From assembly GCF_003391055.1 (NCBI RefSeq), contig NZ_QUAJ01000001.1, positions 62,001-126,000 of the forward strand: a stretch of 64,000 nucleotides of DNA. The letters are read 5' to 3'. The notes beneath the pieces are model-generated. The model was given only the letters and a program-made list of their open reading frames with translations, had not been told where the DNA came from and ran no database searches. Source of the stretch: Psychrilyobacter piezotolerans. Its GTDB lineage: Bacteria > Fusobacteriota > Fusobacteriia > Fusobacteriales > Fusobacteriaceae. Both the position numbers and the translations under genes were made by a program. This document shows, piece after piece, positions 1 through 64,000 of this stretch. Every line of letters begins with the position of its first letter. Positions within the stretch are counted from its first letter, which is position 1.

Positions 1-73
1 AAGCATCTATCTCATATTTTAAGATGAGATTATCTAAACCTATATAGTTTAAATCGAATACTTTACTTTTCAT
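1..73 (-). CDS. 5' end of an unidentified gene, cut by the window edge
   Basis: A minus-strand ATG at 73-71 follows TTTAGGAGAAAAA, a good ribosome binding site about six bases upstream. It opens 24 codons without a stop (MKSKVFDLNYIGLDN...) to the left edge. Too little is present to name a family. The gene lies downstream of and parallel to the signalling operon, 168 bases from its last gene. That gap (74-241) is AT-rich and shows only a weak long-range inverted repeat (TTCTGC/GCAGAA). Confidence 0.6.
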   Translation of the reverse strand, partial: MKSKVFDLNYIGLDNLILKYEIDA

Positions 74-241
74 TTTTTCTCCTAAACTTACATTTTTTCT
101 TTAAGCAATAATCATTTTATCATTTTTTATGCTTTTCTACAAGAATTTTTTAATTCAATAGATCCAGATAGACACATTAACTTATTCTGCCAAATTAAAA
201 CAACTGATATTATATGGTTTTTCAGCAGAATTCATAATTTT

Positions 242-1213
242 TTAGTATACATAACTTCTATTTTTACCATTCTTTTTGGCAATATATAACCCTTTATCAG
301 CACAATCTATAAATTCTTTTTTTTCAATATCTCTTGTAGGAGCAACACTTGAAATGCCTATACTGACAGTTACAAATTTCGAGGTATCTACTCCCTCATT
401 AACTATTTTTAAATTTTCTACATTTTTTCTTATTTCCTCTGCAATTAATTTTGCTCCATCTGAATCAGTTTCCGGCAGCAATACTATAAATTCTTCCCCG
501 CCTAATCGTGCAACCTGGTCCGTTATTCTTCTCAAAGTCTTTTCGATGATTTTTGCAACATCTTTTAAACATTCATCTCCTTTAAGGTGACCATATGTAT
601 CATTAAAATTTTTAAAATTGTCTATATCAATCATTAATGCTGAGAAAAAACCATTGCTTCTAATGGTCCTTGCCCATTCTAATTTAAATATTTCCTCAAA
701 GGCTCTCCTGTTAAAAACTCCGGTTAATTCATCAATTCTTATAAGGTGATTAAGTTTTTTTTCTACCATTTCCAATTGAGTTATTTTTTCTTCCAGTGCT
801 CTTGTTTTTTCTTCGATTATTTTTGTCTGTTCGTTGAGTTTGACAAATACCTTTACCTTACTTTTCAAAATTTCATTGCTTATTGGTTTATACAGATAAT
901 CAACTGCTCCTAATTCATAGCCCTTAAAAATATATTCCTCTTCTTTATTGATGGCTGTAATAAAAATAATCGGAATATCCTTTGTCTTATTGTTAGCTCT
1001 CATCAATTCAGCAACCTCAAAACCGTTCATCCCGGGCATTTGAACATCCAAAAGAACAATATCAACTTTCTGTTTTAATAATATTTTCAGAGCATCATTT
1101 CCATTAGAAGCAGACAATATCTTTAAATTTTCACCTTCCAGGATCGCTTCCAATGAAATTAAGTTTGCCTTAGTATCATCTACAATAAGTATATTAGTGC
1201 TATAGTTACTCAC
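242..1213 (-). CDS. response regulator with GGDEF diguanylate cyclase output (323 aa)
   Basis: Likely makes cyclic di-GMP when phosphorylated. A receiver domain occupies about residues 7-125, with the acid pair D12-D13, phosphoacceptor D56 in LLDVQMPG and the conserved lysine in YKPIS. A short coiled coil (about 128-160) leads to a GGDEF domain with an intact RLGGEEF active-site loop and the DIDNFKNFND substrate segment. The start is GTG, after AGGGGGAAACAACT; it overlaps the last eight bases of the CheB-like gene, so translation is probably coupled. As last gene of the CheR/CheB/hybrid-kinase operon, it is the obvious c-di-GMP output of that pathway, receiving phosphate from the kinase (inference). 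Confidence 0.93.
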   Translation of the reverse strand: MSNYSTNILIVDDTKANLISLEAILEGENLKILSASNGNDALKILLKQKVDIVLLDVQMPGMNGFEVAELMRANNKTKDIPIIFITAINKEEEYIFKGYELGAVDYLYKPISNEILKSKVKVFVKLNEQTKIIEEKTRALEEKITQLEMVEKKLNHLIRIDELTGVFNRRAFEEIFKLEWARTIRSNGFFSALMIDIDNFKNFNDTYGHLKGDECLKDVAKIIEKTLRRITDQVARLGGEEFIVLLPETDSDGAKLIAEEIRKNVENLKIVNEGVDTSKFVTVSIGISSVAPTRDIEKKEFIDCADKGLYIAKKNGKNRSYVY

Positions 1214-1778
1214 AGTTGTTTCCCCCTATTTTTTTTATGTATCTATTAATCGAATCTAAACTCATAACATCACATGTTGAAACATATTTTAGTGCTGCTC
1301 GTGGCATGGTATCAAAATAAGCTTCTTCAGAATCTTGTACAATACATTTGCCACCTAATTTATTGATCTTTTCAATTCCTAAAGCACCATCTGAATTAGC
1401 TCCTGTCAGGATTATTCCCAGCAGATTATCCGTATATACCTCTGCAGCAGATTTAAAAAGTATATCGATAGATGGCCTTGAATAATTAACTTTTTCTTCC
1501 ACCGATAAAGAAAATGTATAATCATCTTCAATGGACAAGTGATAATTTGAAGGTGCAAAATAAATAACACCATTTTTTATCTCTTCTTTATCCTCCGCTT
1601 CTTTAATCGTCAATTTATTTAAATTTTCATATATCTTTGAAAATCCATCTGTCCTTTCTTTAATATGGATCACAATAATTATAGGTAATTCAATAGTCGG
1701 CTCTAAATCTTTCAATACAATTTTCAGAGCTTCTATCCCCCCTGCAGAAGTTCCTATTACGATAGCTTTATATTTCAT
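1206..1778 (-). CDS. CheB-type methylesterase domain protein without receiver (190 aa)
   Basis: Single-domain protein of the CheB methylesterase/glutamine deamidase family. The catalytic triad is visible: S11 in GTSAGG, H38 in VIHIKE and the aspartate in GANSDGALG. The receiver domain that normally controls chemotaxis CheB is missing, and no chemoreceptor, CheA or CheW lies nearby. With the stand-alone CheR and a coiled-coil hybrid kinase it matches the CheB-CheR-kinase modules found outside chemotaxis; its substrate is unknown. It begins one base after the CheR stop and overlaps the GGDEF gene. Confidence 0.92.
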   Translation of the reverse strand: MKYKAIVIGTSAGGIEALKIVLKDLEPTIELPIIIVIHIKERTDGFSKIYENLNKLTIKEAEDKEEIKNGVIYFAPSNYHLSIEDDYTFSLSVEEKVNYSRPSIDILFKSAAEVYTDNLLGIILTGANSDGALGIEKINKLGGKCIVQDSEEAYFDTMPRAALKYVSTCDVMSLDSINRYIKKIGGNNCE

Positions 1779-1779
1779 A

Positions 1780-2616
1780 TTAACACCCTATCTTCTTTTT
1801 GTAAATTTTTGCAGTAGCAATACTTTCAAATTTTTCATTGACACTGGTAAATCTTAAGTTTTCTTTAGATCCGATACCAATTATCCCTCCTGGTATCAGA
1901 CTTTCTTCAAACAACTCCAGAACTTGATTTTGTAATTCCTTATTAAAATATATCAATACATTCCTGCAGATAATTAAATTAGCATCAATAAAAATTTTAT
2001 CTATTACCAGGTTATGTTCTAAAAACGTTACATTTTTTAATAGATTTTGATCAAATATAGCATGGTCATATTTTGCAACATAATAGTCCGAAAAAGATTT
2101 TCCCCCCCCTGCTTTTTGATAGTTTTTTGTCCATTTTTTTACCTCTTCTATAGGATATATCCCTTCTTTTGCAATATCTAACACCTGTTTATTGATATCT
2201 GTTGCATATATATTTACCCTATTTAACAATCCTTCTTCTTTTAATAAAATTGCCATAGAAATCACTTCTTCACCGGTAGAACAGCCGGCATGCCATATAT
2301 TTATGGATGGATATGTCTTTAAAAGGGGGATCACTTCTTCCCGTAAATCTTTAAAAAATTCAGGGAACCTGAACATCTCTGTTACATTTATAGATAGATC
2401 TAATAATATCTGTTCCAGTACAACTCTATCATAAAGCATCTTTTCCGTTAACTCCGTTATATTTTTTAAATCATTTAATTTAACTCTTCTTAAAATTCTT
2501 CTTTTTAAATGACTTTTTGTATAATTTTTAAAATCATAACCATACCTTAAATAAATCGCTTCAATTAATAATTTTAATTCTATATTCTCTATTTCCAATA
2601 ATTCTTTTTCATTCAT
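1780..2616 (-). CDS. CheR-type SAM-dependent methyltransferase (278 aa)
   Basis: Protein-glutamate O-methyltransferase family. An all-alpha N-terminal part (about 1-80, with RYGYDFKNYT and the basic KRRILRRVK segment) precedes a Rossmann-type methyltransferase domain with the SAM motif AGCSTGEEVIS and the ICRNVLIYF motif typical of CheR. Length fits the family. It starts three bases after the kinase stop and is followed at once by the CheB-like gene, so the four genes form one operon. A methylated target is not obvious: no methyl-accepting receptor lies here, so the hybrid kinase itself, whose long glutamine/glutamate coiled coil resembles a receptor, is a candidate substrate (inference). Confidence 0.92.
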   Translation of the reverse strand: MNEKELLEIENIELKLLIEAIYLRYGYDFKNYTKSHLKRRILRRVKLNDLKNITELTEKMLYDRVVLEQILLDLSINVTEMFRFPEFFKDLREEVIPLLKTYPSINIWHAGCSTGEEVISMAILLKEEGLLNRVNIYATDINKQVLDIAKEGIYPIEEVKKWTKNYQKAGGGKSFSDYYVAKYDHAIFDQNLLKNVTFLEHNLVIDKIFIDANLIICRNVLIYFNKELQNQVLELFEESLIPGGIIGIGSKENLRFTSVNEKFESIATAKIYKKKIGC

Positions 2617-2619
2617 AAT

Positions 2620-5600
2620 TTACAACCAAACCCTGAGTAACGACAATAATTTATTTTTATCAATTGGCTTAGAAAGATACTCGTTGGCTCCAGCTTCAAG
2701 GCAGGCATCTCTGTCACCTTTCATAGCTTTTGCTGTCAAAGCAATAATAGATAAATTTTTAAATTTATCCATCTTCCTTATCTCTCTAATAGCCTCATAT
2801 CCGTCCATAAGAGGCATCATAATATCCATTAAAACCAAATCAGGTTTTTTCATATCCTTTAGTTTTTTTAGTGCTTCAACCCCGTCATTTGCAACTTCTA
2901 CATCAATCCCGTTCATCTCTAAAATACTAGATAACGCGAATACATTCCGCATATCATCATCTACGACTAATATTGTTTTATCTTTAAATATTTCGTCATC
3001 ATTACTTGTGACAACATTCTTATGTTCTTTTACATTATGAACAAATAGTTTGATCTCATCCAATAATCTCTGACTTGATTTATCCCCCTTAATAATAATA
3101 TTTTCAACTTTATTTCTTAATTCTTTTTCTTCATCCATACAAATTTCTTTACCTGTATAAACTATTATTGGAATATTTGAAAAATTACTATCTTCTTTCA
3201 GTCTTTCTATAAATTCAAAATCATTATAATCTAATAATCCTAAATCCAATATCAATAGATCTATATTATTTTCAGTTAGAATTTCTAATGCATTTTCCCC
3301 CGATCTGCTAGAAAAAATTTCAATATCTTTATAGTCATTTTTTATCAGTTCGGTCAGTGCATCATTCTGTATCTTATCATCTTCAACCACTAATATTTTA
3401 TCGATTTTATACCCGCTTAATTCAGCATTCTTTAATATATTTTCAATTTGAACTTTACTTACAGGTTTTTTTAAAAATTCTACATCTTTTTCAAACATAC
3501 TTTTTTCATAATCTCCGCCACTGATAATATTGACAGGAATATCCTTTGTTCTTTTATTGTTCTTTAATCTTTCCAGCACTTCTAACCCGTCAATTTTCGG
3601 CAGTCCTATATCTAAAATGATTCCTGTGGGCATATAATAGTCAGCAAGATATAACCCTATTTCTCCAGTTTCAGCAACAATCACTTTAAATTTTTTTGCT
3701 CTGCTGATATCCATTATAACCTTTGCAAAATTTGGATCATCATCAATAATGAGCAGTACTCTGTCATTGTCATTAATATCATGCCTGTCATCCAGTACAT
3801 AGGGAACTTCAAAAGGTTTTTTAAATAGTTTTTCCCCTTCCTCTTTATTTATTTCTTCTATTAATTCATCGGATACTTTTTTTACAATATTTGTTTTTTC
3901 TTTTTCAAAATGAAAAGTATCGTATGTCACAGGTAAAGTTAAAATAAATTTACTTCCAAGGTCTTTAGTGCTTTCAGCCTCTAATGTCCCGCCTAATAAT
4001 TCAGTGTATTCCTTGGAAATTGAAAGCCCCAGTCCTGTTCCGCCAAATTCTCTGCTTATAGTACCATCTTCTTGCTGGAAAGCATCAAAAATTGTTTTAA
4101 TCTTGTCATCTGAAATTCCGATTCCAGTGTCATTTATTTCAAATTTAATTTTATTATCATCTTCTTTAATATTTAATTGAACACTTCCTTTTTTTGTAAA
4201 TTTGAAAGCATTGGACATTAAATTTTTAACAATTTGTTTAACTTTAACTTCATCGGTCATTATATTTTCAGGCAATCTATCTGAAATATCAACTGAAAAT
4301 TGAAGGTTCTTCTTAATTGATATTTGTTCAAACATCCCTAATATTTCACTTTTAAAGTCTTTAATATTCATCCTTGAAATATTGACTTCCATTTTCCCGG
4401 CTTCAACCTTGGATAAATCTAAAATATCGTTGATTAGTTTTAGTAAATCACTCCCTGAGGTGTTAATAGTTTTTGCAAACTTCCTTTGTTTTTCAGTTAA
4501 ATTTGAATTTTTTTCACCTAATAATTCTGAAAGTATCAATATGCTGTTTAAAGGTGTTCTGAGTTCATGGCTCATATTTGCAAGAAATTCAGATTTATAT
4601 TTATTTGATAAAACTAAATCTTTAGCTTTTCTTTCTAACTCTTTCTGACTGGTATTAAGCTCATTATTTTTATTTTCCAGCTCTTTTTTTTGTATCTCAA
4701 GCATCTCTGTATTTTCTTCTAACTCTTCATTTATGACCCTTAATTCTTCCTGCTGACTTTCTAACTCCGCCTGGGAATCTTTTAATACAACTGATTGTGT
4801 CTCCAGCTCTTCATTTGTAACCCTTAGTTCTTCCTGCTGTATCTGTAGTTTTTCAGCATACTCATTTGCAGCAGCCAATAATTTTTCTACAGTTTCAAAG
4901 TTTAAAATATTATTAATGGCAATCCCTATATTTATTTTAGCTAATTCTAAAAATTCAATTGCAGCATCCGAAAACTCCGATGTTGAAGCTATTTCCAATA
5001 CAGCTACAACTTTACCCTGATAATTACATGGTATAACTACAATATTAGCAGGTGCACTGCTCCCTACCCCGGAATTTATCGATATATAATCTTTTGGAAT
5101 ATCTGAAACTACTATTATTTCTTTTTCTAAAGCTGCCTGCCCGACCAGGCCTTCACCAAATTTAAAAATATTTGGCAGCCCTTTTCTTCTTTTAAATGCA
5201 TAACTTGCAGCCAATTCATATTGTTTTTCATCAGATTCCTCATTCAGTAGGTATACTACCCCGACCTGCCCGTCAATCTTTTTAGTGATAAATGAAATTA
5301 ACTGTCCAAGTAAATTTTGCAGATCCTGATTTGTCTGAGAAATATCATTGATATCCATTTGTCCTTTTTGAATCCAATTTTTTCGTTTTCTTTCATCTAA
5401 ATTCTCTTTCAACTTATGGATAAGCGAGCCATATCCTTTGGATAGTTCAACGAATTCACTGGATGAATTATCTGCAATATCCAATTTTACATCTAATTTA
5501 TTAAAATCAAAATTTTTCATCTTTTCAACAAAATCAATGATGGGAGTAGTAATTTTACTTATTGCAATCCATAACAACATCAATGTTACGATTAATATTA

Positions 5601-6561
5601 TTATCCCTGCTCCGATACTTCTATATGTTGTTTCCATAGTTTTATTTGTCAGTGTTTTTAAATCCGTAAATATATATATATACCAATTGACGTCCACCTG
5701 GGGTATTTCTATCTTTGAAACCACCTCATATCTGTCTTCGTTTTTCCTGGAAATTAAACTTTTTCCTTTTAATTCGTCAATGATGGAACTCACTTCTATC
5801 CCGATTTTAGAAACATTATTGTCATTTAAACCGGAATTAAAATTATTAAAAACAACCTTCCCCATATCATCCACTAAGGCTACATTTTCACCGGTGTTAA
5901 CCAGTTGAGATATCAACTTTTCAAAATATTCCATTGAAATATCTATCCCTGCAACTCCTAGAAATTTATTTTTTTCATATAGTGGCTCCGCTATGGTAAA
6001 CACTAATTTTTCTTCACCATTTTCAATAAATTTATACGGTTGTGAGATAATTGTCACCCCTGCTTTTTTTGCTTCTAAATAAAAATCATAATTCAGAATA
6101 TTATTGATATTACTGATATTAACTTTTCCTGCTTCTTTTACAAGGTATGAAATATACTGGCCATTTTCAGCATACTTGTCATTGTTGATATAATCTGAAT
6201 CTCTTCCGTCAAATGCGTCTAGCTCCATTACAATATTATAACCAATTATATTAGGTTGTTTAAGTATACTCTGTCCTATAATTTTTTCAAATACTTCTCT
6301 TTTATTGTAAATCTCATCATTATCTCTGATCGACATCAATATATTAGAAAACTCCTGATTTACTTTTATATCTTGATAAATTCTTTGTTCAATCTTTAAC
6401 TTATTTATCTCTGCATTATTCTCTAATTTGAATACTCCTCCTTCAAATTCTAAATCTCTGCTATGTTTATACGAATATCCGATGAGTATCGTTCCTATAA
6501 AAAGTATTATGCTAAAAGCCCATGTAAAACCCTTTATTTTTATAGATTTATGTTTTTTCAA
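2620..6561 (-). CDS. membrane hybrid sensor histidine kinase with Cache, HAMP, GAF and three receiver domains (1313 aa)
   Basis: Sensor of the operon. Order: TM1 (12-29), periplasmic Cache-like sensor (about 50-300), TM2 (316-335), HAMP (335-390), GAF (410-555), a Q/E-rich coiled coil with repeated QQEELRV.NEELE units (560-650), HisKA with H665 in NMSHELRTP, ATPase domain (N box near 785, DTGIGIS 811-817, GTGLGLS 841-847), then three receivers near 933-1050, 1060-1175 and 1200-1313. Receivers 2 and 3 keep the acid pair and phosphoacceptor (LILDLGLLD, VLMDIMMPL); receiver 1 has IILDIGLPK. Start is TTG after AGGAGG. A multi-step relay to the REC-GGDEF protein is likely; the ligand is unknown. 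Confidence 0.93.
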   Translation of the reverse strand: MKKHKSIKIKGFTWAFSIILFIGTILIGYSYKHSRDLEFEGGVFKLENNAEINKLKIEQRIYQDIKVNQEFSNILMSIRDNDEIYNKREVFEKIIGQSILKQPNIIGYNIVMELDAFDGRDSDYINNDKYAENGQYISYLVKEAGKVNISNINNILNYDFYLEAKKAGVTIISQPYKFIENGEEKLVFTIAEPLYEKNKFLGVAGIDISMEYFEKLISQLVNTGENVALVDDMGKVVFNNFNSGLNDNNVSKIGIEVSSIIDELKGKSLISRKNEDRYEVVSKIEIPQVDVNWYIYIFTDLKTLTNKTMETTYRSIGAGIIILIVTLMLLWIAISKITTPIIDFVEKMKNFDFNKLDVKLDIADNSSSEFVELSKGYGSLIHKLKENLDERKRKNWIQKGQMDINDISQTNQDLQNLLGQLISFITKKIDGQVGVVYLLNEESDEKQYELAASYAFKRRKGLPNIFKFGEGLVGQAALEKEIIVVSDIPKDYISINSGVGSSAPANIVVIPCNYQGKVVAVLEIASTSEFSDAAIEFLELAKINIGIAINNILNFETVEKLLAAANEYAEKLQIQQEELRVTNEELETQSVVLKDSQAELESQQEELRVINEELEENTEMLEIQKKELENKNNELNTSQKELERKAKDLVLSNKYKSEFLANMSHELRTPLNSILILSELLGEKNSNLTEKQRKFAKTINTSGSDLLKLINDILDLSKVEAGKMEVNISRMNIKDFKSEILGMFEQISIKKNLQFSVDISDRLPENIMTDEVKVKQIVKNLMSNAFKFTKKGSVQLNIKEDDNKIKFEINDTGIGISDDKIKTIFDAFQQEDGTISREFGGTGLGLSISKEYTELLGGTLEAESTKDLGSKFILTLPVTYDTFHFEKEKTNIVKKVSDELIEEINKEEGEKLFKKPFEVPYVLDDRHDINDNDRVLLIIDDDPNFAKVIMDISRAKKFKVIVAETGEIGLYLADYYMPTGIILDIGLPKIDGLEVLERLKNNKRTKDIPVNIISGGDYEKSMFEKDVEFLKKPVSKVQIENILKNAELSGYKIDKILVVEDDKIQNDALTELIKNDYKDIEIFSSRSGENALEILTENNIDLLILDLGLLDYNDFEFIERLKEDSNFSNIPIIVYTGKEICMDEEKELRNKVENIIIKGDKSSQRLLDEIKLFVHNVKEHKNVVTSNDDEIFKDKTILVVDDDMRNVFALSSILEMNGIDVEVANDGVEALKKLKDMKKPDLVLMDIMMPLMDGYEAIREIRKMDKFKNLSIIALTAKAMKGDRDACLEAGANEYLSKPIDKNKLLSLLRVWL

Positions 6562-6596
6562 TTGAAATTTCCTCCTAATTTTAATTTTTTACATAT

Positions 6597-6632
6597 CCAG
6601 TTATTAACTAAACTTTCGCCGTGGTGCACGCA
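6597..6632 (-). repeat. 23-24 nt repeat upstream of the hybrid kinase, also present at 53337-53359
   Basis: The plus strand reads AACTTTCGCCGTGGTGCACG followed by CATTAAAAACCG. The near-identical AACTTTCACCATGGTGCACG followed by CAT stands at 53337-53359. In both places it lies between a terminator and the next minus-strand gene. I read it as a fragment of a dispersed repeat family; a regulatory role is not excluded. Confidence 0.45.
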
Positions 6633-6702
6633 TTAAAAACCGTAGAATAACATCTTAATATTATTACGGGCTTTGTAAGCGCGAGACATCAATTATTACA
6701 AT

Positions 6703-6728
6703 AAAAAAATGGGGAGCCCCCATTTTTT
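6703..6728 (-). terminator. rho-independent terminator of the GGDEF-EAL gene
   Basis: A-rich tract, then AATGGGG, loop, CCCCATT and a T tract. It lies just past the stop of the EAL gene and is nearly symmetric. Confidence 0.8.
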
Positions 6729-6732
6729 CATT

Positions 6733-8655
6733 TTAGACTTTTTTAGTATATTCTTTTTCCTCTATTTTTTTCAATACGATTTCTAATTCTTCTGGTTTTC
6801 CATAGTAGTATCCTTGAAAAATTTCTACCCCCATCTCCTTTAACATATTTACCTCTTGTATAGTTTCTGTCCCCTCCACTATCACTTCTAAACCTAAACT
6901 CTTCCCTAACTCAATGATAGTTTTTATGATCTTCATATTTTCAGGACTCTCAAACATGTTTATTACAAATGAACGGTCAATTTTTAAGGTACTTACCGGC
7001 AGTTTCGATAAATAAGAAAGGGAGGAATACCCTGTACCGAAATCATCTATTGAAAAATTAATTCCTATTTTTTTTAAATTATCCATTTTTTCAATACATT
7101 TATCGACATCATCTATAAATGCACCTTCCGTTAGTTCAAAATTGATTCCTTTTAAAGTTCCGTGTTTAGTTATTATCTCCTCTGAAAAATATTTTTTATT
7201 AAAGTGAATGGGAGATATATTTAATGACACAGGAGTTTTTAACCTCACTATATCTTTTTTTACCTGCTCTATTAAAAAATAAGTTAAATCTATAATCAGT
7301 GAAGATTTTTCAGCTATTGGTATAAATATCCCCGGGGAGATATTCCCTTTTTCAGGATGGTTCCACCTCATAAGGGCTTCAAATTCAACCTTTTTAGTTT
7401 TTAGATTTACTTTAGGCTGGTAGTAAATTTTAAACTCCTTATTCTCTATTCCTTTTTTTATCTCATTTCCCAATAGATAGAATGCCCCGTCTCCGTGTTT
7501 TTTTTCAAAATCAAGCTGGTCAAATAAAGTCTTCATTGTAGTTTTTACAGATACATCTTTCTTATACTCCTTAAAAATTTTACAAATAAAGATCTTATAG
7601 TCGTTTTCCTTAGTTTGATTAAACTTATCTAAATTCTCTAAAAATCTTTTTTCTAATTTTATTACTTCATCTGAGTCAACTGAACCTTCTATAACCACTA
7701 AAAATTGATCTCCATTCAACCTTATAATTTGGTCCCCGCTTCTGAACGTTTCTCTCAATATAGAAACCAAAGAAATTATTGCCTTATCTCCTATTTCCAT
7801 CCCAAATTCATTGTTGATATAGGATAGATCTACTATATCAAATAGCCCAAAATATATATTCTGATTGATTTTAGAAGCATTATTATAATTTATCAGTTCA
7901 TTTAATTTTTCCATACCCTTTTCTCTTTTCAAAACTCCTGTAAGGTTGTCAAAGTTAGATTTTATATAGAGTTCTTCGGTAATTTTTTCTTTCTGGCTAA
8001 GTATTCTTCTGGTAGTAGAAATCAATAAAAGAACTAACAGTATTATTAAAACACCATTTAATATTATATAGGTAAATTTTTCTAAAATTCTTAAACTTAA
8101 ATTTTCCATCTTTATATCTGCACCAGCAATATATTTTCTTCCATCTTTAGATTTCAACACCAGATATATCGACCTGAATCCTCCGCCTTTATCTGTGCTG
8201 TCTATATAATGTATATTTTTATTTTTTAATACATCTATAGTTTCCTTTATGGAATCATCTTCTAAATCTTTAAAATTTACCCAGTAAAGTTCTGTCGGAT
8301 CTCCATTTTTCACCTTATCTATGTATTCCTCAACATCTCCTCCCACTGCTGTATAAGTAGGCATCCCACCTTCATCTATTACGGTAAACAGATAGTCAAC
8401 ATTATTTGCCCTTGACATCTCATTCAAAATTTTTGTTGCTTCCAATGCTTCTTCATCGGTATGTGAATTTTCATCCATACCTTCAAACGTATATTCATCT
8501 CCTAAATAATATGGTATATTTTTTGCCGCCCTGTACAGATTTGAATTTATCGCCTGTAACTCCTTATCTCTCAAATATGAATATCCTAAGTATCCGTAGA
8601 TAAATATTCCTATTGTCAGTAGTACAAAAATTTTCATATTCTGCTTTACCTTCAT
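6733..8655 (-). CDS. membrane GGDEF-EAL protein, probable c-di-GMP phosphodiesterase (640 aa)
   Basis: Two membrane segments (about 8-27 and 195-215) enclose an extracytoplasmic sensor region. The GGDEF domain (about 235-390) is degenerate: the active loop reads RLNGDQF instead of GGDEF, so cyclase activity is doubtful. The EAL domain (about 400-635) looks active, with FEALMRW, the metal-binding ..NLSPIHF equivalent (SLNISPIHF), DDFGTGYSS and the conserved EGTET. Hence the protein probably degrades c-di-GMP and uses the GGDEF part for regulation. The ATG follows GAGGAG by seven bases. It is transcribed separately from the kinase operon but could oppose the cyclase made there. Confidence 0.92.
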   Translation of the reverse strand: MKVKQNMKIFVLLTIGIFIYGYLGYSYLRDKELQAINSNLYRAAKNIPYYLGDEYTFEGMDENSHTDEEALEATKILNEMSRANNVDYLFTVIDEGGMPTYTAVGGDVEEYIDKVKNGDPTELYWVNFKDLEDDSIKETIDVLKNKNIHYIDSTDKGGGFRSIYLVLKSKDGRKYIAGADIKMENLSLRILEKFTYIILNGVLIILLVLLLISTTRRILSQKEKITEELYIKSNFDNLTGVLKREKGMEKLNELINYNNASKINQNIYFGLFDIVDLSYINNEFGMEIGDKAIISLVSILRETFRSGDQIIRLNGDQFLVVIEGSVDSDEVIKLEKRFLENLDKFNQTKENDYKIFICKIFKEYKKDVSVKTTMKTLFDQLDFEKKHGDGAFYLLGNEIKKGIENKEFKIYYQPKVNLKTKKVEFEALMRWNHPEKGNISPGIFIPIAEKSSLIIDLTYFLIEQVKKDIVRLKTPVSLNISPIHFNKKYFSEEIITKHGTLKGINFELTEGAFIDDVDKCIEKMDNLKKIGINFSIDDFGTGYSSLSYLSKLPVSTLKIDRSFVINMFESPENMKIIKTIIELGKSLGLEVIVEGTETIQEVNMLKEMGVEIFQGYYYGKPEELEIVLKKIEEKEYTKKV

Positions 8656-8903
8656 CTATTCTCCTCTATGTTAAATTATTAATTAAATAATCATGTCCAA
8701 TCATCAGTTATTACGCCTGTATTTTTTTCTTACTATTTAAATATATATTTTATTCAATTTTTTTGCAAATTAATTTCATACATATTAAAATAAATTAATT
8801 AGTTTTTAAGTTTTTTATTTCTATTTTTGTACAAATATTACTTTATTTACACTTTTTTTTTTCTATGGTATATTTAATTATAAAAATAAAAGGGGTTTTT
8901 ATT
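8656..8903. other. AT-rich divergent intergenic region before citC
   Basis: This 248-base stretch holds the divergent promoters of the EAL gene and the citCXG genes. It is extremely AT-rich. I see no convincing -35/-10 pair, riboswitch or conserved operator in it. Confidence 0.5.
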
Positions 8904-9959
8904 ATGAATTATATTGTTGAAAAGTTACATCTGACCAATGCAGAAGAGGTCAATGAAGTAAGATCATTTTTAGCTGCATTTCAATTAGACTATGAAAAAG
9001 ATATCGATTATACCGTTGTTATCAGAGATTCCAATAAAATTATTGCTACCTGTTCAAAAGCTAAAGATGTTTTAAAAGGATTTGCTGTGGATAATTCACT
9101 GCATGGTGAAGGTATTACAAACCTCCTCATCAAAGCTATCCAGGACAGACTATTTCAAGAGGGAATTTTTCATTCCTTTATCTTTACAAAACCTGCCTAT
9201 GAAACTACTTTTAAATCATTCGGTTATAAGGTTATAGCCAGTGTTGAAGAGGTTACCTTATTAGAGTACGGATTTAACGATATCCATAAAAGTTTGGCTA
9301 CTATGAAAAATTTATACAATATCGACACCACCACTCCTAAAACAGCACTGGTTATGAATTGCAATCCTTTTACCTTGGGACATCGATATCTTATTGAGCA
9401 AGCAAGCTTAAAATCAGAGGAGGTTCTCATATTTATAGTTGAAGAAGATAAATCACTTTTTCCATTTATAGACAGATATCACATGGTAAAAGATGGAGTG
9501 GCAGATCTAAAAAATGTCACAGTTATTCCTGGTGGGAAATATATCATCTCCTCCGCTACCTTCCCTGCATATTTCCTGAGGGAAGAAACTAAGGTTTTAA
9601 GTGCATACACAAAGTTAGATGCTACTGTTTTTTCAGAATATTTTTGTAAACAGTTTAATATAACTAAAAGGATGCTGGGAGAGGAACCCTATTGTCCTGT
9701 CACAAGAAATTATAATGAGTCATTGGTGAATGTCCTGGAAAATCATGGGGTAGAGGTAGAAATTATTCCCAGAAAACGGATCTCTACACCTGAAAATTAT
9801 ATAAGTGCTTCTAAAGTGAGAAACCTTATAAAAAAAGAGGGCAGAGAAGCCTTGGAACATCTGTCAGATTTCATTCCAGCAGTAACACTAAATTATTTAA
9901 GATCGGAGGAGGGTAAGGAAGTAATTAAGAAAATTATAAATTCTAATACTCCCCATTAA
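8904..9959 (+). CDS. citC: [citrate (pro-3S)-lyase] ligase CitC (351 aa)
   Basis: Acetylates the CoA-like prosthetic group of the citrate lyase acyl carrier protein, using acetate and ATP, and so switches citrate lyase on. An N-terminal GNAT-like segment (about 30-130) is followed by a nucleotidyltransferase domain with the NPFTLGHRYLIE signature (the T/HxGH motif) and a C-terminal SASKVRNLI motif that replaces ISTTxxR. I chose the ATG at 8904 because AAGGGG precedes it by nine bases; the ATG at 8865 has no binding site. First gene of citC-citX-citG. The lyase subunits citDEF are not nearby and must be elsewhere if the system works. Confidence 0.93.
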   Translation: MNYIVEKLHLTNAEEVNEVRSFLAAFQLDYEKDIDYTVVIRDSNKIIATCSKAKDVLKGFAVDNSLHGEGITNLLIKAIQDRLFQEGIFHSFIFTKPAYETTFKSFGYKVIASVEEVTLLEYGFNDIHKSLATMKNLYNIDTTTPKTALVMNCNPFTLGHRYLIEQASLKSEEVLIFIVEEDKSLFPFIDRYHMVKDGVADLKNVTVIPGGKYIISSATFPAYFLREETKVLSAYTKLDATVFSEYFCKQFNITKRMLGEEPYCPVTRNYNESLVNVLENHGVEVEIIPRKRISTPENYISASKVRNLIKKEGREALEHLSDFIPAVTLNYLRSEEGKEVIKKIINSNTPH

Positions 9960-9964
9960 TCATT

Positions 9965-10486
9965 ATGATAAACCCAATGGATATCTTAGATGCCAGAGAA
10001 AATCGCGCTTATTTACAGGAGGAATTAATAAAAAAGTTTAACCTTCCCCTCCTTGTAATCCGGGCTAACTACCCGGGAATAGATAAAAATAATGAAGTAA
10101 CTAAATATATTATAGAAATAATGTATGAGACAATATTATCCTATATTTCCCCTATTAATATAAAAAAAATAGATTCCTTTGAAGGGATTGTCTACCTTTT
10201 AAGTATTGATACTTCTCCTGCTGTGTTAAAAAAGAGTGCAGTGGATATGGAAACTACCCACCCCTTGGGAAGACTGGTAGATATCGATATCTTAGACCTG
10301 AATAATCATACTTTGAGCCGTACCGACCTGGGATCTCCTCCCAGAAGGTGCTTTATTTGTTCCAGCCCGGCCCATAACTGTGTAAGAAGTAAAAAACATA
10401 GTTTAGAGGAAATTTTGAAACATATAGAAAATAAGGTTTCAGATTATAAAAATTTAACTGCAGATCACACAGACAGATACAAATAA
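9965..10486 (+). CDS. citX: holo-citrate lyase synthase CitX (173 aa)
   Basis: Transfers phosphoribosyl-dephospho-CoA (the prosthetic group) to apo-citrate lyase acyl carrier protein. Family motifs: DILDARENRAYLQEEL at the N terminus, HPLGRLVDIDILD in the middle and the cysteine-rich RRCFICSSPAHNCVRSKKH near the C terminus. Length is usual. It starts five bases after the citC stop without a clear ribosome binding site, which suggests coupled translation; an in-frame ATG at 9977 (MDILDARE) is a possible alternative start. Confidence 0.9.
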   Translation: MINPMDILDARENRAYLQEELIKKFNLPLLVIRANYPGIDKNNEVTKYIIEIMYETILSYISPINIKKIDSFEGIVYLLSIDTSPAVLKKSAVDMETTHPLGRLVDIDILDLNNHTLSRTDLGSPPRRCFICSSPAHNCVRSKKHSLEEILKHIENKVSDYKNLTADHTDRYK

Positions 10487-10490
10487 AAAA

Positions 10491-10505
10491 GCAGCGTGAC
10501 GCTGC
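10491..10505 (+). other. small hairpin between citX and citG
   Basis: GCAGCG-TGA-CGCTGC forms a perfect 6-bp stem just before the citG ribosome binding site (AAGGAG). There is no T tract, so it is more likely an mRNA stability or translation element than a terminator. Confidence 0.5.
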
Positions 10506-10521
10506 ACCCAAGGAGTTAAAA

Positions 10522-11376
10522 ATGTATAACGACATAATATTTAAATTAGGTGAATTCGCCACTGAAGCTATGATCTATGAGGTCTCTTGTTTCCCTTCCT
10601 TTGGTTTGGTTTCCCCTGTATCTTCTGGAAGTCATACAGATATGGATTATTTTACCTTCATAGACAGCACCACTGCCCTAAACAGGTATTTTTTAGAAAT
10701 GGCTTCTGCTGGATATTCCAACGACCCTATTAATGAGATATTTTCCAATGCCAGGAAAATCGGTGAAAAAGCTGAGAAAGCCATGTACATTAAAACTAAG
10801 GGGGTAAACACACACAAAGGGATGATCTTTGTTTTAGGTCTGGGGATCACTGCCAGCAGCAAAATTTTATATGATGGTGGAGATTTTAACGAGATCTCTA
10901 AGCTGATAAAAGATATGACCACTGGTATAGTAGAGAGTGAACTGAAAAACCTGAATACTAAAACTGACCTTACCCATGGGGAGAAAATTTTTTTAGAATA
11001 TGGAATCAGCGGGGTTCGTGGAGAAGCTGAGATGGGATTCCCCATAGTCTTCGACTATGCCTTAGGCCTCTATGATTCTACCAAGGAATTAGGACAAAAT
11101 AATCGTTTAGTCCAGGCGCTTTTAGGAATTATGAGCCGGTGTAAAGATACTACCATCCTTCATAGGCATGATTATGAGACCCTCCTAAATTTACAAAAAA
11201 ACTCTGAAAATTTAATAAGTTTAGGAGGATTTAATAATTTAGATAACCTTTCTGAAATTAATAATTTAAATTATCACAATGAAAAACACGGTATTAGTCC
11301 CGGAGGGTGTGCAGACCTGCTGGCTTTAACTGTTTTTCTCAGTAAACTAAAGGAGTCATTTTTTCCTCTTAAATAA
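10522..11376 (+). CDS. citG: triphosphoribosyl-dephospho-CoA synthase CitG (284 aa)
   Basis: Makes 2'-(5''-triphosphoribosyl)-3'-dephospho-CoA from ATP and dephospho-CoA, the precursor that CitX attaches to citrate lyase. Family signatures: SPVSSGSHTDMDYFTF near residue 35, GVNTHKGMIFVLG, THGEKIFLEYGISGVRGEA, and DTTILHRHDYETL followed by SPGGCADLLALT. Length fits. A good AAGGAG lies eight bases upstream. In some bacteria citX and citG are fused; here they are separate, 35 bases apart. A terminator follows at 11533-11564. Confidence 0.93.
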   Translation: MYNDIIFKLGEFATEAMIYEVSCFPSFGLVSPVSSGSHTDMDYFTFIDSTTALNRYFLEMASAGYSNDPINEIFSNARKIGEKAEKAMYIKTKGVNTHKGMIFVLGLGITASSKILYDGGDFNEISKLIKDMTTGIVESELKNLNTKTDLTHGEKIFLEYGISGVRGEAEMGFPIVFDYALGLYDSTKELGQNNRLVQALLGIMSRCKDTTILHRHDYETLLNLQKNSENLISLGGFNNLDNLSEINNLNYHNEKHGISPGGCADLLALTVFLSKLKESFFPLK

Positions 11377-11685
11377 AATAAATAAATTTAAGTTGCAATT
11401 ATTAAAAAAAATTAATATAATGACTTAAGAAATAAATATTCTTTCCCTAGTAATAATCTTATTTCTTGTTTGGACTCCCACAATATTTTTCTTCCCTAGT
11501 TAAATTATTGTAATATGGTGAGTCCAAACTAAAAAAAAACCATACTTTTCAGTGTGGTTTTTTTGTTTATTTATTTATTTTTTAAATTCTTGATTAAAAA
11601 AATCAAATATTATATAATTGTTTATAATCAAAATACCTTATTTTTGTATCTAACTGAAAAAAGGTTTTAAAAGGAGTAATATGAA
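11377..11685 (+). other. intergenic region with a long hairpin after citG
   Basis: GTTTGGACTC at 11468-11477 and GAGTCCAAAC at 11520-11529 are perfect complements, with further pairing inside (CAATATT/AATAT), giving a hairpin of about 60 bases. TTCCCTAGT occurs twice around it (near 11443 and 11492). The terminator at 11533-11564 follows directly. The rest is AT-rich and carries the tcdA promoter, which I cannot place with confidence. Confidence 0.55.
11533..11564 (+). terminator. rho-independent terminator after citG
   Basis: AAAACCATAC, six-base loop, GTGTGGTTTT and more T residues; ten pairs with one G-T. Confidence 0.85.
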
Positions 11686-12408
11686 ATGAAACAATTTAGT
11701 AGGCAGTCTCTCCTAATTGGAGAGGAAAATACAAAAAAATTAATAAATTCTTCGGTAATCGTCTTCGGATTAGGTGGTGTCGGTGGATTTACCATAGAAG
11801 GATTAAGCCGTGCAGGTATCGGAACTATAACCTTGGTTGATTTTGATACTGTGGATATCACCAATTTAAACAGACAGCTTATAGCCACACACAGCACTGT
11901 TGGAGAAGAAAAAACAAAGTTATTTAAAGATCGTATCCTGGATATAAATCCTAATGCTGTAGTTAATATCCATAACCTCAGGGTTACACCTGAAAATGCA
12001 AAAACTTTATTTGATCATATTAAATATGATTATATTGTAGATGCCATAGATACAGTTTCTGCTAAATTAGCTTTAATTGAGATCAGTAAAGATAGAAATA
12101 TCCCTATAATCTCTTCTATGGGATTTGGAAATAAATTGGACCCCACAACTATACAAATTTCAGATATCAGTAAAACCAGTGTCTGTCCTTTGGCTCGTAC
12201 TATAAGACAGGAGCTGAAAAAAAGAAGGATAAAAAAAGTTAAAACAGTTTTTTCTACAGAGATTGCCATAAAGCCTAAGAATCCAGATGGTTCCAGGGAA
12301 AAAGCTGTCAATGTAGGGAGTGTCTCCTTTGTTCCTTCAGTAGCAGGGCTTATTATAGCCGGAGAAGTAATTAAAGATCTAATAAAAATTAAACAGGAGT
12401 TGATATAG
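11686..12408 (+). CDS. tcdA: tRNA threonylcarbamoyladenosine dehydratase TcdA (240 aa)
   Basis: ThiF/E1-like enzyme that dehydrates t6A37 of tRNA to the cyclic form (ct6A) with ATP. Start RQSLLIGEENTKKL, nucleotide-binding GLGGVGG (about 27-33), VDFDTVDITNLNRQ, DAIDTVSAKLAL and SVCPLARTIRQELKKR are typical of TcdA/CsdL. The chosen ATG is nine bases after GGAG; an upstream ATG in the same leader reads only Met-Lys-stop. The flavodoxin gene starts at the base after its stop, so the two form an operon. Confidence 0.92.
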   Translation: MKQFSRQSLLIGEENTKKLINSSVIVFGLGGVGGFTIEGLSRAGIGTITLVDFDTVDITNLNRQLIATHSTVGEEKTKLFKDRILDINPNAVVNIHNLRVTPENAKTLFDHIKYDYIVDAIDTVSAKLALIEISKDRNIPIISSMGFGNKLDPTTIQISDISKTSVCPLARTIRQELKKRRIKKVKTVFSTEIAIKPKNPDGSREKAVNVGSVSFVPSVAGLIIAGEVIKDLIKIKQELI

Positions 12409-12909
12409 ATGAAAAAAATAGGATTATTTTATGGAACTACCGGTGGAAGAACTACTGGTGTAGTTGATGAATTTGATTTCAACCTAAGAGATGACGTTGA
12501 AATATTTGATGTAGCCAATGGAATCGAGAAAATAAAAGAATTTGAAAACTTAATCTTAGTTACACCTAGTTATGGATTTGGTGAATTGGAAGCTCACTGG
12601 GAAGCTGTCATAGAGGACTTTAAAAAAATTGATCTTAGTGGCAAAACTTTAGCTCTTGTAGGTTTAGGAAGCCAGACTACATTTGGAGAATCATTTGTGG
12701 GAGCTTTAGAAGTTTTATATAAGATTATCATTAAAAATGGCGGTAAGGTTATTGGATTAACTTCTACAGATGGATATCATTTTGAAGAATGTGAAGCTAT
12801 AGTTGAAGGTAAATTTATGGGATTAGTTTTAGATGAAGAAAATCAAGATGACATGACTCCTGACAGGATCTATGAATGGCTTGAAGTTATTAAATCAGAA
12901 TTTAACTAA
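12409..12909 (+). CDS. flavodoxin (166 aa)
   Basis: Small FMN-binding electron carrier. The phosphate-binding loop is FYGTTGGRTT (residues 8-17, the usual T/SxTGxT region). TPSYGFGELEAHW and LVGLGSQTTFGESF are the two flavin loops, and the insert after residue 110 makes it a long-chain flavodoxin. It starts right behind tcdA, whose 3' end carries its ribosome binding site (GGAG). The partner is unknown; low-potential donors in fermenters include pyruvate:flavodoxin oxidoreductase. Confidence 0.93.
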   Translation: MKKIGLFYGTTGGRTTGVVDEFDFNLRDDVEIFDVANGIEKIKEFENLILVTPSYGFGELEAHWEAVIEDFKKIDLSGKTLALVGLGSQTTFGESFVGALEVLYKIIIKNGGKVIGLTSTDGYHFEECEAIVEGKFMGLVLDEENQDDMTPDRIYEWLEVIKSEFN

Positions 12910-12917
12910 AAAAATTA

Positions 12918-12945
12918 GGGAGGAAAAAATTCCTCCCTTTTTTTT
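12918..12945 (+). terminator. rho-independent terminator after flavodoxin
   Basis: GGGAGGAA, AAAA loop, TTCCTCCC, then eight T residues. Confidence 0.9.
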
Positions 12946-12982
12946 ACCTCGAACCCCTATCTCAATTTAAAGATAATTTTTA

Positions 12983-13011
12983 TTGACAAATAAAGGTCAT
13001 GCAGTTATAAT
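12983..13011 (+). promoter_or_regulatory. consensus sigma-70 promoter of the 68-aa protein gene
   Basis: TTGACA at 12983-12988 and TATAAT at 13006-13011, spaced exactly 17 bases. Both boxes match the consensus fully, implying strong constitutive transcription of the small gene at 13049. Confidence 0.85.
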
Positions 13012-13048
13012 GGTTATATATAAATAAAGATAACCAGGAGGAGTTTTT

Positions 13049-13255
13049 ATGAAAGTTTCATCAAGGAAGAATAAATGGGTATTTGAATTTGACACTATCT
13101 CTATCGTCTGTGGTATTACTAAAGTTAATAATATATACACAGTCTTATTCGAACTGAATGACAAGATTATAAAAATAAATACCAGCGACCTGGATAAAAC
13201 TTTTTTATCTCTAGAAGAATCTTTCAACTCCAACACTATCTCAAATTACAGATAA
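13049..13255 (+). CDS. small uncharacterized protein, 68 aa
   Basis: I do not recognise the family. The gene has a perfect promoter, an AGGAGGAG ribosome binding site seven bases before the ATG, and its own terminator, so it is a real, probably well expressed single gene. The protein (MKVSSRKNKWVFEFDT...) has no signal peptide or membrane segment. It looks like a small beta-rich domain (alternating WVFEFDTISIV, YTVLFELND, KIIKINTSDLD) with an acidic-polar tail. A single cysteine at residue 21 is the only notable reactive residue. Confidence 0.85.
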   Translation: MKVSSRKNKWVFEFDTISIVCGITKVNNIYTVLFELNDKIIKINTSDLDKTFLSLEESFNSNTISNYR

Positions 13256-13280
13256 TCTATAAAAACAGCTTTATGGATTT

Positions 13281-13307
13281 TTGGCGGCTATAAGCCGCCT
13301 TTTTTTA
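13281..13307 (+). terminator. rho-independent terminator of the 68-aa gene
   Basis: GGCGGCT-ATA-AGCCGCC followed by seven T residues; a GC-rich perfect 7-bp stem. Confidence 0.92.
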
Positions 13308-13410
13308 TTTCAAATTTATGATATAATATAGGGAATATAAAATCATCAATTTGAAAAGATAGCACTATTGTAAAAAAAATTATTAGATAACTTAATTTGA
13401 AAGGAAATTT

Positions 13411-14187
13411 ATGAAAGTATCAATACTAGGGAGCGGAAGTTCTGGAAATTCTATTTTTGTCGAGGTAGATAAGGTTAAAATTTTAATCGATGCTGGATTT
13501 AGCGGTAAAAAAATAAAGGAAAAATTAGAAGTTATAGGAGAAGATATCAATGATATTCAGGCACTCCTCATAACCCACGAACACGGAGATCATGTTTTAG
13601 GAGCTGGAATTATCTCCAGGAAATATAAGCTGCCTATCTATATAACCAAGGAAAGTTATAATGCCTGTCAGCATAAATTAGGAAAAATAGAACCTTCGAA
13701 TCTAAATTTTATAGATGGGAAGTTTTATTTAGATAATATATCAATAACCCCATTTGATGTTATGCACGATGCAGAGAGAACTATTGGCTTTTCCGTGGAA
13801 TACATGGAAAAGAAACTTACCTTGGCTACAGACATAGGGCATATAACCAATATTGTGCGGGAGCAGTTTAAAGGCTCTCAAATTGCCATTATTGAGTGTA
13901 ACTACGACTATAATATGCTTATGAATTGTGATTACCCTTGGGATCTAAAATCACGTGTCAAGGGGCGAAATGGGCATCTCTGCAATGAGGACACTGCAAA
14001 ATTTTTGACTGAGTTATATCATGAAGACTTAGAAAAAGTTTATTTGGTTCATGTGAGTAATGACAGTAATTGCTATGATCTGGCTTATAATACTGTGGAA
14101 TTTGAACTGATAAAAAATGATATAAATATCGATCTTGAAATTGTGAGGCAAAATACCGTTACACCTATATATAAATCTAAAAAATAA
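13411..14187 (+). CDS. WalJ/YycJ-like metallo-beta-lactamase-fold hydrolase (258 aa)
   Basis: Metal-dependent hydrolase related to WalJ (YycJ) of Firmicutes. The start MKVSILGSGSSGNS is diagnostic of the group; the metal site is THEHGDHV (HxHxDH), with later ligands in FDVMHD, LATDIGH and a C-terminal VHVSND. The HLCNED segment is also typical. Firmicute relatives sit beside the WalRK two-component genes; none occur here, so the function (suggested link to DNA replication or cell wall control) cannot be carried over safely. AAAGGAAA precedes the ATG. A kilobase of repeats follows. Confidence 0.9.
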   Translation: MKVSILGSGSSGNSIFVEVDKVKILIDAGFSGKKIKEKLEVIGEDINDIQALLITHEHGDHVLGAGIISRKYKLPIYITKESYNACQHKLGKIEPSNLNFIDGKFYLDNISITPFDVMHDAERTIGFSVEYMEKKLTLATDIGHITNIVREQFKGSQIAIIECNYDYNMLMNCDYPWDLKSRVKGRNGHLCNEDTAKFLTELYHEDLEKVYLVHVSNDSNCYDLAYNTVEFELIKNDINIDLEIVRQNTVTPIYKSKK

Positions 14188-14440
14188 CCACCAATGGTAC
14201 CAAAGAGATACAATTTTAAAAAAAATAAGAAGAATAGAACACGGATGTATAAATACATACACGGAAGAAACTTTGATGATCGCAGGATATGATGATAAAT
14301 TCGTGTAATTTGTGACAAAAAAGATAAAAAAATTATATCAGCGATAATCAGAGCTATTATCAGATTTGATCCGCGTGCTATAGATTAGTGTAAATTGGTG
14401 GCAAAAAAGTCAGATTCTAGTCAGTGTCAAAGAAAGAAGG

Positions 14441-14702
14441 TTCTAAAGATTCCATCTTTAATACGGGTCTGTTTCGATTCACGAATATTAAAATTAGATG
14501 TAAATAGATCTAATTTTAAATGTGATTGACACAAGAAATAGACGAAAGAAAGTCAAGAAGGTTTATACCCGCAAGGGGCATCACCAAAATACTAGTAGTT
14601 TACTCTGTAAACATAGACTTTTGAGAAAATTGTCTTAGTGAGTAAGTCACGATCGTCATTGTAGGAAAAGTACTGCTGAAGCTCAACGACTATAAACTTC
14701 AG
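14441..14702 (+). repeat. structured dispersed element, copy 1
   Basis: Hairpin A: TAAAGAT-TCC-ATCTTTA (14444-14460), then ATACGG. Hairpin B: GTCTGTTTC pairs with GAAATAGAC further on. Hairpin C: GTTTAC-TCT-GTAAAC (14598-14612). The end carries CTGAAG...CTTCAG (14676-14702) around ACGACTATAAA. The same parts recur at 14871, 24150, 24470, 30870 and 32395 with compensating base changes. Confidence 0.75.
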
Positions 14703-14870
14703 ATTTTAAACCAAGAAAAATATTATCTCTTAGTGAGCTCTCTAGCTTTTCCTTTGTGAGCTTAGTGTAAAGGTTTTGGTTTTAATAATCAGAGCTATGA
14801 TCAAATTTGATCCGTGTGCTATGGTTTAGATATTTTTTAGTGTAAATATGTGTAATTTGTGCCAAAGAAG

Positions 14871-15025
14871 GTTCTAAAGGTTTCGCCTTTAATACGAGTC
14901 ACTTTTTCTCTGTAGCAAAAAAAAGTAACCAAAAAGTGCTAGAAGTTTACAATTGTCTTAGCTAAGTAAGTCACAATCGTTGTTGTAGAAACAGTACAGC
15001 TGAAGTTGGACGACTATAAACTTCA
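14871..15025 (+). repeat. structured dispersed element, copy 2 (shortened)
   Basis: Hairpin A: TAAAGG-loop-CCTTTA (14875-14891), followed by ATACGAGTC. Hairpin B: GTCACTTTTT against AAAAAAGTAAC. It ends with TGAAG...CTTCA around ACGACTATAAA at 15001-15025. Part C seen in copy 1 is missing. Confidence 0.7.
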
Positions 15026-15206
15026 TTTTTATAATCTAAAGAAAAGTCAGAACTTAGTCTACAGGAATGCTGACATTGTAACTTCATAACAACCTCATGC
15101 AACTGACTAAGTTCAACTACAGAGTTATATTCATAACTCTAAGTTTCAGTTATGCGTCAAAGAAAGAAGGTTATAACTAAGAAAAATGAAAAGATAGGAG
15201 GAAAAT

Positions 15207-15791
15207 ATGAAAATTAACAATTTATGGGAAGAACTCAATTTTGAGATAAATACCTGTAAGGTTTTTAAAAAAAGCGAAAAAGACAGTAAAGTATTGTTAG
15301 GAGGGGGAAATAGAAATTCTAACCTTTTATTTATAGGGGATGATCCCAGTCTTTTTGAGGATGAAAACCTGAGAGTTGCTCCTAACAGCAGCGGTGCATT
15401 TTTTAAAAATCTATATGAATTGGTCGATCTGCCACCTGAGGAATTTTATCTTACCAATATTGTAAAATGCAGTTTGCGATTAAAGGACCTTTCCCAGGAG
15501 GAGAAGAAGATCTATGCAGATGTTTTGGATATGCAGATTGCCCTTCTAAATCCTAAAGTAATAGTTACCCTGGGTCAGGAAGTCAGCCGGTTTTTACTGA
15601 GGGATAATACATTAAAAATTTCTGAAATTCGTGGAAAAACCTATGATTGGGATGGGGGAATCAAGGTAAATCCTATCTATGATCCTAATTTTTTAATCAG
15701 AAACAGTGACAAAAAAAAGGGCAGCCCAAAATGGCTCACTTGGAAAGATATGGAGGAGATCAAAAAATTCATGGAAAATACCCATGGATAA
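15207..15791 (+). CDS. divergent uracil-DNA glycosylase superfamily protein (194 aa)
   Basis: Fold of the family 4/5-like uracil-DNA glycosylases: LLFIGDDPSLFED replaces the usual IGEAPGxxED, and YLTNIVKC, NPKVIVTLG and a C-terminal NPIYDPNFLIR follow in order. Two features are off: the YHP histidine of active enzymes is an aspartate (YDP), and only two of the four cysteines that hold the Fe-S cluster remain (INTCKVF and VKCSL). It may lack glycosylase activity or use other residues. The ATG follows AGGAGG. Its last eight bases overlap the next gene. Confidence 0.8.
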   Translation: MKINNLWEELNFEINTCKVFKKSEKDSKVLLGGGNRNSNLLFIGDDPSLFEDENLRVAPNSSGAFFKNLYELVDLPPEEFYLTNIVKCSLRLKDLSQEEKKIYADVLDMQIALLNPKVIVTLGQEVSRFLLRDNTLKISEIRGKTYDWDGGIKVNPIYDPNFLIRNSDKKKGSPKWLTWKDMEEIKKFMENTHG

Positions 15792-16335
15792 AAAACAAAT
15801 AAGATCTGAAGTTTTAAAAAAAAGAAATAACCTCTCTAAGGAATTCATAAAAAAATATTCTGAAGAAGTTTTTAATATACTTATAAATTCTTCCATCTAT
15901 GCAGATGCTCACGTTATCATGTCCTATATGAGTTTTGGAGGAGAGATCGACACTAATTTTATAAACAACCATATTTTAAAAAGTGGAAAGACTCTAATCC
16001 TTCCAAAAATGATGGAAGATGGCGGGTTGGCAGGAGTTATCTATGATGATTCTAAAAAATTTAATGATGATAATTCATTTAAAATCAAAGAGATAGACGG
16101 GACTCATGCAGATATTAAAAAAATAGATCTGATTATCATTCCGGGATTAGCCTTTGATCTAAATGGCAGCCGTATAGGATTCGGGAAGGGGTACTATGAT
16201 AAATTTTTAGAAAATTATTCCGGCCTTATCGTAGCCCCCCACTACGACTTTCAACTATATGAAAACATTCCCTCTGAATCCCACGATAAAAAAATAAATT
16301 ATTTACTGGGAGGCTCTCTAAAAATTGTTAAATAA
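15784..16335 (+). CDS. 5-formyltetrahydrofolate cyclo-ligase (183 aa)
   Basis: Converts 5-formyl-THF to 5,10-methenyl-THF with ATP (MTHFS/YgfA family). Typical parts: MDKKQIRSEVLKKRNNLS at the start, SYMSFGGEIDT, and the signature SRIGFGKGYYDKFL followed by PHYDFQL. I start at the ATG at 15784, overlapping the glycosylase stop (ATGGATAA), because the protein then has the usual family length and N terminus; an upstream in-frame ATG lies inside the preceding gene. Confidence 0.92.
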   Translation: MDKKQIRSEVLKKRNNLSKEFIKKYSEEVFNILINSSIYADAHVIMSYMSFGGEIDTNFINNHILKSGKTLILPKMMEDGGLAGVIYDDSKKFNDDNSFKIKEIDGTHADIKKIDLIIIPGLAFDLNGSRIGFGKGYYDKFLENYSGLIVAPHYDFQLYENIPSESHDKKINYLLGGSLKIVK

Positions 16336-16339
16336 AAAA

Positions 16340-16366
16340 ACTCAAGGATGTCCTTGAGTTTTTTTA
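16340..16366. terminator. bidirectional terminator between convergent genes
   Basis: A-tract, ACTCAAGGA-TG-TCCTTGAGT, T-tract. It can end both the folate gene (+) and the chaperone gene (-). Confidence 0.9.
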
Positions 16367-16367
16367 C

Positions 16368-17270
16368 TTAACTTTCCTTTTTTCCTTCGATTTCAACTTT
16401 TTCTTTTTCCAGCTTTTTAGCTTCCACTTCTGCTTTCTTTTTTTCTTCCAACTCTTTTAGATATTTTTCTGCACTTATTTTTTTTATGGAAATAAGTTTT
16501 TCCCCTAGTTTAAATTCATCGTATTCCTCCTCTCCTTCCTTTACTTCCTTACTTCCCTTTGGAATTCTATAATAATATTCTACCTTCATCTTATTGGCAC
16601 CCTTTGAAATCTTATTTAACTCTGTAATAGAATCTAAATAATTCTCTCTCATAGCCTTTCCCACCAATAAATCTTCTGTTTTTAATTTTTTCATATTTTC
16701 ATAATAGGTTACCTTATAAACAACATCCAAGGCTGTTGTTCCTGTATTTGTTATCTTAGATACAAAATATGCCTTTTCCTTATCGGTAACAACCTGAAAG
16801 TCCTCAAAAATCCCCCCATACTCTAATTTACCCCTATAACCATATACTGTGGAAACCAGTATATGAATTATATCTATATTAACTCCTGCCTTACTCTCAT
16901 CTTTTTCACTATTATCATATTTTTTTACCGGCAATTCTTCAAATACCAGATGGCTTCTATACTCTCCATCCACCAGACCCTGAGGAGGTCTGGCAGCCAT
17001 CCTAATTGTTTTTTTACTATTGGGTTTAAGATAAACCAGCTTAGGATATACTATGATCCAGTCTCCCATATAGAGATCCTTGGTCTTCTGATCTTCAGGT
17101 CTCTGGGAATAAATTTTTATTTTTTTTAATTTATTGGTATCATTCCTCAGATAAATTTTCTGGGTTCCAGGTCTGTTTAAACTGACTTTTTGAACTTGAG
17201 GACCTACCTGGAAATTAGCATACAGCATTGAAATCATCAATAAGTATATGGATACTATTATTCTTTTCAT
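16368..17270 (-). CDS. PapD-like periplasmic pilus chaperone with long charged tail (about 300 aa)
   Basis: A signal peptide (KRIIVSIYLLMISMLYA) precedes an Ig-like domain built like the first domain of pilus chaperones: FQVGPQVQKVSLNRPGTQ, KIYLRNDTN, WIIVYPKLVYLKPNSKKTIR and GEYRSHLVFEELP. A second beta-rich part (about 125-235) follows. The last 50 residues are an unusual lysine/glutamate-rich helix absent from standard chaperones of about 230 aa. Start is ambiguous: ATGs at 17273 and 17270 both follow AGGTGG; I use 17270 for spacing. It starts next to the usher stop and closes the locus. It should hold subunits in the periplasm and hand them to the usher. Confidence 0.78.
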   Translation of the reverse strand: MKRIIVSIYLLMISMLYANFQVGPQVQKVSLNRPGTQKIYLRNDTNKLKKIKIYSQRPEDQKTKDLYMGDWIIVYPKLVYLKPNSKKTIRMAARPPQGLVDGEYRSHLVFEELPVKKYDNSEKDESKAGVNIDIIHILVSTVYGYRGKLEYGGIFEDFQVVTDKEKAYFVSKITNTGTTALDVVYKVTYYENMKKLKTEDLLVGKAMRENYLDSITELNKISKGANKMKVEYYYRIPKGSKEVKEGEEEYDEFKLGEKLISIKKISAEKYLKELEEKKKAEVEAKKLEKEKVEIEGKKES

Positions 17271-17282
17271 CATTAACACCAC

Positions 17283-19868
17283 CTATTCCTTTTCATAAGA
17301 GATAACTTTAAAGTTATAATCTTCATAATAACTTCCATATTTGTCCAGCTTAACATTTAATTTCTTAGTTTTTTCTTCGAAATTTAAACGTCCTTCTCCC
17401 CTGTAGTCCATCTCTAAGATATATTCTCCCGGGAGAACCTTATCCAGCATATAGAACCCCTCCGGTTCCACTCTTTGTTCCATAACTGTCTTTCCATCCA
17501 GAGTCTTCAACTGGATATAAAGCTGGGATATTATTGGAAAATGCTTTACCCCGTCCACTCCAGCTCCGCGGAACTCTAAATTCCCCATTATAACAGAAAT
17601 TTGCTGAACCGGGATATCCATATGCCCTCCGGTTGCCGGATATAATTTCACATATTTTTTCTCATTGGCTGCTTCTAACATAGGATCTAACGTCTCTATA
17701 TTAACCTCAAAATCCTTCACTTCATAGGAGCTGATATCATCTATAAAATACACTCCATCTGTTCCTGTTACTCCCTTTTTCCTTCCAACCTTTACCTCTA
17801 CGCCTTCTAAGAGAACTTCCCCCTCATCAAATTGATCATTATTATTGTCATCCATAAATACTTTTCCTTCCATCCAGGACCTGCTTGGAGATGGATTAGA
17901 ATTACTTGTAAATGGTTTTTCCAGGATAATAGTTTTTTCCACATCTACACCAACACTATAATCAGTTTCATCATCATCATGAGTTAAATCACCTATAACT
18001 TCTAGCCAGTTAAACACCTTATACCTCACTTCTAAACCTGCTTCATATTCATTTTCACTATTATACTTTACAAAAACACCTGCCTTTATTTTATTATTTT
18101 CTGCTGTTTTGAGGGCTACTTTCAGGTCTGTTTCATCCTCAAAATCTTGAAAATCAGAATTTATTTGGAGGATAAAATTCAAACTGGTATCATAAATTTT
18201 GATATCACTGTTGGAATAATTATAATATAATCTGCTCTTTCCATAGTCTTCTGAAAAAGGATAAGTAACTCCTAATTCATGGGTGGTATTATCTTTATTC
18301 CTATAAATCCCCGTACTACCGTATTCCTCAACTTCTCCAAATTTATCTAAGTTATCATATTTGAGATTGTATCCCCAATGCTTATTTATAACCCCTCTCC
18401 AATCGACAATATACCTGTTTTCATAACCTTCTAAAAAAGCTATGAAATCACTGTACATATACCCTTCCAGGGAAAGTACATTCCCGCCAAATCTTTGTCT
18501 TATCTTCCCTATATGGTTATACCTGTTTTCGGTATCATACTCTATATCATAGATCTCTGAGAACTCAAAATATGTGGGATATTTTACCGCTCCGGTTGTA
18601 TAATATAAATTCAATCCCGCCAGTTCTGTAGGATAATTATAGATGGTTTGTCCTTCCCTATTCTCTGTAAGATCATTTATATATTCAGCCCCTATGGTTA
18701 AATTATTGGTCAATCCATAGGCGATCTTAATATTTCCTTCCACTTCTTTTTCTTCCAGATCAACTTTTTCTCCTTCCTCCTCACCGTTTATCTCCCTGTA
18801 GGTACCTATCAAAAGACCGTAATCTACTTCACCTTTTTTCAGAATCTTATCTCCACTCATCATAGAGACCTGCCTTATCTCTATGGAACCGTCAAAATGA
18901 TATATCTTTATGGTATATATATCATTATAATTCTGGATATTAATATTTTCAAATATATAGGACCCGTCTTCTCCTACCCGGGTAAATTTATATAAGGAGC
19001 CGTTTCTGTATAATTCCACATTTGAATTAAAAGGCGCAAATCCTCTGATGGTGGTCTGCCCTATTTCTATATCCCCGACGCCATTCCACTCCTGAACAGC
19101 TAATCCTGTTAACCTTTTTGATCCCAGGAATTCATAGGTCTGCATATAGACATCCCCCACAATTATACTCTTTTCATCTATAATCTCATTGTATGTTAAG
19201 GCTGTATACCCCAGATAAGCATCCGGATGGATAAATCCCGTGGTGGTAAAATCCCCGTACAGCATGTGGGTATCATACCTTACCGATACAGTCCCCTCAT
19301 CCTCCTCTAAGTTATAATTAGTGTATCTAGGACGTAAAACTCCCGGGGTAAACAATTTCCTCTCCTGGGAATATACATCTTCCTCCTCTATCTCTTCCTT
19401 CCCCTCAGCCCCCAATTCTTTGAGTTTTTTTTCCTGCTCCAGATAGATCTCATAGGGAGTTTTAAATTTGGTTTTTATCTTCATGAGATATGTCTCTGTA
19501 TTCCAATTATATTCTTTCAGTTCAAAAACCCGGGACAGGTCCGTTCCCCTTATGTATACATCCTCTTCTCCTGTGATATATTTAGTATCTCCATAATAAA
19601 ACTTGTAATCTCTTTCTCCCATCCTCCCGTAAATCATCTTTTTTTCCCTGTCTATCTTCATCCCCCTGGACATAGTTAGAGCAAATAAGTTCATCACCCC
19701 TATATAGGGTTCCTCCATCTCATAATCCATATATATGGGGAAAAATGAATATTTGATTTTTTTATTTACATCTATCTCTATATACCCCTCCTCATAATTC
19801 CCTTTAAATTCCTCCCCAAAGGAAATCATAGAGAATAATAATAAAAATATAATTATTTTTTTTTTCAT
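17283..19868 (-). CDS. outer-membrane fimbrial usher-like protein (861 aa)
   Basis: Length and layout fit a chaperone-usher pore. Signal peptide (KKKIIIFLLLFSMISFG); N-terminal domain about 25-130 (IDVNKKIKYSFFPIYMDYE); then the usher core, including the hallmark IRGFAPFNSNVELYRNGSLY...GSYIFENINI and HFDGSIEIRQV (about 275-340), equivalent to the FimD RGFAP and 'ADGS' segments at the barrel/plug. Beta-rich barrel repeats run to about 660. An SdrD/CNA-like unit (KVFMDDNNNDQFDEGE...GTDGVYFIDDIS) lies at 670-760. I chose the third of three adjacent ATGs, eight bases after GGGGGG. Ushers of this kind are known mainly from Proteobacteria. Confidence 0.8.
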   Translation of the reverse strand: MKKKIIIFLLLFSMISFGEEFKGNYEEGYIEIDVNKKIKYSFFPIYMDYEMEEPYIGVMNLFALTMSRGMKIDREKKMIYGRMGERDYKFYYGDTKYITGEEDVYIRGTDLSRVFELKEYNWNTETYLMKIKTKFKTPYEIYLEQEKKLKELGAEGKEEIEEEDVYSQERKLFTPGVLRPRYTNYNLEEDEGTVSVRYDTHMLYGDFTTTGFIHPDAYLGYTALTYNEIIDEKSIIVGDVYMQTYEFLGSKRLTGLAVQEWNGVGDIEIGQTTIRGFAPFNSNVELYRNGSLYKFTRVGEDGSYIFENINIQNYNDIYTIKIYHFDGSIEIRQVSMMSGDKILKKGEVDYGLLIGTYREINGEEEGEKVDLEEKEVEGNIKIAYGLTNNLTIGAEYINDLTENREGQTIYNYPTELAGLNLYYTTGAVKYPTYFEFSEIYDIEYDTENRYNHIGKIRQRFGGNVLSLEGYMYSDFIAFLEGYENRYIVDWRGVINKHWGYNLKYDNLDKFGEVEEYGSTGIYRNKDNTTHELGVTYPFSEDYGKSRLYYNYSNSDIKIYDTSLNFILQINSDFQDFEDETDLKVALKTAENNKIKAGVFVKYNSENEYEAGLEVRYKVFNWLEVIGDLTHDDDETDYSVGVDVEKTIILEKPFTSNSNPSPSRSWMEGKVFMDDNNNDQFDEGEVLLEGVEVKVGRKKGVTGTDGVYFIDDISSYEVKDFEVNIETLDPMLEAANEKKYVKLYPATGGHMDIPVQQISVIMGNLEFRGAGVDGVKHFPIISQLYIQLKTLDGKTVMEQRVEPEGFYMLDKVLPGEYILEMDYRGEGRLNFEEKTKKLNVKLDKYGSYYEDYNFKVISYEKE

Positions 19869-20032
19869 CATCATATCCCCCCAAAAACAGCTTTCAGCCG
19901 GATTAACACACCACTAAGGTCAATTTTTTGAAACCGCTAATGACTACAATTTTCCTTTTCAAAGTCGTTTAAAGTCTGTGTCGAAATTTCTTGATCTTAA
20001 TTTTCTATTTTCGTCTGACAACTATTTTTTCC
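19869..20032 (-). repeat. intergenic repeat fragment inside the pilus-like locus
   Basis: Contains TTTTGAAACCGCTAATGACT near 19927, related to TTTTGAAACCGCTAATATTG at 40920 and AAAAACCGCTGATCTCATTA near 23897. This is the 'accgctaat/cacgga' dispersed repeat type, lying between the minor subunit and the usher. Confidence 0.5.
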
Positions 20033-20389
20033 CTAGTCCAGATACCTAACCACTATAGATAAATTATCTGTCAGGGTTTCATGTGCACTTATATTATTTA
20101 ACTCTAGTTTTATATCTAACCTAAATTTCCCATTTCCATTGCCATCTAGTTTTATCATTTTCTCCCTGGGTCGGATAGTCATCTTATTCCCATCCAGATC
20201 ATAAGTTTCAGGAACTATTATCTCCACCATTTTTCCTGACTTCCCCTCTACATAAACCCCTACATCGGTTAAGGAAACACTCCTGTCTCCTTCGACTACT
20301 ACCCCAAAATCAAATGGATCTACACTGGAAATTTCCAGGGAAAAACTAAAACTCATCACCAGGAAAAACATTAAAATTAACTTTTTCAT
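20033..20389 (-). CDS. small secreted protein, probable minor subunit of the usher locus (118 aa)
   Basis: Signal peptide MKKLILMFFLVMSFSFS, then about 100 residues of beta-rich sequence: VDPFDFGVVVEGDRSVSL, a central SGKMVEIIVPETYDLDG, and NLSIVVRY near the end. 'DFG.v' followed by strands and a final V.Y strand resembles the DUF4402/pilin-like fold, but similarity is faint. There are no cysteines. I start at 20389 (ATG after GGGGGTG) because the signal peptide begins there. It lies between the major subunit candidate and the usher on the same strand, which suggests a tip, adaptor or minor subunit. Confidence 0.7.
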   Translation of the reverse strand: MKKLILMFFLVMSFSFSLEISSVDPFDFGVVVEGDRSVSLTDVGVYVEGKSGKMVEIIVPETYDLDGNKMTIRPREKMIKLDGNGNGKFRLDIKLELNNISAHETLTDNLSIVVRYLD

Positions 20390-20525
20390 CTTATACACCC
20401 CCAAAATAACATCTATAATATTCATTTATAAGATACTGGATATTTTTTTATTTTCCTTTAAAAAAAAAATAAACTCGACTTGTATAAAATTTAACATCAA
20501 TAATTATTTTTCTACCTGTATATAA

Positions 20526-20551
20526 AATAAGCAGGCCGAAGCCTGCTTATT
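20526..20551 (-). terminator. partial terminator after the major subunit gene
   Basis: AATAAGCAGGC-CGAA-GCCTGCTTATT: an 11-bp stem with a tetraloop, then a moderately T-rich tract. Leaky termination here would give much subunit mRNA and little usher mRNA, a common plan in pilus operons (inference). Confidence 0.75.
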
Positions 20552-20569
20552 ATTTTTAGCTAATTAATC

Positions 20570-21193
20570 TTATTGATATTGAGCTATGGCAAATATAGTA
20601 CCAGATTTCAATCCAGGGGTAGTTAATTTTTTAAAGTATGCGTCTATTTCTATTTCTTTTACTCCTAAACCTAAATATACAAATCTTCCTGCAACTTCTA
20701 CACCTGCACCTAAATTACGTGTTTGTGTATAAGTGAATAATCCGTGATCCTTAATTGTTACTTTACCAGGAAGGTCGAATACTGGACCATGGAAGCTGAA
20801 TACAACTGTTGCTAAACCTTGACCGGCAACTCTGAATCCGATATCACCAATTTGTAATTCATCACCTACAACTGCTTCAGTATACAAGTAGTCTACTTCA
20901 GAATCAATTCTAATAGGTCTAAGTACATTAAGATAAACCTTAGTCATTGCTGTATCTGTCCAGCCAGGACCTTTGTCTCTGAATATATTGACAGCTCTGT
21001 TATTGTGTATTGCATTATCACCAGTAGTTATATCTCTATAAGCGTTAAATCCTCCTGCGTGTCCTGCTTCTGCATTAAGTTTAATACTTGGACCGTACAA
21101 AGCATCAGGTCCATTTAGAGAGATTCCTGCAGATACTGCAAATGCAGTTGATCCTATTGCTAAAATAGCAGCTAATAATAATAATTTTTTCAT
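20570..21193 (-). CDS. secreted protein, candidate major pilus subunit (207 aa)
   Basis: Clear signal peptide (MKKLLLLAAILAIGSTAFA) and a 188-residue mature part rich in glycine and beta strands, without cysteine. It ends GTIFAIAQYQ, a beta strand with tyrosine second from the end, as in many chaperone-usher pilins. I do not recognise a named family. The ATG at 21193 follows GGAGGTGGG at good distance; a GTG nine bases upstream would lie within this site. It has its own terminator and heads the locus minor subunit-usher-chaperone. A plain secreted or outer-membrane protein remains possible. Confidence 0.72.
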   Translation of the reverse strand: MKKLLLLAAILAIGSTAFAVSAGISLNGPDALYGPSIKLNAEAGHAGGFNAYRDITTGDNAIHNNRAVNIFRDKGPGWTDTAMTKVYLNVLRPIRIDSEVDYLYTEAVVGDELQIGDIGFRVAGQGLATVVFSFHGPVFDLPGKVTIKDHGLFTYTQTRNLGAGVEVAGRFVYLGLGVKEIEIDAYFKKLTTPGLKSGTIFAIAQYQ

Positions 21194-21449
21194 TTTTCCC
21201 ACCTCCGAAATTAAAAAAACGATAAGTTTTTAACTTCAGTATTTTCCATTGATGTTCTCTTGCTTTACATATTAATTGTTCCCCAACCACAGTAAAAAAT
21301 CGAACAGATAACTCCCCTTCTATTCACTTTGAAACTCAAAGTAAATGTTTGATTTAGTTAGTTAAAGTGAATATTTCTATAAGGATATTCAAAAAAAATT
21401 TAAACTTTTTCAAAAAAAAATGACTTTCTACTGAAAGTCATTTTTTCTG
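21194..21449 (-). promoter_or_regulatory. leader of the pilus-like locus with nested inverted repeats
   Basis: TATTCACTTT (21321-21330) is matched by AAAGTGAATA (21365-21374), and inside it ACTTTGA-AAC-TCAAAGT (21326-21342) is a perfect palindrome. These could be operator sites for the pilus genes; the regulator is unknown, although an ArsR-type regulator is the next gene. No clear -35/-10 pair is visible. Confidence 0.45.
21415..21446. terminator. terminator after the ArsR-family gene
   Basis: AAAAAATGACTTTC-TACT-GAAAGTCATTTTTT; symmetric, 14-bp stem, lying just past the arsR-type stop. Confidence 0.88.
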
Positions 21450-21713
21450 CTATATATTTAATGCTTTTAAAATATCTTTTATACTTTCCTCTGAAACTTT
21501 ATAGCAGACTTTTTTCCCGTTCTTCCTGGAACTTACTATCCCTGAATTCCTGAGGTGTGCCAGGTGCTGGGAAGCACTGGACTGGGAGACATTCAAAAGA
21601 TCTTCCAAATTTCCTACACAAATTTCATCTCTAAGTGTTAATTCCCTCAATATCCCTAATCTTATTGGATTAGACATCATCTTAAGCAGTAAGGTTGCTC
21701 TTTCTATAGTCAT
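21450..21713 (-). CDS. ArsR-family transcriptional regulator (87 aa)
   Basis: Winged-helix repressor: LLLKMMSNPIRLGILREL (helix 1-2), then the recognition helix NVSQSSASQHLAHLRNSGIV and the wing RKNGKKVCYKV. The two-cysteine metal motif of ArsR/SmtB (CVC) is reduced to ICVGNL with one cysteine (C32); a second (C70) is in the wing. One cysteine at this spot is seen in persulfide-sensing members such as SqrR and BigR, so a thiol-based signal is possible (inference). Start at 21713 is set by GAGGGGG. It begins ten bases after the MBL hydrolase stop, in one operon. Confidence 0.88.
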   Translation of the reverse strand: MTIERATLLLKMMSNPIRLGILRELTLRDEICVGNLEDLLNVSQSSASQHLAHLRNSGIVSSRKNGKKVCYKVSEESIKDILKALNI

Positions 21714-21723
21714 CTTTCCCCCT

Positions 21724-22347
21724 CTAAATAATTCCATTTCTCGTCAAATTATTTTTTTCTTCCCCAATGGTAGTCATCCCTGAATGTCCGTTATATACCC
21801 TTGTTTCGGCCGGCAGAGTATCGCATAATTTTTTCAGGCTGGCAAATAAGCTTTTCCCATCACTGGTTGGCAGATCATACCTTCCATAACTTCCCTTAAA
21901 CATAGTGTCTCCTACGATTACTATCCCTGATTCCTTATGGAAAAAACATTTCCCGCCTCTGGTATGCCCCGGAGTATCTATTACTACAAATTCATCTATA
22001 GTATCTCCATCCTTTACTGTTTTATAACTGTCTTCATATTTAAAATCTATCTTAGCTAAATAATCCGAAAGACTTAGGGCAGAATTTGTTAAAAACTCCT
22101 CCTCTTCCTTTCCTATATATACCTCTATATCAGGATAGATCTCTTTTAATTTTAATAATCCAGCAATATGGTCATAGTGCCCATGGGTAAAAACAACTTT
22201 TTTTAGAGTTAAATTGTTCTCCTCTATAAAAGTTTCTAATCCCGATAAGTTTGCTCCGCCGCAATCAAATAAAACAGCCTCTTTGTCCTTCCAAACTAAA
22301 AAACTATTTGTTGGCATCATTCCAAGTTTAAATTCCTTTATATTCAT
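21724..22347 (-). CDS. glyoxalase II-like MBL-fold hydrolase (207 aa)
   Basis: Metallo-beta-lactamase-fold enzyme with the complete metal set: THGHYDHI (HxHxDH), DTPGHTRGG, IVGDTMF and a final NGHSGMTT. This spacing is that of YcbL/GloB-type hydrolases, which act on thioesters. The C-terminal substrate domain of true glyoxalase II is missing. It is first gene of an operon with the ArsR-type regulator. BigR-type operons also pair an ArsR protein with an MBL enzyme (persulfide dioxygenase), so sulfur chemistry is one option; the exact substrate cannot be read from sequence. Confidence 0.85.
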   Translation of the reverse strand: MNIKEFKLGMMPTNSFLVWKDKEAVLFDCGGANLSGLETFIEENNLTLKKVVFTHGHYDHIAGLLKLKEIYPDIEVYIGKEEEEFLTNSALSLSDYLAKIDFKYEDSYKTVKDGDTIDEFVVIDTPGHTRGGKCFFHKESGIVIVGDTMFKGSYGRYDLPTSDGKSLFASLKKLCDTLPAETRVYNGHSGMTTIGEEKNNLTRNGII

Positions 22348-22542
22348 CTTTTATCTCCTATTTTCATCAATAAATTTTATTTTTTCTATATTATACACCC
22401 TGTTCAACCGGCAGCCTGTAATATAGTTATATTTGAATACTTGTAAAAAGATTAACATAAATTTTGTCAAATAACAACCGATTTTTATGTAAGTTATATT
22501 AAAAAAATAAGGATTGTGAATTTTATATCTCTTATATATAAA

Positions 22543-22570
22543 AATAAATGAGCCCGGAGGCCCATTTATT
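22543..22570. terminator. hairpin, probable terminator downstream of ychF
   Basis: AATAAATG-AGCC-CGGA-GGCC-CATTTATT, one A/C mismatch; A/T-rich flanks. It lies 66 bases past the ychF stop. Confidence 0.6.
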
Positions 22571-22636
22571 ATTATCACCTTAGCAAACTGTAAAAATTAA
22601 GGTTACGTTTAATTGAATACAATATCACGTTATTTT

Positions 22637-23731
22637 TTATACATTAAATAAGAATTCCATTAGATCTCCATCTTTTACAACGTACTCTTTCCCTTCAAGT
22701 CTGAGTGATCCGGCTTCTTGGGAACCTTTCCATCCATTGTTTGTGATGAACTCATCATATCCTACTACTTTGGCTCTGATAAATCCTTTTTCAAAATCAG
22801 TATGGATCTCTCCGGCAGCTTTAGGAGCAGTATCTCCTATCTTTATAGTCCATGCTCTAACTTCTTTTACCCCTGCTGTAAAGTAAGTTTGAAGTCCTAA
22901 TAATTTGTATCCACCACGAATAAGTCTGTTTAATCCAGGCTCAGTTACTCCTAATTCCTCTAAAAACATCTCTCTGTCTTCTTCATCCATCTCCTGTAAT
23001 TCAGATTCAACCTGAGCTGATACGATTACAACCTCTGCATCAAGATCTTTTGCATATTCTACTACCTGCTCCACATATTCATTTCCTGTAGCAAGATCAC
23101 TATCAGATACATTAGCAGCAAACATCATAGGCTTTACTGTTAATAACTGGTATCCCTTTATAGTTTCTAATTCTTCCGGAGTTAACTTTAACGTATTTAA
23201 TAATTTAGAGTCTTCCAAGTGAACTTTACATTTTTCCAGTACAGGAACCAATGCCATAGCTTCCTTGTTTTTAGCTCTGACTAATTTAGCTTGTTTTTCG
23301 ATACCTCTCTCTACAGATTCTAAATCCGATAAGATAAGTTCAGCATTTATTACTTCAATGTCTCTTATTGGGTCTACAGATCCATCTACATGAACTACAT
23401 TTTCATCCTCAAAACATCTTACAACCTGGCATATTGCCTGTGTATTTTTGATATGTGTCAGGAATTTATTTCCTAATCCCTCTCCACTGGCTGCACCTTT
23501 TACCAATCCTGCGATATCTGTAAATTCTACTGTAGCATGTTGTACTCTCTGCGGGTTTATTATCTTAGATAGTTCCTCTAATCTGCTGTCAGGTACTGTT
23601 ACCATACCTACATTGGGCTCTATGGTACAAAAAGGATAATTTGCTGCTTCTGCCGCTCCTGCCTTTGTTATTGCATTAAATAATGTTGATTTACCTACAT
23701 TTGGTAGTCCAACGATTCCTATTCCAATCAT
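22637..23731 (-). CDS. ychF: ribosome-binding GTPase/ATPase YchF (364 aa)
   Basis: Obg-related P-loop protein of the OLA1/YchF family, which prefers ATP. G1 is GLPNVGKSTLFNAIT (8-22), followed by NYPFCTIEPNVG, DIAGLVKGA and a coiled-coil insertion; the TGS domain at the C terminus (LQTYFTAGVKEVRAW...) ends in LMEFLFNV as usual. ATG after AGGAGG with a ten-base spacer. It stands alone, with long non-coding regions on both sides. Conserved but poorly understood; linked to translation and stress. Confidence 0.96.
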   Translation of the reverse strand: MIGIGIVGLPNVGKSTLFNAITKAGAAEAANYPFCTIEPNVGMVTVPDSRLEELSKIINPQRVQHATVEFTDIAGLVKGAASGEGLGNKFLTHIKNTQAICQVVRCFEDENVVHVDGSVDPIRDIEVINAELILSDLESVERGIEKQAKLVRAKNKEAMALVPVLEKCKVHLEDSKLLNTLKLTPEELETIKGYQLLTVKPMMFAANVSDSDLATGNEYVEQVVEYAKDLDAEVVIVSAQVESELQEMDEEDREMFLEELGVTEPGLNRLIRGGYKLLGLQTYFTAGVKEVRAWTIKIGDTAPKAAGEIHTDFEKGFIRAKVVGYDEFITNNGWKGSQEAGSLRLEGKEYVVKDGDLMEFLFNV

Positions 23732-24099
23732 CTTTACTTTGCCTCCTAAAATTCTTTTTTTATTGCTTATAAATTTATAAAATTATGCAATAAATTAAGT
23801 TTATTCCTAAGTGAATGCAACTTCACGTTGCTTTTTTACTCTTAATTTTATCATTTATAACAAGTAATTACAAGGCACTATCTGGAAAGCTTTTAAAAAC
23901 CGCTGATCTCATTAATTATGTCAATTAAAGGCCATATTTAAAAATTTAATTTTTTTCGATTTTTATATTTTAACCCAAGTTGCTACCTTAATAAGATATT
24001 TAATTCTTCATGACAAAGTAAGGGCTAAAGAACTACCAGCGAGTGGTATCACCAATATTTCTAAAGATTATTACATAATCTAAGAACCTTGAGATATTA

Positions 24100-24410
24100 G
24101 TTTATTTCATAAACATAGAACTTTGAGAAAATAAGATAAAGAAGTAGAATAATAAATTCTAAGGGTTCCACCCTTAACTGGGTTCATTTCTCGTCTTAAC
24201 ACGAGAAACGGAACCAAAGAGAGTCAAGAAGTTTTATACTCTTCCTTTTTATGGTTTCTCTCAAATCAGAGAAACCGAAGCTATAACCATCTTGTCTTTG
24301 TTGAGTAAGTCAGTGAATCTCCGTTTCTTATTGGGATGCCTGACGGGCATGGTGGGTACGACGAAACTCGTTAGATATTTACTGTGAAGTCGGACGACTA
24401 TAAACTTCAG
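24100..24410 (+). repeat. structured dispersed element, copy 3
   Basis: Hairpin C-type GTTTAT-TTC-ATAAAC (24100-24114) matches GTTTAC/GTAAAC of copy 1 with a C-G to T-A swap. Hairpin A: TAAGGGT-TCC-ACCCTTA (24160-24176) then ACTGG. Hairpin B: GGTTC...CTCGT pairs with ACGAG...GAACC. Another hairpin GGTTTCTCT/AGAGAAACC lies at 24253-24276. The copy ends with CTGTGAAG...CTTCAG (24382-24410). Confidence 0.78.
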
Positions 24411-24469
24411 AGTTATAAATAATAAAGACACTTAAAAAAATTATTTTCTCTTGATTTTTTTAACTTTGA

Positions 24470-24715
24470 AAGTGATATTACTTTGTACTTTCATATATAC
24501 TAGAGCGTTCAACAAATTAAGTTTCGCAGTTAAGCGAGAACTGTAGCTTTCAAAGCTCGTATATGAATATTTTACATAGGAACAATTTTCAAAGTTTGAG
24601 CTTTTCTTTCCTCTGTTTCTTTTACTGCATTTTTATTTTTTTCTAATGTTATTAGAGGAAAATAAAATATTCGCATATCTGAAATAGAGCCAGTTAAGGA
24701 TGGTATCCTTAGGTT
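24470..24715 (-). repeat. structured dispersed element, copy 4
   Basis: On the minus strand hairpin A is TAAGGAT-ACC-ATCCTTA (24695-24711) followed by ACTGGCTC. Hairpin B uses CTCTATTTC with GAAACAGAG over a longer loop, then AAAGAAAAGCTCAAACTTTG. The distal part carries CTACAGTTCTCG and ACTGCGAAACTTAATTTGTT, shared with copies 5 and 6. Confidence 0.75.
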
Positions 24716-24740
24716 ATTTTATATTTTTTCAGATACTAAA

Positions 24741-24788
24741 AAAACCTATAAATATAGATTTTTCAAAACATCTATATTTATAGGTTTT
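24741..24788 (-). terminator. terminator of the peptide transporter gene
   Basis: AAAACCTATAAATATAGA (24741-24758) and its exact complement at 24771-24788: an 18-bp perfect stem with a 12-base loop. Confidence 0.85.
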
Positions 24789-24818
24789 GGTTTAAAATAA
24801 TTTACTTTGATAAATCTA

Positions 24819-26165
24819 TTAAGCGACTGCTTCTTCTGCTGCTTTTTCTTCTACAACTAAGCCGTTTAATTTCTTATCCAGTCCCCAAAGGATAATTCCG
24901 GCAAAGATAGCAATTGCTGCAATAACAAGATATGCCTTTGCAAAGTCAAACTTTAGCGTATATGCATATAAGTAACCATATGATTTACCTGCAAAGAACA
25001 CCGCTAATACCCAGATACTCATCATCCCAGTTAGTAATCTTGGTGGCGAAAACTTTGCGATAAATGAATTTCCAAGTGGAGAGAACACCATTTCACCAGT
25101 GGATAGTACAACACCCATTGCAATTATCCAAGCGATAGGAGCAAGATTGTTTCCTCTTGAAATGTCAGCTAGTGCAAATATCACATAGGATAGTCCCATA
25201 AGCATCATACCTAAGGCAGTTTTCTTAAACATGCTCAAGTCACCCTTAGGTCTCTTAGCTAATGTAGACCATAACTTACCTAATACAGGTCCCAGCGCGA
25301 TACACATAAATGCGTTTAATGAATCAAACCAAGCTGTAGGGATTGTAAAGTTTCCAATCATCCAGTTTGCAGCTCCGTTGTCTCCACCCCAGTAGTAATA
25401 AACAGGCATATATGCTAAGTACCATAGTACCCAAAAGATAATTGAGAAGACCGATACTAAAACGATAGCACCAATTCTTTTCTTTTCAATTGTAGTTAAA
25501 GGAACTTTTTCTTCTTTTTCTTCAACTTTTTTCTCTTCTTTATTCTCAGCGATTTTAAATGGCTTTTTACCTGTGTCCCCTAGAAATCTCCAACCATATA
25601 CAAAGAAAGCTGCGTTAACAAACATTATGATTGCAATAACTAAGAAACAGAAAGAATATCCTTTAAATCCTACAAGCAAACCGATAATAGTTGTTCCCAA
25701 GAAAGCACCAACATTAACGAATGAATACTGAGTAGAAAATGCTCCGTCTAATTCACCGGGATCATCGAAAAGTCTACCTGTTATGGCATTTGTCTGGCAC
25801 TTGAATAATCCTGTACCTAAAGATAGTAAGATAATCATTAAGTTAACCATCCCGGTACTATTAGCCTGCCATCCTACTAAGTAACCTGCTCCCATGAGTA
25901 ACATACCGATAGGCACAAGGTATCTGGCTCCAAATACTTTATCTGAAAGATATCCTCCAATTATTGGTGCTAAGTAAGTAAATGCTACCAAGTTTGCTGT
26001 CATCTTTGCTGCATCCCCTGGTTCAATTCCTAATCCACCGTCTGCTATCTTAGCAACTAAGAATACTGCGATTAACCATTTAGCTGAGTAAAACGCAAAT
26101 CTTTCAAATACGAAAGCCATTGAACACACATAAAATCCTAATGGCTTTTTTCTTGCTTTTTCCAT
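24819..26165 (-). CDS. POT-family proton-dependent oligopeptide transporter (448 aa)
   Basis: Major-facilitator protein of the peptide transporter (PTR2/POT) family, taking up di- and tripeptides with protons. About 12 membrane segments; VFERFAFYSAKWLI (the ExxER-type helix 1 region, reduced to FERF), IGGYLSDKVFGARY in the first loop and FSTQYSFVNVGAFLG in helix 5 are typical. A charged loop (KKVEEKEEK, about 215-225) sits between the halves. Start is the ATG eight bases after GGGGGG. It is divergent from a proline iminopeptidase gene, suggesting peptide import and breakdown together. Confidence 0.85.
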   Translation of the reverse strand: MEKARKKPLGFYVCSMAFVFERFAFYSAKWLIAVFLVAKIADGGLGIEPGDAAKMTANLVAFTYLAPIIGGYLSDKVFGARYLVPIGMLLMGAGYLVGWQANSTGMVNLMIILLSLGTGLFKCQTNAITGRLFDDPGELDGAFSTQYSFVNVGAFLGTTIIGLLVGFKGYSFCFLVIAIIMFVNAAFFVYGWRFLGDTGKKPFKIAENKEEKKVEEKEEKVPLTTIEKKRIGAIVLVSVFSIIFWVLWYLAYMPVYYYWGGDNGAANWMIGNFTIPTAWFDSLNAFMCIALGPVLGKLWSTLAKRPKGDLSMFKKTALGMMLMGLSYVIFALADISRGNNLAPIAWIIAMGVVLSTGEMVFSPLGNSFIAKFSPPRLLTGMMSIWVLAVFFAGKSYGYLYAYTLKFDFAKAYLVIAAIAIFAGIILWGLDKKLNGLVVEEKAAEEAVA

Positions 26166-26662
26166 CTTCATTCCCCCCGATTAAAAAAATTAATGTTGCT
26201 TTTATATTTATAAAAAACCAAGTTCCTACCTTAAAATCAGATAACAACTTGATTTTAAATACCGTAACTATGTATTATTAATTATTCATTAACAATTAGT
26301 GAATAACTTTAAAGTAACTACTTATATATATACCTTTTTTCATTGATATTTCAAAATATTAATGTCACTTTATTTCGAATAGCTCTTTTTTTTTCCACAT
26401 CTACTCAATTTCATCTTTAAAATTCATCTTATGTCCGTTTTCCATCTATATTGAACTGCATTATAACATATAACACTTAGTTAAAACAATTTGTTTTTAA
26501 TTTTTCAAAGATTTACTTAATGGAGAAATTGACATTTGAAGATAATCGTATTATAACTATACTAAATCAATAAAAAAATTTAGAATTTTATAAATATTAG
26601 AAGAGCTTATTCTTAAAAAAAGTCTCATCAATACTTTATAATTAACTATGGAGGTACTAACT
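26166..26662. promoter_or_regulatory. divergent control region of the peptide transporter and iminopeptidase
   Basis: Holds TTAAAATCA...TGATTTTAA (26231-26258), a perfect 9-bp inverted repeat close to the transporter start, and TTATTCA...TGAATAA near 26282-26306. Both are possible operator sites. The iminopeptidase promoter is at 26529-26557. No gene fits in this half kilobase. Confidence 0.5.
26529..26557 (+). promoter_or_regulatory. sigma-70 type promoter of the iminopeptidase gene
   Basis: TTGACA (26529-26534), 17 bases, TATAAC (26552-26557). About 105 bases before the start codon. Confidence 0.7.
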
Positions 26663-27544
26663 ATGAAAATTACCCAAGGTTACATGCCGTATTTAGAGTA
26701 TAAAACTTACTATCGTATAGTGGGAGAATGCACAGGAAATAAAAAACCACTGGTATTATTACACGGTGGGCCGGGGTCAACTCATAACTATTTTGAAGTC
26801 CTTGATAAAGTAGCAAATGATGGACGGGCAGTTATCATGTATGACCAATTGGGCTGCGGGCTGTCTGCCACACCTTCCCGTCCTGATCTATGGAATGCTC
26901 AAACCTGGATCGATGAATTAATCCAACTGCGTAAACATTTAGGTTTAGATGAAATTCACTTATTAGGGCAGTCTTGGGGTGGGATGCAGGCCATTCAGTA
27001 TGCTTGTGACTATAAACCTGAAGGAATCAAAAGTTATATATTATCCAGTACCTTACCATCTGCTTCAATATGGGAAAAAGAACAGCGTAGAAGAGTTGCA
27101 TACCTTCCAAAAGATATGCAGGAAGCCATTGCACAGGCTGAAAAAACTAATGATTACTCCTCTGAAGAATACCAAAGAGCAGAGGCAGAGTTTATGGTTC
27201 GTCATTGTGCAGGTGAAGTAGGACCAGATTCACCGGAGTGTTTAAGACGTCCAAAAGTTTCTGGAACAGAATCTTATATAACTTCATGGGGTCAAAATGA
27301 ATTTTGTCCCTCTGGAACATTAAAAAACTTTGATTTCACAGAAGAGATCAAAGATATAGAAGAGCCTTGTCTGGTTATTAGTGGTTTACTGGACCTTTGT
27401 TCCCCTCTTGTTGCCAAAACAATGTATGATAAAATTCCTAATTCAGAATGGGAACTATTTGAATTCAGTCGTCATATGCCATTTATAGAAGAAACTGATA
27501 AATATATAGAAGTCCTCAATAGATGGCTGAACAAAAACGACTAA
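26663..27544 (+). CDS. proline iminopeptidase-type alpha/beta hydrolase (293 aa)
   Basis: Peptidase S33 family: removes N-terminal residues, chiefly proline, from short peptides, or acts as an amino-acid amidase. The oxyanion motif HGGPG (about 35-39), nucleophile elbow GQSWGG, acid in SGLLDLCSP and final histidine in SRHMPF form the full machinery. The start is the ATG at 26663; GGAGGT at 26650 lies seven bases before it, and the ATG at 26648 is upstream of that site. Cytoplasmic, no signal peptide. Divergent from the POT transporter. Confidence 0.9.
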   Translation: MKITQGYMPYLEYKTYYRIVGECTGNKKPLVLLHGGPGSTHNYFEVLDKVANDGRAVIMYDQLGCGLSATPSRPDLWNAQTWIDELIQLRKHLGLDEIHLLGQSWGGMQAIQYACDYKPEGIKSYILSSTLPSASIWEKEQRRRVAYLPKDMQEAIAQAEKTNDYSSEEYQRAEAEFMVRHCAGEVGPDSPECLRRPKVSGTESYITSWGQNEFCPSGTLKNFDFTEEIKDIEEPCLVISGLLDLCSPLVAKTMYDKIPNSEWELFEFSRHMPFIEETDKYIEVLNRWLNKND

Positions 27545-27558
27545 AAACTAAAGAATAT

Positions 27559-27620
27559 AAATATTTAAGATAATATGGTGAGTTATTTTACAGCCCACCT
27601 ATTTTCTTAAATATTTTTTG
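27559..27620 (+). terminator. terminator of the iminopeptidase gene
   Basis: AAATATTTAAGA (27559-27570) pairs with TCTTAAATATTT (27605-27616), with GGTG/CACC inside, then T residues. Confidence 0.75.
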
Positions 27621-27646
27621 ATTTAAAATTTTAAGATCTTCTAAAA

Positions 27647-27676
27647 AACAAAAAAGGCTTCCAATTAAGAAAGCCT
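27647..27676 (-). terminator. terminator of the comM-like gene
   Basis: On the minus strand AGGCTT, ten-base loop, AAGCCT and TTTTTT; it lies just beyond the stop. Confidence 0.7.
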
Positions 27677-27684
27677 AAACATCT

Positions 27685-29178
27685 TTATTTTTTCCTATAG
27701 CTGAGAGCTTCCATGATATGGGATAACTCTATATTTTTACTCCCCTCTAAATCGGCTATGGTTCTCCCTACTTTGAGTACCTTATCGTAGCTTCTCCCGG
27801 AAAGACCAAATATATCTATGGAGTCGATCAGCACTTTTTTGCTTTTATCATCTAATTTACAGTATTTTTTTATCTCTTTAGGAGTCATATTCCCGTTAAT
27901 TTTTGAGCTCCCAAATCTTTCCCACTGTATCTTCCTTGCTTTTTCTACCCTTTCCCTTATTTTAACCGACCTCTCTCCCTCTTCATAGGAGGCCAGTTCC
28001 GATCTCGATAATTTCTTTATTTCTAAATACAGGTCTATCCTGTCCAGTAACGGCCCTGAAATCTTATGCTGGTACCTGTTTATCTGGGACAGGCTGCAGC
28101 TGCACCTGTTTTCAAACAAGTTTCCGCAGGGACAGGGATTGGATGCCATTATAAGTACCATATCTGCCGGCATCTCCACCCTGTACTCTGCTCTGGTTAT
28201 AGATACTTTTTTATCCTCCAGGGGCTGCCTAAGTGTTTCTAATACCATCCTTGGAAATTCTGTAACTTCATCTAAAAACAAGACCCCATTGTGGGCTAAA
28301 CTTACCTCACCGGCTTTGGGAACCCTCCCTCCTCCTACAATGGAAACCATGGAGCTGCTATGGTGGGGAGATCTAAATGGTCTTTTATCTATTATGGGGA
28401 TATCCTTTGTCAGCAGTCCTGTACTACTGTAGATCTTGGTTGATTCGATTATTTCACCCTCACTCATAGGCGGCAGGATGGTCGGCAGTCGTTTGGCCAG
28501 CATTGATTTCCCTGCTCCCGGAGTTCCTATCATATAAAAATTATGTCCCCCTGCTGCCGCTATCTCTATACATCTTTTCGCCTGGACCTGTCCCTTTACC
28601 TCTTTAAAATCAACTGAATAATCTTCCCCTTCCTTTTTTTCCTCTGCTTTTGGAGACTCTATCTCTATCTTATCATTTAAAAATTGGACTACCTGAACCA
28701 AATTATCAACGGGTATTATCTCCACCCCCTTTATGACACTGGCTTCTAAATAGTTCTCCCTGGGCAATATTACCCCAAATATCTCATTTTCTTTGGCACA
28801 GATGACTGAATTTATGGCTCCGTCAATTTTTCTGATATCCCCATTTAAAGACAGCTCTCCCAAGACTATATATTTCTTTAATTTTTTATTTTCCACCTCT
28901 CCCAAACTGGCTAATATCCCTATGGCTATAGGAAGGTCAAAGGAAGCTCCCTCCTTTCTGATCCCGGCAGGAGAAAGATTTATTACTATCCTTCTGGCAG
29001 GCACTTCATACCCGCTATTTTTTATGGCAGCTCTGACCCTTTCCTTGCTTTCAGAGATAGCCACATCTGCTAACCCTACTATATTAAAACTGGGCAGCCC
29101 TGCCATGATATCGGCTTCTACCTCTAATATGTATGATTCTATACCTATATAACTCGAACTAAGCACCTTGGAAACCAT
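27685..29178 (-). CDS. YifB/ComM-family Mg-chelatase-like AAA+ ATPase (497 aa)
   Basis: N-terminal Lon-like fold domain (VEADIMAGLPSFNIVGLAD, then VPARRIVINLSPAGIRKEG), Walker A GTPGAGKSMLAKRLP (about 217-231), the PFRSPHHSSS motif, Walker B LFLDEVTEF, sensor MASNPCPCGN, and a C-terminal ComM domain (LSGRSYDKVLKVGRTIADL). In transformable bacteria ComM is the hexameric helicase that extends branch migration during recombination of imported DNA; here that role is inferred. The start follows AGGGGTGA. A repeat shared with 31733 lies just upstream. Confidence 0.94.
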   Translation of the reverse strand: MVSKVLSSSYIGIESYILEVEADIMAGLPSFNIVGLADVAISESKERVRAAIKNSGYEVPARRIVINLSPAGIRKEGASFDLPIAIGILASLGEVENKKLKKYIVLGELSLNGDIRKIDGAINSVICAKENEIFGVILPRENYLEASVIKGVEIIPVDNLVQVVQFLNDKIEIESPKAEEKKEGEDYSVDFKEVKGQVQAKRCIEIAAAGGHNFYMIGTPGAGKSMLAKRLPTILPPMSEGEIIESTKIYSSTGLLTKDIPIIDKRPFRSPHHSSSMVSIVGGGRVPKAGEVSLAHNGVLFLDEVTEFPRMVLETLRQPLEDKKVSITRAEYRVEMPADMVLIMASNPCPCGNLFENRCSCSLSQINRYQHKISGPLLDRIDLYLEIKKLSRSELASYEEGERSVKIRERVEKARKIQWERFGSSKINGNMTPKEIKKYCKLDDKSKKVLIDSIDIFGLSGRSYDKVLKVGRTIADLEGSKNIELSHIMEALSYRKK

Positions 29179-29196
29179 AAAATCACCCCTAGTTAA

Positions 29197-29276
29197 TTTT
29201 TTCTGTATTCTTTAAACATATTCAAATATATTTAGTTTTTTCCTATAATAGGAGGGAAATTCCATTTATTATAATC
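29197..29276 (-). repeat. 80-bp repeat copy 1 upstream of the comM-like gene
   Basis: Shares TTCTGTATTC.TTAAACATATTCAAATAT, TTTTTTCCTATAA and ATTCCATTTATTATAAT with 31733-31812, in the same orientation and the same place relative to the minus-strand gene. Read on the minus strand it includes ATTATAATAAATGG, a possible -10 box. Confidence 0.75.
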
Positions 29277-29450
29277 GATCCCAGCAAGGAAATAGCAAAA
29301 CCTGAAACACCCATGGCTATATATATGCATAAAATAATTATAGACAACGAGTAAAAATTATGATAAACTCGTTAAAATACTTCGTTTGTATAAAAATATA
29401 TACATATTTGTATAAAAAAAAATACATGCGGAAATTAAGGGGGTTATATC

Positions 29451-30635
29451 ATGTCTAAAACAAAACTAATGATTGATGAAGTTGAAAAGTGGAGTGCTCA
29501 TAATTATCATCCCATTCCCATTGTTATTGCAGAAGGCGAAGGCATCTGGGTAACTGATGTAGAAGGCAATAAGTATATGGATATGTTAGCAGCATATTCG
29601 GCAGTAAATCAGGGGCATAGACACCCCAAAATAGTTTCAGCGCTTATTGACCAGGCTCAAAAAATGCCATTGACTTCAAGAGCTTTTCACAATGACAAGA
29701 TGGGGGCTTACGTAAAAAAGTTATGTGAATTCACAGGTTTTGAAAAGGTTTTACCAATGAATACAGGCGCAGAAGCGGTTGAGACTGCTCTAAAAGCTGT
29801 TCGAAAATGGGGTCATCAAGTGAAAGGTGTTGAATGTGCTGAAATCATTGCCTGTCAAAATAACTTTGCCGGAAGGACAATCAGTACAATTTCTTTTTCA
29901 ACAGAAGATCAATATAGGGAGGGCTTCGGACCTTTCACACCAGGTTTCAAAACTGTTCCTTTTGGTGATTTAAAAGCATTGGAAGATGCCATAACAGACA
30001 ATACAGTTGCTGTAATTATGGAGCCGATTCAAGGTGAAGCCGGTATTATTGTACCTCCTGAAGGGTACTTAAAAGGTGTGAGAGAAATTACAAAAGCCAA
30101 TAATGTTTTAATGGTCTGTGATGAAATTCAAACTGGCTTTGGTAGAACTGGAAAGCTTTTTGCCTTCGAACACGATAATATCAGACCGGACGTTGTAACA
30201 GTAGGTAAAGCTTTAAGTGGTGGATTGTATCCGGTATCTGCAATGCTATCATCAAAAGAAGTTATGGATGTATTCAGACCAGGTGACCACGGATCAACAT
30301 TCGGAGGTAATCCATTAGGATGTGCGGTTGCTATGGCAGCATTAGATGTTCTAGAAGATGAAAACTTAGTGGAAAGATCTAAAGAATTAGGAGACTATCT
30401 TTTGGATGAATTGAAGAAGATAGATTCAGAACATATTAAAGAAGTGCGGGGTAAAGGTCTGTTTGTTGGTGTTGAACTGGATAAACCAGCAAGACCATTC
30501 TGCGAAGCTTTAATGAAGGAAGGTATTCTTTGTAAAGAAACACATGAGTTTACAATTCGTTTAGCACCACCTTTAGTAGTTAAAAAGGAAGAATTAGATA
30601 TATGTATAGAGAAATTAAAGAAAGTATTGAAATAA
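29451..30635 (+). CDS. rocD: ornithine aminotransferase RocD (394 aa)
   Basis: PLP class III aminotransferase: ornithine plus 2-oxoglutarate gives glutamate 5-semialdehyde and glutamate. The N terminus (EKWSAHNYHPIPIVI) is characteristic of ornithine enzymes. Cofactor sites: MNTGAEAVETALK, the CDEIQTGFGRTG segment, and lysine in TVGKALSGGLYP; GSTFGGNPLGCA completes the site. ATG after AGGGGG. Single gene with a strong terminator. It supplies a route from ornithine to glutamate or proline, separate from the aminomutase route of 38-53 kb. Confidence 0.95.
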   Translation: MSKTKLMIDEVEKWSAHNYHPIPIVIAEGEGIWVTDVEGNKYMDMLAAYSAVNQGHRHPKIVSALIDQAQKMPLTSRAFHNDKMGAYVKKLCEFTGFEKVLPMNTGAEAVETALKAVRKWGHQVKGVECAEIIACQNNFAGRTISTISFSTEDQYREGFGPFTPGFKTVPFGDLKALEDAITDNTVAVIMEPIQGEAGIIVPPEGYLKGVREITKANNVLMVCDEIQTGFGRTGKLFAFEHDNIRPDVVTVGKALSGGLYPVSAMLSSKEVMDVFRPGDHGSTFGGNPLGCAVAMAALDVLEDENLVERSKELGDYLLDELKKIDSEHIKEVRGKGLFVGVELDKPARPFCEALMKEGILCKETHEFTIRLAPPLVVKKEELDICIEKLKKVLK

Positions 30636-30739
30636 AGGAAAGAACAGAAGTTTATAATAAAGGGGTAAGTTAGTGGTGCTTTATTTCCACCATAAAATCC
30701 ATGATTGTAAATGTCTCGAAATTTGTAGGAGTTTTGGAC

Positions 30740-30777
30740 AGAGAAAGGAGTTAGACAACTGTCTAACTCCTTTCTCT
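30740..30777 (+). terminator. terminator downstream of rocD
   Basis: AGAGAAAGGAGTTAGAC-AACT-GTCTAACTCCTTTCTCT: a perfect 17-bp stem, then ATTTCCTCTT. It lies 105 bases beyond the rocD stop. Confidence 0.75.
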
Positions 30778-30869
30778 ATTTCCTCTTCATCCTTTTGAAG
30801 TTTATACTCATCCAAATTTTATTTTAATTCTTTTTCTAGATGTTCTTCTACTTCTCAGAAGTTTCCCTA

Positions 30870-31045
30870 CTTAGTCGTACAACAGAATAAGTTCCGCAGT
30901 GAAACGAGGACTGTAGCTGTAAAAAGACGAAGATTCCTCTGACTTACTCATATAACATCACTTAGAAAAGGTGAGCTTTTCTTTGGTTCGTTTCCTTTGC
31001 TCATCAAAAGAAATGAACCCGTATTAAAGAGGGGCTCTTTAGAGC
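30870..31045 (-). repeat. structured dispersed element, copy 5
   Basis: Minus strand: hairpin A TAAAGAG-CCC-CTCTTTA (31025-31041) then ATACGGGTTC. Hairpin B: GGTTCATTTCTTT with AAGGAAACGAACC. It continues AAAGAAAAGCTCACC, GAGTAAGTCAG, CTACAGTCCTCG and ACTGCGGAACTTATTCTGTT. Confidence 0.78.
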
Positions 31046-31165
31046 TTTCAATTAATATTACTAAGTTGAGTATTTTCTAAATCTAATATACAAAAAAACT
31101 CCTGAAAAATGTAATTCGATTCTACATTAATCTGGAAGTTTATACAAACTTTGGAGGTACACTCT

Positions 31166-31690
31166 CTATTTTTTAAAGGAATTATAAATTACACTTTTAG
31201 ATATTTCAAATCTTTGGTCATGGAATCGATGAGGAATGCTTTTTTCATCGGGATATCCCACAGGGAATAGTGCAACTGGTATTATATTTTCAGGTAGTGA
31301 GAATGTATCGATAATCTTTTTAGGATCAAAATGACCAACCCAAGTAGTCCCCAGGTTAAGATTAGTTATTTCCAGCATCATTTGAGTTGCCACAATAGTT
31401 GCATCAACTTCACCCATATCCTTATTGTCAAAACTTCTCTTCCAACTTATAGTATTGTCATAGCAGATAAGCATTGCCAGGGGGGCATCGAAATGATATT
31501 TGGTACATTCTTTTAGTTTCTTCAAACTTTCATCTGATTCAAGTAGAAGAATTCGTTGAGGCTGATAGTTAACTGCTGTAGGTGCAATTCTACCAGCTTC
31601 GAGAATCAAATTAATTTTTTCTTTTTCAATTTTTTGATTGCTAAATTTACGCACAGAATACCGCTTTTTTGCTAATTCTAAAAAATCCAT
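31166..31690 (-). CDS. nitroreductase-family flavoprotein (174 aa)
   Basis: FMN-dependent oxidoreductase. Typical start FLELAKKRYSVRKFSNQKIE with the FMN-phosphate arginines, GRIAPTAVNYQPQRILL, a central VDATIVATQMMLEITNLNLGTTWVG and ALFPVGYPDE near the C terminus. Short form without an extra domain. GGAGGTTTTTT precedes the ATG. The substrate is unknown. It is monocistronic, with the 80-bp repeat copy 2 upstream. Confidence 0.92.
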   Translation of the reverse strand: MDFLELAKKRYSVRKFSNQKIEKEKINLILEAGRIAPTAVNYQPQRILLLESDESLKKLKECTKYHFDAPLAMLICYDNTISWKRSFDNKDMGEVDATIVATQMMLEITNLNLGTTWVGHFDPKKIIDTFSLPENIIPVALFPVGYPDEKSIPHRFHDQRFEISKSVIYNSFKK

Positions 31691-32027
31691 AATAAAAAAC
31701 CTCCAAATTTATATAAATATTTTCGCACAAACTTTTTTTCTGTATTCTCTAAACATATTCAAATATTTTTGTTTTTTCCTATAAGGGGAGGATGATTCCA
31801 TTTATTATAATTGAGTTAGGTTTTGATTTCATTGATGTTATAAAAAATATAAAATACATTCCTTGACATTTATAAAAAATAACTATAAAATTAGTTTGTT
31901 TTTAAGTTAAAACAAACTAAAATTTTATTTTTAATTTAATAATAAAAAATAAAAAAACAATAAATAATAAAAAAAAGGAGGAAGTGTGATTGGTATTTTA
32001 CTATAGACTTAATCACACAAATAAAAG
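31691..32027 (+). promoter_or_regulatory. promoter, inverted repeat and leader of a small membrane protein gene
   Basis: TTGACA (31863-31868), 17 bases, TAAAAT (31886-31891). Directly after it TTAGTTTGTTTT (31891-31902) and AAAACAAACTAA (31909-31920) form a perfect 12-bp inverted repeat over the probable start site, a likely operator. An A-rich leader follows with AAGGAGGAA near 31976 and GTGTGATT...AATCACAC (31984-32018), an 8-bp hairpin. The 80-bp repeat copy 2 occupies 31733-31812. Confidence 0.6.
31733..31812 (-). repeat. 80-bp repeat copy 2 upstream of the nitroreductase gene
   Basis: Second copy of the repeat at 29197-29276, same strand, about 45 bases before the nitroreductase start. 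The copies differ at scattered bases but keep TTAATTATAATAAATGGAAT-like ends on the minus strand. Confidence 0.75.
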
Positions 32028-32031
32028 ATGA
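31990..32031 (+). CDS. possible 13-aa leader peptide overlapping the small membrane protein
   Basis: AAGGAGGA is followed after about eight bases by TTG, which opens MVFYYRLNHTNKR and stops at TGA within ATGA, the start of the next reading frame. The small membrane protein lacks a good ribosome binding site of its own, so this leader would explain its translation by coupling. The hairpin 31984-32018 would cover the TTG. Unproven. Confidence 0.4.
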   Translation: MVFYYRLNHTNKR

Positions 32032-32189
32032 ATTTAGCAGGTGAAGGATCAATTGGTTTAATATTAGGTGGGATAGCAGGAATGACATTATTTCTTTTAA
32101 CTTTAGAGATTGTTTTCAACCATATCAATAAGAGTAAAAAAGCTAAAAATAGTGGTAATTTTAATAATATTGAAATTATCACTAAATAA
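32028..32189 (+). CDS. small single-pass membrane protein (53 aa)
   Basis: ATG at 32028, TAA at 32187-32189. The N-terminal part carries one hydrophobic helix (SIGLILGGIAGMTLFLLTL, about 8-26), then a basic stretch (NHINKSKKAKN) and a polar tail ending in IEIITK. No family recognised. A strong promoter, operator-like repeat, AGGAGG leader and a perfect hairpin right after the stop make it a self-contained unit. Size, charge pattern and coupling to a leader recall small membrane toxins or regulators of membrane enzymes, but nothing here proves either. Confidence 0.6.
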   Translation: MNLAGEGSIGLILGGIAGMTLFLLTLEIVFNHINKSKKAKNSGNFNNIEIITK

Positions 32190-32199
32190 AATGATAAAT

Positions 32200-32232
32200 A
32201 GCTTGAATTTTAATAGCACTAAAATTCAAGCT
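32200..32232 (+). terminator. hairpin after the small membrane protein gene
   Basis: AGCTTGAATTTTA and its exact complement TAAAATTCAAGCT around a 7-base loop. No T tract follows, so termination efficiency is uncertain. Confidence 0.6.
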
Positions 32233-32394
32233 AAAAGACTGTCGCAAGTTTTGTGTAAACTCATAAAAATTGATTTATTCTATATCCCCAACCTCTTCTT
32301 CATCCTATTAAATAGCCAAATCTCACCTTTCCCAGTAACCATAGATCTCATTAGCAATAATTCTTTAATTTTGAAGGGAATCTAGCTTTCGCAG

Positions 32395-32640
32395 TAATTA
32401 TCCTACTAAGAGCGATATACAGGTTAAGTTCCGCAACAGAATGAGGACTGGAGCACGGAAGCTCGTCGCTATACTACCCCTACTTAGGAGCCATTTTCAA
32501 AATTTGTGCTTTTCTTTCCTCTATTTCTTTTTCACATAAAAAGAAACAGAGTCCGTTAAGGGTGACACCCTTAGATCTTCTTTGAAATTTATAGACTTCG
32601 GTTTCTCCCTATGAGGGAGAAAACATAAGAAGGAGGAGGG
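32395..32640. repeat. structured dispersed element, copy 6, with adjoining hairpin
   Basis: Minus strand: hairpin A TAAGGGT-GTC-ACCCTTA (32557-32573) followed by ACGGACTC; hairpin B CTCTGTTTC with GAAATAGAG. The distal part has CCAGTCCTCATTCTGTTGCG and CGACGAGCTTCCGTGCTC. On the plus strand at 32590-32630 CTTCGGTTTCTCCC/GGGAGAAAAC matches the hairpin at 24253-24276 with CCC/GGG in place of TCT/AGA. Confidence 0.75.
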
Positions 32641-32662
32641 TTAAATATATATAATTTCAGCC

Positions 32663-33706
32663 TTACTCCACAAAAAACAAAGTAATCTCATTTTTTGAGC
32701 CAAGTCTCATATGAGGTCCCCATGTTCCTGTACCCGGAGATACATATATGTATCCATTCTCCAATGGATAAAGTCCCTTCATATATTTAAATGCTGTTCT
32801 GACTATAAAATTGAAGGGAACTATCTGACCATAGTGGGTATGGCCGCTCAATATCAGCTTAACTCTTTCATCTCTCACATCCATGGGCACATGCAGGAGA
32901 AGCAGTGCGGGAGTTTTTTTATCAAGTTTCAGTTCTGATAAAACATCATCCACTTTATTTTTATCCCTTTTATAATCAATTCCTATGACCTGAACCCCCT
33001 TATAAAAGTCCACCTCATCTATTAGAACTTTAACTCCTGTGTTTTCAATAAGTTTCAAAACTTTGTCTTTATCTATATAATGCTCATGATTTCCACTTAT
33101 GAAGTAGGTTTTTGCTTCAATATTTTTTAAAGGTGCAAAAGTGATAGGATTTATGAGGGTATTATGTGAAACTATATCTCCAGTTATTGCCACAATGTCC
33201 GGCTTTAAAGAATTGATTCTTTCCACTATTTCCGGGAGCCTCTTAGAAGACGTTAAGGGATCCAGATGAAGATCTGTGACTTGGACAATTTTTAATTTTT
33301 TTCCAAAGTTATCAATATCTACAGTTTTCACATCTACTTTTCCTGCATTAATAAAGGAGTAAATCACTATAATCAGTGACAATATCAGAGAAGCAGCTGT
33401 AAGGTAGGTCCTATGAATAGAACACACTCCCCCTATTATTTGAAAAATAAGCAGAGAGATACAAGTTACAAAAAATACCCCCATCAATAACCAGGAAAAA
33501 CTGTAAAATAGCTGAGAAATAAAGTTATTATTCCATTCTAAAAGAATTGTTGCTGGAATTATCAAGAGAGATGTAAAAAAGGATAAAATATATAAAATAA
33601 CATTCCTTCTTCCACTCCAAAATATTGAAACTTTAAAGAAAACATAAAGGTGGATAAAAAAGTTTAAAGCCAATATCAAAATAAGCCAAAATATAAACCT
33701 ATGCAT
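32663..33706 (-). CDS. membrane-anchored metallophosphoesterase (347 aa)
   Basis: The N-terminal third is hydrophobic with about four membrane segments (residues 3-22, 32-52, 65-85, 100-122), followed by a calcineurin-like catalytic domain: VTDLHLD (DxH), GDIVSHN (GD), SGNHEHY (GNHE), LLHVP and the GHTHYGQ metal motif. This matches the YkuE/YaeI group of membrane phosphoesterases, some of which act on UDP-linked lipids or phospholipids; the substrate here is unknown. The start at 33706 follows GGGAGG. Divergent from the epimerase gene. Confidence 0.9.
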   Translation of the reverse strand: MHRFIFWLILILALNFFIHLYVFFKVSIFWSGRRNVILYILSFFTSLLIIPATILLEWNNNFISQLFYSFSWLLMGVFFVTCISLLIFQIIGGVCSIHRTYLTAASLILSLIIVIYSFINAGKVDVKTVDIDNFGKKLKIVQVTDLHLDPLTSSKRLPEIVERINSLKPDIVAITGDIVSHNTLINPITFAPLKNIEAKTYFISGNHEHYIDKDKVLKLIENTGVKVLIDEVDFYKGVQVIGIDYKRDKNKVDDVLSELKLDKKTPALLLLHVPMDVRDERVKLILSGHTHYGQIVPFNFIVRTAFKYMKGLYPLENGYIYVSPGTGTWGPHMRLGSKNEITLFFVE

Positions 33707-33834
33707 ATATAAACCTCCCTTAGTTTTAATTTTTTTCATTCCCTCTATTATTCCATCCATATGATTTTTTTCCTATAAAACACCCTCTTTTCATGGTAAA
33801 CTTCTATCAAGGATTATCAAAGGAGGAGTATATT

Positions 33835-34935
33835 ATGATCATAGAAAAGATACAGATTGGAAAGATCAAGATTCCGTTAATCACACCATTTAAAACAGCA
33901 CTTCGAACCGTGGAAAGTGTAGAAGACATAGTTATAATTATAGAGACCGATACAGGGAATATTGGGTTTGGTGAAGCTCCTCCAACTGCTGTTATCACAG
34001 GGGATACCCATAATTCTATAATAGGAGCAGTTAGTTTAATAGGAAAGCAGTTGATAGGAAAAAATATCGAAGATTTTAACGACCTTATAGGTCTTGTACA
34101 GGGTGCAATAATCAAAAATACCAGTGCAAAGGCAGCTGTGGAGATCGCTCTTTACGACCTGTTTGCCCAGTCCATGAATAAACCTCTGTATAAAGTCCTA
34201 GGAGGAGGCCCCAGCCAATTAAAGACCGATCTGACCATAAGTGTAGATAGCGTTGAAAAGATGGTCTCTGACAGCCTTAAAGCTGTAGAAGCAGGCTTTG
34301 ATCAGTTAAAAATTAAGGTGGGGAAAAATATTGAAGAAGATATCCATAGGATAAAATCAATCTATGAGGCAGTGGGTCCCAATATAAAATTGAGGTTAGA
34401 CGCAAACCAGGGATGGAGTACAAAAGAATCACTCTATGCCATCAAGAAGATTGAAGAATATGGGATTGTCCTGGATTTTGTAGAACAGCCGGTAAAAGCC
34501 GTCGATATCCATGGAATGATAAAGGTAACATCTGAAGTTTTATCTCCAATTTTGGCAGATGAATCTATCTTTTCACCCAGAGATGCAGTGGAGGTGATCA
34601 CTCGAAAAGCTGCTGATATTGTCAATATCAAATTGATGAAAACAGGGGGAATATCAAATGCTTTAAAAATAATTAATATCTGTGAAATATACGATATCCC
34701 ATGTATGATCGGCTGTATGTTAGAAGGTGGAATAAGTGTTACAGCAGCAGCCCATCTGGCAGCAGCAAAGAGTTCTGTTATAACCCGGATAGATTTAGAT
34801 GGTCCTGCCCTCTGCAGTGAAAATCCATTGGATGGCGGCCTTATCATGGATGGGTCTAAGATAACCTTACCCCCTGAACCTGGCTTGGGAATAAAAGCTG
34901 TGGCCGGATTTGAATTTATCCAAGAGATAAAATAA
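33835..34935 (+). CDS. dipeptide epimerase, enolase superfamily (366 aa)
   Basis: L-Ala-D/L-Glu epimerase-type enzyme (YkfB/YcjG), which changes the D-residue of murein-derived or other dipeptides. The N-terminal capping domain (ITPFKTALRTVESVEDI) is followed by a barrel with KIKVG (the KxK pair), LRLDANQGW, DFVEQPV, LADESIF (metal-binding D, E, D) and NIKLMKTGG (second catalytic lysine); DLDGPALCSENP ends the site. ATG at 33835 after AAAGGAGGAG. Substrate preference cannot be told. It fits the peptide-using theme. Confidence 0.92.
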   Translation: MIIEKIQIGKIKIPLITPFKTALRTVESVEDIVIIIETDTGNIGFGEAPPTAVITGDTHNSIIGAVSLIGKQLIGKNIEDFNDLIGLVQGAIIKNTSAKAAVEIALYDLFAQSMNKPLYKVLGGGPSQLKTDLTISVDSVEKMVSDSLKAVEAGFDQLKIKVGKNIEEDIHRIKSIYEAVGPNIKLRLDANQGWSTKESLYAIKKIEEYGIVLDFVEQPVKAVDIHGMIKVTSEVLSPILADESIFSPRDAVEVITRKAADIVNIKLMKTGGISNALKIINICEIYDIPCMIGCMLEGGISVTAAAHLAAAKSSVITRIDLDGPALCSENPLDGGLIMDGSKITLPPEPGLGIKAVAGFEFIQEIK

Positions 34936-35009
34936 TAACCGGCTTTAAAAGTAGTTATTTTCGTGGTAAAATTTAAATACAATCAATATAAATAGAAGGA
35001 GTAATTAGA

Positions 35010-35207
35010 ATGGATGGAAGAAATAGAAGCGATGTAAAACCTGGGATAGAGGTAGCTATCGTCTTAAAAAATGACCAAAGAAGCGGTAAATTAACCTATG
35101 GAACAGTACAGGATCTCCTGACTAACAGCAAGTTTCATCCCCATGGAATAAAAGTGAGACTTACAGACGGGCAGGTTGGAAGGGTAAAAGAGATTATAAT
35201 AAAGTAA
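35010..35207 (+). CDS. YwbE-family protein (65 aa)
   Basis: Small conserved protein of unknown function. MDGRNRSDVKPGIEVAIVLK, then GKLTYGTVQDLLTNS and HPHGIKVRLTDGQVGRVKEI, is the whole-length pattern of the YwbE family; the fold resembles small beta-barrel (KOW/SH3-like) proteins. AAGGAG precedes the ATG. It has its own terminator. Confidence 0.9.
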   Translation: MDGRNRSDVKPGIEVAIVLKNDQRSGKLTYGTVQDLLTNSKFHPHGIKVRLTDGQVGRVKEIIIK

Positions 35208-35213
35208 ATAAAA

Positions 35214-35260
35214 AGCCTCCTACATTTAGACTTTTCTAGGTGTAGGAGGCTCTTTTTTTT
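35214..35260. terminator. terminator between ywbE and the symporter gene
   Basis: AGCCTCCTACA...TGTAGGAGGCT followed by eight T residues; with the A-run on the other side it can serve both converging genes. Confidence 0.9.
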
Positions 35261-35293
35261 ATTTAATTTTTAAAATGAAATTTAATATTTCCT

Positions 35294-36613
35294 TTATATT
35301 CTAACCTTTCTCGTTCTTCCCGCTGCCAGGATCATAAAGTTCACCAAGAATGAAGAGATAATTATCATGTTTCCCGTTGTTCCCCCCATTATTTTACCAT
35401 AGAGAGCCAGTCCTCCCCCAAATAAAATTCCCAATACAGCATATTTTTCCCCGCACTTATATCCTAAAATTCCTGCCAGACAAGGAACTATAAAAGCCCC
35501 TGAATAGACCGCCAGAGCCAGCAGCAGTGTGGGCAATATAAAGGTAAGTTTTAGTGCTACCAGTATAGAAAATCCTCCGAAAATAAGGATAAATATTCTG
35601 GTTAATCTGATGGCTTTCTCCTCCCTGAGATCTTTCATGAAGATCTGGGCAAAGGTAGATGAGGCGGTAAGCAGGGTTGTATCTGCTGAGGAGATAACTG
35701 CCGATAATAGTCCAAAATAAAGTAAGATCACTATTGGCTGGGGCAACACTCTGTCTGCTAAAAACATCAGCACCGATCCTTTAGCTATGTCTACTCCGTA
35801 GTTTGAACTCACATAAACTCCTATCCCCGCTAAAATAAATCCCAATGGGATTAAAATTACAATGGATAATTTTATTGCTTGTTTAGCTGTCTTTTCATCT
35901 CTCGCACAAAATATCCTGGAGTAAATATCCGGCCCCACCAAAAAAGTAGATGAATAGGTAAGGATCATAATAAACAGATCTAAATAATCAAATTTTTCAT
36001 TGATCATCCCCATCCCGTTTATTTCTCCATTCCCTTTTAAAATATAGACAAAACAAAGAACTACCCCTGCTATTATAAACAGAAATTGAATAAAATCTGT
36101 TTTGATAATAGATAACTGCCCGCCTAAAAATGTATAGGCAATGAATACTAAGCCGCTTAGAATAACTGCAGTAGAATAATTCATATCCACAAAGATAGAG
36201 ATTATCTTAGCAGATCCCATTATCTGAGCTGCAACTATACCTACCCATGCAATAGGAATAATAACAGATGATAGATTTTTCACTTCCTCCCCGTAAAATT
36301 CTCCCATGAGTTCCGGAAGATTGTAACTTTTATTTTTTTTTAACCTGTCTACCAGGGGTAAAAGACATAAGAGTCCAAAAGCTGCACAAAGCATAAACCA
36401 GGATCCAGCCCATCCATTGGCATAGGAAAAATTAACACTTCCTATAATCGCTGAACTTCCCAATACTGTTGCCAAAAGACTTCCGGCTATCTCCCTTACA
36501 CCTGCATCTTTTCCTGCTATAAAATAATCTCTCGATCCTTTGATTTTCCTGTAAGAACTATAACCTATAAAAATAACTATAAAAAAATACAAACTTAAAA
36601 TTACCTGATTCAT
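35294..36613 (-). CDS. sodium:solute symporter, SSS family (439 aa)
   Basis: Thirteen or so hydrophobic segments. SSS signatures: GYSSYRKIKGSRDYFIAGK at the start, GSLLATVLGSSAIIGSVNF (sodium-site helix 1), SYNLPELMGEFYG, and AVISSADTTLLTASSTFAQ (the helix with the second sodium-site serines). Slightly shorter than PutP. The substrate cannot be read from sequence; amino acids or carboxylates are usual. AGGAGTG precedes the ATG. Confidence 0.9.
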   Translation of the reverse strand: MNQVILSLYFFIVIFIGYSSYRKIKGSRDYFIAGKDAGVREIAGSLLATVLGSSAIIGSVNFSYANGWAGSWFMLCAAFGLLCLLPLVDRLKKNKSYNLPELMGEFYGEEVKNLSSVIIPIAWVGIVAAQIMGSAKIISIFVDMNYSTAVILSGLVFIAYTFLGGQLSIIKTDFIQFLFIIAGVVLCFVYILKGNGEINGMGMINEKFDYLDLFIMILTYSSTFLVGPDIYSRIFCARDEKTAKQAIKLSIVILIPLGFILAGIGVYVSSNYGVDIAKGSVLMFLADRVLPQPIVILLYFGLLSAVISSADTTLLTASSTFAQIFMKDLREEKAIRLTRIFILIFGGFSILVALKLTFILPTLLLALAVYSGAFIVPCLAGILGYKCGEKYAVLGILFGGGLALYGKIMGGTTGNMIIISSFLVNFMILAAGRTRKVRI

Positions 36614-36665
36614 TTAAACACTCCTAAAAACTATAATATAGATATTATATCATATTTTTCAAAGT

Positions 36666-36698
36666 AAAAAATCCCTCCTAAAATTAGGAGGGATTTTT
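36666..36698 (-). terminator. terminator after the NhaC-family gene
   Basis: AAAAATCCCTCCTA-AAAT-TAGGAGGGATTTTT; a long, nearly symmetric stem. Confidence 0.9.
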
Positions 36699-36707
36699 AT
36701 CTTTTTT

Positions 36708-38123
36708 CTATACTTCTGCTTCTGCTTCTACCTTTTTCTTTTCTATCTTTTCAATAGAGAATCCTGTATACCCATAGATTATAGCTACAATTGGATTGAT
36801 TAAGTTCAAGAAACAATATGGAACATAAGTCCATGGTGCCAGCCCCAGGGTAGCGATCATATATGCCCCGCATGTATTCCAAGGGATCAATGGTGATGTA
36901 AGGGTTCCTGCATCCTCCAATGATCTGGAAAGGTTTTTAGGGTGTAATCCTTTTTCTTCATAGGCACCTTTAAACATTCTTCCAGGCACAACTATGGCAA
37001 GATACTGGTCTCCAGCTACTGAGTTTACAAAAATTGGTGTTAATATAGTTACTAATATTAAGTTTCCAGTAGTATGTGCCACAGATAAAATCTTCAGTGC
37101 TAAAGTTTCTAACATTTGTGTTTTTTCCATTATTCCACCTAAGATCATGGCACAAATAATTAATGAAACAGTCCACATCATAGAGTCTAGTCCTCCTCTA
37201 TTTAATAGAGAGTCTACCATTTCTAACCCTGATTCACCTTCGTATCCATAGTGTAAAGTCGAAAATACCGTAGCTAATGATGCTCCTTGGAAGATCATTG
37301 CAGCTATTCCACCTAGGATAGCTCCACCGAATAATCCGGGTATTGCCGGAACTTTCATTATTACTGCCCCGATTACAATAACCGGTACTAATAATAGTAG
37401 TGGGCTGATATTAAAGTTTCCACTTAGAGTGCTTAATATTCCGTCGATCATCTCTGTATTTAATGCTGCTCCTGTATATTTAGTCCCGATAAATCCAAAT
37501 AAAATTATAGATATGATGAAACTAGGTACTGTTGTATACAGCATATGTTTAATATGAGTAAATAAATCTGTCCCAGCCATTGCCGGTGCTAAGTTCGTCG
37601 TATCCGATAATGGTGATAATTTATCCCCCATATATGCTCCGGAAATAATAGCACCTGCTACTATATGTCTAGGTATTCCCAGTCCTTCTCCTACACCAAT
37701 AAGTGCGATACCAACTGTTGCTGCTGTTGTCCATGACGAACCGGTAGCCACCGATACAATAGCACATATAATAAGAGTTGCCGGTAAAAATATTCCCGGT
37801 GACAAGATCTTTAATCCATAAAAGATCATAGTTGGTACTACACCAGATTGAATCCAAGTTCCTACTACCATTCCGATTATCATAAGAATTATAATTGCAC
37901 CTAAAGCCATCTTGATAGTTTCAACTACTCCTTCTTCTATCTCATTCCATGTGTAGTTCAGACCAAATATAGCTACTCCTGCTGCGAAAAATGCCGATAC
38001 TAAGATAGGTATGTGTACATCAATGTGTGCAATTTGAATTGCATAAAATAAACTCCCTATTAAAAATAACAACGGTATCAGTGCGTACATCAGTGTCGTT
38101 TCCTTTTTCATCTTACTCCCCAT
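36708..38123 (-). CDS. NhaC-family antiporter, probable lysine transporter (LysW-type, 471 aa)
   Basis: NhaC superfamily membrane protein with about 12 segments; VATGSSWTTAATVG, GAYMGDKLSPLSDTTNLA and VNSVAGDQYLAIVVPGRMF are typical. It sits behind a lysine riboswitch (38201-38414). NhaC-like proteins with that riboswitch were predicted by comparative genomics to be lysine transporters (LysW), so I favour lysine uptake over Na+/H+ exchange. The start at 38123 lies eight bases after GGAGG. It is downstream of orr but has its own promoter. Confidence 0.85.
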   Translation of the reverse strand: MGSKMKKETTLMYALIPLLFLIGSLFYAIQIAHIDVHIPILVSAFFAAGVAIFGLNYTWNEIEEGVVETIKMALGAIIILMIIGMVVGTWIQSGVVPTMIFYGLKILSPGIFLPATLIICAIVSVATGSSWTTAATVGIALIGVGEGLGIPRHIVAGAIISGAYMGDKLSPLSDTTNLAPAMAGTDLFTHIKHMLYTTVPSFIISIILFGFIGTKYTGAALNTEMIDGILSTLSGNFNISPLLLLVPVIVIGAVIMKVPAIPGLFGGAILGGIAAMIFQGASLATVFSTLHYGYEGESGLEMVDSLLNRGGLDSMMWTVSLIICAMILGGIMEKTQMLETLALKILSVAHTTGNLILVTILTPIFVNSVAGDQYLAIVVPGRMFKGAYEEKGLHPKNLSRSLEDAGTLTSPLIPWNTCGAYMIATLGLAPWTYVPYCFLNLINPIVAIIYGYTGFSIEKIEKKKVEAEAEV

Positions 38124-38156
38124 AATCAATTCCTCCTGATTTTTTTATTTATAAGT

Positions 38157-38197
38157 AACAAAAAGAGCTATCGATAACACTATCAATAACCCCCAAC
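38157..38197 (-). terminator. expression platform of the lysine riboswitch
   Basis: Minus strand: GGGGGTTATTGATAGTGTTA followed by TCGATAGCTCTTTTTG. ATTGATA pairs with TATCGAT and is followed by CTTTTT, a terminator; the T-rich 3' strand of the aptamer stem lies just upstream and could switch. Confidence 0.65.
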
Positions 38198-38200
38198 AAT

Positions 38201-38414
38201 AAAACTTAAATAAAGTCTATGCTCAAAATCATTTAATAGCACATCACCAATTTTATATGGTGACAGTCTTATGGATCTTATCCATAATCCCAACACAAAG
38301 AATTTTGACTCTTTTCTTCGCATTTCGGCAAATTTACCTTTCATTCTAGGATCAACGCTTGTCATGACTAACCTATAATTACTCTTTAATATTTGCAACC
38401 TCTATCTAAATTTT
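38201..38414 (-). ncRNA. lysine riboswitch (L box)
   Basis: The minus strand shows the conserved lysine aptamer blocks in order: AGAGGTTGCAAA with AAAGAGTAATTATAGG (38375-38403), GGTAAATTTGCCGAAATGCG near 38325-38345, then TTGTGTTGGGATTATGGATA and AAGACTGTCACC near 38265-38300. The closing stem P1 pairs AAAATTTAGATAGAG (38400-38414) with CTTTATTTAAGTTTT (38201-38215) over 15 positions including G-T. A 71-codon frame across it is not a gene. It should switch off the NhaC-type gene when lysine is plentiful. Confidence 0.9.
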
Positions 38415-38429
38415 TCTTTTCTGAAAGTT

Positions 38430-38458
38430 ATTCTATAATAATTTATTAATTCTGTCAA
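38430..38458 (-). promoter_or_regulatory. promoter of the lysine riboswitch transcript
   Basis: Minus strand TTGACA (38458-38453), 17 bases, TAGAAT (38435-38430). Transcription would start about eight bases before the aptamer. It lies within three bases of the orr stop. Confidence 0.8.
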
Positions 38459-38460
38459 TT

Positions 38461-39525
38461 TTAATTAAACACTTTTTTTACATAGGGTGATGTGGTTAAC
38501 TGCAAAAGGGAACCATAATCTAACTTAAATTCCACTATATCTCCTACCTTATATTCCCTTTTTGAATCGGTTACATCCAGCACCAAATGATCACTACTGG
38601 CACCTAATATTATTAATTTTTCATCCATTGCTTCTAAGTTAGACTGGTCTACATCTTGTTTTCCAATGGCTAATATAGCACGTTTTCTCTTTCCCCTGTC
38701 GATAAATACAGGTTTTTTCCCAAAAGCATTGAGCCCAATTTCTCCCACTGGATAGGACTCCTTTTCTTTCAGTTCTATTATCTCTACCTCTAATTTTACA
38801 CTGTCATAGAAGCACCCTTCTAGATTTTTTCCATAGGCTGTTCCCCTCCCAAAGATAAGGGCTTCTCCCAACCTTAGGTTATTTATTTTTGGCGGCATCT
38901 TCTTCTTCCACAAAAGATCTAAACTACTGGAATTCCCTCCTGAGATAATATTCAATTTTAAATCATATTTTTTCTCTATTAAATTCGCAATTTTTTCTAA
39001 TTGTTCTAAATTATCGAAGCTGGGGATGATCCCACCATAACATGTGAGATTCACACCTATCCCCTCTAATTTAATATTTTGCATAGAACTTATCTGATCC
39101 ATATAGCTCTCTACATCTTCAGGCAGGATTCCCTCTCTGAGGTCTCCTAATTCAAGCATCAGAATAATTCTGTGGACTCTATATTGTTTTCCTGCCTCCT
39201 CATTTAAAAGAGCTATAGTAGATATTTCACTGTTTAAACTTATATCCACATGTTTTACCACTTCTTTTATCTGGGAACTCATAGGCAGACGGATCATTAC
39301 CTTGGGAACATCTAAGCTTTCATATTTTTTTAAATTTTCTACCCTGGAATCTCCTAAATATTTTACTCCTCCTTCCACTAATATCTTAGCTACCTCAATA
39401 TTTCCAGAAAAAACTTTGGTTATTCCCACTACATCTATCTGGGATTCCCTGCATTTTTTTGTCAAAACTTTTACATTTTTTCTAATTTTATCCAAATCAA
39501 CCACTACCCTTGGGTATTCAGTCAT
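38461..39525 (-). CDS. orr: ornithine racemase Orr, copy 1 (354 aa)
   Basis: PLP fold-type III racemase converting L-ornithine to D-ornithine, the substrate of the aminomutase. EYPRVVVDLDKIRKNV, then VVGITKVFSG (PLP lysine), VKYLGDSRVEN, GVNLTCYGGI and ISGGNSSSLDLL follow the Orr/YhfX pattern. Last gene of the main ornithine operon; its ATG overlaps the glmL stop (ATGA) with GAGGAGGTGG upstream. A second copy at 49971 is closely similar (10 differences in the first 60 residues). Confidence 0.92.
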   Translation of the reverse strand: MTEYPRVVVDLDKIRKNVKVLTKKCRESQIDVVGITKVFSGNIEVAKILVEGGVKYLGDSRVENLKKYESLDVPKVMIRLPMSSQIKEVVKHVDISLNSEISTIALLNEEAGKQYRVHRIILMLELGDLREGILPEDVESYMDQISSMQNIKLEGIGVNLTCYGGIIPSFDNLEQLEKIANLIEKKYDLKLNIISGGNSSSLDLLWKKKMPPKINNLRLGEALIFGRGTAYGKNLEGCFYDSVKLEVEIIELKEKESYPVGEIGLNAFGKKPVFIDRGKRKRAILAIGKQDVDQSNLEAMDEKLIILGASSDHLVLDVTDSKREYKVGDIVEFKLDYGSLLQLTTSPYVKKVFN

Positions 39526-40907
39526 AAAGTTTCCACCTCCTCTATCCTTAAACTTTTTTTGAGTAATTTAACAGCTGACTCTTTATTATATTTTGATAGG
39601 ACTCCCAAAGAAGCCATAATATAATCATTATCTATCAATATTTTTACCTCTGGTGTAGGCAGAAGTTTATCTCCCTTGTTGCTCATTGCTACTTTTTTTA
39701 AGATCTCTAACCTGTTTGGCAGTTTAGTCAATGCTCCTCCAGTCCCAATTATCCACTTCACACTGGTAAGGTCCTTTCCCTCAGCAAGAGTTTTTTTAGT
39801 TTCACCAAAAAGGTGTCTATATCCTCCCGCATGCCGATGAATTGACATAATTACCGCTTTTTCCGTCAGGATCTCTACTAATTTCATCTCCACTTCACTT
39901 TTAGGAATAGGCGGAAAATTCAAAAGATGTTCCGTCAGCTCTTCCTCCTCCAAGGTCAGTTCTTTAGCCAGGTTTTTTTCTCCTATTATCTCAACTATGT
40001 TTTTCATATTTACATAGACTCCCAAGTCTCCCTCAACAGTCCTTTTGGCTATAGGTTCCGGGGAAATTAAAATACGCGTAATCTCCTCACTGCCATCGGT
40101 TACCGAATGGATATCTGTGGTAGCTCCCCCCACATCTATCGTTACCAGATCCCCTATAACTTCTTTCAAGATCTTAGAACCTTCCATTACTGCTCCCGGA
40201 GTAGGTACTATAGGTCCGCTTACTATGTCTCTTACCCTTTCCATCCCCGGAGCATGGATGATATGTTCTTCAAAAACATCCTGGATTACACGTCTTACAG
40301 GTTCGACATTCAGCTGGTCTATCTTAGGATATACATTTTCTACTATCTTTAGAAGATCTTCCTTCCCATAGTCCTCAAATATTAACTTTATTTCCTCACA
40401 ATTTTGGATGTTCCCTGCATAGATTACAGGGACATCCAGATTAAGTTTAGCCAGGAGTTCTGCATTGTATAGAGCTGTATCCCGCTCACCATAGTCCACT
40501 CCTCCAGCAAGTAAAATTATATTTGGTTTAATTTTTTCTATTTCCTTTAGATCGGTTCTTCGGAGTTTTCCCGATGTAACCATGTGGATATTTGCTCCCG
40601 CTCCAAGGGCTGCTTCCTTTGCCGCTTTGGCTGTCATATCATATACCAACCCATGAACAGTCATCTTCAGGCCCCCTGCCGCACTGCTTGTAGCCAGGAA
40701 CTCATCATATTCCAACTCTCTAATCCCCAATTTTTCCTCTAGATCATAGGTAGCATCCATAAGACCTAGATTTACATCACCCTGATCTACCGTGGTAGGT
40801 GCCTGCCCCTGCCCTATAAATTTAGGGTTTTCTCCCTCTAGATTTCCAAAGGCATTGACAACTGTTGTAGTACTTCCTATCTCTGCTACCAAAACATCTA
40901 TTTTCAT
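39522..40907 (-). CDS. GlmL/MutL-family protein of the ornithine aminomutase cluster (461 aa)
   Basis: ATPase of the actin-like (ASKHA) type related to GlmL, the companion of glutamate mutase. VLVAEIGSTTTVVNAFG is the first phosphate loop; TSSAAGGLKMTVHGLV, ILLAGGVDYGERDTAL and VTIDVGGATTDIHSVT (second phosphate loop) are family hallmarks. By analogy with reactivating factors of B12 enzymes it may replace damaged cobalamin in OraE (inference). It is between oraE and orr, overlapping orr by four bases. Confidence 0.88.
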   Translation of the reverse strand: MKIDVLVAEIGSTTTVVNAFGNLEGENPKFIGQGQAPTTVDQGDVNLGLMDATYDLEEKLGIRELEYDEFLATSSAAGGLKMTVHGLVYDMTAKAAKEAALGAGANIHMVTSGKLRRTDLKEIEKIKPNIILLAGGVDYGERDTALYNAELLAKLNLDVPVIYAGNIQNCEEIKLIFEDYGKEDLLKIVENVYPKIDQLNVEPVRRVIQDVFEEHIIHAPGMERVRDIVSGPIVPTPGAVMEGSKILKEVIGDLVTIDVGGATTDIHSVTDGSEEITRILISPEPIAKRTVEGDLGVYVNMKNIVEIIGEKNLAKELTLEEEELTEHLLNFPPIPKSEVEMKLVEILTEKAVIMSIHRHAGGYRHLFGETKKTLAEGKDLTSVKWIIGTGGALTKLPNRLEILKKVAMSNKGDKLLPTPEVKILIDNDYIMASLGVLSKYNKESAVKLLKKSLRIEEVETL

Positions 40908-41081
40908 ATATCACCAACCTTTTTGAAACCGCTAATATTGCGAAAACCTTTTCAATATAGAGGCTCAAAGTATTCAGAGAAACACGGAAGAAATTTTCTG
41001 TAAATCTCAGTGACCTTTGGCCCCTGCTTTGTCTAGATTAGTTTAATTTATATTTCTGTTTTTTTAGTTTAAGTCATAGAC
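40908..41081 (-). repeat. 'accgctaat' dispersed repeat between oraE and glmL
   Basis: GAAACCGCTAATATTGCGAA near 40923, AGAGAAACACGGAAG and TCTGTAAATCTCAGTGACC near 40976-41015 look like a worn copy of the 'accgcagag...ctctgtg' dispersed repeat found in many environmental bacteria. It widens the gap between two genes of one operon. Confidence 0.55.
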
Positions 41082-43286
41082 TTATTTCCCTGCCATCATC
41101 TCTTTCTTTCTTTTCACCAGGAATGAGGCTACATTTACTCCTCTGTCATTTTTCGAGAACCCTTCATCCATCCCATTTTTTCTAGCTATCTCAGGTGTTA
41201 CCTGGGTACCGCCGGCACAGATAATTATCTTATCTCTGATTCCTTTTTCAATGGCTAATTCATGTAATTTTTTCATATTCTTATAGTGAACATCGTCATG
41301 GGAGATGATTGTAGAAGCTAATACTACATCTGCATTTAATTCCACAGCTGCATCAATTAATTTCTCACAAGGTACAGAAGTTCCCAAATACTCAACTTCC
41401 ATTCCAAATTTTTCCACTCCTCCATGTTTTATATCTATAACTTCACGAAGTCCAACTGAATGTTCGTCTTCTCCTACAGTTCCTGCTACTATCTTCATAT
41501 CATATTTTTCTACCAATTCTCTGATCTCATCATCTGACATTACTTCAGGCTCAGGCGGTATTACCAAACTATTCAGATCCAGATCAAATTCAACCTTTCC
41601 TTTGACCTGTACCCTGGTTCCCTCGCTTATATGCATAACTTCAGAATGAATTACCTCTGGATTTGTCAGATTCATCTTCTTGGCAAATTCAATAGCGGCA
41701 AATTCTGCTACCCTCTGGCTTGTAGGCAGGAATAGCTCTATCTGTACAGTTCCGTCAGCCAGCCATTCTACCTCTGGCTTGATCTTAGATGTGGATCTAT
41801 ACTCCTCATTTTCTGCCATCCTTACATTTACATTATCTACGTCATCTAACTCATCGATATATACGATCTTATCTGGATCTTCAAATGTGCAGCCACCTAT
41901 TAAGTCCGCTGGATTAGTAGCTCCGTATTGATCTATATTATTATTTCCAAAATGTCCTGTTACAGGGGCCATATAGTCTTCATCCCTTGTGAATACTCTT
42001 CCTGCTCCTACTCCTCCATCTTTTTTTCTGCCTATTCCATCACCATTTTTTTCAGGATAGTTACCGGAATCTACGAAGAAACCTTTTTCTACAGCTTCAA
42101 AATATCCGCCGGTTTCCATCATCTCTTCCAGATAAAGTACTGCTCTTTCCTTTAATTCTCTTACCATTTTTGGAAGGTATCCGTCTTTTCTTACTTCTAC
42201 CATCTCCAGTAACCCGTCTAACCCTACTAGAGTTTGTTTAGCTGTATCACAAGCCTCTATATTATACACATGCCAAGGTACATTTCTTCCCTCATCTGGT
42301 GTAATTGTAGACTGGATATCAGCACTTGTCAGCCTGGAGATCATCATATTCATTACATGAGTTACTGTAGCTTCCCTGGAAGATGAAGTGATATATTTTG
42401 TATTCATCTGAGCTCTCATCTTATATTCTGTAAATAGATCTCTAAGAGCCACTGCATAAGGCAGGTCAAATTTCATAGATGGTGCCGGGGCTGCTGTAGG
42501 TGGTACAGTAGAAAGACATATATTTTCTTTCTTTATTCCTGATTTATATGAAAATATAGAGTTAAGCCCGTGCTGAACCATAAGTTCCGGCATTACCTTC
42601 CATGCATCTCTAGCTGTTGCATTGGCATTATGTGCTCCATCTATTTGAGCCATCTCAGCCCAACCCATTATTTTTTTAGATTCCGCCGCATCTATAAATG
42701 ATCTTATCATATTTATATTTCTATAGAGTACATTGTATTGGGGGTCCTGATGGGCTCCATTTACACCCTCTTCCGCAAACATTACCGCTACGTCAGGTCC
42801 TGCTACTCCAGATACATATGAATGGTAGTTTATAGGTCTCCCTACCTCTTCCTCTATGAGATCACAAGCTTTCCTCTGTGCTCTCACTTGTTTTCTAGTG
42901 ATAGGAACTCCTCCAATCCCCTGGGGCGTTCCCTCGATCAGTCCATCAAAATGAGATTGTCCAGCTGTTCTGATTACCATAAGGTGATCCGCTCCATGCC
43001 AGGCTGCCATCCTCATCCTTCTTATATCATCTTCAAATCTTCCTGATGCTATCTCTGTTGTGATTACTTCTGCTGGCTGGGGGTCTAAATTATCAAAATA
43101 TCTGGATGCTGGTATTCCTATAGAATTTTTTAACGGTTCCGAGCAGTCAGTAAATTCAAATGCTCCCATCTTTAAATTCTTTACCTTCTTTCTCCAAGTC
43201 CATCCCCTTCTTTTGGGTCTGTAATTTTCAAGGTCACTCAGGATCTCTCTTATATCCATTTTTTCAGTTGGTATTAATTTTTTCAT
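41082..43286 (-). CDS. oraE: D-ornithine 4,5-aminomutase large subunit OraE (734 aa)
   Basis: B12- and PLP-dependent mutase moving the 5-amino group of D-ornithine to C4, giving (2R,4S)-2,4-diaminopentanoate. The TIM-barrel part covers about 1-530 (RGWTWRKKVKNLKMGAFEF, SYVSGVAGPDVAVMFAEEG, ARDAWKVMPELMVQHG). The Rossmann B12 domain (about 605-734) has the base-off motif DEHSVG (DxHxxG), then LASTIISHDDVHYKNM and IICAGGTQVTPEIA. Length matches characterised OraE. ATG shares a base with the oraS stop (TAATG), so the subunits are co-translated. Confidence 0.96.
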   Translation of the reverse strand: MKKLIPTEKMDIREILSDLENYRPKRRGWTWRKKVKNLKMGAFEFTDCSEPLKNSIGIPASRYFDNLDPQPAEVITTEIASGRFEDDIRRMRMAAWHGADHLMVIRTAGQSHFDGLIEGTPQGIGGVPITRKQVRAQRKACDLIEEEVGRPINYHSYVSGVAGPDVAVMFAEEGVNGAHQDPQYNVLYRNINMIRSFIDAAESKKIMGWAEMAQIDGAHNANATARDAWKVMPELMVQHGLNSIFSYKSGIKKENICLSTVPPTAAPAPSMKFDLPYAVALRDLFTEYKMRAQMNTKYITSSSREATVTHVMNMMISRLTSADIQSTITPDEGRNVPWHVYNIEACDTAKQTLVGLDGLLEMVEVRKDGYLPKMVRELKERAVLYLEEMMETGGYFEAVEKGFFVDSGNYPEKNGDGIGRKKDGGVGAGRVFTRDEDYMAPVTGHFGNNNIDQYGATNPADLIGGCTFEDPDKIVYIDELDDVDNVNVRMAENEEYRSTSKIKPEVEWLADGTVQIELFLPTSQRVAEFAAIEFAKKMNLTNPEVIHSEVMHISEGTRVQVKGKVEFDLDLNSLVIPPEPEVMSDDEIRELVEKYDMKIVAGTVGEDEHSVGLREVIDIKHGGVEKFGMEVEYLGTSVPCEKLIDAAVELNADVVLASTIISHDDVHYKNMKKLHELAIEKGIRDKIIICAGGTQVTPEIARKNGMDEGFSKNDRGVNVASFLVKRKKEMMAGK

Positions 43287-43663
43287 TATTTCTTACCTCC
43301 CTTAAAGATTTCTATAAGGGTATCCCAGTGGTTCCCCTCTATCATCTCTTCCCCTGCTTGCCGGATAGATATGTTTTTTTCCTCTGATATCTTATATACT
43401 AAATGACCTACACCCTTCCCCATAAGCCCTCGATCTATTGCTCCGTCTACCAACGGCTTAGCCTCTATACTGGAAAATCCCATTCTTAAGAGTACAGATC
43501 TCTCAATTGAAGGTGTTGTGTGTGTTTTAGCCAGGTCTAACATTGGATCCACTAATTTTTCTGCCAACTCCCAAAATCTGTTTTTTAATTCCTCATCTGT
43601 TAAATTATGCAGATGTTTTCTTCTTGTAGAGAAATCATCCTCTCTTTTTAAATATCCTTTCAT
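43286..43663 (-). CDS. oraS: D-ornithine 4,5-aminomutase small subunit OraS (125 aa)
   Basis: Partner subunit of OraE; it packs against the PLP/B12 core. RREDDFSTRRKHLHNLTDEELKNRFW-like start (KREDDFSTRRKHL here), TTPSIERSVLLRMGFSS and GHLVYKISEEKNISIRQAG are conserved, and the size matches known OraS (about 120 aa). GGGGGG five bases before the ATG. Overlaps oraE by one base. Confidence 0.95.
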   Translation of the reverse strand: MKGYLKREDDFSTRRKHLHNLTDEELKNRFWELAEKLVDPMLDLAKTHTTPSIERSVLLRMGFSSIEAKPLVDGAIDRGLMGKGVGHLVYKISEEKNISIRQAGEEMIEGNHWDTLIEIFKGGKK

Positions 43664-43688
43664 CTCATCCCCCCTAATCGCCTATGGT

Positions 43689-43717
43689 GAAGCTGCAAGG
43701 GCTGCCCTTGCAGCTTC
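43689..43717 (-). other. perfect 13-bp hairpin between arginase and oraS
   Basis: GAAGCTGCAAGGG-CTG-CCCTTGCAGCTTC. There is no T tract on either strand, and GC content is well above the surroundings. It lies within the operon and may set differential mRNA stability. Confidence 0.7.
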
Positions 43718-43752
43718 GTCTATGGCAGCTGTTCAAACTGCCTCTATTAAAT

Positions 43753-44607
43753 TTAATTTATTTTCTTCTCTATTAATTGGAGTAACTCATCTACATATTC
43801 AGAAGTTTCCGCTCCCTTTTCATATATTGGGTTATATTCCACTATATCTATAGATGTTACAGATGCCGTATCTATCATCTCCGATACCAGGGTCTTACCC
43901 ATTTCACGGCTAAGCCCCCCTGGAACAGGTGTTCCAACAGCTGTTATCTCTGCAGGATCTATCCCATCCAGATCAAAACTGATATGCAGGTTTTTATCTT
44001 TAAAGAATTCTTTTACCTCTCCTAAAGCTTTTTCAAACCCCATCTCTGCTATCATTTCCCAAGTATAATTTTTGATCCCCAGTTCATCGATCAATTTTTG
44101 TTCCTTCTCATCTATATCCCTGGTCCCGAATAGGATTACATTTTCTTTTTTTACCTTAGCTCCATTGTAGAAACAATCTATTAATTTGGAATGTCCGTGT
44201 CCTACAGAAGCAGCCAGCGGCATCCCATGTATATGTCCTGAATCACTTATCTCAGGAGTATTCATATCCCCATGAGCATCCATCCATAATATTCCGATCT
44301 CTTTTTCTTTGGCCACCCCGGCTATACTTCCTATGGCTATGGCATGATCTCCTCCCAGACTAATGGGAAAATCTCCATCCTTTATTATCTTATTTACATT
44401 GACAGCCAATTCTTCACAGGTTTTTGCCACTGTATTCAGATATTTAGCTCCCTTTGTTGAAAAATCTTCCAATTGTTTCTCTACTCCTAAAACCTCTATC
44501 TTATCTCTATATTTTGGATATCTGTCTATAAAGTTTTCTACACTAAATTCCAGTCCGCATCTGTTAGCTCCAAAGTTTAATGGTACCCCTATTATTTTTG
44601 TTTTCAA
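43753..44607 (-). CDS. rocF: arginase, copy 1 (284 aa)
   Basis: Hydrolyses L-arginine to L-ornithine and urea, feeding the pathway. The manganese sites are complete: ISLGGDHAIAIGS, WMDAHGDMNTPE (DAHxD), SGHIHGMPLA and SFDLDGIDPAE (DxDxxDP), plus GTPVPGGLSRE. Start is TTG after GAGGAG; copy 2 at 51029 uses ATG. Between it and ortB lies a scrap of duplicated ortB (44632-44700). Confidence 0.94.
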   Translation of the reverse strand: MKTKIIGVPLNFGANRCGLEFSVENFIDRYPKYRDKIEVLGVEKQLEDFSTKGAKYLNTVAKTCEELAVNVNKIIKDGDFPISLGGDHAIAIGSIAGVAKEKEIGILWMDAHGDMNTPEISDSGHIHGMPLAASVGHGHSKLIDCFYNGAKVKKENVILFGTRDIDEKEQKLIDELGIKNYTWEMIAEMGFEKALGEVKEFFKDKNLHISFDLDGIDPAEITAVGTPVPGGLSREMGKTLVSEMIDTASVTSIDIVEYNPIYEKGAETSEYVDELLQLIEKKIN

Positions 44608-44631
44608 AATATTCAGCTCCTCAATTTTTTT

Positions 44632-44700
44632 TTATTTTACTACATCTATTGTCATTTTTGTCTCAAGAGCAATATAATTGAGTTTTTCTTTATTTTTTAC
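44632..44700 (-). pseudogene. remnant of a duplicated ortB 3' end
   Basis: Reading the minus strand gives LNYIALETKMTIDVVK and a stop. The C terminus of OrtB just upstream reads LSYIAVETNLTVEEVKGRLK. Eight of the first sixteen positions are identical and most others conservative. No start codon or binding site of its own. This looks like the leftover of a tandem duplication. Confidence 0.65.
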
Positions 44701-44707
44701 ATAAATT

Positions 44708-46105
44708 TTATTTTAATCTTCCTTTTACTTCTTCTACTGTTAAGTTTGTCTCAACAGCAATATAGCTGAGTTCTTCATCACTAAATTCTCTGTCGTCAGA
44801 TTTTTTCTTCACCATATTTTTTACATATGATTGTCTTATCTTATCCATATCTAAATCCACAGCTTTTATCATCTTTGGATGTTCCGGTAATATGATGCTC
44901 TTTCCGGGAATTTCATCTCTAGGGTTACCAAAGTGTAGGTCTATCCCATTATCCCTTGCAAATGACAGCTGCGGCTGAATATGTTTTCCTGCACCTGTAT
45001 ATTCTGTTTCCTGTACCACTATGATCTGATCTTCATCCATTTCCTGTGCTATGGAAAAAGCTGCTGCCAAGGATGTATTCCCGGCAGGTCCTCTCTCCAG
45101 CCCTTCTAATTGTGCCAGAGATTCTGTCATATAAAATACTTCCCCCTGAGTTATTGTTACATACCGATCCATATATCTAAGGGGTCTGGCTGCTGATCTG
45201 GGTACATCGGATCTGTCTGGATTAGTTGTAAATGGTATCCCAAACCCGGTATGTCCCGTTGTAAATGATTTTTTATTGAAATCAGTATCCGATGCCATGT
45301 GTAATCCTTTTAAATTTACACTTGCTCCTACTACTTTTACACCTTCTGCTCCTACTTTTCTCATTCCACGGGCAGTTCCAGTTAGATTTCCCCCTCCTGC
45401 ATTGGTACACACCACTACATCAGGCTGTTTCCCTGTCTTTTCAACTATCTGCTCCACCAGTTCTGATCCCAGTGTTTCTACTCCTGCGATACCAAATGGT
45501 GTATAGAGGGAAGCATTAAAATACCCTGTTTCTTCCAATAAATTTAAGAATGAGTAAAATAATTCAGGCCCCACAGTCAGTTGAACTACCTCAGCCCCGT
45601 ATGCCTCACACTTTCTGGCTTTTTCTACAATTTCAGGCTGCCCTTTTCCTTGGCTGTCATAGCACTCCTGCACTATTATACATTTTAATCCCAGCATGGC
45701 TGCCTGAGATGCTACTGCTGCTCCATAGTTTCCAGAAGTTGCAGCAATAACTCCTTTATATCCCAGCTTTTTGGCATGATATACTGCTGTGGCAGCACGC
45801 CTGGCCTTAAAGCTTCCAGATGGGTTAGATGCCTCATCTTTTAAAAATATTCTGGCTCCCTTTCCAGCCGGAGCCATTTTTCTGGCTAAATTAGTCAAAT
45901 TTCTAAGTTCATATATAGGAGTATTTCCTACTCCGGTTTCCCCTTGTATTTTTTTTATCTCTTCCAGCGAATATCCCGCTTCCCTCATCATAGCTTCATA
46001 GTCAAAAACTATCCCTTCCTTCTCAAAGGTATCGTAATCTATCCCTACAGCTTTTTTCATTATCTCTGTCTTTCTAGACATCACAGCATTATAACTTCTA
46101 TCCAT
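44708..46105 (-). CDS. ortB: 2-amino-4-oxopentanoate thiolase beta subunit OrtB (465 aa)
   Basis: PLP subunit that, with OrtA and CoA, cleaves 2-amino-4-oxopentanoate to acetyl-CoA and D-alanine. A threonine synthase-like PLP fold: ASNPSGSFKARRA (PLP lysine), AATSGNYGAAVASQ (phosphate loop region) and TNAGGGNLTGTARG. The N terminus (MDRSYNAVMSRKTEIMKKA) and the 465-residue length are typical of OrtB. The ATG shares a base with the ortA stop (TAATG). Confidence 0.94.
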   Translation of the reverse strand: MDRSYNAVMSRKTEIMKKAVGIDYDTFEKEGIVFDYEAMMREAGYSLEEIKKIQGETGVGNTPIYELRNLTNLARKMAPAGKGARIFLKDEASNPSGSFKARRAATAVYHAKKLGYKGVIAATSGNYGAAVASQAAMLGLKCIIVQECYDSQGKGQPEIVEKARKCEAYGAEVVQLTVGPELFYSFLNLLEETGYFNASLYTPFGIAGVETLGSELVEQIVEKTGKQPDVVVCTNAGGGNLTGTARGMRKVGAEGVKVVGASVNLKGLHMASDTDFNKKSFTTGHTGFGIPFTTNPDRSDVPRSAARPLRYMDRYVTITQGEVFYMTESLAQLEGLERGPAGNTSLAAAFSIAQEMDEDQIIVVQETEYTGAGKHIQPQLSFARDNGIDLHFGNPRDEIPGKSIILPEHPKMIKAVDLDMDKIRQSYVKNMVKKKSDDREFSDEELSYIAVETNLTVEEVKGRLK

Positions 46106-46410
46106 TATTTCCCCTCCCCATCAAAAAGTAGTTCCTTCAGGGTTTTTCCTATCTGTAAAATTTCAGGCACATGGTTTCCATAGTTGTGTTTATGGTTGGG
46201 ATGGATCTCAATCAATTTCCCACTAACCTTTCTCCCTACTATTGTCTCTATATCTGCCATCTCTCCTACCTCGGTGTCTTCCAACAAAAATCCCTTTATC
46301 CACATCTCCAATGGAACTTTTTTTGTATCCTCCGGTATTTGAGGTGCTCTGTCTTTTGGTTCCAATACTATGTTGTAGATCATTACCCAGTCACCTTTTT
46401 TAGCTAACAT
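46105..46410 (-). CDS. ortA: 2-amino-4-oxopentanoate thiolase alpha subunit OrtA (101 aa)
   Basis: Small partner of OrtB. KKGDWVMIYNIVLEPKDRAPQ, PLEMWIKGFLLEDTEVGE, SGKLIEIHPNHKHNYG and FVPEI-like VPEILQIG run the full length as in known OrtA proteins. GGAGGT precedes the ATG by eight bases. Confidence 0.94.
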   Translation of the reverse strand: MLAKKGDWVMIYNIVLEPKDRAPQIPEDTKKVPLEMWIKGFLLEDTEVGEMADIETIVGRKVSGKLIEIHPNHKHNYGNHVPEILQIGKTLKELLFDGEGK

Positions 46411-46539
46411 ATAACTACCTCCTAAATACCCTCATCCTCATCTCCTTCTCCTCAAAGGTAGAAGGAAAAATTAATTTTAATATTGTAGAATCAACCCAGA
46501 GGAAGAGGGCAGCAATAATTTTCTCTTTTTTAGTATCGA

Positions 46540-47598
46540 CTAATTAAGTTCTACCTCTATCATATCCCTGTAATCTCCAACTATACATCTAGGAACCGGC
46601 AGATCGATCATTGTTTTTAATCCAGGTCTGGAATTTATGATTTGCGGTATCATGTTGATACACATTGCGATAGTTCCTATTCCCCCATCTATCTCAGGAG
46701 TGATTGCCATACTGATATTAGGAGTTCCAGCCAATGTGATATAGTCACCTGTTTCTACTCCTCCTAATTGCGGCTCTATTTGCTGCGGGTGAACCATTTC
46801 TACTTTCTTCTCCCCTTCTACATATCCGTCTCCTAACATAGAACATCCTGCTACATATCCTGCATCCACTTTTATATACTGTGTTTCACGAGGAACATCT
46901 GTCACTATTGGAGCCATAGAAGTCTTTAACGGCCCGTCTAATTTCCACCCTACTGCATCTGTCATCATATTTACAGATTCTTCAAATCCAACGTGTCCTG
47001 CTAAGGTACCTGCCTTATCCTGCTCTATAAAATCTTCCTTACTGAGCCCTACTCCCTGCTCCTCCATAACTGCATGACCAAATGGAGACAGACTGTTTAT
47101 CCTCTCTGATTTTATATGTGTAAGATCCGTCATAGCACCTGTTAATGTCAATACCAACAAGTCCATCATGAGTCCTGGGTTTATCCCTGTTCCCAATATT
47201 GATACACCATTTTCTTTGGCTATTCTATCTAATTCCAATGCTTCCTCTGGGCTCTGTGCCTTTGGATAAGCCATCTCTTCCGCTGTAGATATTACATTTA
47301 TCTTCTTTTCCAAAACTAACTTTAATCTAGGAAATGCTTTTTTTACAAATGAATCTGTGGCACACAGACATACATCACAAGACTTTTCTTTCAATACTTC
47401 ATCTATATTTCCATTTATATAAACCGGAGCTCTATCTCCCCTGTTTACTCCTAAAACTTCATGCATCTCCCTGTCTACCCTGTCTGGATGAAGGTCGCAT
47501 ACACCTACGATTTCTATCCCTTTTTTATTTAATAGTGCCTTAGCCATCCCACTACCCATTGCTCCAAATCCCCATATTGCTACCTTAATATTTCTCAT
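46540..47598 (-). CDS. ord: 2,4-diaminopentanoate dehydrogenase Ord (352 aa)
   Basis: Oxidises (2R,4S)-2,4-diaminopentanoate to 2-amino-4-oxopentanoate with NAD(P)+, releasing ammonia. Rossmann start VAIWGFGAMGSGMAKALL (GxGxxG), then GVCDLHPDRVDREM, CLCATDSFVKK, ILGTGINPGLMMDLLV and GHVGFEESVNMM. This matches Ord of Clostridium sticklandii-type clusters, related to dihydrodipicolinate reductase. AGGGGGT before the ATG. No terminator before ortA. Confidence 0.93.
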   Translation of the reverse strand: MRNIKVAIWGFGAMGSGMAKALLNKKGIEIVGVCDLHPDRVDREMHEVLGVNRGDRAPVYINGNIDEVLKEKSCDVCLCATDSFVKKAFPRLKLVLEKKINVISTAEEMAYPKAQSPEEALELDRIAKENGVSILGTGINPGLMMDLLVLTLTGAMTDLTHIKSERINSLSPFGHAVMEEQGVGLSKEDFIEQDKAGTLAGHVGFEESVNMMTDAVGWKLDGPLKTSMAPIVTDVPRETQYIKVDAGYVAGCSMLGDGYVEGEKKVEMVHPQQIEPQLGGVETGDYITLAGTPNISMAITPEIDGGIGTIAMCINMIPQIINSRPGLKTMIDLPVPRCIVGDYRDMIEVELN

Positions 47599-47612
47599 TT
47601 TTACCCCCTTGA

Positions 47613-47625
47613 CGACCTTCGGTCG
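47613..47625 (-). other. small hairpin between alr1 and ord
   Basis: CGACC-TTC-GGTCG, a perfect 5-bp stem close to the ord start. No T tract follows on the minus strand, so it is probably not a terminator. Confidence 0.4.
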
Positions 47626-47744
47626 AATTGATAATTAATAATTAATTCCTTTATTCTTACTTCCCCTCGATTCACGAGTACTTAAATTTATTCTAAAGTC
47701 AGGATTAATTTTGATATTCATGAAATCTCCATAAGAAGGAGGAG

Positions 47745-48935
47745 TTACAAATCTATATTGTCCAATACTTCATCCTTTATCTCTATAATTTCATTATCTT
47801 TTTTATATACTCTAGGAACTCTTTTACTTACATTGCATAGGACTTCATAACTTATGGTCCCCAATATATCTGCTATATCCTCTGGAGTCACTCTATTGTA
47901 CTGGTCTTCCCCGAATAAGATAACTTCATCTCCTCCATGTACATCTAAACCTGTTATATCCACTACAAATTTATCCATACAGATGGCTCCAGCTACTCTC
48001 GCCACTGCATTTTTACCCTTGATGATTACTTTTCCCTTATTACTGAGTCCACGGCTGTATCCATCTGCATATCCGATTGGTATCAATCCTGTCCGGGATT
48101 CTCTGTTTACCGTATATGTAAGTCCATAACTTATTGATTCCCCTTTTTCCAGTGTTCTTATATGATAGATCTTACTGTGCAGGGACATCACCTGTTTCAA
48201 ATCTATCACCTTATCTTTCTCCTGTACTTCCGATGGATAGTGTCCGTACATGAGGAGTCCTGCCCTCACCATATCATAGTTAAATTCCGGCAGATCTAAT
48301 ATGGCTGCACTATTTGACACATGTTTTATGGGTATTTCTACCCCTAGTTTTTTTAGTTCATCTATTATGTACGTAAATTCCTTCACCTGTTTTATGGTGT
48401 ACCATTTATCTGCTTCATCAGCCACTGCAAAATGGGTGTAGACTCCCTCTAAATATAAGTTATCCAGCTCACTTATCTCTTTTATAACTTCTACAGTCCT
48501 ATATTTTATAGGTAATCCTACCCTATGCATTCCCGTGTCTACATTTATGTGTACCGCAATTTTTTTCCCGTGTAATTTAGCCAATTCATTTAATACTTTG
48601 GCCTGTCTAAGGGAGTATATTGTAGGAGTTATATCCCATTGAATTACCTCTTCTAAATTAGCATCTGGAGTATATCCCAGCAATATAATCTGTATATCCT
48701 TATATGAATTCCTTATCTCTATAGCTTCCGACAATACTGCCACTGCAAATTTATTTATATTCTCTGCTTTTAGTGTGTCGATCACTCCCAGAGCTCCATG
48801 ACCATAGGCATCAGCTTTTATTACCGCCATGACTTCGGTTCCTGGTTTTATGTGTTTTTTTATCTCCCTCATATTGTGTCCCAAATTATCTAGATTGACC
48901 TCTACCCAAACAGGTCTTTTGAGATTTAATTCCAT
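47745..48935 (-). CDS. alr: alanine racemase, copy 1 (396 aa)
   Basis: PLP fold-type III racemase. VMAVIKADAYGHGAL holds the PLP lysine; HINVDTGMHRVGL, HVSNSAAIL, SYGLTYTV (catalytic tyrosine on the opposite face) and IGYADGYSRGL are standard. First gene of the main operon. OrtAB releases D-alanine, so an alanine racemase here makes sense to recover L-alanine for catabolism; supply of D-alanine for cell wall is the textbook role. Copy 2 is at 51979 (6 differences in the first 60 shared residues). Confidence 0.92.
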   Translation of the reverse strand: MELNLKRPVWVEVNLDNLGHNMREIKKHIKPGTEVMAVIKADAYGHGALGVIDTLKAENINKFAVAVLSEAIEIRNSYKDIQIILLGYTPDANLEEVIQWDITPTIYSLRQAKVLNELAKLHGKKIAVHINVDTGMHRVGLPIKYRTVEVIKEISELDNLYLEGVYTHFAVADEADKWYTIKQVKEFTYIIDELKKLGVEIPIKHVSNSAAILDLPEFNYDMVRAGLLMYGHYPSEVQEKDKVIDLKQVMSLHSKIYHIRTLEKGESISYGLTYTVNRESRTGLIPIGYADGYSRGLSNKGKVIIKGKNAVARVAGAICMDKFVVDITGLDVHGGDEVILFGEDQYNRVTPEDIADILGTISYEVLCNVSKRVPRVYKKDNEIIEIKDEVLDNIDL

Positions 48936-49539
48936 TTTTTCTTCACACTCCTGATATCTTTTTACATATATATTTTATTTATTTTTTATATCATACTCAC
49001 AACATATTAAATATAGGAACATAACAATTTTTCTATTTAAAACAAGTGTTATAAATAAAGGTCTCTCAATTATTATTAGTGAATTTATATCTCTTATAAA
49101 TTTACTGAATATATCTTTCACTTTTATATTAATACATTATCCTTCTAAATCCAAACTTTTTGTCTAAAAATTAATCATTTAAGTGTTTTCTAATATACTT
49201 TTAACGCTAAATCATATATAAAATATATGAATTACATAGTATTTCCTAAGAAATTCCTCATTTTAAAAATTAAAGTTATTCTTCATCATTCAAAAAATGA
49301 ATGACTCCTCATTTTTAGGTTAAAAAAATAGTCAGCACTTTTCTACCCCAGCCCCCATCTGGATGATTTTTTTGATATAATATAACCATGAATACCACTA
49401 TTAAACTAAAAAAATAATTCTTTTATTGATGCTCCTCATAGAGCTATTATTTTTTCCTCTACTCAATAATAGTCTACTTCTTTTTTTTTTTATATCATAA
49501 TTCATTATATTCATCCTGTATATGCCGACCCATTCATTT

Positions 49540-49865
49540 CATTCATCCTGGGAATGTTTAAGTTTCGATCCACTACCTTATTTTTTTCTTCTTTTGAGAA
49601 ATTATAAGTGCTTTTTTTAAATACAACCCACTCTATTTACCAAATATATGTCATCATTTATGCACTATTTACCACAAGAATACTTAAATTCCATTCTACT
49701 GTTGTGATTTTTTCTTTTTTTAAGAAATTATAAGTATTTTTTTCAAATATAACTCACCTTATTTATAATATATATATAACTGTATTATTTCTATTTATTT
49801 TATTCATCCTAGAGAAGTTTGAATCCCATTCTACTACCGTGATTTTTTTCTTCTTTTGAGGAAGT
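49540..49865. repeat. degenerate tandem repeat, about 130-bp unit, two and a half copies
   Basis: Landmarks recur in order: ATCCACTACCTTA / TTCCATTCTACTGTTGTGA / TCCCATTCTACTACCGTGA, each followed by a T-rich run with TTCTT.TTTT and then GAGAAATTATAAGTGCTTTT / AAGAAATTATAAGTATTTTT / GAGGAAGTG. TTCATCCT begins units near 49542 and 49804. Confidence 0.65.
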
Positions 49866-49872
49866 GTAATTC

Positions 49873-49911
49873 AAAAAAGGTTATAGACGGATGCCGTCTA
49901 TAACCTTTTTT
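49873..49911 (-). terminator. terminator of the alr2-arginase2-orr2 operon
   Basis: AAGGTTATAGACGG-ATG-CCGTCTATAACCTT with A and T runs outside. The arms are nearly those of the terminator at 53366-53400. Confidence 0.9.
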
Positions 49912-49970
49912 TTATTATGTTTTATTAGGTTGTTTCAAAAGTATTTTTTATATAAATAGAACAGCACACT

Positions 49971-51032
49971 TTACCATGTTTTTTTTACGTAGGGTGATGT
50001 GGTTAACTGCAGAAGGGAACCATAATTCAGCTTAAATCCAACTATATCTCCTACCTTATATTTTATTTTTGAGTCAGTTACATCCACCACCAAATGATCA
50101 CTGCTGGAACCTAAGATTATTAATTTTTCATCCATTGTTTCTAAATTGGAATGATCTACATCTTGTTTTCCAATAGCTAGTATAGCCCGCTTTCTCTTAC
50201 CTCTATCGATAAATACTGGTTTTTCTCCAAAAGCATTGACTCCAATTTCTCCCACTGGATAGGACTTCTTTTCTTTTAATTCTATTATCTCTACCTCTAA
50301 TTTTACACTGTCATGAAAGCAGCCTTCCAGATCTTTTCCATAAGCGGTTTCCCTTCCAAAAATAAGAGATTCTCCCAACCTTAGATTATTTATTTTTGGC
50401 GGCATATTATTGTTCCACAAAAGATCCAAACTACTGGAATTTCCACCTGATATAATATTTAATTTTAAATTATATTTTCCCTCTATTAAATTCGAAATTA
50501 TCTCTAATTTTTCCAAATTCTCAAAGCTGGGAATGATCCCACCATAACACGTGAGGTTTACACCAATCCCTTCTAATTTAATATTTTTCATAGAATTTAG
50601 CTGATCCATATAACACTCTACATCTTCAGGCAGGACCCCTTCTCTCAGGTCTCCTAATTCAATCATCAAAATAATTTTATGAACTTTACCTTGTTTTCCT
50701 GCCTCCTCATTTAAAAGGGCTATGGTAGATATTTCACTGTTTAAACTTATATCCACATGCTTTATCACTTCTTTTATCTGGGATCTCATAGGCAGACGGA
50801 TCATCACTTTGGGAACATCTAAATTTTTATATTTTTTTAAATTTTTCACCCTGGAATCTCCCAAATATTTTACCCCTCCTTCCACCAAGACCTTGGCCAT
50901 CTCCAGGCTTCCAGAAAAAACTTTGGTTACCCCCACTACATCTATCTGGGATTCATAACATTTTTTTGTCAAAAATTTTACATTATCTCTGATCTTTTCC
51001 AAATTCACTACTACTCTTGGGTATTCAGTCAT
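49971..51032 (-). CDS. orr: ornithine racemase Orr, copy 2 (353 aa)
   Basis: Same family and motifs as the copy at 38461 (VVGVTKVFSG with the PLP lysine, GVNLTCYGGI, ISGGNSSSLDLL). All motifs are intact, so it should be active. Its ATG overlaps the arginase 2 stop (ATGA). The C terminus ends ...SPYVKKTW rather than ...SPYVKKVFN. Placing arginase directly before ornithine racemase gives arginine to D-ornithine in two steps within one small operon. Confidence 0.92.
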   Translation of the reverse strand: MTEYPRVVVNLEKIRDNVKFLTKKCYESQIDVVGVTKVFSGSLEMAKVLVEGGVKYLGDSRVKNLKKYKNLDVPKVMIRLPMRSQIKEVIKHVDISLNSEISTIALLNEEAGKQGKVHKIILMIELGDLREGVLPEDVECYMDQLNSMKNIKLEGIGVNLTCYGGIIPSFENLEKLEIISNLIEGKYNLKLNIISGGNSSSLDLLWNNNMPPKINNLRLGESLIFGRETAYGKDLEGCFHDSVKLEVEIIELKEKKSYPVGEIGVNAFGEKPVFIDRGKRKRAILAIGKQDVDHSNLETMDEKLIILGSSSDHLVVDVTDSKIKYKVGDIVGFKLNYGSLLQLTTSPYVKKTW

Positions 51033-51886
51033 AGAGTTATCTTCTTCTCTATTAATTGAAGTAACTCATCTACATATTCAGACGTTTCCATTCCCTTCTC
51101 ATATATCGGATTATATTCCACTATATCTATAGATGTTACAGATGCTGTATCTATCATCTCCGACACCAGAATTTTACCCATTTCACGGCTGAGCCCTCCT
51201 GGAACAGGAGTTCCAACAGCTGTTACCTCTGCAGGATCTATTCCATCCAGATCAAAACTGATATGCAGGTTTCTATCTCTAAAGAATTCTTTTACCTCTC
51301 CTAAAGCTTTTTCAAACCCCATCTCTGCTATCATATCCCAAGTATAGTTTTTGATTCCCAATTCATCTATCAGTTCTTGTTCCTTCTCATCTATATCCCT
51401 GGTCCCAAATAGGATTACATTTTCTTTTTTTACCTTAGTCCCCTTATATAAACAATCCACCAATTTAGAATGCCCATACCCTATGGATGCAGCTAGTGGC
51501 ATTCCATGTATGTGTCCAGATTCACTTATCTCAGGAGTATTCATATCCCCATGAGCATCCATCCATAATATTCCTATCTCTTTCTCTTTGGATACCCCGG
51601 CTATACTGCCTATGGCTATGGCATGATCTCCACCTAAAGTGATGGGAAAATTTCCATCCTTGACTATCTTATTTATGCTCACAGCTAATTTTTCACAGGT
51701 TTTTGCCACTGTATTCAGATATTTAGCATTCTTTCTTGAAAAATCTTCCACTTCTCTCTCTACTCCTAACACCTCTATCTTATCCCTGTATTTTGGATAT
51801 CGGTCTATAAAGTTGTCTACACCAAATTCCAATCCGCACCTGTTAGCTCCAAAGTTTAACGGTATCCCCACTATTTTTGTTTTCAT
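51029..51886 (-). CDS. rocF: arginase, copy 2 (285 aa)
   Basis: Close paralogue of the arginase at 43753 (9 differences in the first 60 residues), with the same metal motifs (LGGDHAIAIGS, MDAHGDMNTPE, SFDLDGIDPAE). Unlike copy 1 it begins with ATG, preceded by AAAGGAGATGA. Middle gene of alr2-arginase2-orr2. Confidence 0.94.
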   Translation of the reverse strand: MKTKIVGIPLNFGANRCGLEFGVDNFIDRYPKYRDKIEVLGVEREVEDFSRKNAKYLNTVAKTCEKLAVSINKIVKDGNFPITLGGDHAIAIGSIAGVSKEKEIGILWMDAHGDMNTPEISESGHIHGMPLAASIGYGHSKLVDCLYKGTKVKKENVILFGTRDIDEKEQELIDELGIKNYTWDMIAEMGFEKALGEVKEFFRDRNLHISFDLDGIDPAEVTAVGTPVPGGLSREMGKILVSEMIDTASVTSIDIVEYNPIYEKGMETSEYVDELLQLIEKKITL

Positions 51887-51978
51887 TAAATCATCTCCTT
51901 TGTTTTCTTTTTTTCATCAATTATCATGTATGATAATTGGCGGCTAAGTTTTTAGTTTTTATTACTGCGAAACATGGG

Positions 51979-53181
51979 TTAAAAATTTAAATCTATCTTG
52001 TCCAGCACTTCATCCTTTATCTCCATTATCTTATTCCCTTTTTTATACACTCTAGGAACCCTTTTACTTACATTACATAAAATTTCGTAACTTATGGTCC
52101 CCAGCATATCCGCCAGATCTTCCGGAGTTATTTTATTGTATTCATCCTCCCCGAATAAGATAACTTCATCTCCTCCATTTATATCCATATCTATATCTGT
52201 AATATCTACTACAAATTTATCCATGCAGATAGCCCCTGCTACCTTTGCCAATCTATTTTTCCCTTTGATAATTACACTTGCTTTATTACTGAGTCCACGG
52301 CTGTATCCGTCGGCATATCCGATCGGTATCAACCCCAGCCTGGAGTCTTTGTTTACCGTATATGTCAGTCCATAACTTATTGATTTACCTTTTTCCAATG
52401 TTCTTATATGATAGATCTTACTATGGAGAGACATCACCGATTTCAACTCTATCACCTTATCTTTCTCCTGTACTTCCGATGGATAGAGTCCATACATGAG
52501 GAGTCCTGCCCTTACCATATCATAGTTAAATTCCGGCAGGTCTAATATAGCAGCACTATTTGACACATGTTTTATAGGAATTTCTACCCCCAATTTTTCC
52601 AACTCATCTATTATATATTTAAATTCTTCCACCTGTTTTATGGTATACCCTTTGTCCGCTTCATCAGCTACTGCAAAATGAGTATAAACCCCCTCCAAAC
52701 ATAAATTATCCATCTCGCTTATCTCTTTTATAACTTCTACAGTCCTATATTTTATAGGTAATCCTACCCTGTGCATCCCTGTATCTACACTTATATGTAC
52801 AGCAATTTTTTTCCCATGTGATCCAGCTAATTTGTCCAATATTTCAGCCTGTCTAAGGGAATATATTGTAGGAGTTATATTCCATTTAATTACCTCTTCT
52901 AAATTAGCATCTGGAGTATATCCCAGCAATATAATCTGTATATCCTTATCTGAATTCCTTATTTCTATAGCTTCTGACAACACTGCCACTGCAAATTTAT
53001 TTATATTTTCTGATTTTAGTGTCTCTATCATTCCCAAAGCACCATGACCATAGGCGTCGGCTTTTATTACTGCCATAACTTCAGTTCCTGGTTTTATGTG
53101 TTTTTTTATCTCTCTCATATTGTGTCCTAAATTATCTAGATTGATCTCTACCCAAACAGGTCTTTTAACATCTAATTCCAT
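51979..53181 (-). CDS. alr: alanine racemase, copy 2 (400 aa)
   Basis: Paralogue of the racemase at 47745, with IKADAYGHGAL, HISVDTGMHRVGL, HVSNSAAIL, SYGLTYTV and GYADGYSRGL all present. It has a short insertion in DITDIDMDINGGDEV where copy 1 has DITGLDVHGGDEV. I start at the ATG at 53181, ten bases after GGGAG; the GTG nine bases earlier is too close to that site. It heads the duplicated set alr2-arginase2-orr2. Confidence 0.92.
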   Translation of the reverse strand: MELDVKRPVWVEINLDNLGHNMREIKKHIKPGTEVMAVIKADAYGHGALGMIETLKSENINKFAVAVLSEAIEIRNSDKDIQIILLGYTPDANLEEVIKWNITPTIYSLRQAEILDKLAGSHGKKIAVHISVDTGMHRVGLPIKYRTVEVIKEISEMDNLCLEGVYTHFAVADEADKGYTIKQVEEFKYIIDELEKLGVEIPIKHVSNSAAILDLPEFNYDMVRAGLLMYGLYPSEVQEKDKVIELKSVMSLHSKIYHIRTLEKGKSISYGLTYTVNKDSRLGLIPIGYADGYSRGLSNKASVIIKGKNRLAKVAGAICMDKFVVDITDIDMDINGGDEVILFGEDEYNKITPEDLADMLGTISYEILCNVSKRVPRVYKKGNKIMEIKDEVLDKIDLNF

Positions 53182-53247
53182 TTTTTTCACACTCCCAATA
53201 TCTTTTTATCCCATATATTTATTACAAAGAAAGGTACCTCGACCGGC

Positions 53248-53278
53248 ATTATACCATTTTCACAATTAAATGTTGCAA
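53248..53278 (-). promoter_or_regulatory. extended -10 promoter of alr2
   Basis: Minus strand TGGTATAAT (extended -10; TATAAT at 53253-53248) with TTGCAA 19 bases upstream (53278-53273). About 65 bases before the start codon. Confidence 0.65.
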
Positions 53279-53336
53279 TAAATAATTTATTATATGGCAC
53301 CCTTATAAAAATTTCTCAAATTGATACTATTTATTG

Positions 53337-53359
53337 AACTTTCACCATGGTGCACGCAT
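53337..53359 (-). repeat. second copy of the 23-nt repeat
   Basis: AACTTTCACCATGGTGCACG followed by CAT. See 6597-6632. CACCATGGTG within it is self-complementary. Confidence 0.45.
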
Positions 53360-53365
53360 AAAAAA

Positions 53366-53400
53366 ATAAGGTTATAGACCTCATCCGTCTATAACCTTAT
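53366..53400 (-). terminator. terminator of the PP-loop ATPase gene
   Basis: Minus strand ATAAGGTTATAGAC, seven-base loop, GTCTATAACCTTAT, TTTTTT. It is six bases past the stop. Confidence 0.92.
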
Positions 53401-53406
53401 GAATTT

Positions 53407-54399
53407 TTATAATACTAAATATTTTTTTATATCTTCAGCTAATTTCTCTAAATTTACTTCCTCTACATCTACAATCTTTTCATTCATCACTACTTGAATT
53501 TTTTTCTTCCCCTTAGCCTGTGAGTATCTTGAAAATAAATTTTGAGCTAAGGCAATTTGATCTTCATTCAGATCTCCATATCCTACGATAGCCGGCCCCG
53601 GAGTACCTGCTCCTGCGATATACAGAGTTCCATATCCCTTGTACTCAGAAAGTTTGAAGTTATCATCCTTTTCCCTTCCAACAAATAGATATTTACCACT
53701 GTCTAATCTAAAGAACCTTCCCCTCTTTGTCAGGTGGAACAGGTGTGAATACTCATCACTTAAAAACCCATCCTCTTCCAAAGTTCTCAACCTTTTAGAA
53801 TAATTTGGCTCTGTCAACATACATCCCCCGCCGGGAGTTGGATATTCTACAATCCCCCATTTTTCTACCAGTTCCAATTGAACTTTTCTACTTCTACCGT
53901 TAACATCCATCAATTGTTCCCTGTCGATCCATCCTAATTCCTCAGGTTTTGTGATAGGTAATAATTTAGCACATAATGGTCTCACTATCAGGTCTTCCAG
54001 ATCTACACCGGATAATTTTTTTACTCTATTCAATGAACTAAAATTTTGAGACATGGGTCTTTGTCCTAAAACCTCTCCAGATATCAAAAAACTAGCCCCA
54101 TATTGTTCTAATAATTCTCCCGCTTTTTCAAACATAAGAGCGTGACAATCGATACACGGATTCATGTTTTTTCCCCTTCCACTGGGAGGATTTTTTACCA
54201 GTTCTGTATGGATCTTGCTAAAATCTACGTATTCTAATTTTACCCCCAATTGTTTAGCCATGTTATCTGCTTTCTCGTTTTTTCCGCCGAAAAAATGAGA
54301 TACAAAATTAAGTGCTATAACCTCTATTCCTTGCTTTTGTACCAGCTTAATAGCTAAGGTACTGTCTAATCCACCTGAAAAAAGTGCTAATGCTTTCAT
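53407..54399 (-). CDS. PP-loop ATPase, probable tRNA-modification enzyme (330 aa)
   Basis: Adenine nucleotide alpha-hydrolase fold. The PP-loop FSGGLDSTLAI (residues 7-17) binds ATP; MNPCIDCHALMF carries a CxxC; ISGEVLGQRPMSQ and PTPGGGCMLTEPNYSKRL (third cysteine) follow. This resembles ThiI/MnmA-type thiolases without the THUMP domain. Sulfur insertion into tRNA is the likely role, with the three cysteines as possible Fe-S or sulfur-transfer residues; the target base is unknown. AACGGTGG precedes the ATG. Confidence 0.8.
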   Translation of the reverse strand: MKALALFSGGLDSTLAIKLVQKQGIEVIALNFVSHFFGGKNEKADNMAKQLGVKLEYVDFSKIHTELVKNPPSGRGKNMNPCIDCHALMFEKAGELLEQYGASFLISGEVLGQRPMSQNFSSLNRVKKLSGVDLEDLIVRPLCAKLLPITKPEELGWIDREQLMDVNGRSRKVQLELVEKWGIVEYPTPGGGCMLTEPNYSKRLRTLEEDGFLSDEYSHLFHLTKRGRFFRLDSGKYLFVGREKDDNFKLSEYKGYGTLYIAGAGTPGPAIVGYGDLNEDQIALAQNLFSRYSQAKGKKKIQVVMNEKIVDVEEVNLEKLAEDIKKYLVL

Positions 54400-54485
54400 C
54401 TTTGTTCCACCGTCCTTTTAAAATGCTCAAGGAGTTTTATCCCCTCTAAATAAATTGTTTTTTTACTTTATTAGTAAATAAAACA

Positions 54486-55793
54486 TTATACCATTTTTTT
54501 CCTTATTCCCCAAATAATAAGAACTGTAGTTGTCATTTCTGCCAATGGTAAAGTTAACCAAACTCCGTCTATCCCATAAAATTCAGCCATTGGGTATAGC
54601 AGTATTGCAGTCATCCCAAGACCCCTTAAAAACATTATAAACATTGAAATTTTTGTCTGTTCCACAGCCTGAAAATAAGTCCCCATAAATAGATTGAACC
54701 CCATAAAAATTATGGCTATAAAAAATAATGGAAATCCATTTGTGGCTACCTCTGTTAGTTCTCTATTTTCGCTTACGAATAAATTTACCAAATTTTCCCT
54801 GTAAAAAACAACGCCTATATATATCAACACTCCCACACAAAATGAAGTTATCACTCCTATTTTTAACATCTCATCCAGCCTGTTTTTTAAACTACTCCCA
54901 TAATTTATACTTATGATGGGCTGGCACCCTTGGGATATACCCAGATATAAAAGATAGATCATCCAGTTTATATTAAGTATGATAGCATAGGCAGAAACTC
55001 CTATAGATCCACTGAGTTTGAACAATATTCCATTCAGTAAAAAAATTACTACCCCTCCAAATGCGTCTGTTATAAAACTCGGGAATCCAGTTTTTATTAT
55101 CCTCTTCAATATTTTAATATTAAGCCCGTCTTTTATTACCCCCAATGTATTTTTAGAGCTGATAAAGTGTGTTGCCAGGATCAAGGTATAGGTTAGTTGA
55201 GCTATTCCTGTAGCTGTGGCTGCACCTATCATCCCCCATTTAAATATAAATATAAATATATAATCTAAAACAATGTTTGTTAGTCCGCAGATCATCATCC
55301 CTACCATGGCCAGATTTGGATTGTTATCATTCCTGATAAATATATTCATAGTATGAGGAATTAAATAAAAACATGTAAACAGCGATATCACCTTTAAATA
55401 TGATCTTACCATATGATAAATTTCTCTGGTAGCTCCCAGCCCGCTGACTATATCTTTTAAAAATAATTGTTGTATTATTGTCAATATTATACTTAATCCT
55501 ATGGCTAATAACAATGCATTGGTAAAGGCTGTTTTTAAACTATCCTTTTTCCCACGGCCTAACTCTATCGCTCCTACAGTAGCTCCGCCCATACCCAGCA
55601 GCAATCCTATGGACGAATAGAGGGTAAACATAGGGACTGCCGTGGTAAGAGCCGCCAATCCTAAACTTCCTATCCCGCGGCCTATAAATAAGGTATCTAT
55701 AAAAATTAATATTCCTACAGACAATGTTCCTGCCACCGATGGCAGGAGGTAGTTTAGAAATAACTTTAATATAGGATCTTTCCTTAAATCCAT
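54486..55793 (-). CDS. MATE-family efflux transporter (435 aa)
   Basis: Multidrug/toxin extrusion protein with 12 predicted membrane segments in two similar halves. DPILKLFLNYLLPSVAGTL at the start, GRGIGSLGLAALTTAVPMF, GMGGATVGAIELGRGKKD in the first half and GISQGCQPIISINYG in the second are MATE hallmarks. Exports drugs or metabolites with Na+ or H+; the substrate is unknown. ATG after CAGGAGG. Confidence 0.92.
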   Translation of the reverse strand: MDLRKDPILKLFLNYLLPSVAGTLSVGILIFIDTLFIGRGIGSLGLAALTTAVPMFTLYSSIGLLLGMGGATVGAIELGRGKKDSLKTAFTNALLLAIGLSIILTIIQQLFLKDIVSGLGATREIYHMVRSYLKVISLFTCFYLIPHTMNIFIRNDNNPNLAMVGMMICGLTNIVLDYIFIFIFKWGMIGAATATGIAQLTYTLILATHFISSKNTLGVIKDGLNIKILKRIIKTGFPSFITDAFGGVVIFLLNGILFKLSGSIGVSAYAIILNINWMIYLLYLGISQGCQPIISINYGSSLKNRLDEMLKIGVITSFCVGVLIYIGVVFYRENLVNLFVSENRELTEVATNGFPLFFIAIIFMGFNLFMGTYFQAVEQTKISMFIMFLRGLGMTAILLYPMAEFYGIDGVWLTLPLAEMTTTVLIIWGIRKKMV

Positions 55794-55972
55794 TTTTATG
55801 CCTCCTGAAACAATATTTTTCTATATAAAAATAAAATTCTCCTTCATACTCCCCTTACTCATTACAATATTTTAATACTTTTCCCTTATTTCAACATGTT
55901 ATAACACGGTCCTATACCATTTGCAACCTTTTTCAACTCTACCCTTATATTTTTAAATTTTCACAAAAAAAA

Positions 55973-56002
55973 AGATTCTAACTCATTAGACGTCAGAACC
56001 TT
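55973..56002 (-). terminator. terminator after sepF
   Basis: Minus strand AGGTTCTGAC, nine-base loop, GTTAGAATCT (two G-T pairs), then nine T residues. It ends the hemW-yggS-sepF operon. Confidence 0.8.
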
Positions 56003-56009
56003 TTTCCCC

Positions 56010-56462
56010 CTATCCAAATATTTCGTTATTTTCATCTTCTACATATGATTTTATCCCATCAGGTATAGATACATATACCTTCTTACTCACAGTTATAAAC
56101 CTGGCTTTTTTTACTTCCATAGCTCCACTTAAAAAATCCAGCATCCTTTGAGCCATTTCATTGCTCAAGCTCTCTAAGTTTACAGTTACAATCTTTTCCT
56201 TATTTATATAGTTTGCAATCTTTTTACACTCTTCAAAACTAGTAGGGCTGACAAAAATAGTCTGATAGTCGCTTATATTTTCATTATTTTTATACACATT
56301 ACTCTTTAAACTCGGTGTAGGTGATGATGGAACTGATAGATTTTCTTCTTCTTTTTCCCCTGCTTCTTCCTCCATTTCAACCATTATTTCATCTTCGATT
56401 TCATTGGATCCTTCTGTCCCCTCAAATCCTAAAACTTGTTTAAAATTTTTAAATAATTCCAT
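56010..56462 (-). CDS. sepF: cell division protein SepF (150 aa)
   Basis: FtsZ-binding protein that helps anchor and bundle the division ring. The N terminus (MELFKNFKQVLGFEG) can form the membrane-binding helix; a long acidic linker (about 18-50, EEEAGEKEEE) precedes the conserved core (70-145): TIFVSPTSFEECKKIANYI, TVNLESLSNEMAQRMLDFLSG, VYVSIPDG. GTAGGAGGAG precedes the ATG; yggS ends 12 bases upstream. The sepF-yggS pairing is common in Gram-positives and relatives. Confidence 0.94.
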   Translation of the reverse strand: MELFKNFKQVLGFEGTEGSNEIEDEIMVEMEEEAGEKEEENLSVPSSPTPSLKSNVYKNNENISDYQTIFVSPTSFEECKKIANYINKEKIVTVNLESLSNEMAQRMLDFLSGAMEVKKARFITVSKKVYVSIPDGIKSYVEDENNEIFG

Positions 56463-56474
56463 AATTTTCTCCTC

Positions 56475-57149
56475 CTACTTGAATATCTTACTTCCAACTC
56501 TAAGTATTGTTGCCCCTTCTGAAAGGGCTATCTTATAATCATTTGTCATTCCCATAGAAAGTTCTATCAGACTGCCATTAAAATGTGTTTTATTTAGTTC
56601 ATCTTTCAATGTTTTCAGGTCTGAAAACACCTTCCTCACTACTTTTTCTTCCTCAGTAAAAGGTGCCATGGTCATAAGTCCGCAAATCTCTATATTTTCA
56701 AATTTTAAAAGATTTGGCAACTCCTCATATAACCTTTCTATCGAATACCCTTCCTTACTTTCCTCTTTGGATATATTTACCTCTAATAATACTTTTATCC
56801 TTCTATTATTTTGTTTAGCTCTCTTATCTATCTCCTCCGCCAGAGAGATCTTATTGACAGAGTGGATCATCTCAATGTAGGGAGCAATATATTTCACCTT
56901 ATTTTTTTGTAAATTTCCAATAAAATGCCATTTTATATCTCCTGTTTCTAAAGTTTCCAAAATATTTCTTTTTTCTTCTAAAGCCTGTACCCTATTTTCT
57001 CCTACAACCCTGCATCCTGCCTTGACCACTTCTAATACCCCATGTGCATCAACATATTTAGTTGTAGGCAGCAGTGTCACTACTCCTGGATTAGGTGAGT
57101 ATTTTTCTATCTCACTTTTCAATTCTAAAATATTTTCTCTTATCCCCAT
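56475..57149 (-). CDS. YggS-family pyridoxal phosphate homeostasis protein (224 aa)
   Basis: Single-domain PLP-binding protein with an alanine-racemase-like barrel but no racemase partner domain. LLPTTKYVD holds the PLP lysine; VGENRVQAL, WHFIGNLQKNK, VLLEVNISKEESKEG, GLMTMAP and LSMGMTNDYKIAL.EGATILRVGS are the family blocks. Controls free PLP and amino-acid balance. It lies between hemW and sepF, eleven bases from hemW. Confidence 0.95.
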   Translation of the reverse strand: MGIRENILELKSEIEKYSPNPGVVTLLPTTKYVDAHGVLEVVKAGCRVVGENRVQALEEKRNILETLETGDIKWHFIGNLQKNKVKYIAPYIEMIHSVNKISLAEEIDKRAKQNNRRIKVLLEVNISKEESKEGYSIERLYEELPNLLKFENIEICGLMTMAPFTEEEKVVRKVFSDLKTLKDELNKTHFNGSLIELSMGMTNDYKIALSEGATILRVGSKIFK

Positions 57150-57159
57150 AACTCCCCCT

Positions 57160-58251
57160 CTATTCCATGATTTCTACAAAAACATCATTTGCAAACATAA
57201 GCCCCTTAGATGTCAATTTATATATGCCTTCCTCATTTTTTAAATATCCTTTTCTACAAAGTTCCTTTATTTTTTCAAAGTAAAGATTATTTTCCGCCTC
57301 TATTCCTTCATTTAGAAGGCGAAGCCCCAAAATATAATAATTTTCTATCCTGTCTTTATCACTGACTTCTTCTTCTTCCATTAGTGGTTTTTCAGCTGTA
57401 TCTATCTTTTTATAATAATCAGACAGTTCCACCTGATTTTTATACCTGATTCCTTCATAATATCCAGAAGCTCCCAGCCCGACTCCTATATACTCTATAT
57501 TTTTCCAATATTTACTGTTATGTCTTCCTTCATATCCTTTTTTGGCAAAATTAGATATCTCATAATGAAGATATCCTATTTTTTTTAACCTGTCTATTAT
57601 CAGTTCATACATCTTTGCTTCCAAAGCATTATCCAGTGGGTTCAATTTCCCGCTGTCCAGAAGATCCATAAATTTTGTCCCTTCCTCCCAGATTAAGGAA
57701 TATATGGATATGTGTTCCGGCGATAGTCTTTCAACTATATCTAAATCTTCTTCCAGTTCCTCAATGGTCTGGTCAGGAGTGGCAAATATCAAATCGATGC
57801 TGATATTTTCAAATCCTGCTTTTCTGGCGTCATTATAGGTTTTTATAGCTATCTCCTTACTATGAATCCGTCCTAAAACTTTTAATTTTTCATCATTAAA
57901 ACTTTGGATTCCAATACTCAACCTGTTTATTCCTATTTTTTTCAATCCCTCTAACTTTTGCATATCCACTGTCTGCGGATTCACTTCCAAAGTGATCTCA
58001 GCACCCTCATTTATAGCTAGTTCTTCTAAGATCTTTTCTATCTCTTCTACTTCCAATAGAGATGGTGTTCCACCTCCAAAATAAACAGTATCATATTTTA
58101 ACTTAGGATATAATCTTATCTCCTCTATTAATTTTTCTACATATTCAATCCTGTCTGTCTTACTTTTTTCCTCACATGAAAATGAAAGAAAATCACAATA
58201 TCCGCATTTTTTTACACAAAATGGAATATGAATGTATATAGCGTCACACAT
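57160..58251 (-). CDS. hemW: HemW-family radical SAM protein (363 aa)
   Basis: Radical SAM enzyme related to coproporphyrinogen III dehydrogenase. IYIHIPFCVKKCGYCDF carries the CxxxCxxC cluster motif; YFGGGTPSLL (SAM site), EVNPQTVD and NRLSIGIQSFNDEKLKVLGR follow, then the C-terminal HemN-like domain. True HemN has more N-terminal sequence; this starts directly at the CDAIYIHIPFC motif as HemW does, so it is probably a heme chaperone rather than a heme-synthesis enzyme. First gene of hemW-yggS-sepF. Confidence 0.9.
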   Translation of the reverse strand: MCDAIYIHIPFCVKKCGYCDFLSFSCEEKSKTDRIEYVEKLIEEIRLYPKLKYDTVYFGGGTPSLLEVEEIEKILEELAINEGAEITLEVNPQTVDMQKLEGLKKIGINRLSIGIQSFNDEKLKVLGRIHSKEIAIKTYNDARKAGFENISIDLIFATPDQTIEELEEDLDIVERLSPEHISIYSLIWEEGTKFMDLLDSGKLNPLDNALEAKMYELIIDRLKKIGYLHYEISNFAKKGYEGRHNSKYWKNIEYIGVGLGASGYYEGIRYKNQVELSDYYKKIDTAEKPLMEEEEVSDKDRIENYYILGLRLLNEGIEAENNLYFEKIKELCRKGYLKNEEGIYKLTSKGLMFANDVFVEIME

Positions 58252-58382
58252 AACTTTTTCATCCCTTCTATTACTTAATTAATTTTCTATTTTTAAAATA
58301 CCTTATAAAATTCTATAACTTTTAAATATAAGTTAATTATAACAAAAAAATCAACTTATTAGAAACCATTTTATAAATAAAA

Positions 58383-58408
58383 AAAACCTAGGAAAGATCC
58401 TAGGTTTT
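58383..58408 (-). terminator. terminator after the first BMP lipoprotein gene
   Basis: AAAACCTAGGA-AAGA-TCCTAGGTTTT with a run of A (T on the transcript strand) beyond. Confidence 0.9.
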
Positions 58409-58413
58409 AAAGT

Positions 58414-59409
58414 TTATTTTAATTTGATTGAACCATCAATTATACCTTGCTTGATTTCTTCTATTTTTTGAAGTTTTTCCTCACCGATTATATCTTTAGT
58501 GTATTCAAATTTAGAAGTTCCTACACCATTGTTGGCTACACCAAATCTATTTATTCCTGGTTTGAAAGTTCCCTCTTTAACATCTTTTACTGCTGCAAAT
58601 ACTGCTTGGTCTACATTTTTAATCATAGAAGTAAGCACTGTTCCTGGTGCTACATAGTCTTGATCTGAGTCTACACCGATTGCATAGATTCCCATTGCCT
58701 TGGCACCTTCTATTACTCCTGTACCTGTTCCACCAGCTGCATGGAAGATTACATCTGCACCTTGATTATATTCTGCAATTGCACTTTCTTTTCCTCTAAC
58801 TGGATCGTTAAAAGGATTTGGTCCAGATGTATACAAAGTAGTTACTTTGATATCAGGATTTATATATTTTGCCCCTTGAACATATCCGCTTTGAAATTTT
58901 TGAATTAAAGGTACTTCCATCCCGCCAACAAATCCAACTGTATTTGTTTTTGACATCATAGCTGCTAAAGCTCCTACTAAGAATGAACCTTCATCTTCTG
59001 CAAATACCAATGAAGTTACATTAGGTGCGTCAATTACTTCATCTATGATAGCAAACTTAACATTTGGATGTTCTTTTGCTACTGTTTCTACTGAGTCTTT
59101 CATTAAGAATCCTACACCTACTACTAAATCGTAGTTATTTTCGGCAAATTCTCTTAAAAATTGCATATCCTCCGATGGAGAAGCTGGTTCTACATATTTA
59201 AATTTAATCCCTAATTGTTCCTCTGCCATAGTAAGTCCTCTATAAGCCGAGTCGTTGAATGATTTATCTCCTAATCCACCTGTAGATAATACGATACCGA
59301 CATTAAGAGGTTTTTCAGCCTTAACTTCTTTCGTTTCCTCTGTCTTTCCTCCGCATGCAGTTAAAAGCATAGCAAAAACTACTGTGAGTAATATAAATAT
59401 TTTTTTCAT
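58414..59409 (-). CDS. BMP-family substrate-binding lipoprotein A (331 aa)
   Basis: Basic membrane protein (BmpA/PnrA/Med) family, binding component of purine-nucleoside ABC importers. Lipoprotein signal with lipobox LLTACGG (cysteine near residue 19); LSTGGLGDKSFNDSAYRGL near the N terminus, GVGFLMKDSVETVA, VGFVGGMEVPLIQKFQSGY and IFHAAGGTGTGVIEGA are family motifs. The permease and ATPase genes are not nearby. It is monocistronic. A close paralogue stands directly upstream. Confidence 0.92.
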   Translation of the reverse strand: MKKIFILLTVVFAMLLTACGGKTEETKEVKAEKPLNVGIVLSTGGLGDKSFNDSAYRGLTMAEEQLGIKFKYVEPASPSEDMQFLREFAENNYDLVVGVGFLMKDSVETVAKEHPNVKFAIIDEVIDAPNVTSLVFAEDEGSFLVGALAAMMSKTNTVGFVGGMEVPLIQKFQSGYVQGAKYINPDIKVTTLYTSGPNPFNDPVRGKESAIAEYNQGADVIFHAAGGTGTGVIEGAKAMGIYAIGVDSDQDYVAPGTVLTSMIKNVDQAVFAAVKDVKEGTFKPGINRFGVANNGVGTSKFEYTKDIIGEEKLQKIEEIKQGIIDGSIKLK

Positions 59410-59751
59410 CTTCTTCCTCCCGTTAAATATGATTCTAATTCATAATACCATATTTTTTTATCGTGTTCAACAATTAAATTGAAATATGTTCACAATTTTC
59501 ACTATTTATTCTTTTTTAATTCATTATACTATATTTATAGATTTATTTTCACCAATCCATTCTTAATAATAATCTTTAAATAATTGATACATCTGGTCTA
59601 ATGTTGAATCCACCCTTTTAATATTTAGAAAAAATTTCCATCTACTCGAAGTTTTCATTTTTGATTTTTAGACAACTACCTGAGATCTCTCTTTTATAAA
59701 ATAGATATATAAAAAAGGAGTTAATTTATAAAATTAACTCCTAAAAAATAT
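59410..59751 (-). other. leader between the two BMP lipoprotein genes
   Basis: Contains the terminator of the upstream gene (59711-59742) and about 300 AT-rich bases. I looked for a purine riboswitch and do not see its conserved loops. Promoter position unclear. Confidence 0.5.
59711..59742 (-). terminator. terminator after the second BMP lipoprotein gene
   Basis: GGAGTTAATTT-ATA-AAATTAACTCC, followed on the transcript strand by TTTTTTATA. Confidence 0.92.
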
Positions 59752-60762
59752 TTATTTTAATTTAGACATCTCTGCTTTCACATCAATTTTACCTGATATG
59801 ATATCTGCTTTTATCTGATCCAATCTTTTTAATTTATCTTCACTGATCTGGTCTTTAGTATATTGAAGATCTGTTATTCCCACACCATCATTGGCTAAAT
59901 TAAAGTCTTTTTGTCCTTTTGTAAATCCTTTTTCCTTTGTCTCTTTGATTATAGCAAATACTGCTCTGTCTACTTTTTTAAGCATAGAAGTAAGTACAGT
60001 TCCCGGTACCACTCCATCCTGGTTAGAGTCTACACCTACTGCATATACACCTCTTTCTTTAGCTGCTTCAAATACTCCCATTCCTGATCCTGCTGCTGCA
60101 TGGTATATAACGTCTGCTTTACTATCGATCATAGATAACGCCATCTCTTTTCCACGAGCTGGGTCATTAAATGGACTGTTCCCGCCAACATATGCATCAA
60201 ATGTAGTTATTTCAGGATTGATATATTTTGCTCCTGCCATAAATCCATCTCCAAATCTTTTGATAAGTGGTACTTCCATTCCACCTATAAATCCTATTGT
60301 GTTTGTTTTCGTCATCATTCCTGCCAATGATCCTGCAACAAATGACCCTTCTGGTTCATTGAATGTAGCTGATATTACATTAGGCATATCGATAGGTTCG
60401 TCTACCATTAAAAAGTGCACCTCTGGATATTCTTCTGCTACTTTAACTATAGAATCTCTCATTTGGAATCCTATACCAATTATTAAATCGTAATCTGCTT
60501 CTGCAAACTGTCTTAAAAACGTATCAAATTCCGATACATTTGCCGGTTCTACATATTTTATTTTTACTCCTAATTTTTCTTCTGCTTCTTTAAGACCTGC
60601 ATAAGCTGAGTCATTGAATGATTTGTCTCCCAATCCACCTGTAGATAGTACTAATCCTACCCTGAATGCCCCATTGTCCTCTGCTTTTTCTTCCTTTGCT
60701 CCACCACATGCTGTTAATAATAATGCCATAATAACCATTATAAGTGTTATCATTTTTTTCAT
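59752..60762 (-). CDS. BMP-family substrate-binding lipoprotein B (336 aa)
   Basis: Same family as the gene at 58414 and clearly a paralogue: LSTGGLGDKSFNDSAYAGL, GIGFQMRDSIVKVA, IGFIGGMEVPLIKRFGDGF and IYHAAAGSGMGVFEAA. Lipobox LLTACGG. Differences in the central part (VGGNSPFNDPARGKEM against SGPNPFNDPVRGKES) suggest a somewhat different ligand. AAAAGGAGTGG precedes the ATG. Each paralogue has its own terminator. Confidence 0.92.
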   Translation of the reverse strand: MKKMITLIMVIMALLLTACGGAKEEKAEDNGAFRVGLVLSTGGLGDKSFNDSAYAGLKEAEEKLGVKIKYVEPANVSEFDTFLRQFAEADYDLIIGIGFQMRDSIVKVAEEYPEVHFLMVDEPIDMPNVISATFNEPEGSFVAGSLAGMMTKTNTIGFIGGMEVPLIKRFGDGFMAGAKYINPEITTFDAYVGGNSPFNDPARGKEMALSMIDSKADVIYHAAAGSGMGVFEAAKERGVYAVGVDSNQDGVVPGTVLTSMLKKVDRAVFAIIKETKEKGFTKGQKDFNLANDGVGITDLQYTKDQISEDKLKRLDQIKADIISGKIDVKAEMSKLK

Positions 60763-60869
60763 CTTTTCACCACTCCTTTTATAAACTTTCAGTATTATAC
60801 ACTAATATCCACCTAAGAAACAGGACATCTGTCTTGATGTTACTCTTTTTTTCAGACTTAATAAAATAA

Positions 60870-60900
60870 AAAAAAAAGGATTAGCTATATACTAATCCTT
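60870..60900 (-). terminator. terminator of the XRE regulator gene
   Basis: AAGGATTAG, CTATATA loop, CTAATCCTT, then ten T residues on the minus strand. Confidence 0.92.
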
Positions 60901-60909
60901 AACTCTCAC

Positions 60910-61119
60910 CTATCTAACTTTATCTACTATGATAATCTCTTTTCCCATAGCATTCAATAGATTTTGTACAAATTTTAATCTAGGATCAATAGCTCCTATT
61001 TCAAATCTACCTACTGCTGAAGTATGTTTTCCTAATTTTTCTCCTAGCTCTCTTTGTGTAACTCCATTTTCCCTACGGTATGTTCTGCATTCTTCAATCA
61101 ATCTATCTCTTAAGCTCAT
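60910..61119 (-). CDS. small XRE-family helix-turn-helix protein (69 aa)
   Basis: A lone Cro/C1-type DNA-binding domain: RTYRRENGVTQRELGEKLGKHTSAVGRFEIGAIDPRLKFVQNLLNAMG covers helices 1-5 in parts, with TQRELGEKLG as helix 2 and HTSAVGRFE as the recognition helix. No sensor or toxin partner is next to it. GGGAGG precedes the ATG. Its target is unknown; it could regulate itself or the adjacent BMP genes. Confidence 0.9.
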   Translation of the reverse strand: MSLRDRLIEECRTYRRENGVTQRELGEKLGKHTSAVGRFEIGAIDPRLKFVQNLLNAMGKEIIIVDKVR

Positions 61120-61306
61120 TATATTCCTCCCAATTATTGCTCACTAAGATATTTTAAAGTGATTATAATCTCCCTTTTAATTAAAATTTTGATTAATTTT
61201 GGAGGTCACTAAAAAAATACATTAGCTTCACTCATAATAACATATAAGTCAAGAAAAATCAATAATTTTCCGGGTTTTTCACAAAAAAAATTAAACATTA
61301 CTGAAT

Positions 61307-62665
61307 TTAACTGCCCTCTCTATCTTCCTCCGCTTGTTTTTCCGGATAAAGATAATAAAAAACAAAGGAAATTCCAAAGGAGATCGCTGAAAATATAGTG
61401 GTGGAATATACACCACTTTTCTCTACTCCCTGGGGTTTTGTTGAGGTCATAGCATCTATGAAACTCCCCGATCCAGCCACTAATAATACGGGCAGGGTGG
61501 CTATGGATACCAAGAATGCCATCTTTAGAAAAAAACCCTGGATACCAAAACATATCCCCTCTACCTGGGTTCCGCTGTCCTTTGTGATACGAGTACCTAT
61601 CTCACTGAGCATTGCCGGCGGATAGATAAAAGCTGCTCCTGCAACTGGTATCCCGATCAATCCAAATAGTGCTAACCCGTATTTAACAGGTACTCCCCGG
61701 CCGAGGTAGTTTAATAGGAGTGATGTAACTATCAAAATTACCAATGAAATTAACATGGGTTTTTTATACCCTATCTTTTTACAGAGTCTGTTTGTGGGGT
61801 AAAAAAATAACGCTGACATACCAAACAATATCGCTGAAGCTATAGTTATCGCTTCCTTTCCGAGTCCCATAACATCCTCCACAAAGTAGTTCATAGTTCC
61901 ACGAAGGGTATTAAATCCTATAAAGAAAAATAGTAAGCCCAACAGATAATAGATAAAAGATCTGTCTTCAAATATTATCTTAATCGAATTTTTTAAGGAT
62001 TCTGTCGATTTCCTCCCATGGGATAGTTTTTTTTCAGGTACACCAAATATAGTTATGAGAGCTGGCAGGACAGAAAATAAAGCCAAAACAATAACCATTC
62101 CCCTGACACCTTTCTGGGTATCTCCACCCCCTATAATTTTTATCAAAATCCCCGGTAAGATCATAGCCAGGGCAGTGTATAACAGCCTGAATACAGACTG
62201 CCAGGTAGACAGGTTCAGCCTGTCTTCTTTAGTGTTGCCAATTTCCGGGATCATGGCATTATATGGTGCTCCTACGATGGTGTAAAATACAAAAAAAATA
62301 GATCCTACACACATCAAATATATAAAAGTCATCCAGTCATTACCTAATACCGGATAAAAAAATGCAATGGTAGACAGTGCCAGGGGTACAGCTCCCGCTG
62401 CTATAAATGGTATCCTCCTGCCCCATCTGGTATCCACCCTGTCAGACCAATATCCCACCAAGGGATCTGAGATCATATCTACAGATCTCGATATGATTAA
62501 TGCCAAAGATATTAAGATCGGTGCCATTATCGGTGTCAATCCTGAATTTTCAGGGGGCAGATAGTAATACAGCACCCACTGGGCAAATATCTGGTCTACT
62601 ATGGCATAGCTGACACCTACCCCATAGAATATCTGGTATTTTAAACTTAATTTTGTTTGTTCCAA
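61307..62665 (-). CDS. GPH-type (glycoside-pentoside-hexuronide) cation symporter, MFS (452 aa)
   Basis: Twelve-segment sugar:cation symporter family related to MelB. DMISDPLVGYWSDRVDTRWGRRIPF is the signature first loop (MelB: DPIMGWVVD..RWGKFRP); YTIVGAPYNAMIPEIG and the C-terminal half with SEIGTRITKDSGTQVEG support it. The cargo is unknown. The start is probably TTG at 62665: GGGAGGT lies six bases before it, whereas the TTG at 62680 would precede that site. No sugar enzyme is adjacent. Confidence 0.85.
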   Translation of the reverse strand: MEQTKLSLKYQIFYGVGVSYAIVDQIFAQWVLYYYLPPENSGLTPIMAPILISLALIISRSVDMISDPLVGYWSDRVDTRWGRRIPFIAAGAVPLALSTIAFFYPVLGNDWMTFIYLMCVGSIFFVFYTIVGAPYNAMIPEIGNTKEDRLNLSTWQSVFRLLYTALAMILPGILIKIIGGGDTQKGVRGMVIVLALFSVLPALITIFGVPEKKLSHGRKSTESLKNSIKIIFEDRSFIYYLLGLLFFFIGFNTLRGTMNYFVEDVMGLGKEAITIASAILFGMSALFFYPTNRLCKKIGYKKPMLISLVILIVTSLLLNYLGRGVPVKYGLALFGLIGIPVAGAAFIYPPAMLSEIGTRITKDSGTQVEGICFGIQGFFLKMAFLVSIATLPVLLVAGSGSFIDAMTSTKPQGVEKSGVYSTTIFSAISFGISFVFYYLYPEKQAEEDREGS

Positions 62666-62733
62666 ATTTTTACCTCCCAATCATAATTCTACAGAAGTAG
62701 GGGCAATTCATGAATTACCCCTACATAAATCTT

Positions 62734-63915
62734 TTAATTTTTATCCATTAATTCACTTTTCATAATTATAGGAAACTTCCTCTCCTCATAGGGACTGACT
62801 ATCCCGTATATCCTGTCACATTTTATCTCAAAATTCAGGAGTTCCCTCTCCCTTTCATCTAAGATCAGGCTGACATTTTTTAATCCCGACAGGGGTTTTA
62901 TCCTCAAGTTTTCTTTTTTTTCCTTGAGATATCTGCTTCCTGCCTGAGAAAACCCCAATATTTTTACATATGTAGTTCCGGCCTTGGTTTCATCTATTAT
63001 TTTTTTATCTATCTTCAAAAGGATATGGGCCAATACCCTTTGGATCCTTCCATTGGTATATCTCTTGGTCATTAGATTTTTATAAAATTCATGAAAATCC
63101 GGATATTTTACTGCCATCTCAAAAACCCGGTTATCTAAGCCTATTTCCATATCTGCGATAAATTTAAGTTCCTCATAGTTATTTAAAATTTCATATCTCA
63201 ACAGGGGATAGAATTTCTCCAAATAAGTAGGAGTGCCTAAGATCTCAAAACTTTCTGCCGGCATCACTCTTTTTATCTCCTCCACCCTGCCTTCCTTTAT
63301 CATCTCCCTTATGGAGGTGGCACTGGTAATTTCATCTATTATTTCCTTATCATGATACCCCACAGCCTTTCTTTCTATAAGGGTGGGTTCCATGGATGAG
63401 CCCAATTTTCTGATGGCTTTGATATATTCTACCCCCAGTATATCGTTGGGTTTTAGGATACCTTTTTCTCCTAAAAGTTCCTCTATAACAGAGTTTATAG
63501 CATTGGGATAGGATACCCCCTCCTCCATCCTTTCCTTTATCTTTTCATCCACAAGTTTTTTTTCATCTATCTGCAGATAGGCAATTTTTTTTAATTTTTC
63601 TAAGTCCGAAGATTCCGAACCAAAAACTAAAGTTTCCGCCCCTAGTTTATCCAGGATATCCACAGCTCCATGGGAAAATATTTCCGCTGACTGGGCAGAA
63701 TAAAATACAGGCAGCTCCACCACCAGATCTACCCCATTTTTAAGTGCCATACGAGCTCTGGTCCACTTATCGTATATTGCAGGTTCCCCCCTCTGTAAAA
63801 AATTACCGCTCATGACTGCTATGACCAGGTCACCGCTTTTTTTAGCTTCCATCAAATGAAGTTTATGTCCATTATGAAATGGGTTGTACTCTACTACTAT
63901 TCCTGTTGCTCTCAT
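62734..63915 (-). CDS. tmcAL: tRNA(Met) cytidine acetate ligase TmcAL (393 aa)
   Basis: Makes N4-acetylcytidine at the wobble position of elongator tRNA(Met) from acetate and ATP. IVVEYNPFHNGHKLHLMEA contains the HxGH nucleotidyltransferase motif; VMSGNFLQRGEPAIYDKWTRARMAL, VVELPVFYSAQSAEIFSHGAV and the SATSIREMIKEG motif (ISTTxxR equivalent) follow in family order. GGAGAGAAGG precedes the ATG. It shares its catalytic fold with CitC at 8904. Confidence 0.94.
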   Translation of the reverse strand: MRATGIVVEYNPFHNGHKLHLMEAKKSGDLVIAVMSGNFLQRGEPAIYDKWTRARMALKNGVDLVVELPVFYSAQSAEIFSHGAVDILDKLGAETLVFGSESSDLEKLKKIAYLQIDEKKLVDEKIKERMEEGVSYPNAINSVIEELLGEKGILKPNDILGVEYIKAIRKLGSSMEPTLIERKAVGYHDKEIIDEITSATSIREMIKEGRVEEIKRVMPAESFEILGTPTYLEKFYPLLRYEILNNYEELKFIADMEIGLDNRVFEMAVKYPDFHEFYKNLMTKRYTNGRIQRVLAHILLKIDKKIIDETKAGTTYVKILGFSQAGSRYLKEKKENLRIKPLSGLKNVSLILDERERELLNFEIKCDRIYGIVSPYEERKFPIIMKSELMDKN

Positions 63916-64000
63916 CCTTCTCTCCTTTTTAACTACAGACTCCTCGATCCTTGCTACTATATAACTTTTGAATTCAACTTTTAACTATTTTTTATTGGGA

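What the first reader, a model, noticed from the sequence alone, without database searches (positions are those of the whole stretch)
16368..21193. Chaperone-usher pilus-like locus in a probable Fusobacteriota genome
Four minus-strand genes in order: secreted subunit with penultimate tyrosine, own leaky terminator, second small secreted protein, usher-like protein with the IRGFAPFNSNVELYRNG/HFDGSIE core, and a PapD-like chaperone. Chaperone-usher systems are known mainly from Proteobacteria, with scattered cases elsewhere. The subunits match no pilin family I recognise, the usher carries an SdrD/CNA-like unit near its C terminus, and the chaperone has a 50-residue Lys/Glu tail. This could be an undescribed branch of the pathway.
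Basis: partly seen in the sequence, partly recalled or inferred. Interest (0 to 1): 0.75.

Follow-up and report, generated by a model that had tools for sequence, protein, structure and literature searches.

The report
Overlooked branch of chaperone-usher pili
Four genes in a probable marine fusobacterium look like a complete machine for building hair-like surface fibres (chaperone-usher pili), and they belong to a divergent branch of that machinery, found here in many Fusobacteriaceae, in Fuchsiella and in vibrios, which standard sequence models mostly fail to recognise.

Summary
The four genes are real. Profile methods identify all four as chaperone-usher (CU) parts: a usher whose quoted core is the plug region, a CsuC-like chaperone, and two pilin domains. 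Reversed-alignment controls are negative. The likely product is a two-subunit fibre: a cysteine-free major pilin (207 aa, ribosomal-protein-like codon usage, followed by a hairpin) and a 118-aa subunit that lacks the N-terminal donor strand and so should sit at the tip.

The locus is not isolated. A branch-specific profile finds near full-length ushers in 38 of 98 Fusobacteriia genomes, all in one family; the Pfam usher model passes its cut-off in 3. Relatives occur in Fuchsiella (Halanaerobiales) and vibrios, there with DUF4402 pilins and 'hypothetical' ushers. Trees set this group apart from the classical and archaic systems sampled. Its chaperones lack the archaic Arg89 and Tyr196 anchors but share a GEY[RK] signature. 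The papers held report no CU system in Fusobacteriota; one states that F. nucleatum lacks it.

Verdict: a genuine CU pilus locus in a seemingly unrecognised, broadly distributed branch. Assembly and function are inferred; AlphaFold models were too poor to use.

The parts
20570..21193 (-). Major pilin, 207 aa: signal peptide, ~60-aa N-terminal tail of unknown role, donor strand, pilin domain ending in AIAQYQ
   Evidence: hhalign to fusobacterial pilins outside this genus P=90.0 over residues 62-191, reversed control 2.4; CAI 0.695, rank 2 of 46 window ORFs
20921..20944 (-). Proposed donor strand TKVYLNVL of the major pilin
   Evidence: aligned with the alternating hydrophobic stretch before strand A in other pilins; function inferred
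20526..20551 (-). Hairpin between major and minor subunit genes, a likely attenuator or mRNA-processing site
   Evidence: 11-bp stem, -17.3 kcal/mol, z -3.0; hairpins of differing sequence at the same place in four relatives
20033..20389 (-). Minor subunit, 118 aa, a pilin domain without N-terminal donor strand; proposed tip or initiator
   Evidence: hhalign to fusobacterial pilins P=96.1, starting at profile column 30, reversed control 0.3; FG motif at precursor residue 25 against a median of 50 in subunits not next to the usher
17283..19874 (-). Usher, 863 aa
   Evidence: family profile to PapC E=9.7e-7; hhalign to archaic ushers P=97.8 over 666 columns, reversed control 0.3
18819..19052 (-). 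Usher plug region, about residues 275-352 (IRGFAPFNSNVELYRNG ... HFDGSIE)
   Evidence: PF00577 match at residues 275-371; alignment with the PapC stretch that holds its plug
17385..17873 (-). Usher C-terminal domains, about residues 668-830, with SdrD_B/prealbumin-like similarity
   Evidence: SdrD_B E=6.4e-6, present in 40 of 41 relatives; collinear with archaic usher C-terminal domains
16368..17270 (-). Periplasmic chaperone, 300 aa, with GEYR signature and a variable Lys/Glu tail
   Evidence: phmmer to CsuC E=3e-4, profile 9.5e-5; hhalign to archaic chaperones P=97.4
16327..16372 (-). Terminator-like hairpin after the chaperone gene
   Evidence: pattern scan
21194..21455 (-). Leader upstream of the major pilin gene, with stretches conserved in four species
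   Evidence: sequences listed side by side; promoter not located

Best explanation
The locus encodes a small chaperone-usher pilus of a divergent branch of the pathway. Subunits enter the periplasm by Sec. The 300-aa chaperone completes their unfinished Ig-like fold and delivers them to the 863-aa usher, whose plug closes the barrel until use. The 118-aa subunit has no donor strand, so it can only be first and forms the tip. The 207-aa subunit then polymerises behind it by donor-strand exchange through its TKVYLNVL strand. The hairpin after the first gene helps to make the major pilin far more abundant than the other parts. Shown by computation: gene content and linkage, homology of all four proteins to CU components, the missing donor strand, the codon bias, a branch distinct from the reference systems sampled. 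Inferred: the barrel, donor-strand exchange, the tip position, attenuation, a fibre on the cell surface, and adhesion as its use.
For: Usher family profile finds PapC and archaic ushers over nearly the whole length; chaperone finds CsuC; both subunits match the pilins of neighbouring fusobacterial clusters, which match archaic SCPU pilins P=96.2 and score near or over the Pfam SCPU and DUF4402 cut-offs. Reversed-alignment controls give P 0.1-2.4. Chaperone, usher and small secreted subunits stay together in the clusters mapped. Codon usage: 207-aa gene CAI 0.695, 118-aa gene 0.366. Branch: usher tree splits Fusobacteriaceae + Fuchsiella + Vibrio from archaic + classical with 100/100; chaperone tree without Vibrio agrees; Vibrio usher to this branch P=99.9, archaic 87.5, classical 2.6.
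Against: No single-sequence match passes a curated cut-off. AlphaFold models of usher (pLDDT 30.6) and pilin (48.9) neither show nor exclude the folds. The ~60-aa N-terminal tail of the major pilin has no match. The 118-aa subunit has no adhesin domain. Direct comparison of the window's own two subunits with archaic or classical pilins is not significant; the link runs through the other fusobacterial pilins. Reference archaic systems come only from proteobacterial plasmids.
Confidence: 0.85

Rival explanations
1. It is an ordinary archaic (sigma) CU system that has merely diverged in Fusobacteria, not a separate branch.
For: Archaic systems are the closest of the three reference classes for usher, chaperone and pilin; one fusobacterial pilin passes the SCPU cut-off.
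Against: Archaic and classical ushers group together against this branch (100/100). Archaic Arg89 and Tyr196 are absent at the aligned columns of the branch chaperones, and most of the pilins have no cysteine while all 8 archaic ones have at least two. The Vibrio members match this branch far better than the archaic one.
Confidence: 0.2
2. The genes form a CU-like secretion or surface-layer system that exports the two proteins singly or as a non-fimbrial coat, without a pilus rod.
For: Only two subunits, no adhesin domain, and a long N-terminal tail on the major subunit; some known CU systems make thin or amorphous fibres rather than rods (own knowledge, e.g. F1 antigen).
Against: The major subunit keeps a donor strand and has the codon usage of an abundant protein, and the minor one lacks a donor strand as a tip would; both fit polymerisation.
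Confidence: 0.12
3. The resemblance is a chance similarity of unrelated beta-rich envelope proteins (a barrel with SdrD/prealbumin-like domains, Ig-like proteins).
For: Each single-sequence hit is below its curated cut-off.
Against: Four separate profile matches with negative reversed controls, PapC and CsuC as the top solved structures, and linkage of all parts in many genomes.
Confidence: 0.03

Closest known systems
Unnamed DUF4402-type clusters in Vibrio (V. campbellii L092, V. parahaemolyticus L093)
   Same: Pilin, second small subunit, chaperone and usher side by side; usher P=99.9 and chaperone P=99.7 to the fusobacterial profiles; in L092 the second subunit also begins directly at the first pilin strand
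   Different: Chaperone gene precedes the usher gene; pilins pass the DUF4402 cut-off; the L093 usher, chaperone and second subunit are annotated only as hypothetical proteins and L092 carries no annotation
Archaic (sigma) CU pili, e.g. Csu of Acinetobacter (CsuA/B, CsuC, CsuD)
   Same: Best reference match for usher, chaperone and pilin profiles; pilins with an alternating N-terminal donor stretch and a G.Y-type C-terminus
   Different: No Arg89 or Tyr196 anchor at the aligned columns, mostly no cysteines, own GEY[RK] signature; separate branch in trees
Classical CU pili, e.g. type 1 (FimACD) and P pili (PapC)
   Same: Usher with plug and two C-terminal domains, PapD-like chaperone; PapC is the best solved match; FimA-like penultimate Tyr in the major pilin
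   Different: Much weaker chaperone and pilin matches; PapC_N and PapC_C not found in the 41 branch ushers
Alternative (alpha) CU pili, e.g. ECP
   Same: Chaperone-usher logic; Ecp joins this branch's side of the trees, but as a long-branch join; one Vibrio usher has a weak CooC_C match
   Different: Profile comparisons are weak (hhalign P: usher 0.9, chaperone 45, pilin 1.7)

Membership tests
Chaperone-usher pathway (general) | Usher: outer-membrane barrel with plug, N-terminal and C-terminal domains | tested here: met
   Sequence homology only: PapC E=9.7e-7, archaic ushers over 666 columns. The barrel itself was not shown; the AlphaFold model failed
Chaperone-usher pathway (general) | PapD-like two-domain periplasmic chaperone linked to the usher | tested here: met
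   CsuC match; hhalign P=97.4 over both domains; adjacent gene
Chaperone-usher pathway (general) | Secreted pilin-like subunits, at least one with an N-terminal donor strand | tested here: met
   Pilin homology P=96.1 and 90.0, donor stretch in the 207-aa protein
Chaperone-usher pathway (general) | Donor-strand complementation and exchange | not testable with these tools
   Needs a complex structure or biochemistry
Archaic (sigma) CU class | Chaperone anchors Arg89 and Tyr196 (PMC4654587) | tested here: not met
   7 of 7 archaic references have both; no Arg at the first column among the commonest residues of 34 branch chaperones and 4 of 34 with a YR[LVI] string anywhere; Tyr not seen among the residues listed at the second
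Archaic (sigma) CU class | Paired cysteines in the pilin domain (PMC4654587) | tested here: not met
   56 of 71 fusobacterial subunits have no cysteine, 8 have two or more; archaic 8 of 8; neither window subunit has one in its mature part
Archaic (sigma) CU class | Usher and chaperone fall within the archaic clade | tested here: not met
   Outside it in usher and chaperone trees; only proteobacterial archaic members were sampled
Archaic (sigma) CU class | Subunits are SCPU (spore coat U) domain proteins | tested here: inconclusive
   Window subunits have no Pfam hit; a fusobacterial relative just passes the SCPU cut-off (23.3 against 22.4 bits), another lies just under DUF4402
Classical CU class | PapC_N and PapC_C usher domains | tested here: not met
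   Neither is among the 24 families matched by 41 branch ushers, while 10 of 12 reference ushers match PapC_C and 5 match PapC_N
Alternative (alpha) CU class | TcfC and CooC_C usher domains | tested here: not met
   TcfC only in 2 of 41 at a best E=0.046, CooC_C not listed; Ecp comparison weak

The most novel reading that the evidence does not exclude
A distinct, old branch of the chaperone-usher pathway, spread over Fusobacteriaceae, Halanaerobiales and Vibrionaceae, that builds mostly cysteine-free pili and holds subunit C-termini with its own basic residues (GEY[RK] in chaperone domain 1 and an Arg/Lys in domain 2), giving a chaperone-subunit register different from both the classical and the archaic one.
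Probability: 0.5. Interest if true: 0.72.

Novelty: new variant of a known kind. Interest (0 to 1): 0.62.

Why it matters
Chaperone-usher pili are a main adhesive organelle of Gram-negative bacteria. A held survey lists ushers from Proteobacteria, Spirochaetes, Cyanobacteria and Deinococcus-Thermus (PMC4827864), and a recent review says F. nucleatum genomes lack the pathway (PMC12940168). If this reading is right, many Fusobacteriaceae carry one to several such systems that standard models overlook: 38 of 98 genomes by the branch profile against 3 by the Pfam cut-off. That gives a ready candidate for adhesion in this family, a profile for annotating it, and a testable case of how subunit anchoring changed as the pathway diverged. 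Mostly cysteine-free pilins would contrast with the disulphide-bearing archaic ones.

Tried and rejected
Structure prediction: the usher (alignment A4, 3 sequences) gave mean pLDDT 30.6 and the 207-aa pilin (A8, 8 sequences) 48.9. Foldseek on the pilin model lists DraE/AfaE adhesins and a type 1 pilus rod among the top 50, but also PliG and unrelated beta-sandwiches, with no match at E<=0.001, so it is not counted as evidence. No relatives of the window usher in viral contigs or plasmids. Ecp in the trees is a long-branch join and was left out of the last usher tree. Rfam on the region: no real match. Rejected: the SdrD/CNA-like unit as an added adhesive domain, since it aligns with the usher C-terminal domains. 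Short matches in four other genomes (G041, G044, G046, G062) cover only the C-terminal domains and are not counted as ushers.

Full report
Observation. The four minus-strand genes are present as described. The genome is a 3.36-Mb assembly in 86 contigs. A relative of the same genus, G056, has a contig of the same length (19,619 bases) as the MAG contig of 'Fusobacteriia bacterium 4572_74' that gave L002, with the same protein lengths and scores, which supports a fusobacterial source. Usher and chaperone hit PF00577 and PF00345 only below the curated cut-offs and the two subunits hit nothing.

Homology. I collected relatives from 98 Fusobacteriia genomes and aligned 41 ushers (A1) and 34 chaperones (A2), each set including one Fuchsiella sequence. 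The chaperone finds CsuC both alone and as a profile. I then took reference systems from E. coli K-12 (classical and Ecp) and archaic clusters from proteobacterial plasmids. By hhalign the fusobacterial usher matches archaic ushers P=97.8 over 666 columns and classical ones P=96.7; the chaperone P=97.4 and 85.3. Reversed controls give 0.2-1.0.

Subunits. Fusobacterial and Fuchsiella pilins, leaving out the window-type clusters, match archaic SCPU pilins P=96.2 (reversed 0.1). The window-type 118-aa protein matches those pilins P=96.1 (reversed 0.3) and the 207-aa protein P=90.0 over residues 62-191 (reversed 2.4). One fusobacterial pilin passes the Pfam SCPU cut-off and another lies just under DUF4402. 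In the 118-aa protein the FG motif lies at precursor residue 25; in subunits not adjacent to the usher the median is 50. It thus seems to lack the donor strand, while the 207-aa protein has one (TKVYLNVL) after a ~60-aa tail of unknown role.

Expression clues. With ribosomal protein genes of the same genome as reference, the 207-aa gene has CAI 0.695, second of 46 window ORFs; the 118-aa gene 0.366, usher 0.451, chaperone 0.503. A hairpin follows the 207-aa gene, and hairpins of different sequence lie at the same place in four relatives. The pattern suggests a major and a minor subunit set apart by partial termination or mRNA processing; that is inference.

Distribution. The usher profile finds near full-length ushers in 38 of 98 genomes (my count; 44 have any match), in seven genera of one family, often several per genome; the mapped clusters have chaperone and small secreted subunits nearby. 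PF00577 passes its cut-off in 3 of the 98. The window-type cluster, with arsR, hydrolase and ychF-like genes upstream, occurs in four species of the genus. A relative in Fuchsiella alkaliacetigena is at L003. Its chaperone led to vibrios, where DUF4402 pilin, second subunit, chaperone and usher lie together. The Vibrio usher pair matches the fusobacterial profile P=99.9 (E=7e-32), archaic 87.5, classical 2.6.

Branch. In the usher tree Fusobacteriaceae, Fuchsiella and Vibrio are split from archaic, classical and a Photobacterium usher with support 100/100. The chaperone tree, built before the Vibrio rows were found, also holds Fusobacteriaceae and Fuchsiella together (96/94). Archaic Arg89 and Tyr196 (defined in PMC4654587) are in 7 of 7 archaic references but not typical of the branch at the aligned columns. 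Instead 31 of 34 branch chaperones and both Vibrio ones carry Arg or Lys two residues before the Arg89 column, in a GEY[RK]-type motif, and 31 of 34 have Arg/Lys three residues after the Tyr196 column. That these are new anchors is a hypothesis. The root of the trees and the place of non-proteobacterial sigma systems are not resolved.

Literature. Full-text searches found no CU system described in Fusobacteriota. PMC12940168 states that two F. nucleatum-group genomes lack chaperone/usher pathways; PMC4827864 lists usher phyla without Fusobacteria; DUF4402 occurs in no held paper. Most subscription papers are not covered, so 'undescribed' holds only for this library.

Verdict. A real CU pilus locus in a seemingly unrecognised branch; that it makes a pilus is likely but unproven.

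Noticed in passing
L092:6081-10178 and L093:5855-10012: Vibrio clusters with DUF4402 pilins, a chaperone and a usher; the L093 usher, chaperone and second subunit are annotated as hypothetical proteins and L092 has no annotation. They belong to the same branch as the window locus.
   Followed up: partly
window 21194-21455, minus strand: A roughly 260-base leader upstream of the major pilin gene with stretches conserved in four species, including an ATTCACTT / AAGTGAAT-like inverted repeat, just downstream of an arsR-family gene; possible regulatory leader or operator.
   Followed up: no
L061:1545-5444 (G054:C9): A relative of the usher in a 1301-aa open frame with extra matches to the C-terminal part of the profile, as if those domains were repeated.
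   Followed up: no
L003:7455-10490: The Fuchsiella usher frame begins with a possible membrane segment and a long EEDK-rich repeat before the usher proper; the true start is uncertain.
   Followed up: no
G027:C1:3194892-3197405, G022:C229:13206-15742, G019:C1:171227-173778: Usher copies broken by several stop codons or frame changes beside intact copies in the same genomes, suggesting loss or turnover of these clusters.
   Followed up: no
window 38461-39525 and 49971-51032; 47745-48935 and 51979-53181: Two pairs of near-duplicate genes judged by their N-terminal sequences (MTEYPRVVV... and MEL..KRPVWVE...), apparently a local duplication of racemase-like genes.
   Followed up: no

What the first reader, a model, noticed from the sequence alone, without database searches (positions are those of the whole stretch)
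38157..38458. Lysine riboswitch in front of an NhaC-family gene
Promoter (TTGACA-17-TAGAAT), L-box aptamer blocks and a terminator-like platform precede the NhaC gene. This re-labels the 'Na+/H+ antiporter' as a probable lysine transporter, in line with earlier LysW predictions. It stands immediately behind the ornithine operon, and lysine analogues such as ornithine are its chemical neighbours.
Basis: partly seen in the sequence, partly recalled or inferred. Interest (0 to 1): 0.6.

Follow-up and report, generated by a model that had tools for sequence, protein, structure and literature searches.

The report
Lysine-sensing RNA switch controlling NhaC gene
This is a standard lysine-sensing RNA switch that most likely shuts off a probable lysine uptake gene when lysine is plentiful; the kind is well known, and the only unusual point is that it sits at the tail of an ornithine-fermentation operon.

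Summary
On the minus strand, 38229-38412 is a full-length lysine riboswitch aptamer (Rfam RF00168, 98.9 bits, E 4.6e-25). A promoter (38458-38430) precedes it, and an intrinsic terminator (38194-38163) and an NhaC-family gene (ATG 38123, end 36708) follow. Folding indicates a transcriptional OFF switch: before the terminator's 3' arm is made, P1's 3' strand pairs with the terminator's 5' arm; with P1 formed, the terminator can form. The genome holds four other lysine riboswitches (dapF, lysC, the lysine-fermentation operon, and a second, Tet(35)-like NhaC-superfamily gene). Lysine is the likely substrate: relatives of this NhaC lie beside lysine-fermentation genes at five places in Bacillota and Fusobacteriaceae, and nine clostridial relatives carry their own lysine riboswitch. 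Lysine riboswitches before NhaC genes are described (LysW; C. difficile CD1655), so this is a new member of a known kind. The promoter-aptamer-terminator cassette lies between the ornithine racemase stop codon and nhaC. In the genus it is intact in 5 of 8 genomes, broken in 1 and absent in 2; one other genus has it. I found no sign of ornithine sensing. Substrate and ligand are untested.

The parts
38430..38458 (-). Promoter TTGACA-17-TAGAAT; the -35 box begins 2 bases after the ornithine racemase stop codon
   Evidence: kept in the other genomes with the cassette
38229..38412 (-). Lysine riboswitch aptamer (RF00168, full length)
   Evidence: 98.9 bits, E 4.6e-25; junction motifs GAGG..GC, GCCGAA, CTGTCA and G.GCT all present
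38163..38194 (-). Intrinsic terminator; its 5' arm is also the partner of P1's 3' strand (antiterminator)
   Evidence: 14-bp stem, T-run; alternative pairing
38132..38137 (-). Shine-Dalgarno AGGAGG, 8 bases before ATG 38123
   Evidence: Sequence
36708..38123 (-). NhaC-family transporter, probable lysine transporter (ORF listed from TTG 38129)
   Evidence: TIGR00931 494 bits (cut-off 370); NF052307 ArcD 430 bits (cut-off 650, not met)
36667..36698 (.). Palindromic terminator between nhaC and the next gene, T-run on both strands; makes the nhaC unit probably one gene long
   Evidence: + strand; minus-strand sequence
38461..39525 (-). Ornithine racemase Orr, last gene of the ornithine-fermentation operon, directly upstream
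   Evidence: NF040742 499 bits (cut-off 480)

Best explanation
It is an L-box (lysine) riboswitch working as a transcriptional OFF switch for one gene, a LysW-like NhaC-family transporter that most likely carries lysine. RNA starts about 6-7 bases after the -10 box. When lysine is scarce, the 3' strand of P1 pairs with the 5' arm of the terminator, so RNA polymerase reads on into nhaC. When lysine is bound, P1 is held in the aptamer, the terminator forms and nhaC is silent. No terminator was found between orr and the riboswitch, so read-through from the ornithine operon would pass the same gate. Shown by computation: aptamer, promoter, terminator, alternative pairing, gene family, genomic associations. 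Inferred: lysine as ligand, polarity in the cell, lysine as substrate, direction of transport, read-through.
For: Aptamer E 4.6e-25, full length. The RNA cut just before the terminator's 3' arm folds, unconstrained, into the antiterminator; the full leader's lowest-energy fold has P1 plus terminator (-65.4 against -60.9 kcal/mol with the antiterminator forced). In truncated RNA the expected fraction of P1 3' strand paired with the terminator 5' arm is 0.72, against a mean of 0.01 with the arm shuffled (0 of 60 as high); own lysC 0.76 and dapF 0.43 behave alike. The cassette is kept in 5 of 8 genomes of the genus and in one other genus, G054. NhaC relatives lie beside lysine-fermentation genes at 5 places (L079, L081, L082, L083, L158); the neighbours in L082 are lysine 5,6-aminomutase alpha and beta (928 and 394 bits, over cut-off). 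Nine relatives chosen by motif all have RF00168 directly upstream. On a 69-row tree the riboswitch label needs at least 7 changes, so it was gained more than once or repeatedly lost within this NhaC family.
Against: No ligand, transcription or transport data. NhaC members can be Na+/H+ antiporters, and the halobacterial ADI-pathway arginine/ornithine exchanger is also NhaC family (PMC5300872, passages); the window protein scores 430 bits on the ArcD model NF052307, below its cut-off of 650. In G057 and G058 the gene stays next to orr without any riboswitch, which would also suit an ornithine carrier. The simple duplex test against shuffled downstream sequence is weak (0.091), and 5 of 16 nhaC leaders show little of the predicted antiterminator (G055 0.19, G061 0.04, L088, L090, L092 0.00). 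In G054 and G050 shuffled arms often did as well (11 and 7 of 60).
Confidence: 0.8

Rival explanations
1. The riboswitch senses lysine, but the NhaC protein is a basic-amino-acid carrier or exchanger (ornithine, arginine, lysine) that serves the ornithine operon; lysine only signals that cationic amino acids are plentiful.
For: nhaC is next to orr in all 8 genomes of the genus (Orr cut by a contig end in G058) and in G054, also where the riboswitch is gone. Second-best model is the arginine/ornithine antiporter ArcD. The operon holds arginase.
Against: The ArcD cut-off is not met (430 of 650 bits). Relatives that sit beside lysine-fermentation genes score much the same on both models. Nine relatives chosen by motif pair with a lysine riboswitch, and no ornithine gene was detected near them.
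Confidence: 0.25
2. The NhaC protein is a true Na+/H+ antiporter for pH control, induced when lysine is low because lysine decarboxylation then cannot buffer the cell.
For: Family name TIGR00931, 494 bits; this alternative is set out for C. difficile CD1655 in PMC11477304 (passages).
Against: Relatives lie beside lysine-fermentation genes at 5 places, which pH control does not explain.
Confidence: 0.12
3. The aptamer has drifted to sense ornithine (L or D), so the switch reports on the ornithine operon.
For: Position behind the ornithine operon; in G054 a second lysine-class aptamer of 73.6 bits stands before ord, the first gene detected of its ornithine operon.
Against: All four junction motifs are canonical in the window, in G054 ord and in the genome's lysC and dapF riboswitches. 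A PMC search for 'ornithine riboswitch' gave 0 papers.
Confidence: 0.04

Closest known systems
Lysine riboswitch before lysW / nhaC (COG1757), e.g. C. difficile CD1655 (PMC5584792, PMC11477304)
   Same: Same aptamer class before an NhaC-superfamily gene
   Different: Here the cassette is inserted at the 3' end of an ornithine-fermentation operon, and the genome has a second, Tet(35)-like NhaC gene under another lysine riboswitch. I did not compare the window protein with CD1655 itself.
B. subtilis lysC lysine riboswitch (transcription attenuation; PMC6614840, passages)
   Same: Antiterminator without ligand, terminator with ligand
   Different: Controls a transporter gene rather than lysine synthesis
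Lysine riboswitch before lysine-catabolic genes (F. nucleatum kal; PMC5584792, passages)
   Same: Same aptamer class; this genome also has one, before kal-kce-kdd-kamA-(two more ORFs)-kamD-kamE
   Different: Those are reported as positively regulated; the window's platform looks like an OFF type
Haloarchaeal NhaC-family arginine/ornithine exchanger (PMC5300872; the ArcD model NF052307 is taken here as its counterpart, which is my inference)
   Same: Same superfamily; 430 bits on NF052307
   Different: Below the curated cut-off of 650 bits; the haloarchaeal gene is clustered with arcABC, which was not found among the neighbours identified in the window

Membership tests
Lysine riboswitch (RF00168) | Match to the covariance model over the gathering score, full length | tested here: met
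   98.9 bits against 30, positions 1-182 of 182
Lysine riboswitch (RF00168) | Conserved five-way junction nucleotides around the lysine pocket | tested here: met
   All four junction motifs present; conserved positions taken from PMC3764141, passages; mapping of the numbering by eye
Lysine riboswitch (RF00168) | Expression platform coupled to P1 | tested here: met
   P1 3' strand shared between P1 and antiterminator; 0.72 against 0.01 shuffled
Lysine riboswitch (RF00168) | Selective binding of L-lysine | not testable with these tools
   Needs in-line probing or ITC
NhaC family (TIGR00931) | Score over curated cut-off | tested here: met
   494 bits, cut-off 370
ArcD arginine/ornithine antiporter (NF052307) | Score over curated cut-off | tested here: not met
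   430 bits, cut-off 650
LysW lysine transporter | NhaC-superfamily gene directly under a lysine riboswitch | tested here: met
LysW lysine transporter | Carries lysine | not testable with these tools
   Only indirect: lysine-fermentation neighbours of relatives

The most novel reading that the evidence does not exclude
In this lineage lysine-class riboswitches have been recruited to ornithine fermentation itself: a promoter-aptamer-terminator cassette gates read-through from the ornithine operon into a cationic amino-acid carrier, and in the related genus G054 a second lysine aptamer stands before ord at the detected start of the ornithine operon, so that lysine level decides whether ornithine is imported and fermented.
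Probability: 0.15. Interest if true: 0.5.

Novelty: new member of a known kind. Interest (0 to 1): 0.27.

Why it matters
It adds a clear comparative case for what riboswitch-linked NhaC proteins carry, a question that PMC11477304 calls open: relatives of the same protein lie either under a lysine riboswitch or beside lysine-fermentation genes, and Romboutsia lituseburensis has one of each (L099 and L079). That makes the lysine-transporter assignment directly testable with one uptake assay. The loss of the whole cassette in two sister genomes and its breakage in a third give natural variants.

Tried and rejected
Ornithine-sensing variant: rejected for lack of any change in the junction motifs. 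A diverged second riboswitch before the window's own ornithine operon: none, even at E up to 5 in 30000-56000. Lysine riboswitch at the head of ornithine operons in general: of the five operons whose upstream part I held (window/L187, L188, L182, L183, L153) only G054's L153 has one. Polarity of the genome's own kal riboswitch and of G054's ord riboswitch: no clear terminator found, left open. The tree label 'none' rests for most rows on a five-motif screen, not on Rfam; besides the window, Rfam was run on L088, L090, L092, L094-L097, L099, L100, L150-L161, L163, L164, L168, L170 and L177-L190. From the tree I left out L070, L071, L072, L098, L102, L107, the loci after L107 other than seven named in the script, and hits under 38% identity, under about 1150 bases or under 400 aa. 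L082 and L137 had three of five motifs but were not put to Rfam. G056's broken leader was left out. Neighbours of other NhaC copies (Fusobacteriaceae and Tepidibacter/Alkalithermobacter loci) were mostly housekeeping or unrelated genes and gave no further hint.

Full report
What is there. The window's only Rfam match over a gathering score is a full-length lysine riboswitch on the minus strand, 38229-38412, 98.9 bits, E 4.6e-25. In order on that strand lie: the ornithine racemase gene orr (38461-39525; NF040742, 499 bits, cut-off 480); two bases later the -35 box of a TTGACA-17-TAGAAT promoter (38458-38430); the aptamer; an intrinsic terminator (38194-38163); an AGGAGG; and an NhaC-family gene from ATG 38123 to 36708 (TIGR00931, 494 bits). 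Behind nhaC a palindromic hairpin with T-runs on both strands (36667-36698) separates it from a sodium:solute symporter gene with its own promoter-like site, so the riboswitch probably governs nhaC alone.

How it most likely works. The full leader's lowest-energy fold has P1 plus terminator (-65.4 kcal/mol; -60.9 with the antiterminator forced). The RNA cut before the terminator's 3' arm folds, without any constraint, so that P1's 3' strand pairs with the terminator's 5' arm. In such truncated RNA the expected fraction paired is 0.72, against a mean of 0.01 with the arm shuffled, none of 60 as high. This is the OFF logic of the B. subtilis lysC switch (PMC6614840, passages), and the genome's own lysC and dapF leaders behave alike (0.76 and 0.43). 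Results against: a plain duplex test against shuffled downstream sequence gives only 0.091 for the window, and of 16 nhaC leaders tested 11 reach 0.4 or more and 5 do not (G055 0.19, G061 0.04, L088, L090 and L092 0.00); in G054 and G050 shuffled arms often did as well.

Ligand. The four junction motifs that surround the lysine pocket (GAGG..GC, GCCGAA, CTGTCA, G.GCT) are all present, as in the genome's lysC, dapF and kal riboswitches; the conserved positions are from PMC3764141 (passages), matched by eye. Nothing points to ornithine.

The genome. It has five lysine riboswitches: before dapF and lysC (families), before the lysine-fermentation operon kal-kce-kdd-kamA-(two more ORFs)-kamD-kamE (kal, kce, kdd, kamA, kamD and kamE pass their NCBIfam cut-offs), before a 578-aa Tet(35)-like NhaC-superfamily gene (L168; 156 bits, below that model's cut-off), and the one in the window. 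So two quite different NhaC-superfamily proteins are under lysine riboswitches in one genome.

Relatives. NhaC is next to Orr in all 8 genomes of the genus, Orr being cut by the contig end in G058. The promoter-aptamer-terminator cassette is intact in 5 of 8 (window genome, G055, G059, G060, G061), lacks the aptamer's 3' half but keeps promoter and terminator in G056 (48.2 bits), and is wholly absent in G057 and G058. G054, another genus of the family, has the same order orr-promoter-aptamer-terminator-nhaC with unlike leader sequence, and in addition a lysine-class aptamer (73.6 bits) before ord, the first gene detected of its ornithine operon.

What the protein carries. Relatives at 58-64% identity sit beside lysine-fermentation genes at five places: L079, L081, L082, L083 (Bacillota) and L158 (G048, same family); in L082 the two genes before it are lysine 5,6-aminomutase alpha and beta. 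Nine clostridial relatives, chosen by motif and therefore not a rate, all have RF00168 directly upstream. Romboutsia lituseburensis has one copy of each kind (L079, L099). On a 69-row tree the riboswitch label needs at least 7 changes. I take this as good indirect evidence for lysine. Against it: the ArcD arginine/ornithine model scores 430 bits, though below its cut-off of 650; a haloarchaeal NhaC-family protein is the demonstrated arginine/ornithine exchanger according to PMC5300872 (passages); and the gene stays with orr even without the riboswitch.

What is known. Lysine riboswitches before NhaC genes, called lysW, are described in PMC5584792 (passages) and for C. difficile CD1655 in PMC11477304 (passages), which says that the function remains unknown and gives lysine transport and pH control as the options. 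The 2003 paper cited there for this was not held. A search for two or more of riboswitch, ornithine aminomutase, ornithine racemase and Psychrilyobacter gave five papers, none of which by title or abstract start deals with this arrangement; 'ornithine riboswitch' gave none. The verdict is a new member of a known kind; only the place at the tail of an ornithine operon, and G054's second aptamer, are worth a note.

Noticed in passing
L153:18402-18584 (-), genome G054: A lysine-class riboswitch (73.6 bits) directly before ord, the first gene detected of the ornithine-fermentation operon; junction motifs intact, platform unclear.
   Followed up: partly
L150:3858-4017, genome G056: A broken lysine riboswitch: promoter, 5' half and terminator kept, 3' half (with P1's 3' strand) missing; terminator stem weaker. 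Metagenome assembly, so unconfirmed.
   Followed up: partly
L168:5766-7502 (-) with riboswitch 7626-7800 (-): Second NhaC-superfamily gene (Tet(35)-like, 578 aa) under a lysine riboswitch in the window's own genome.
   Followed up: partly
window 47745-53190 (-): Alanine racemase, arginase and ornithine racemase genes occur a second time upstream of the ornithine operon (86-89% identical to the first set).
   Followed up: no
L170:1796-1978 (+): Lysine riboswitch before the lysine-fermentation operon of the same genome; polarity (ON or OFF) could not be settled by folding.
   Followed up: partly
L162:11620-13995 (+): Single ORF joining a lysine/arginine/ornithine decarboxylase-like N-terminal part to an arginase-like C-terminal part.
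   Followed up: no
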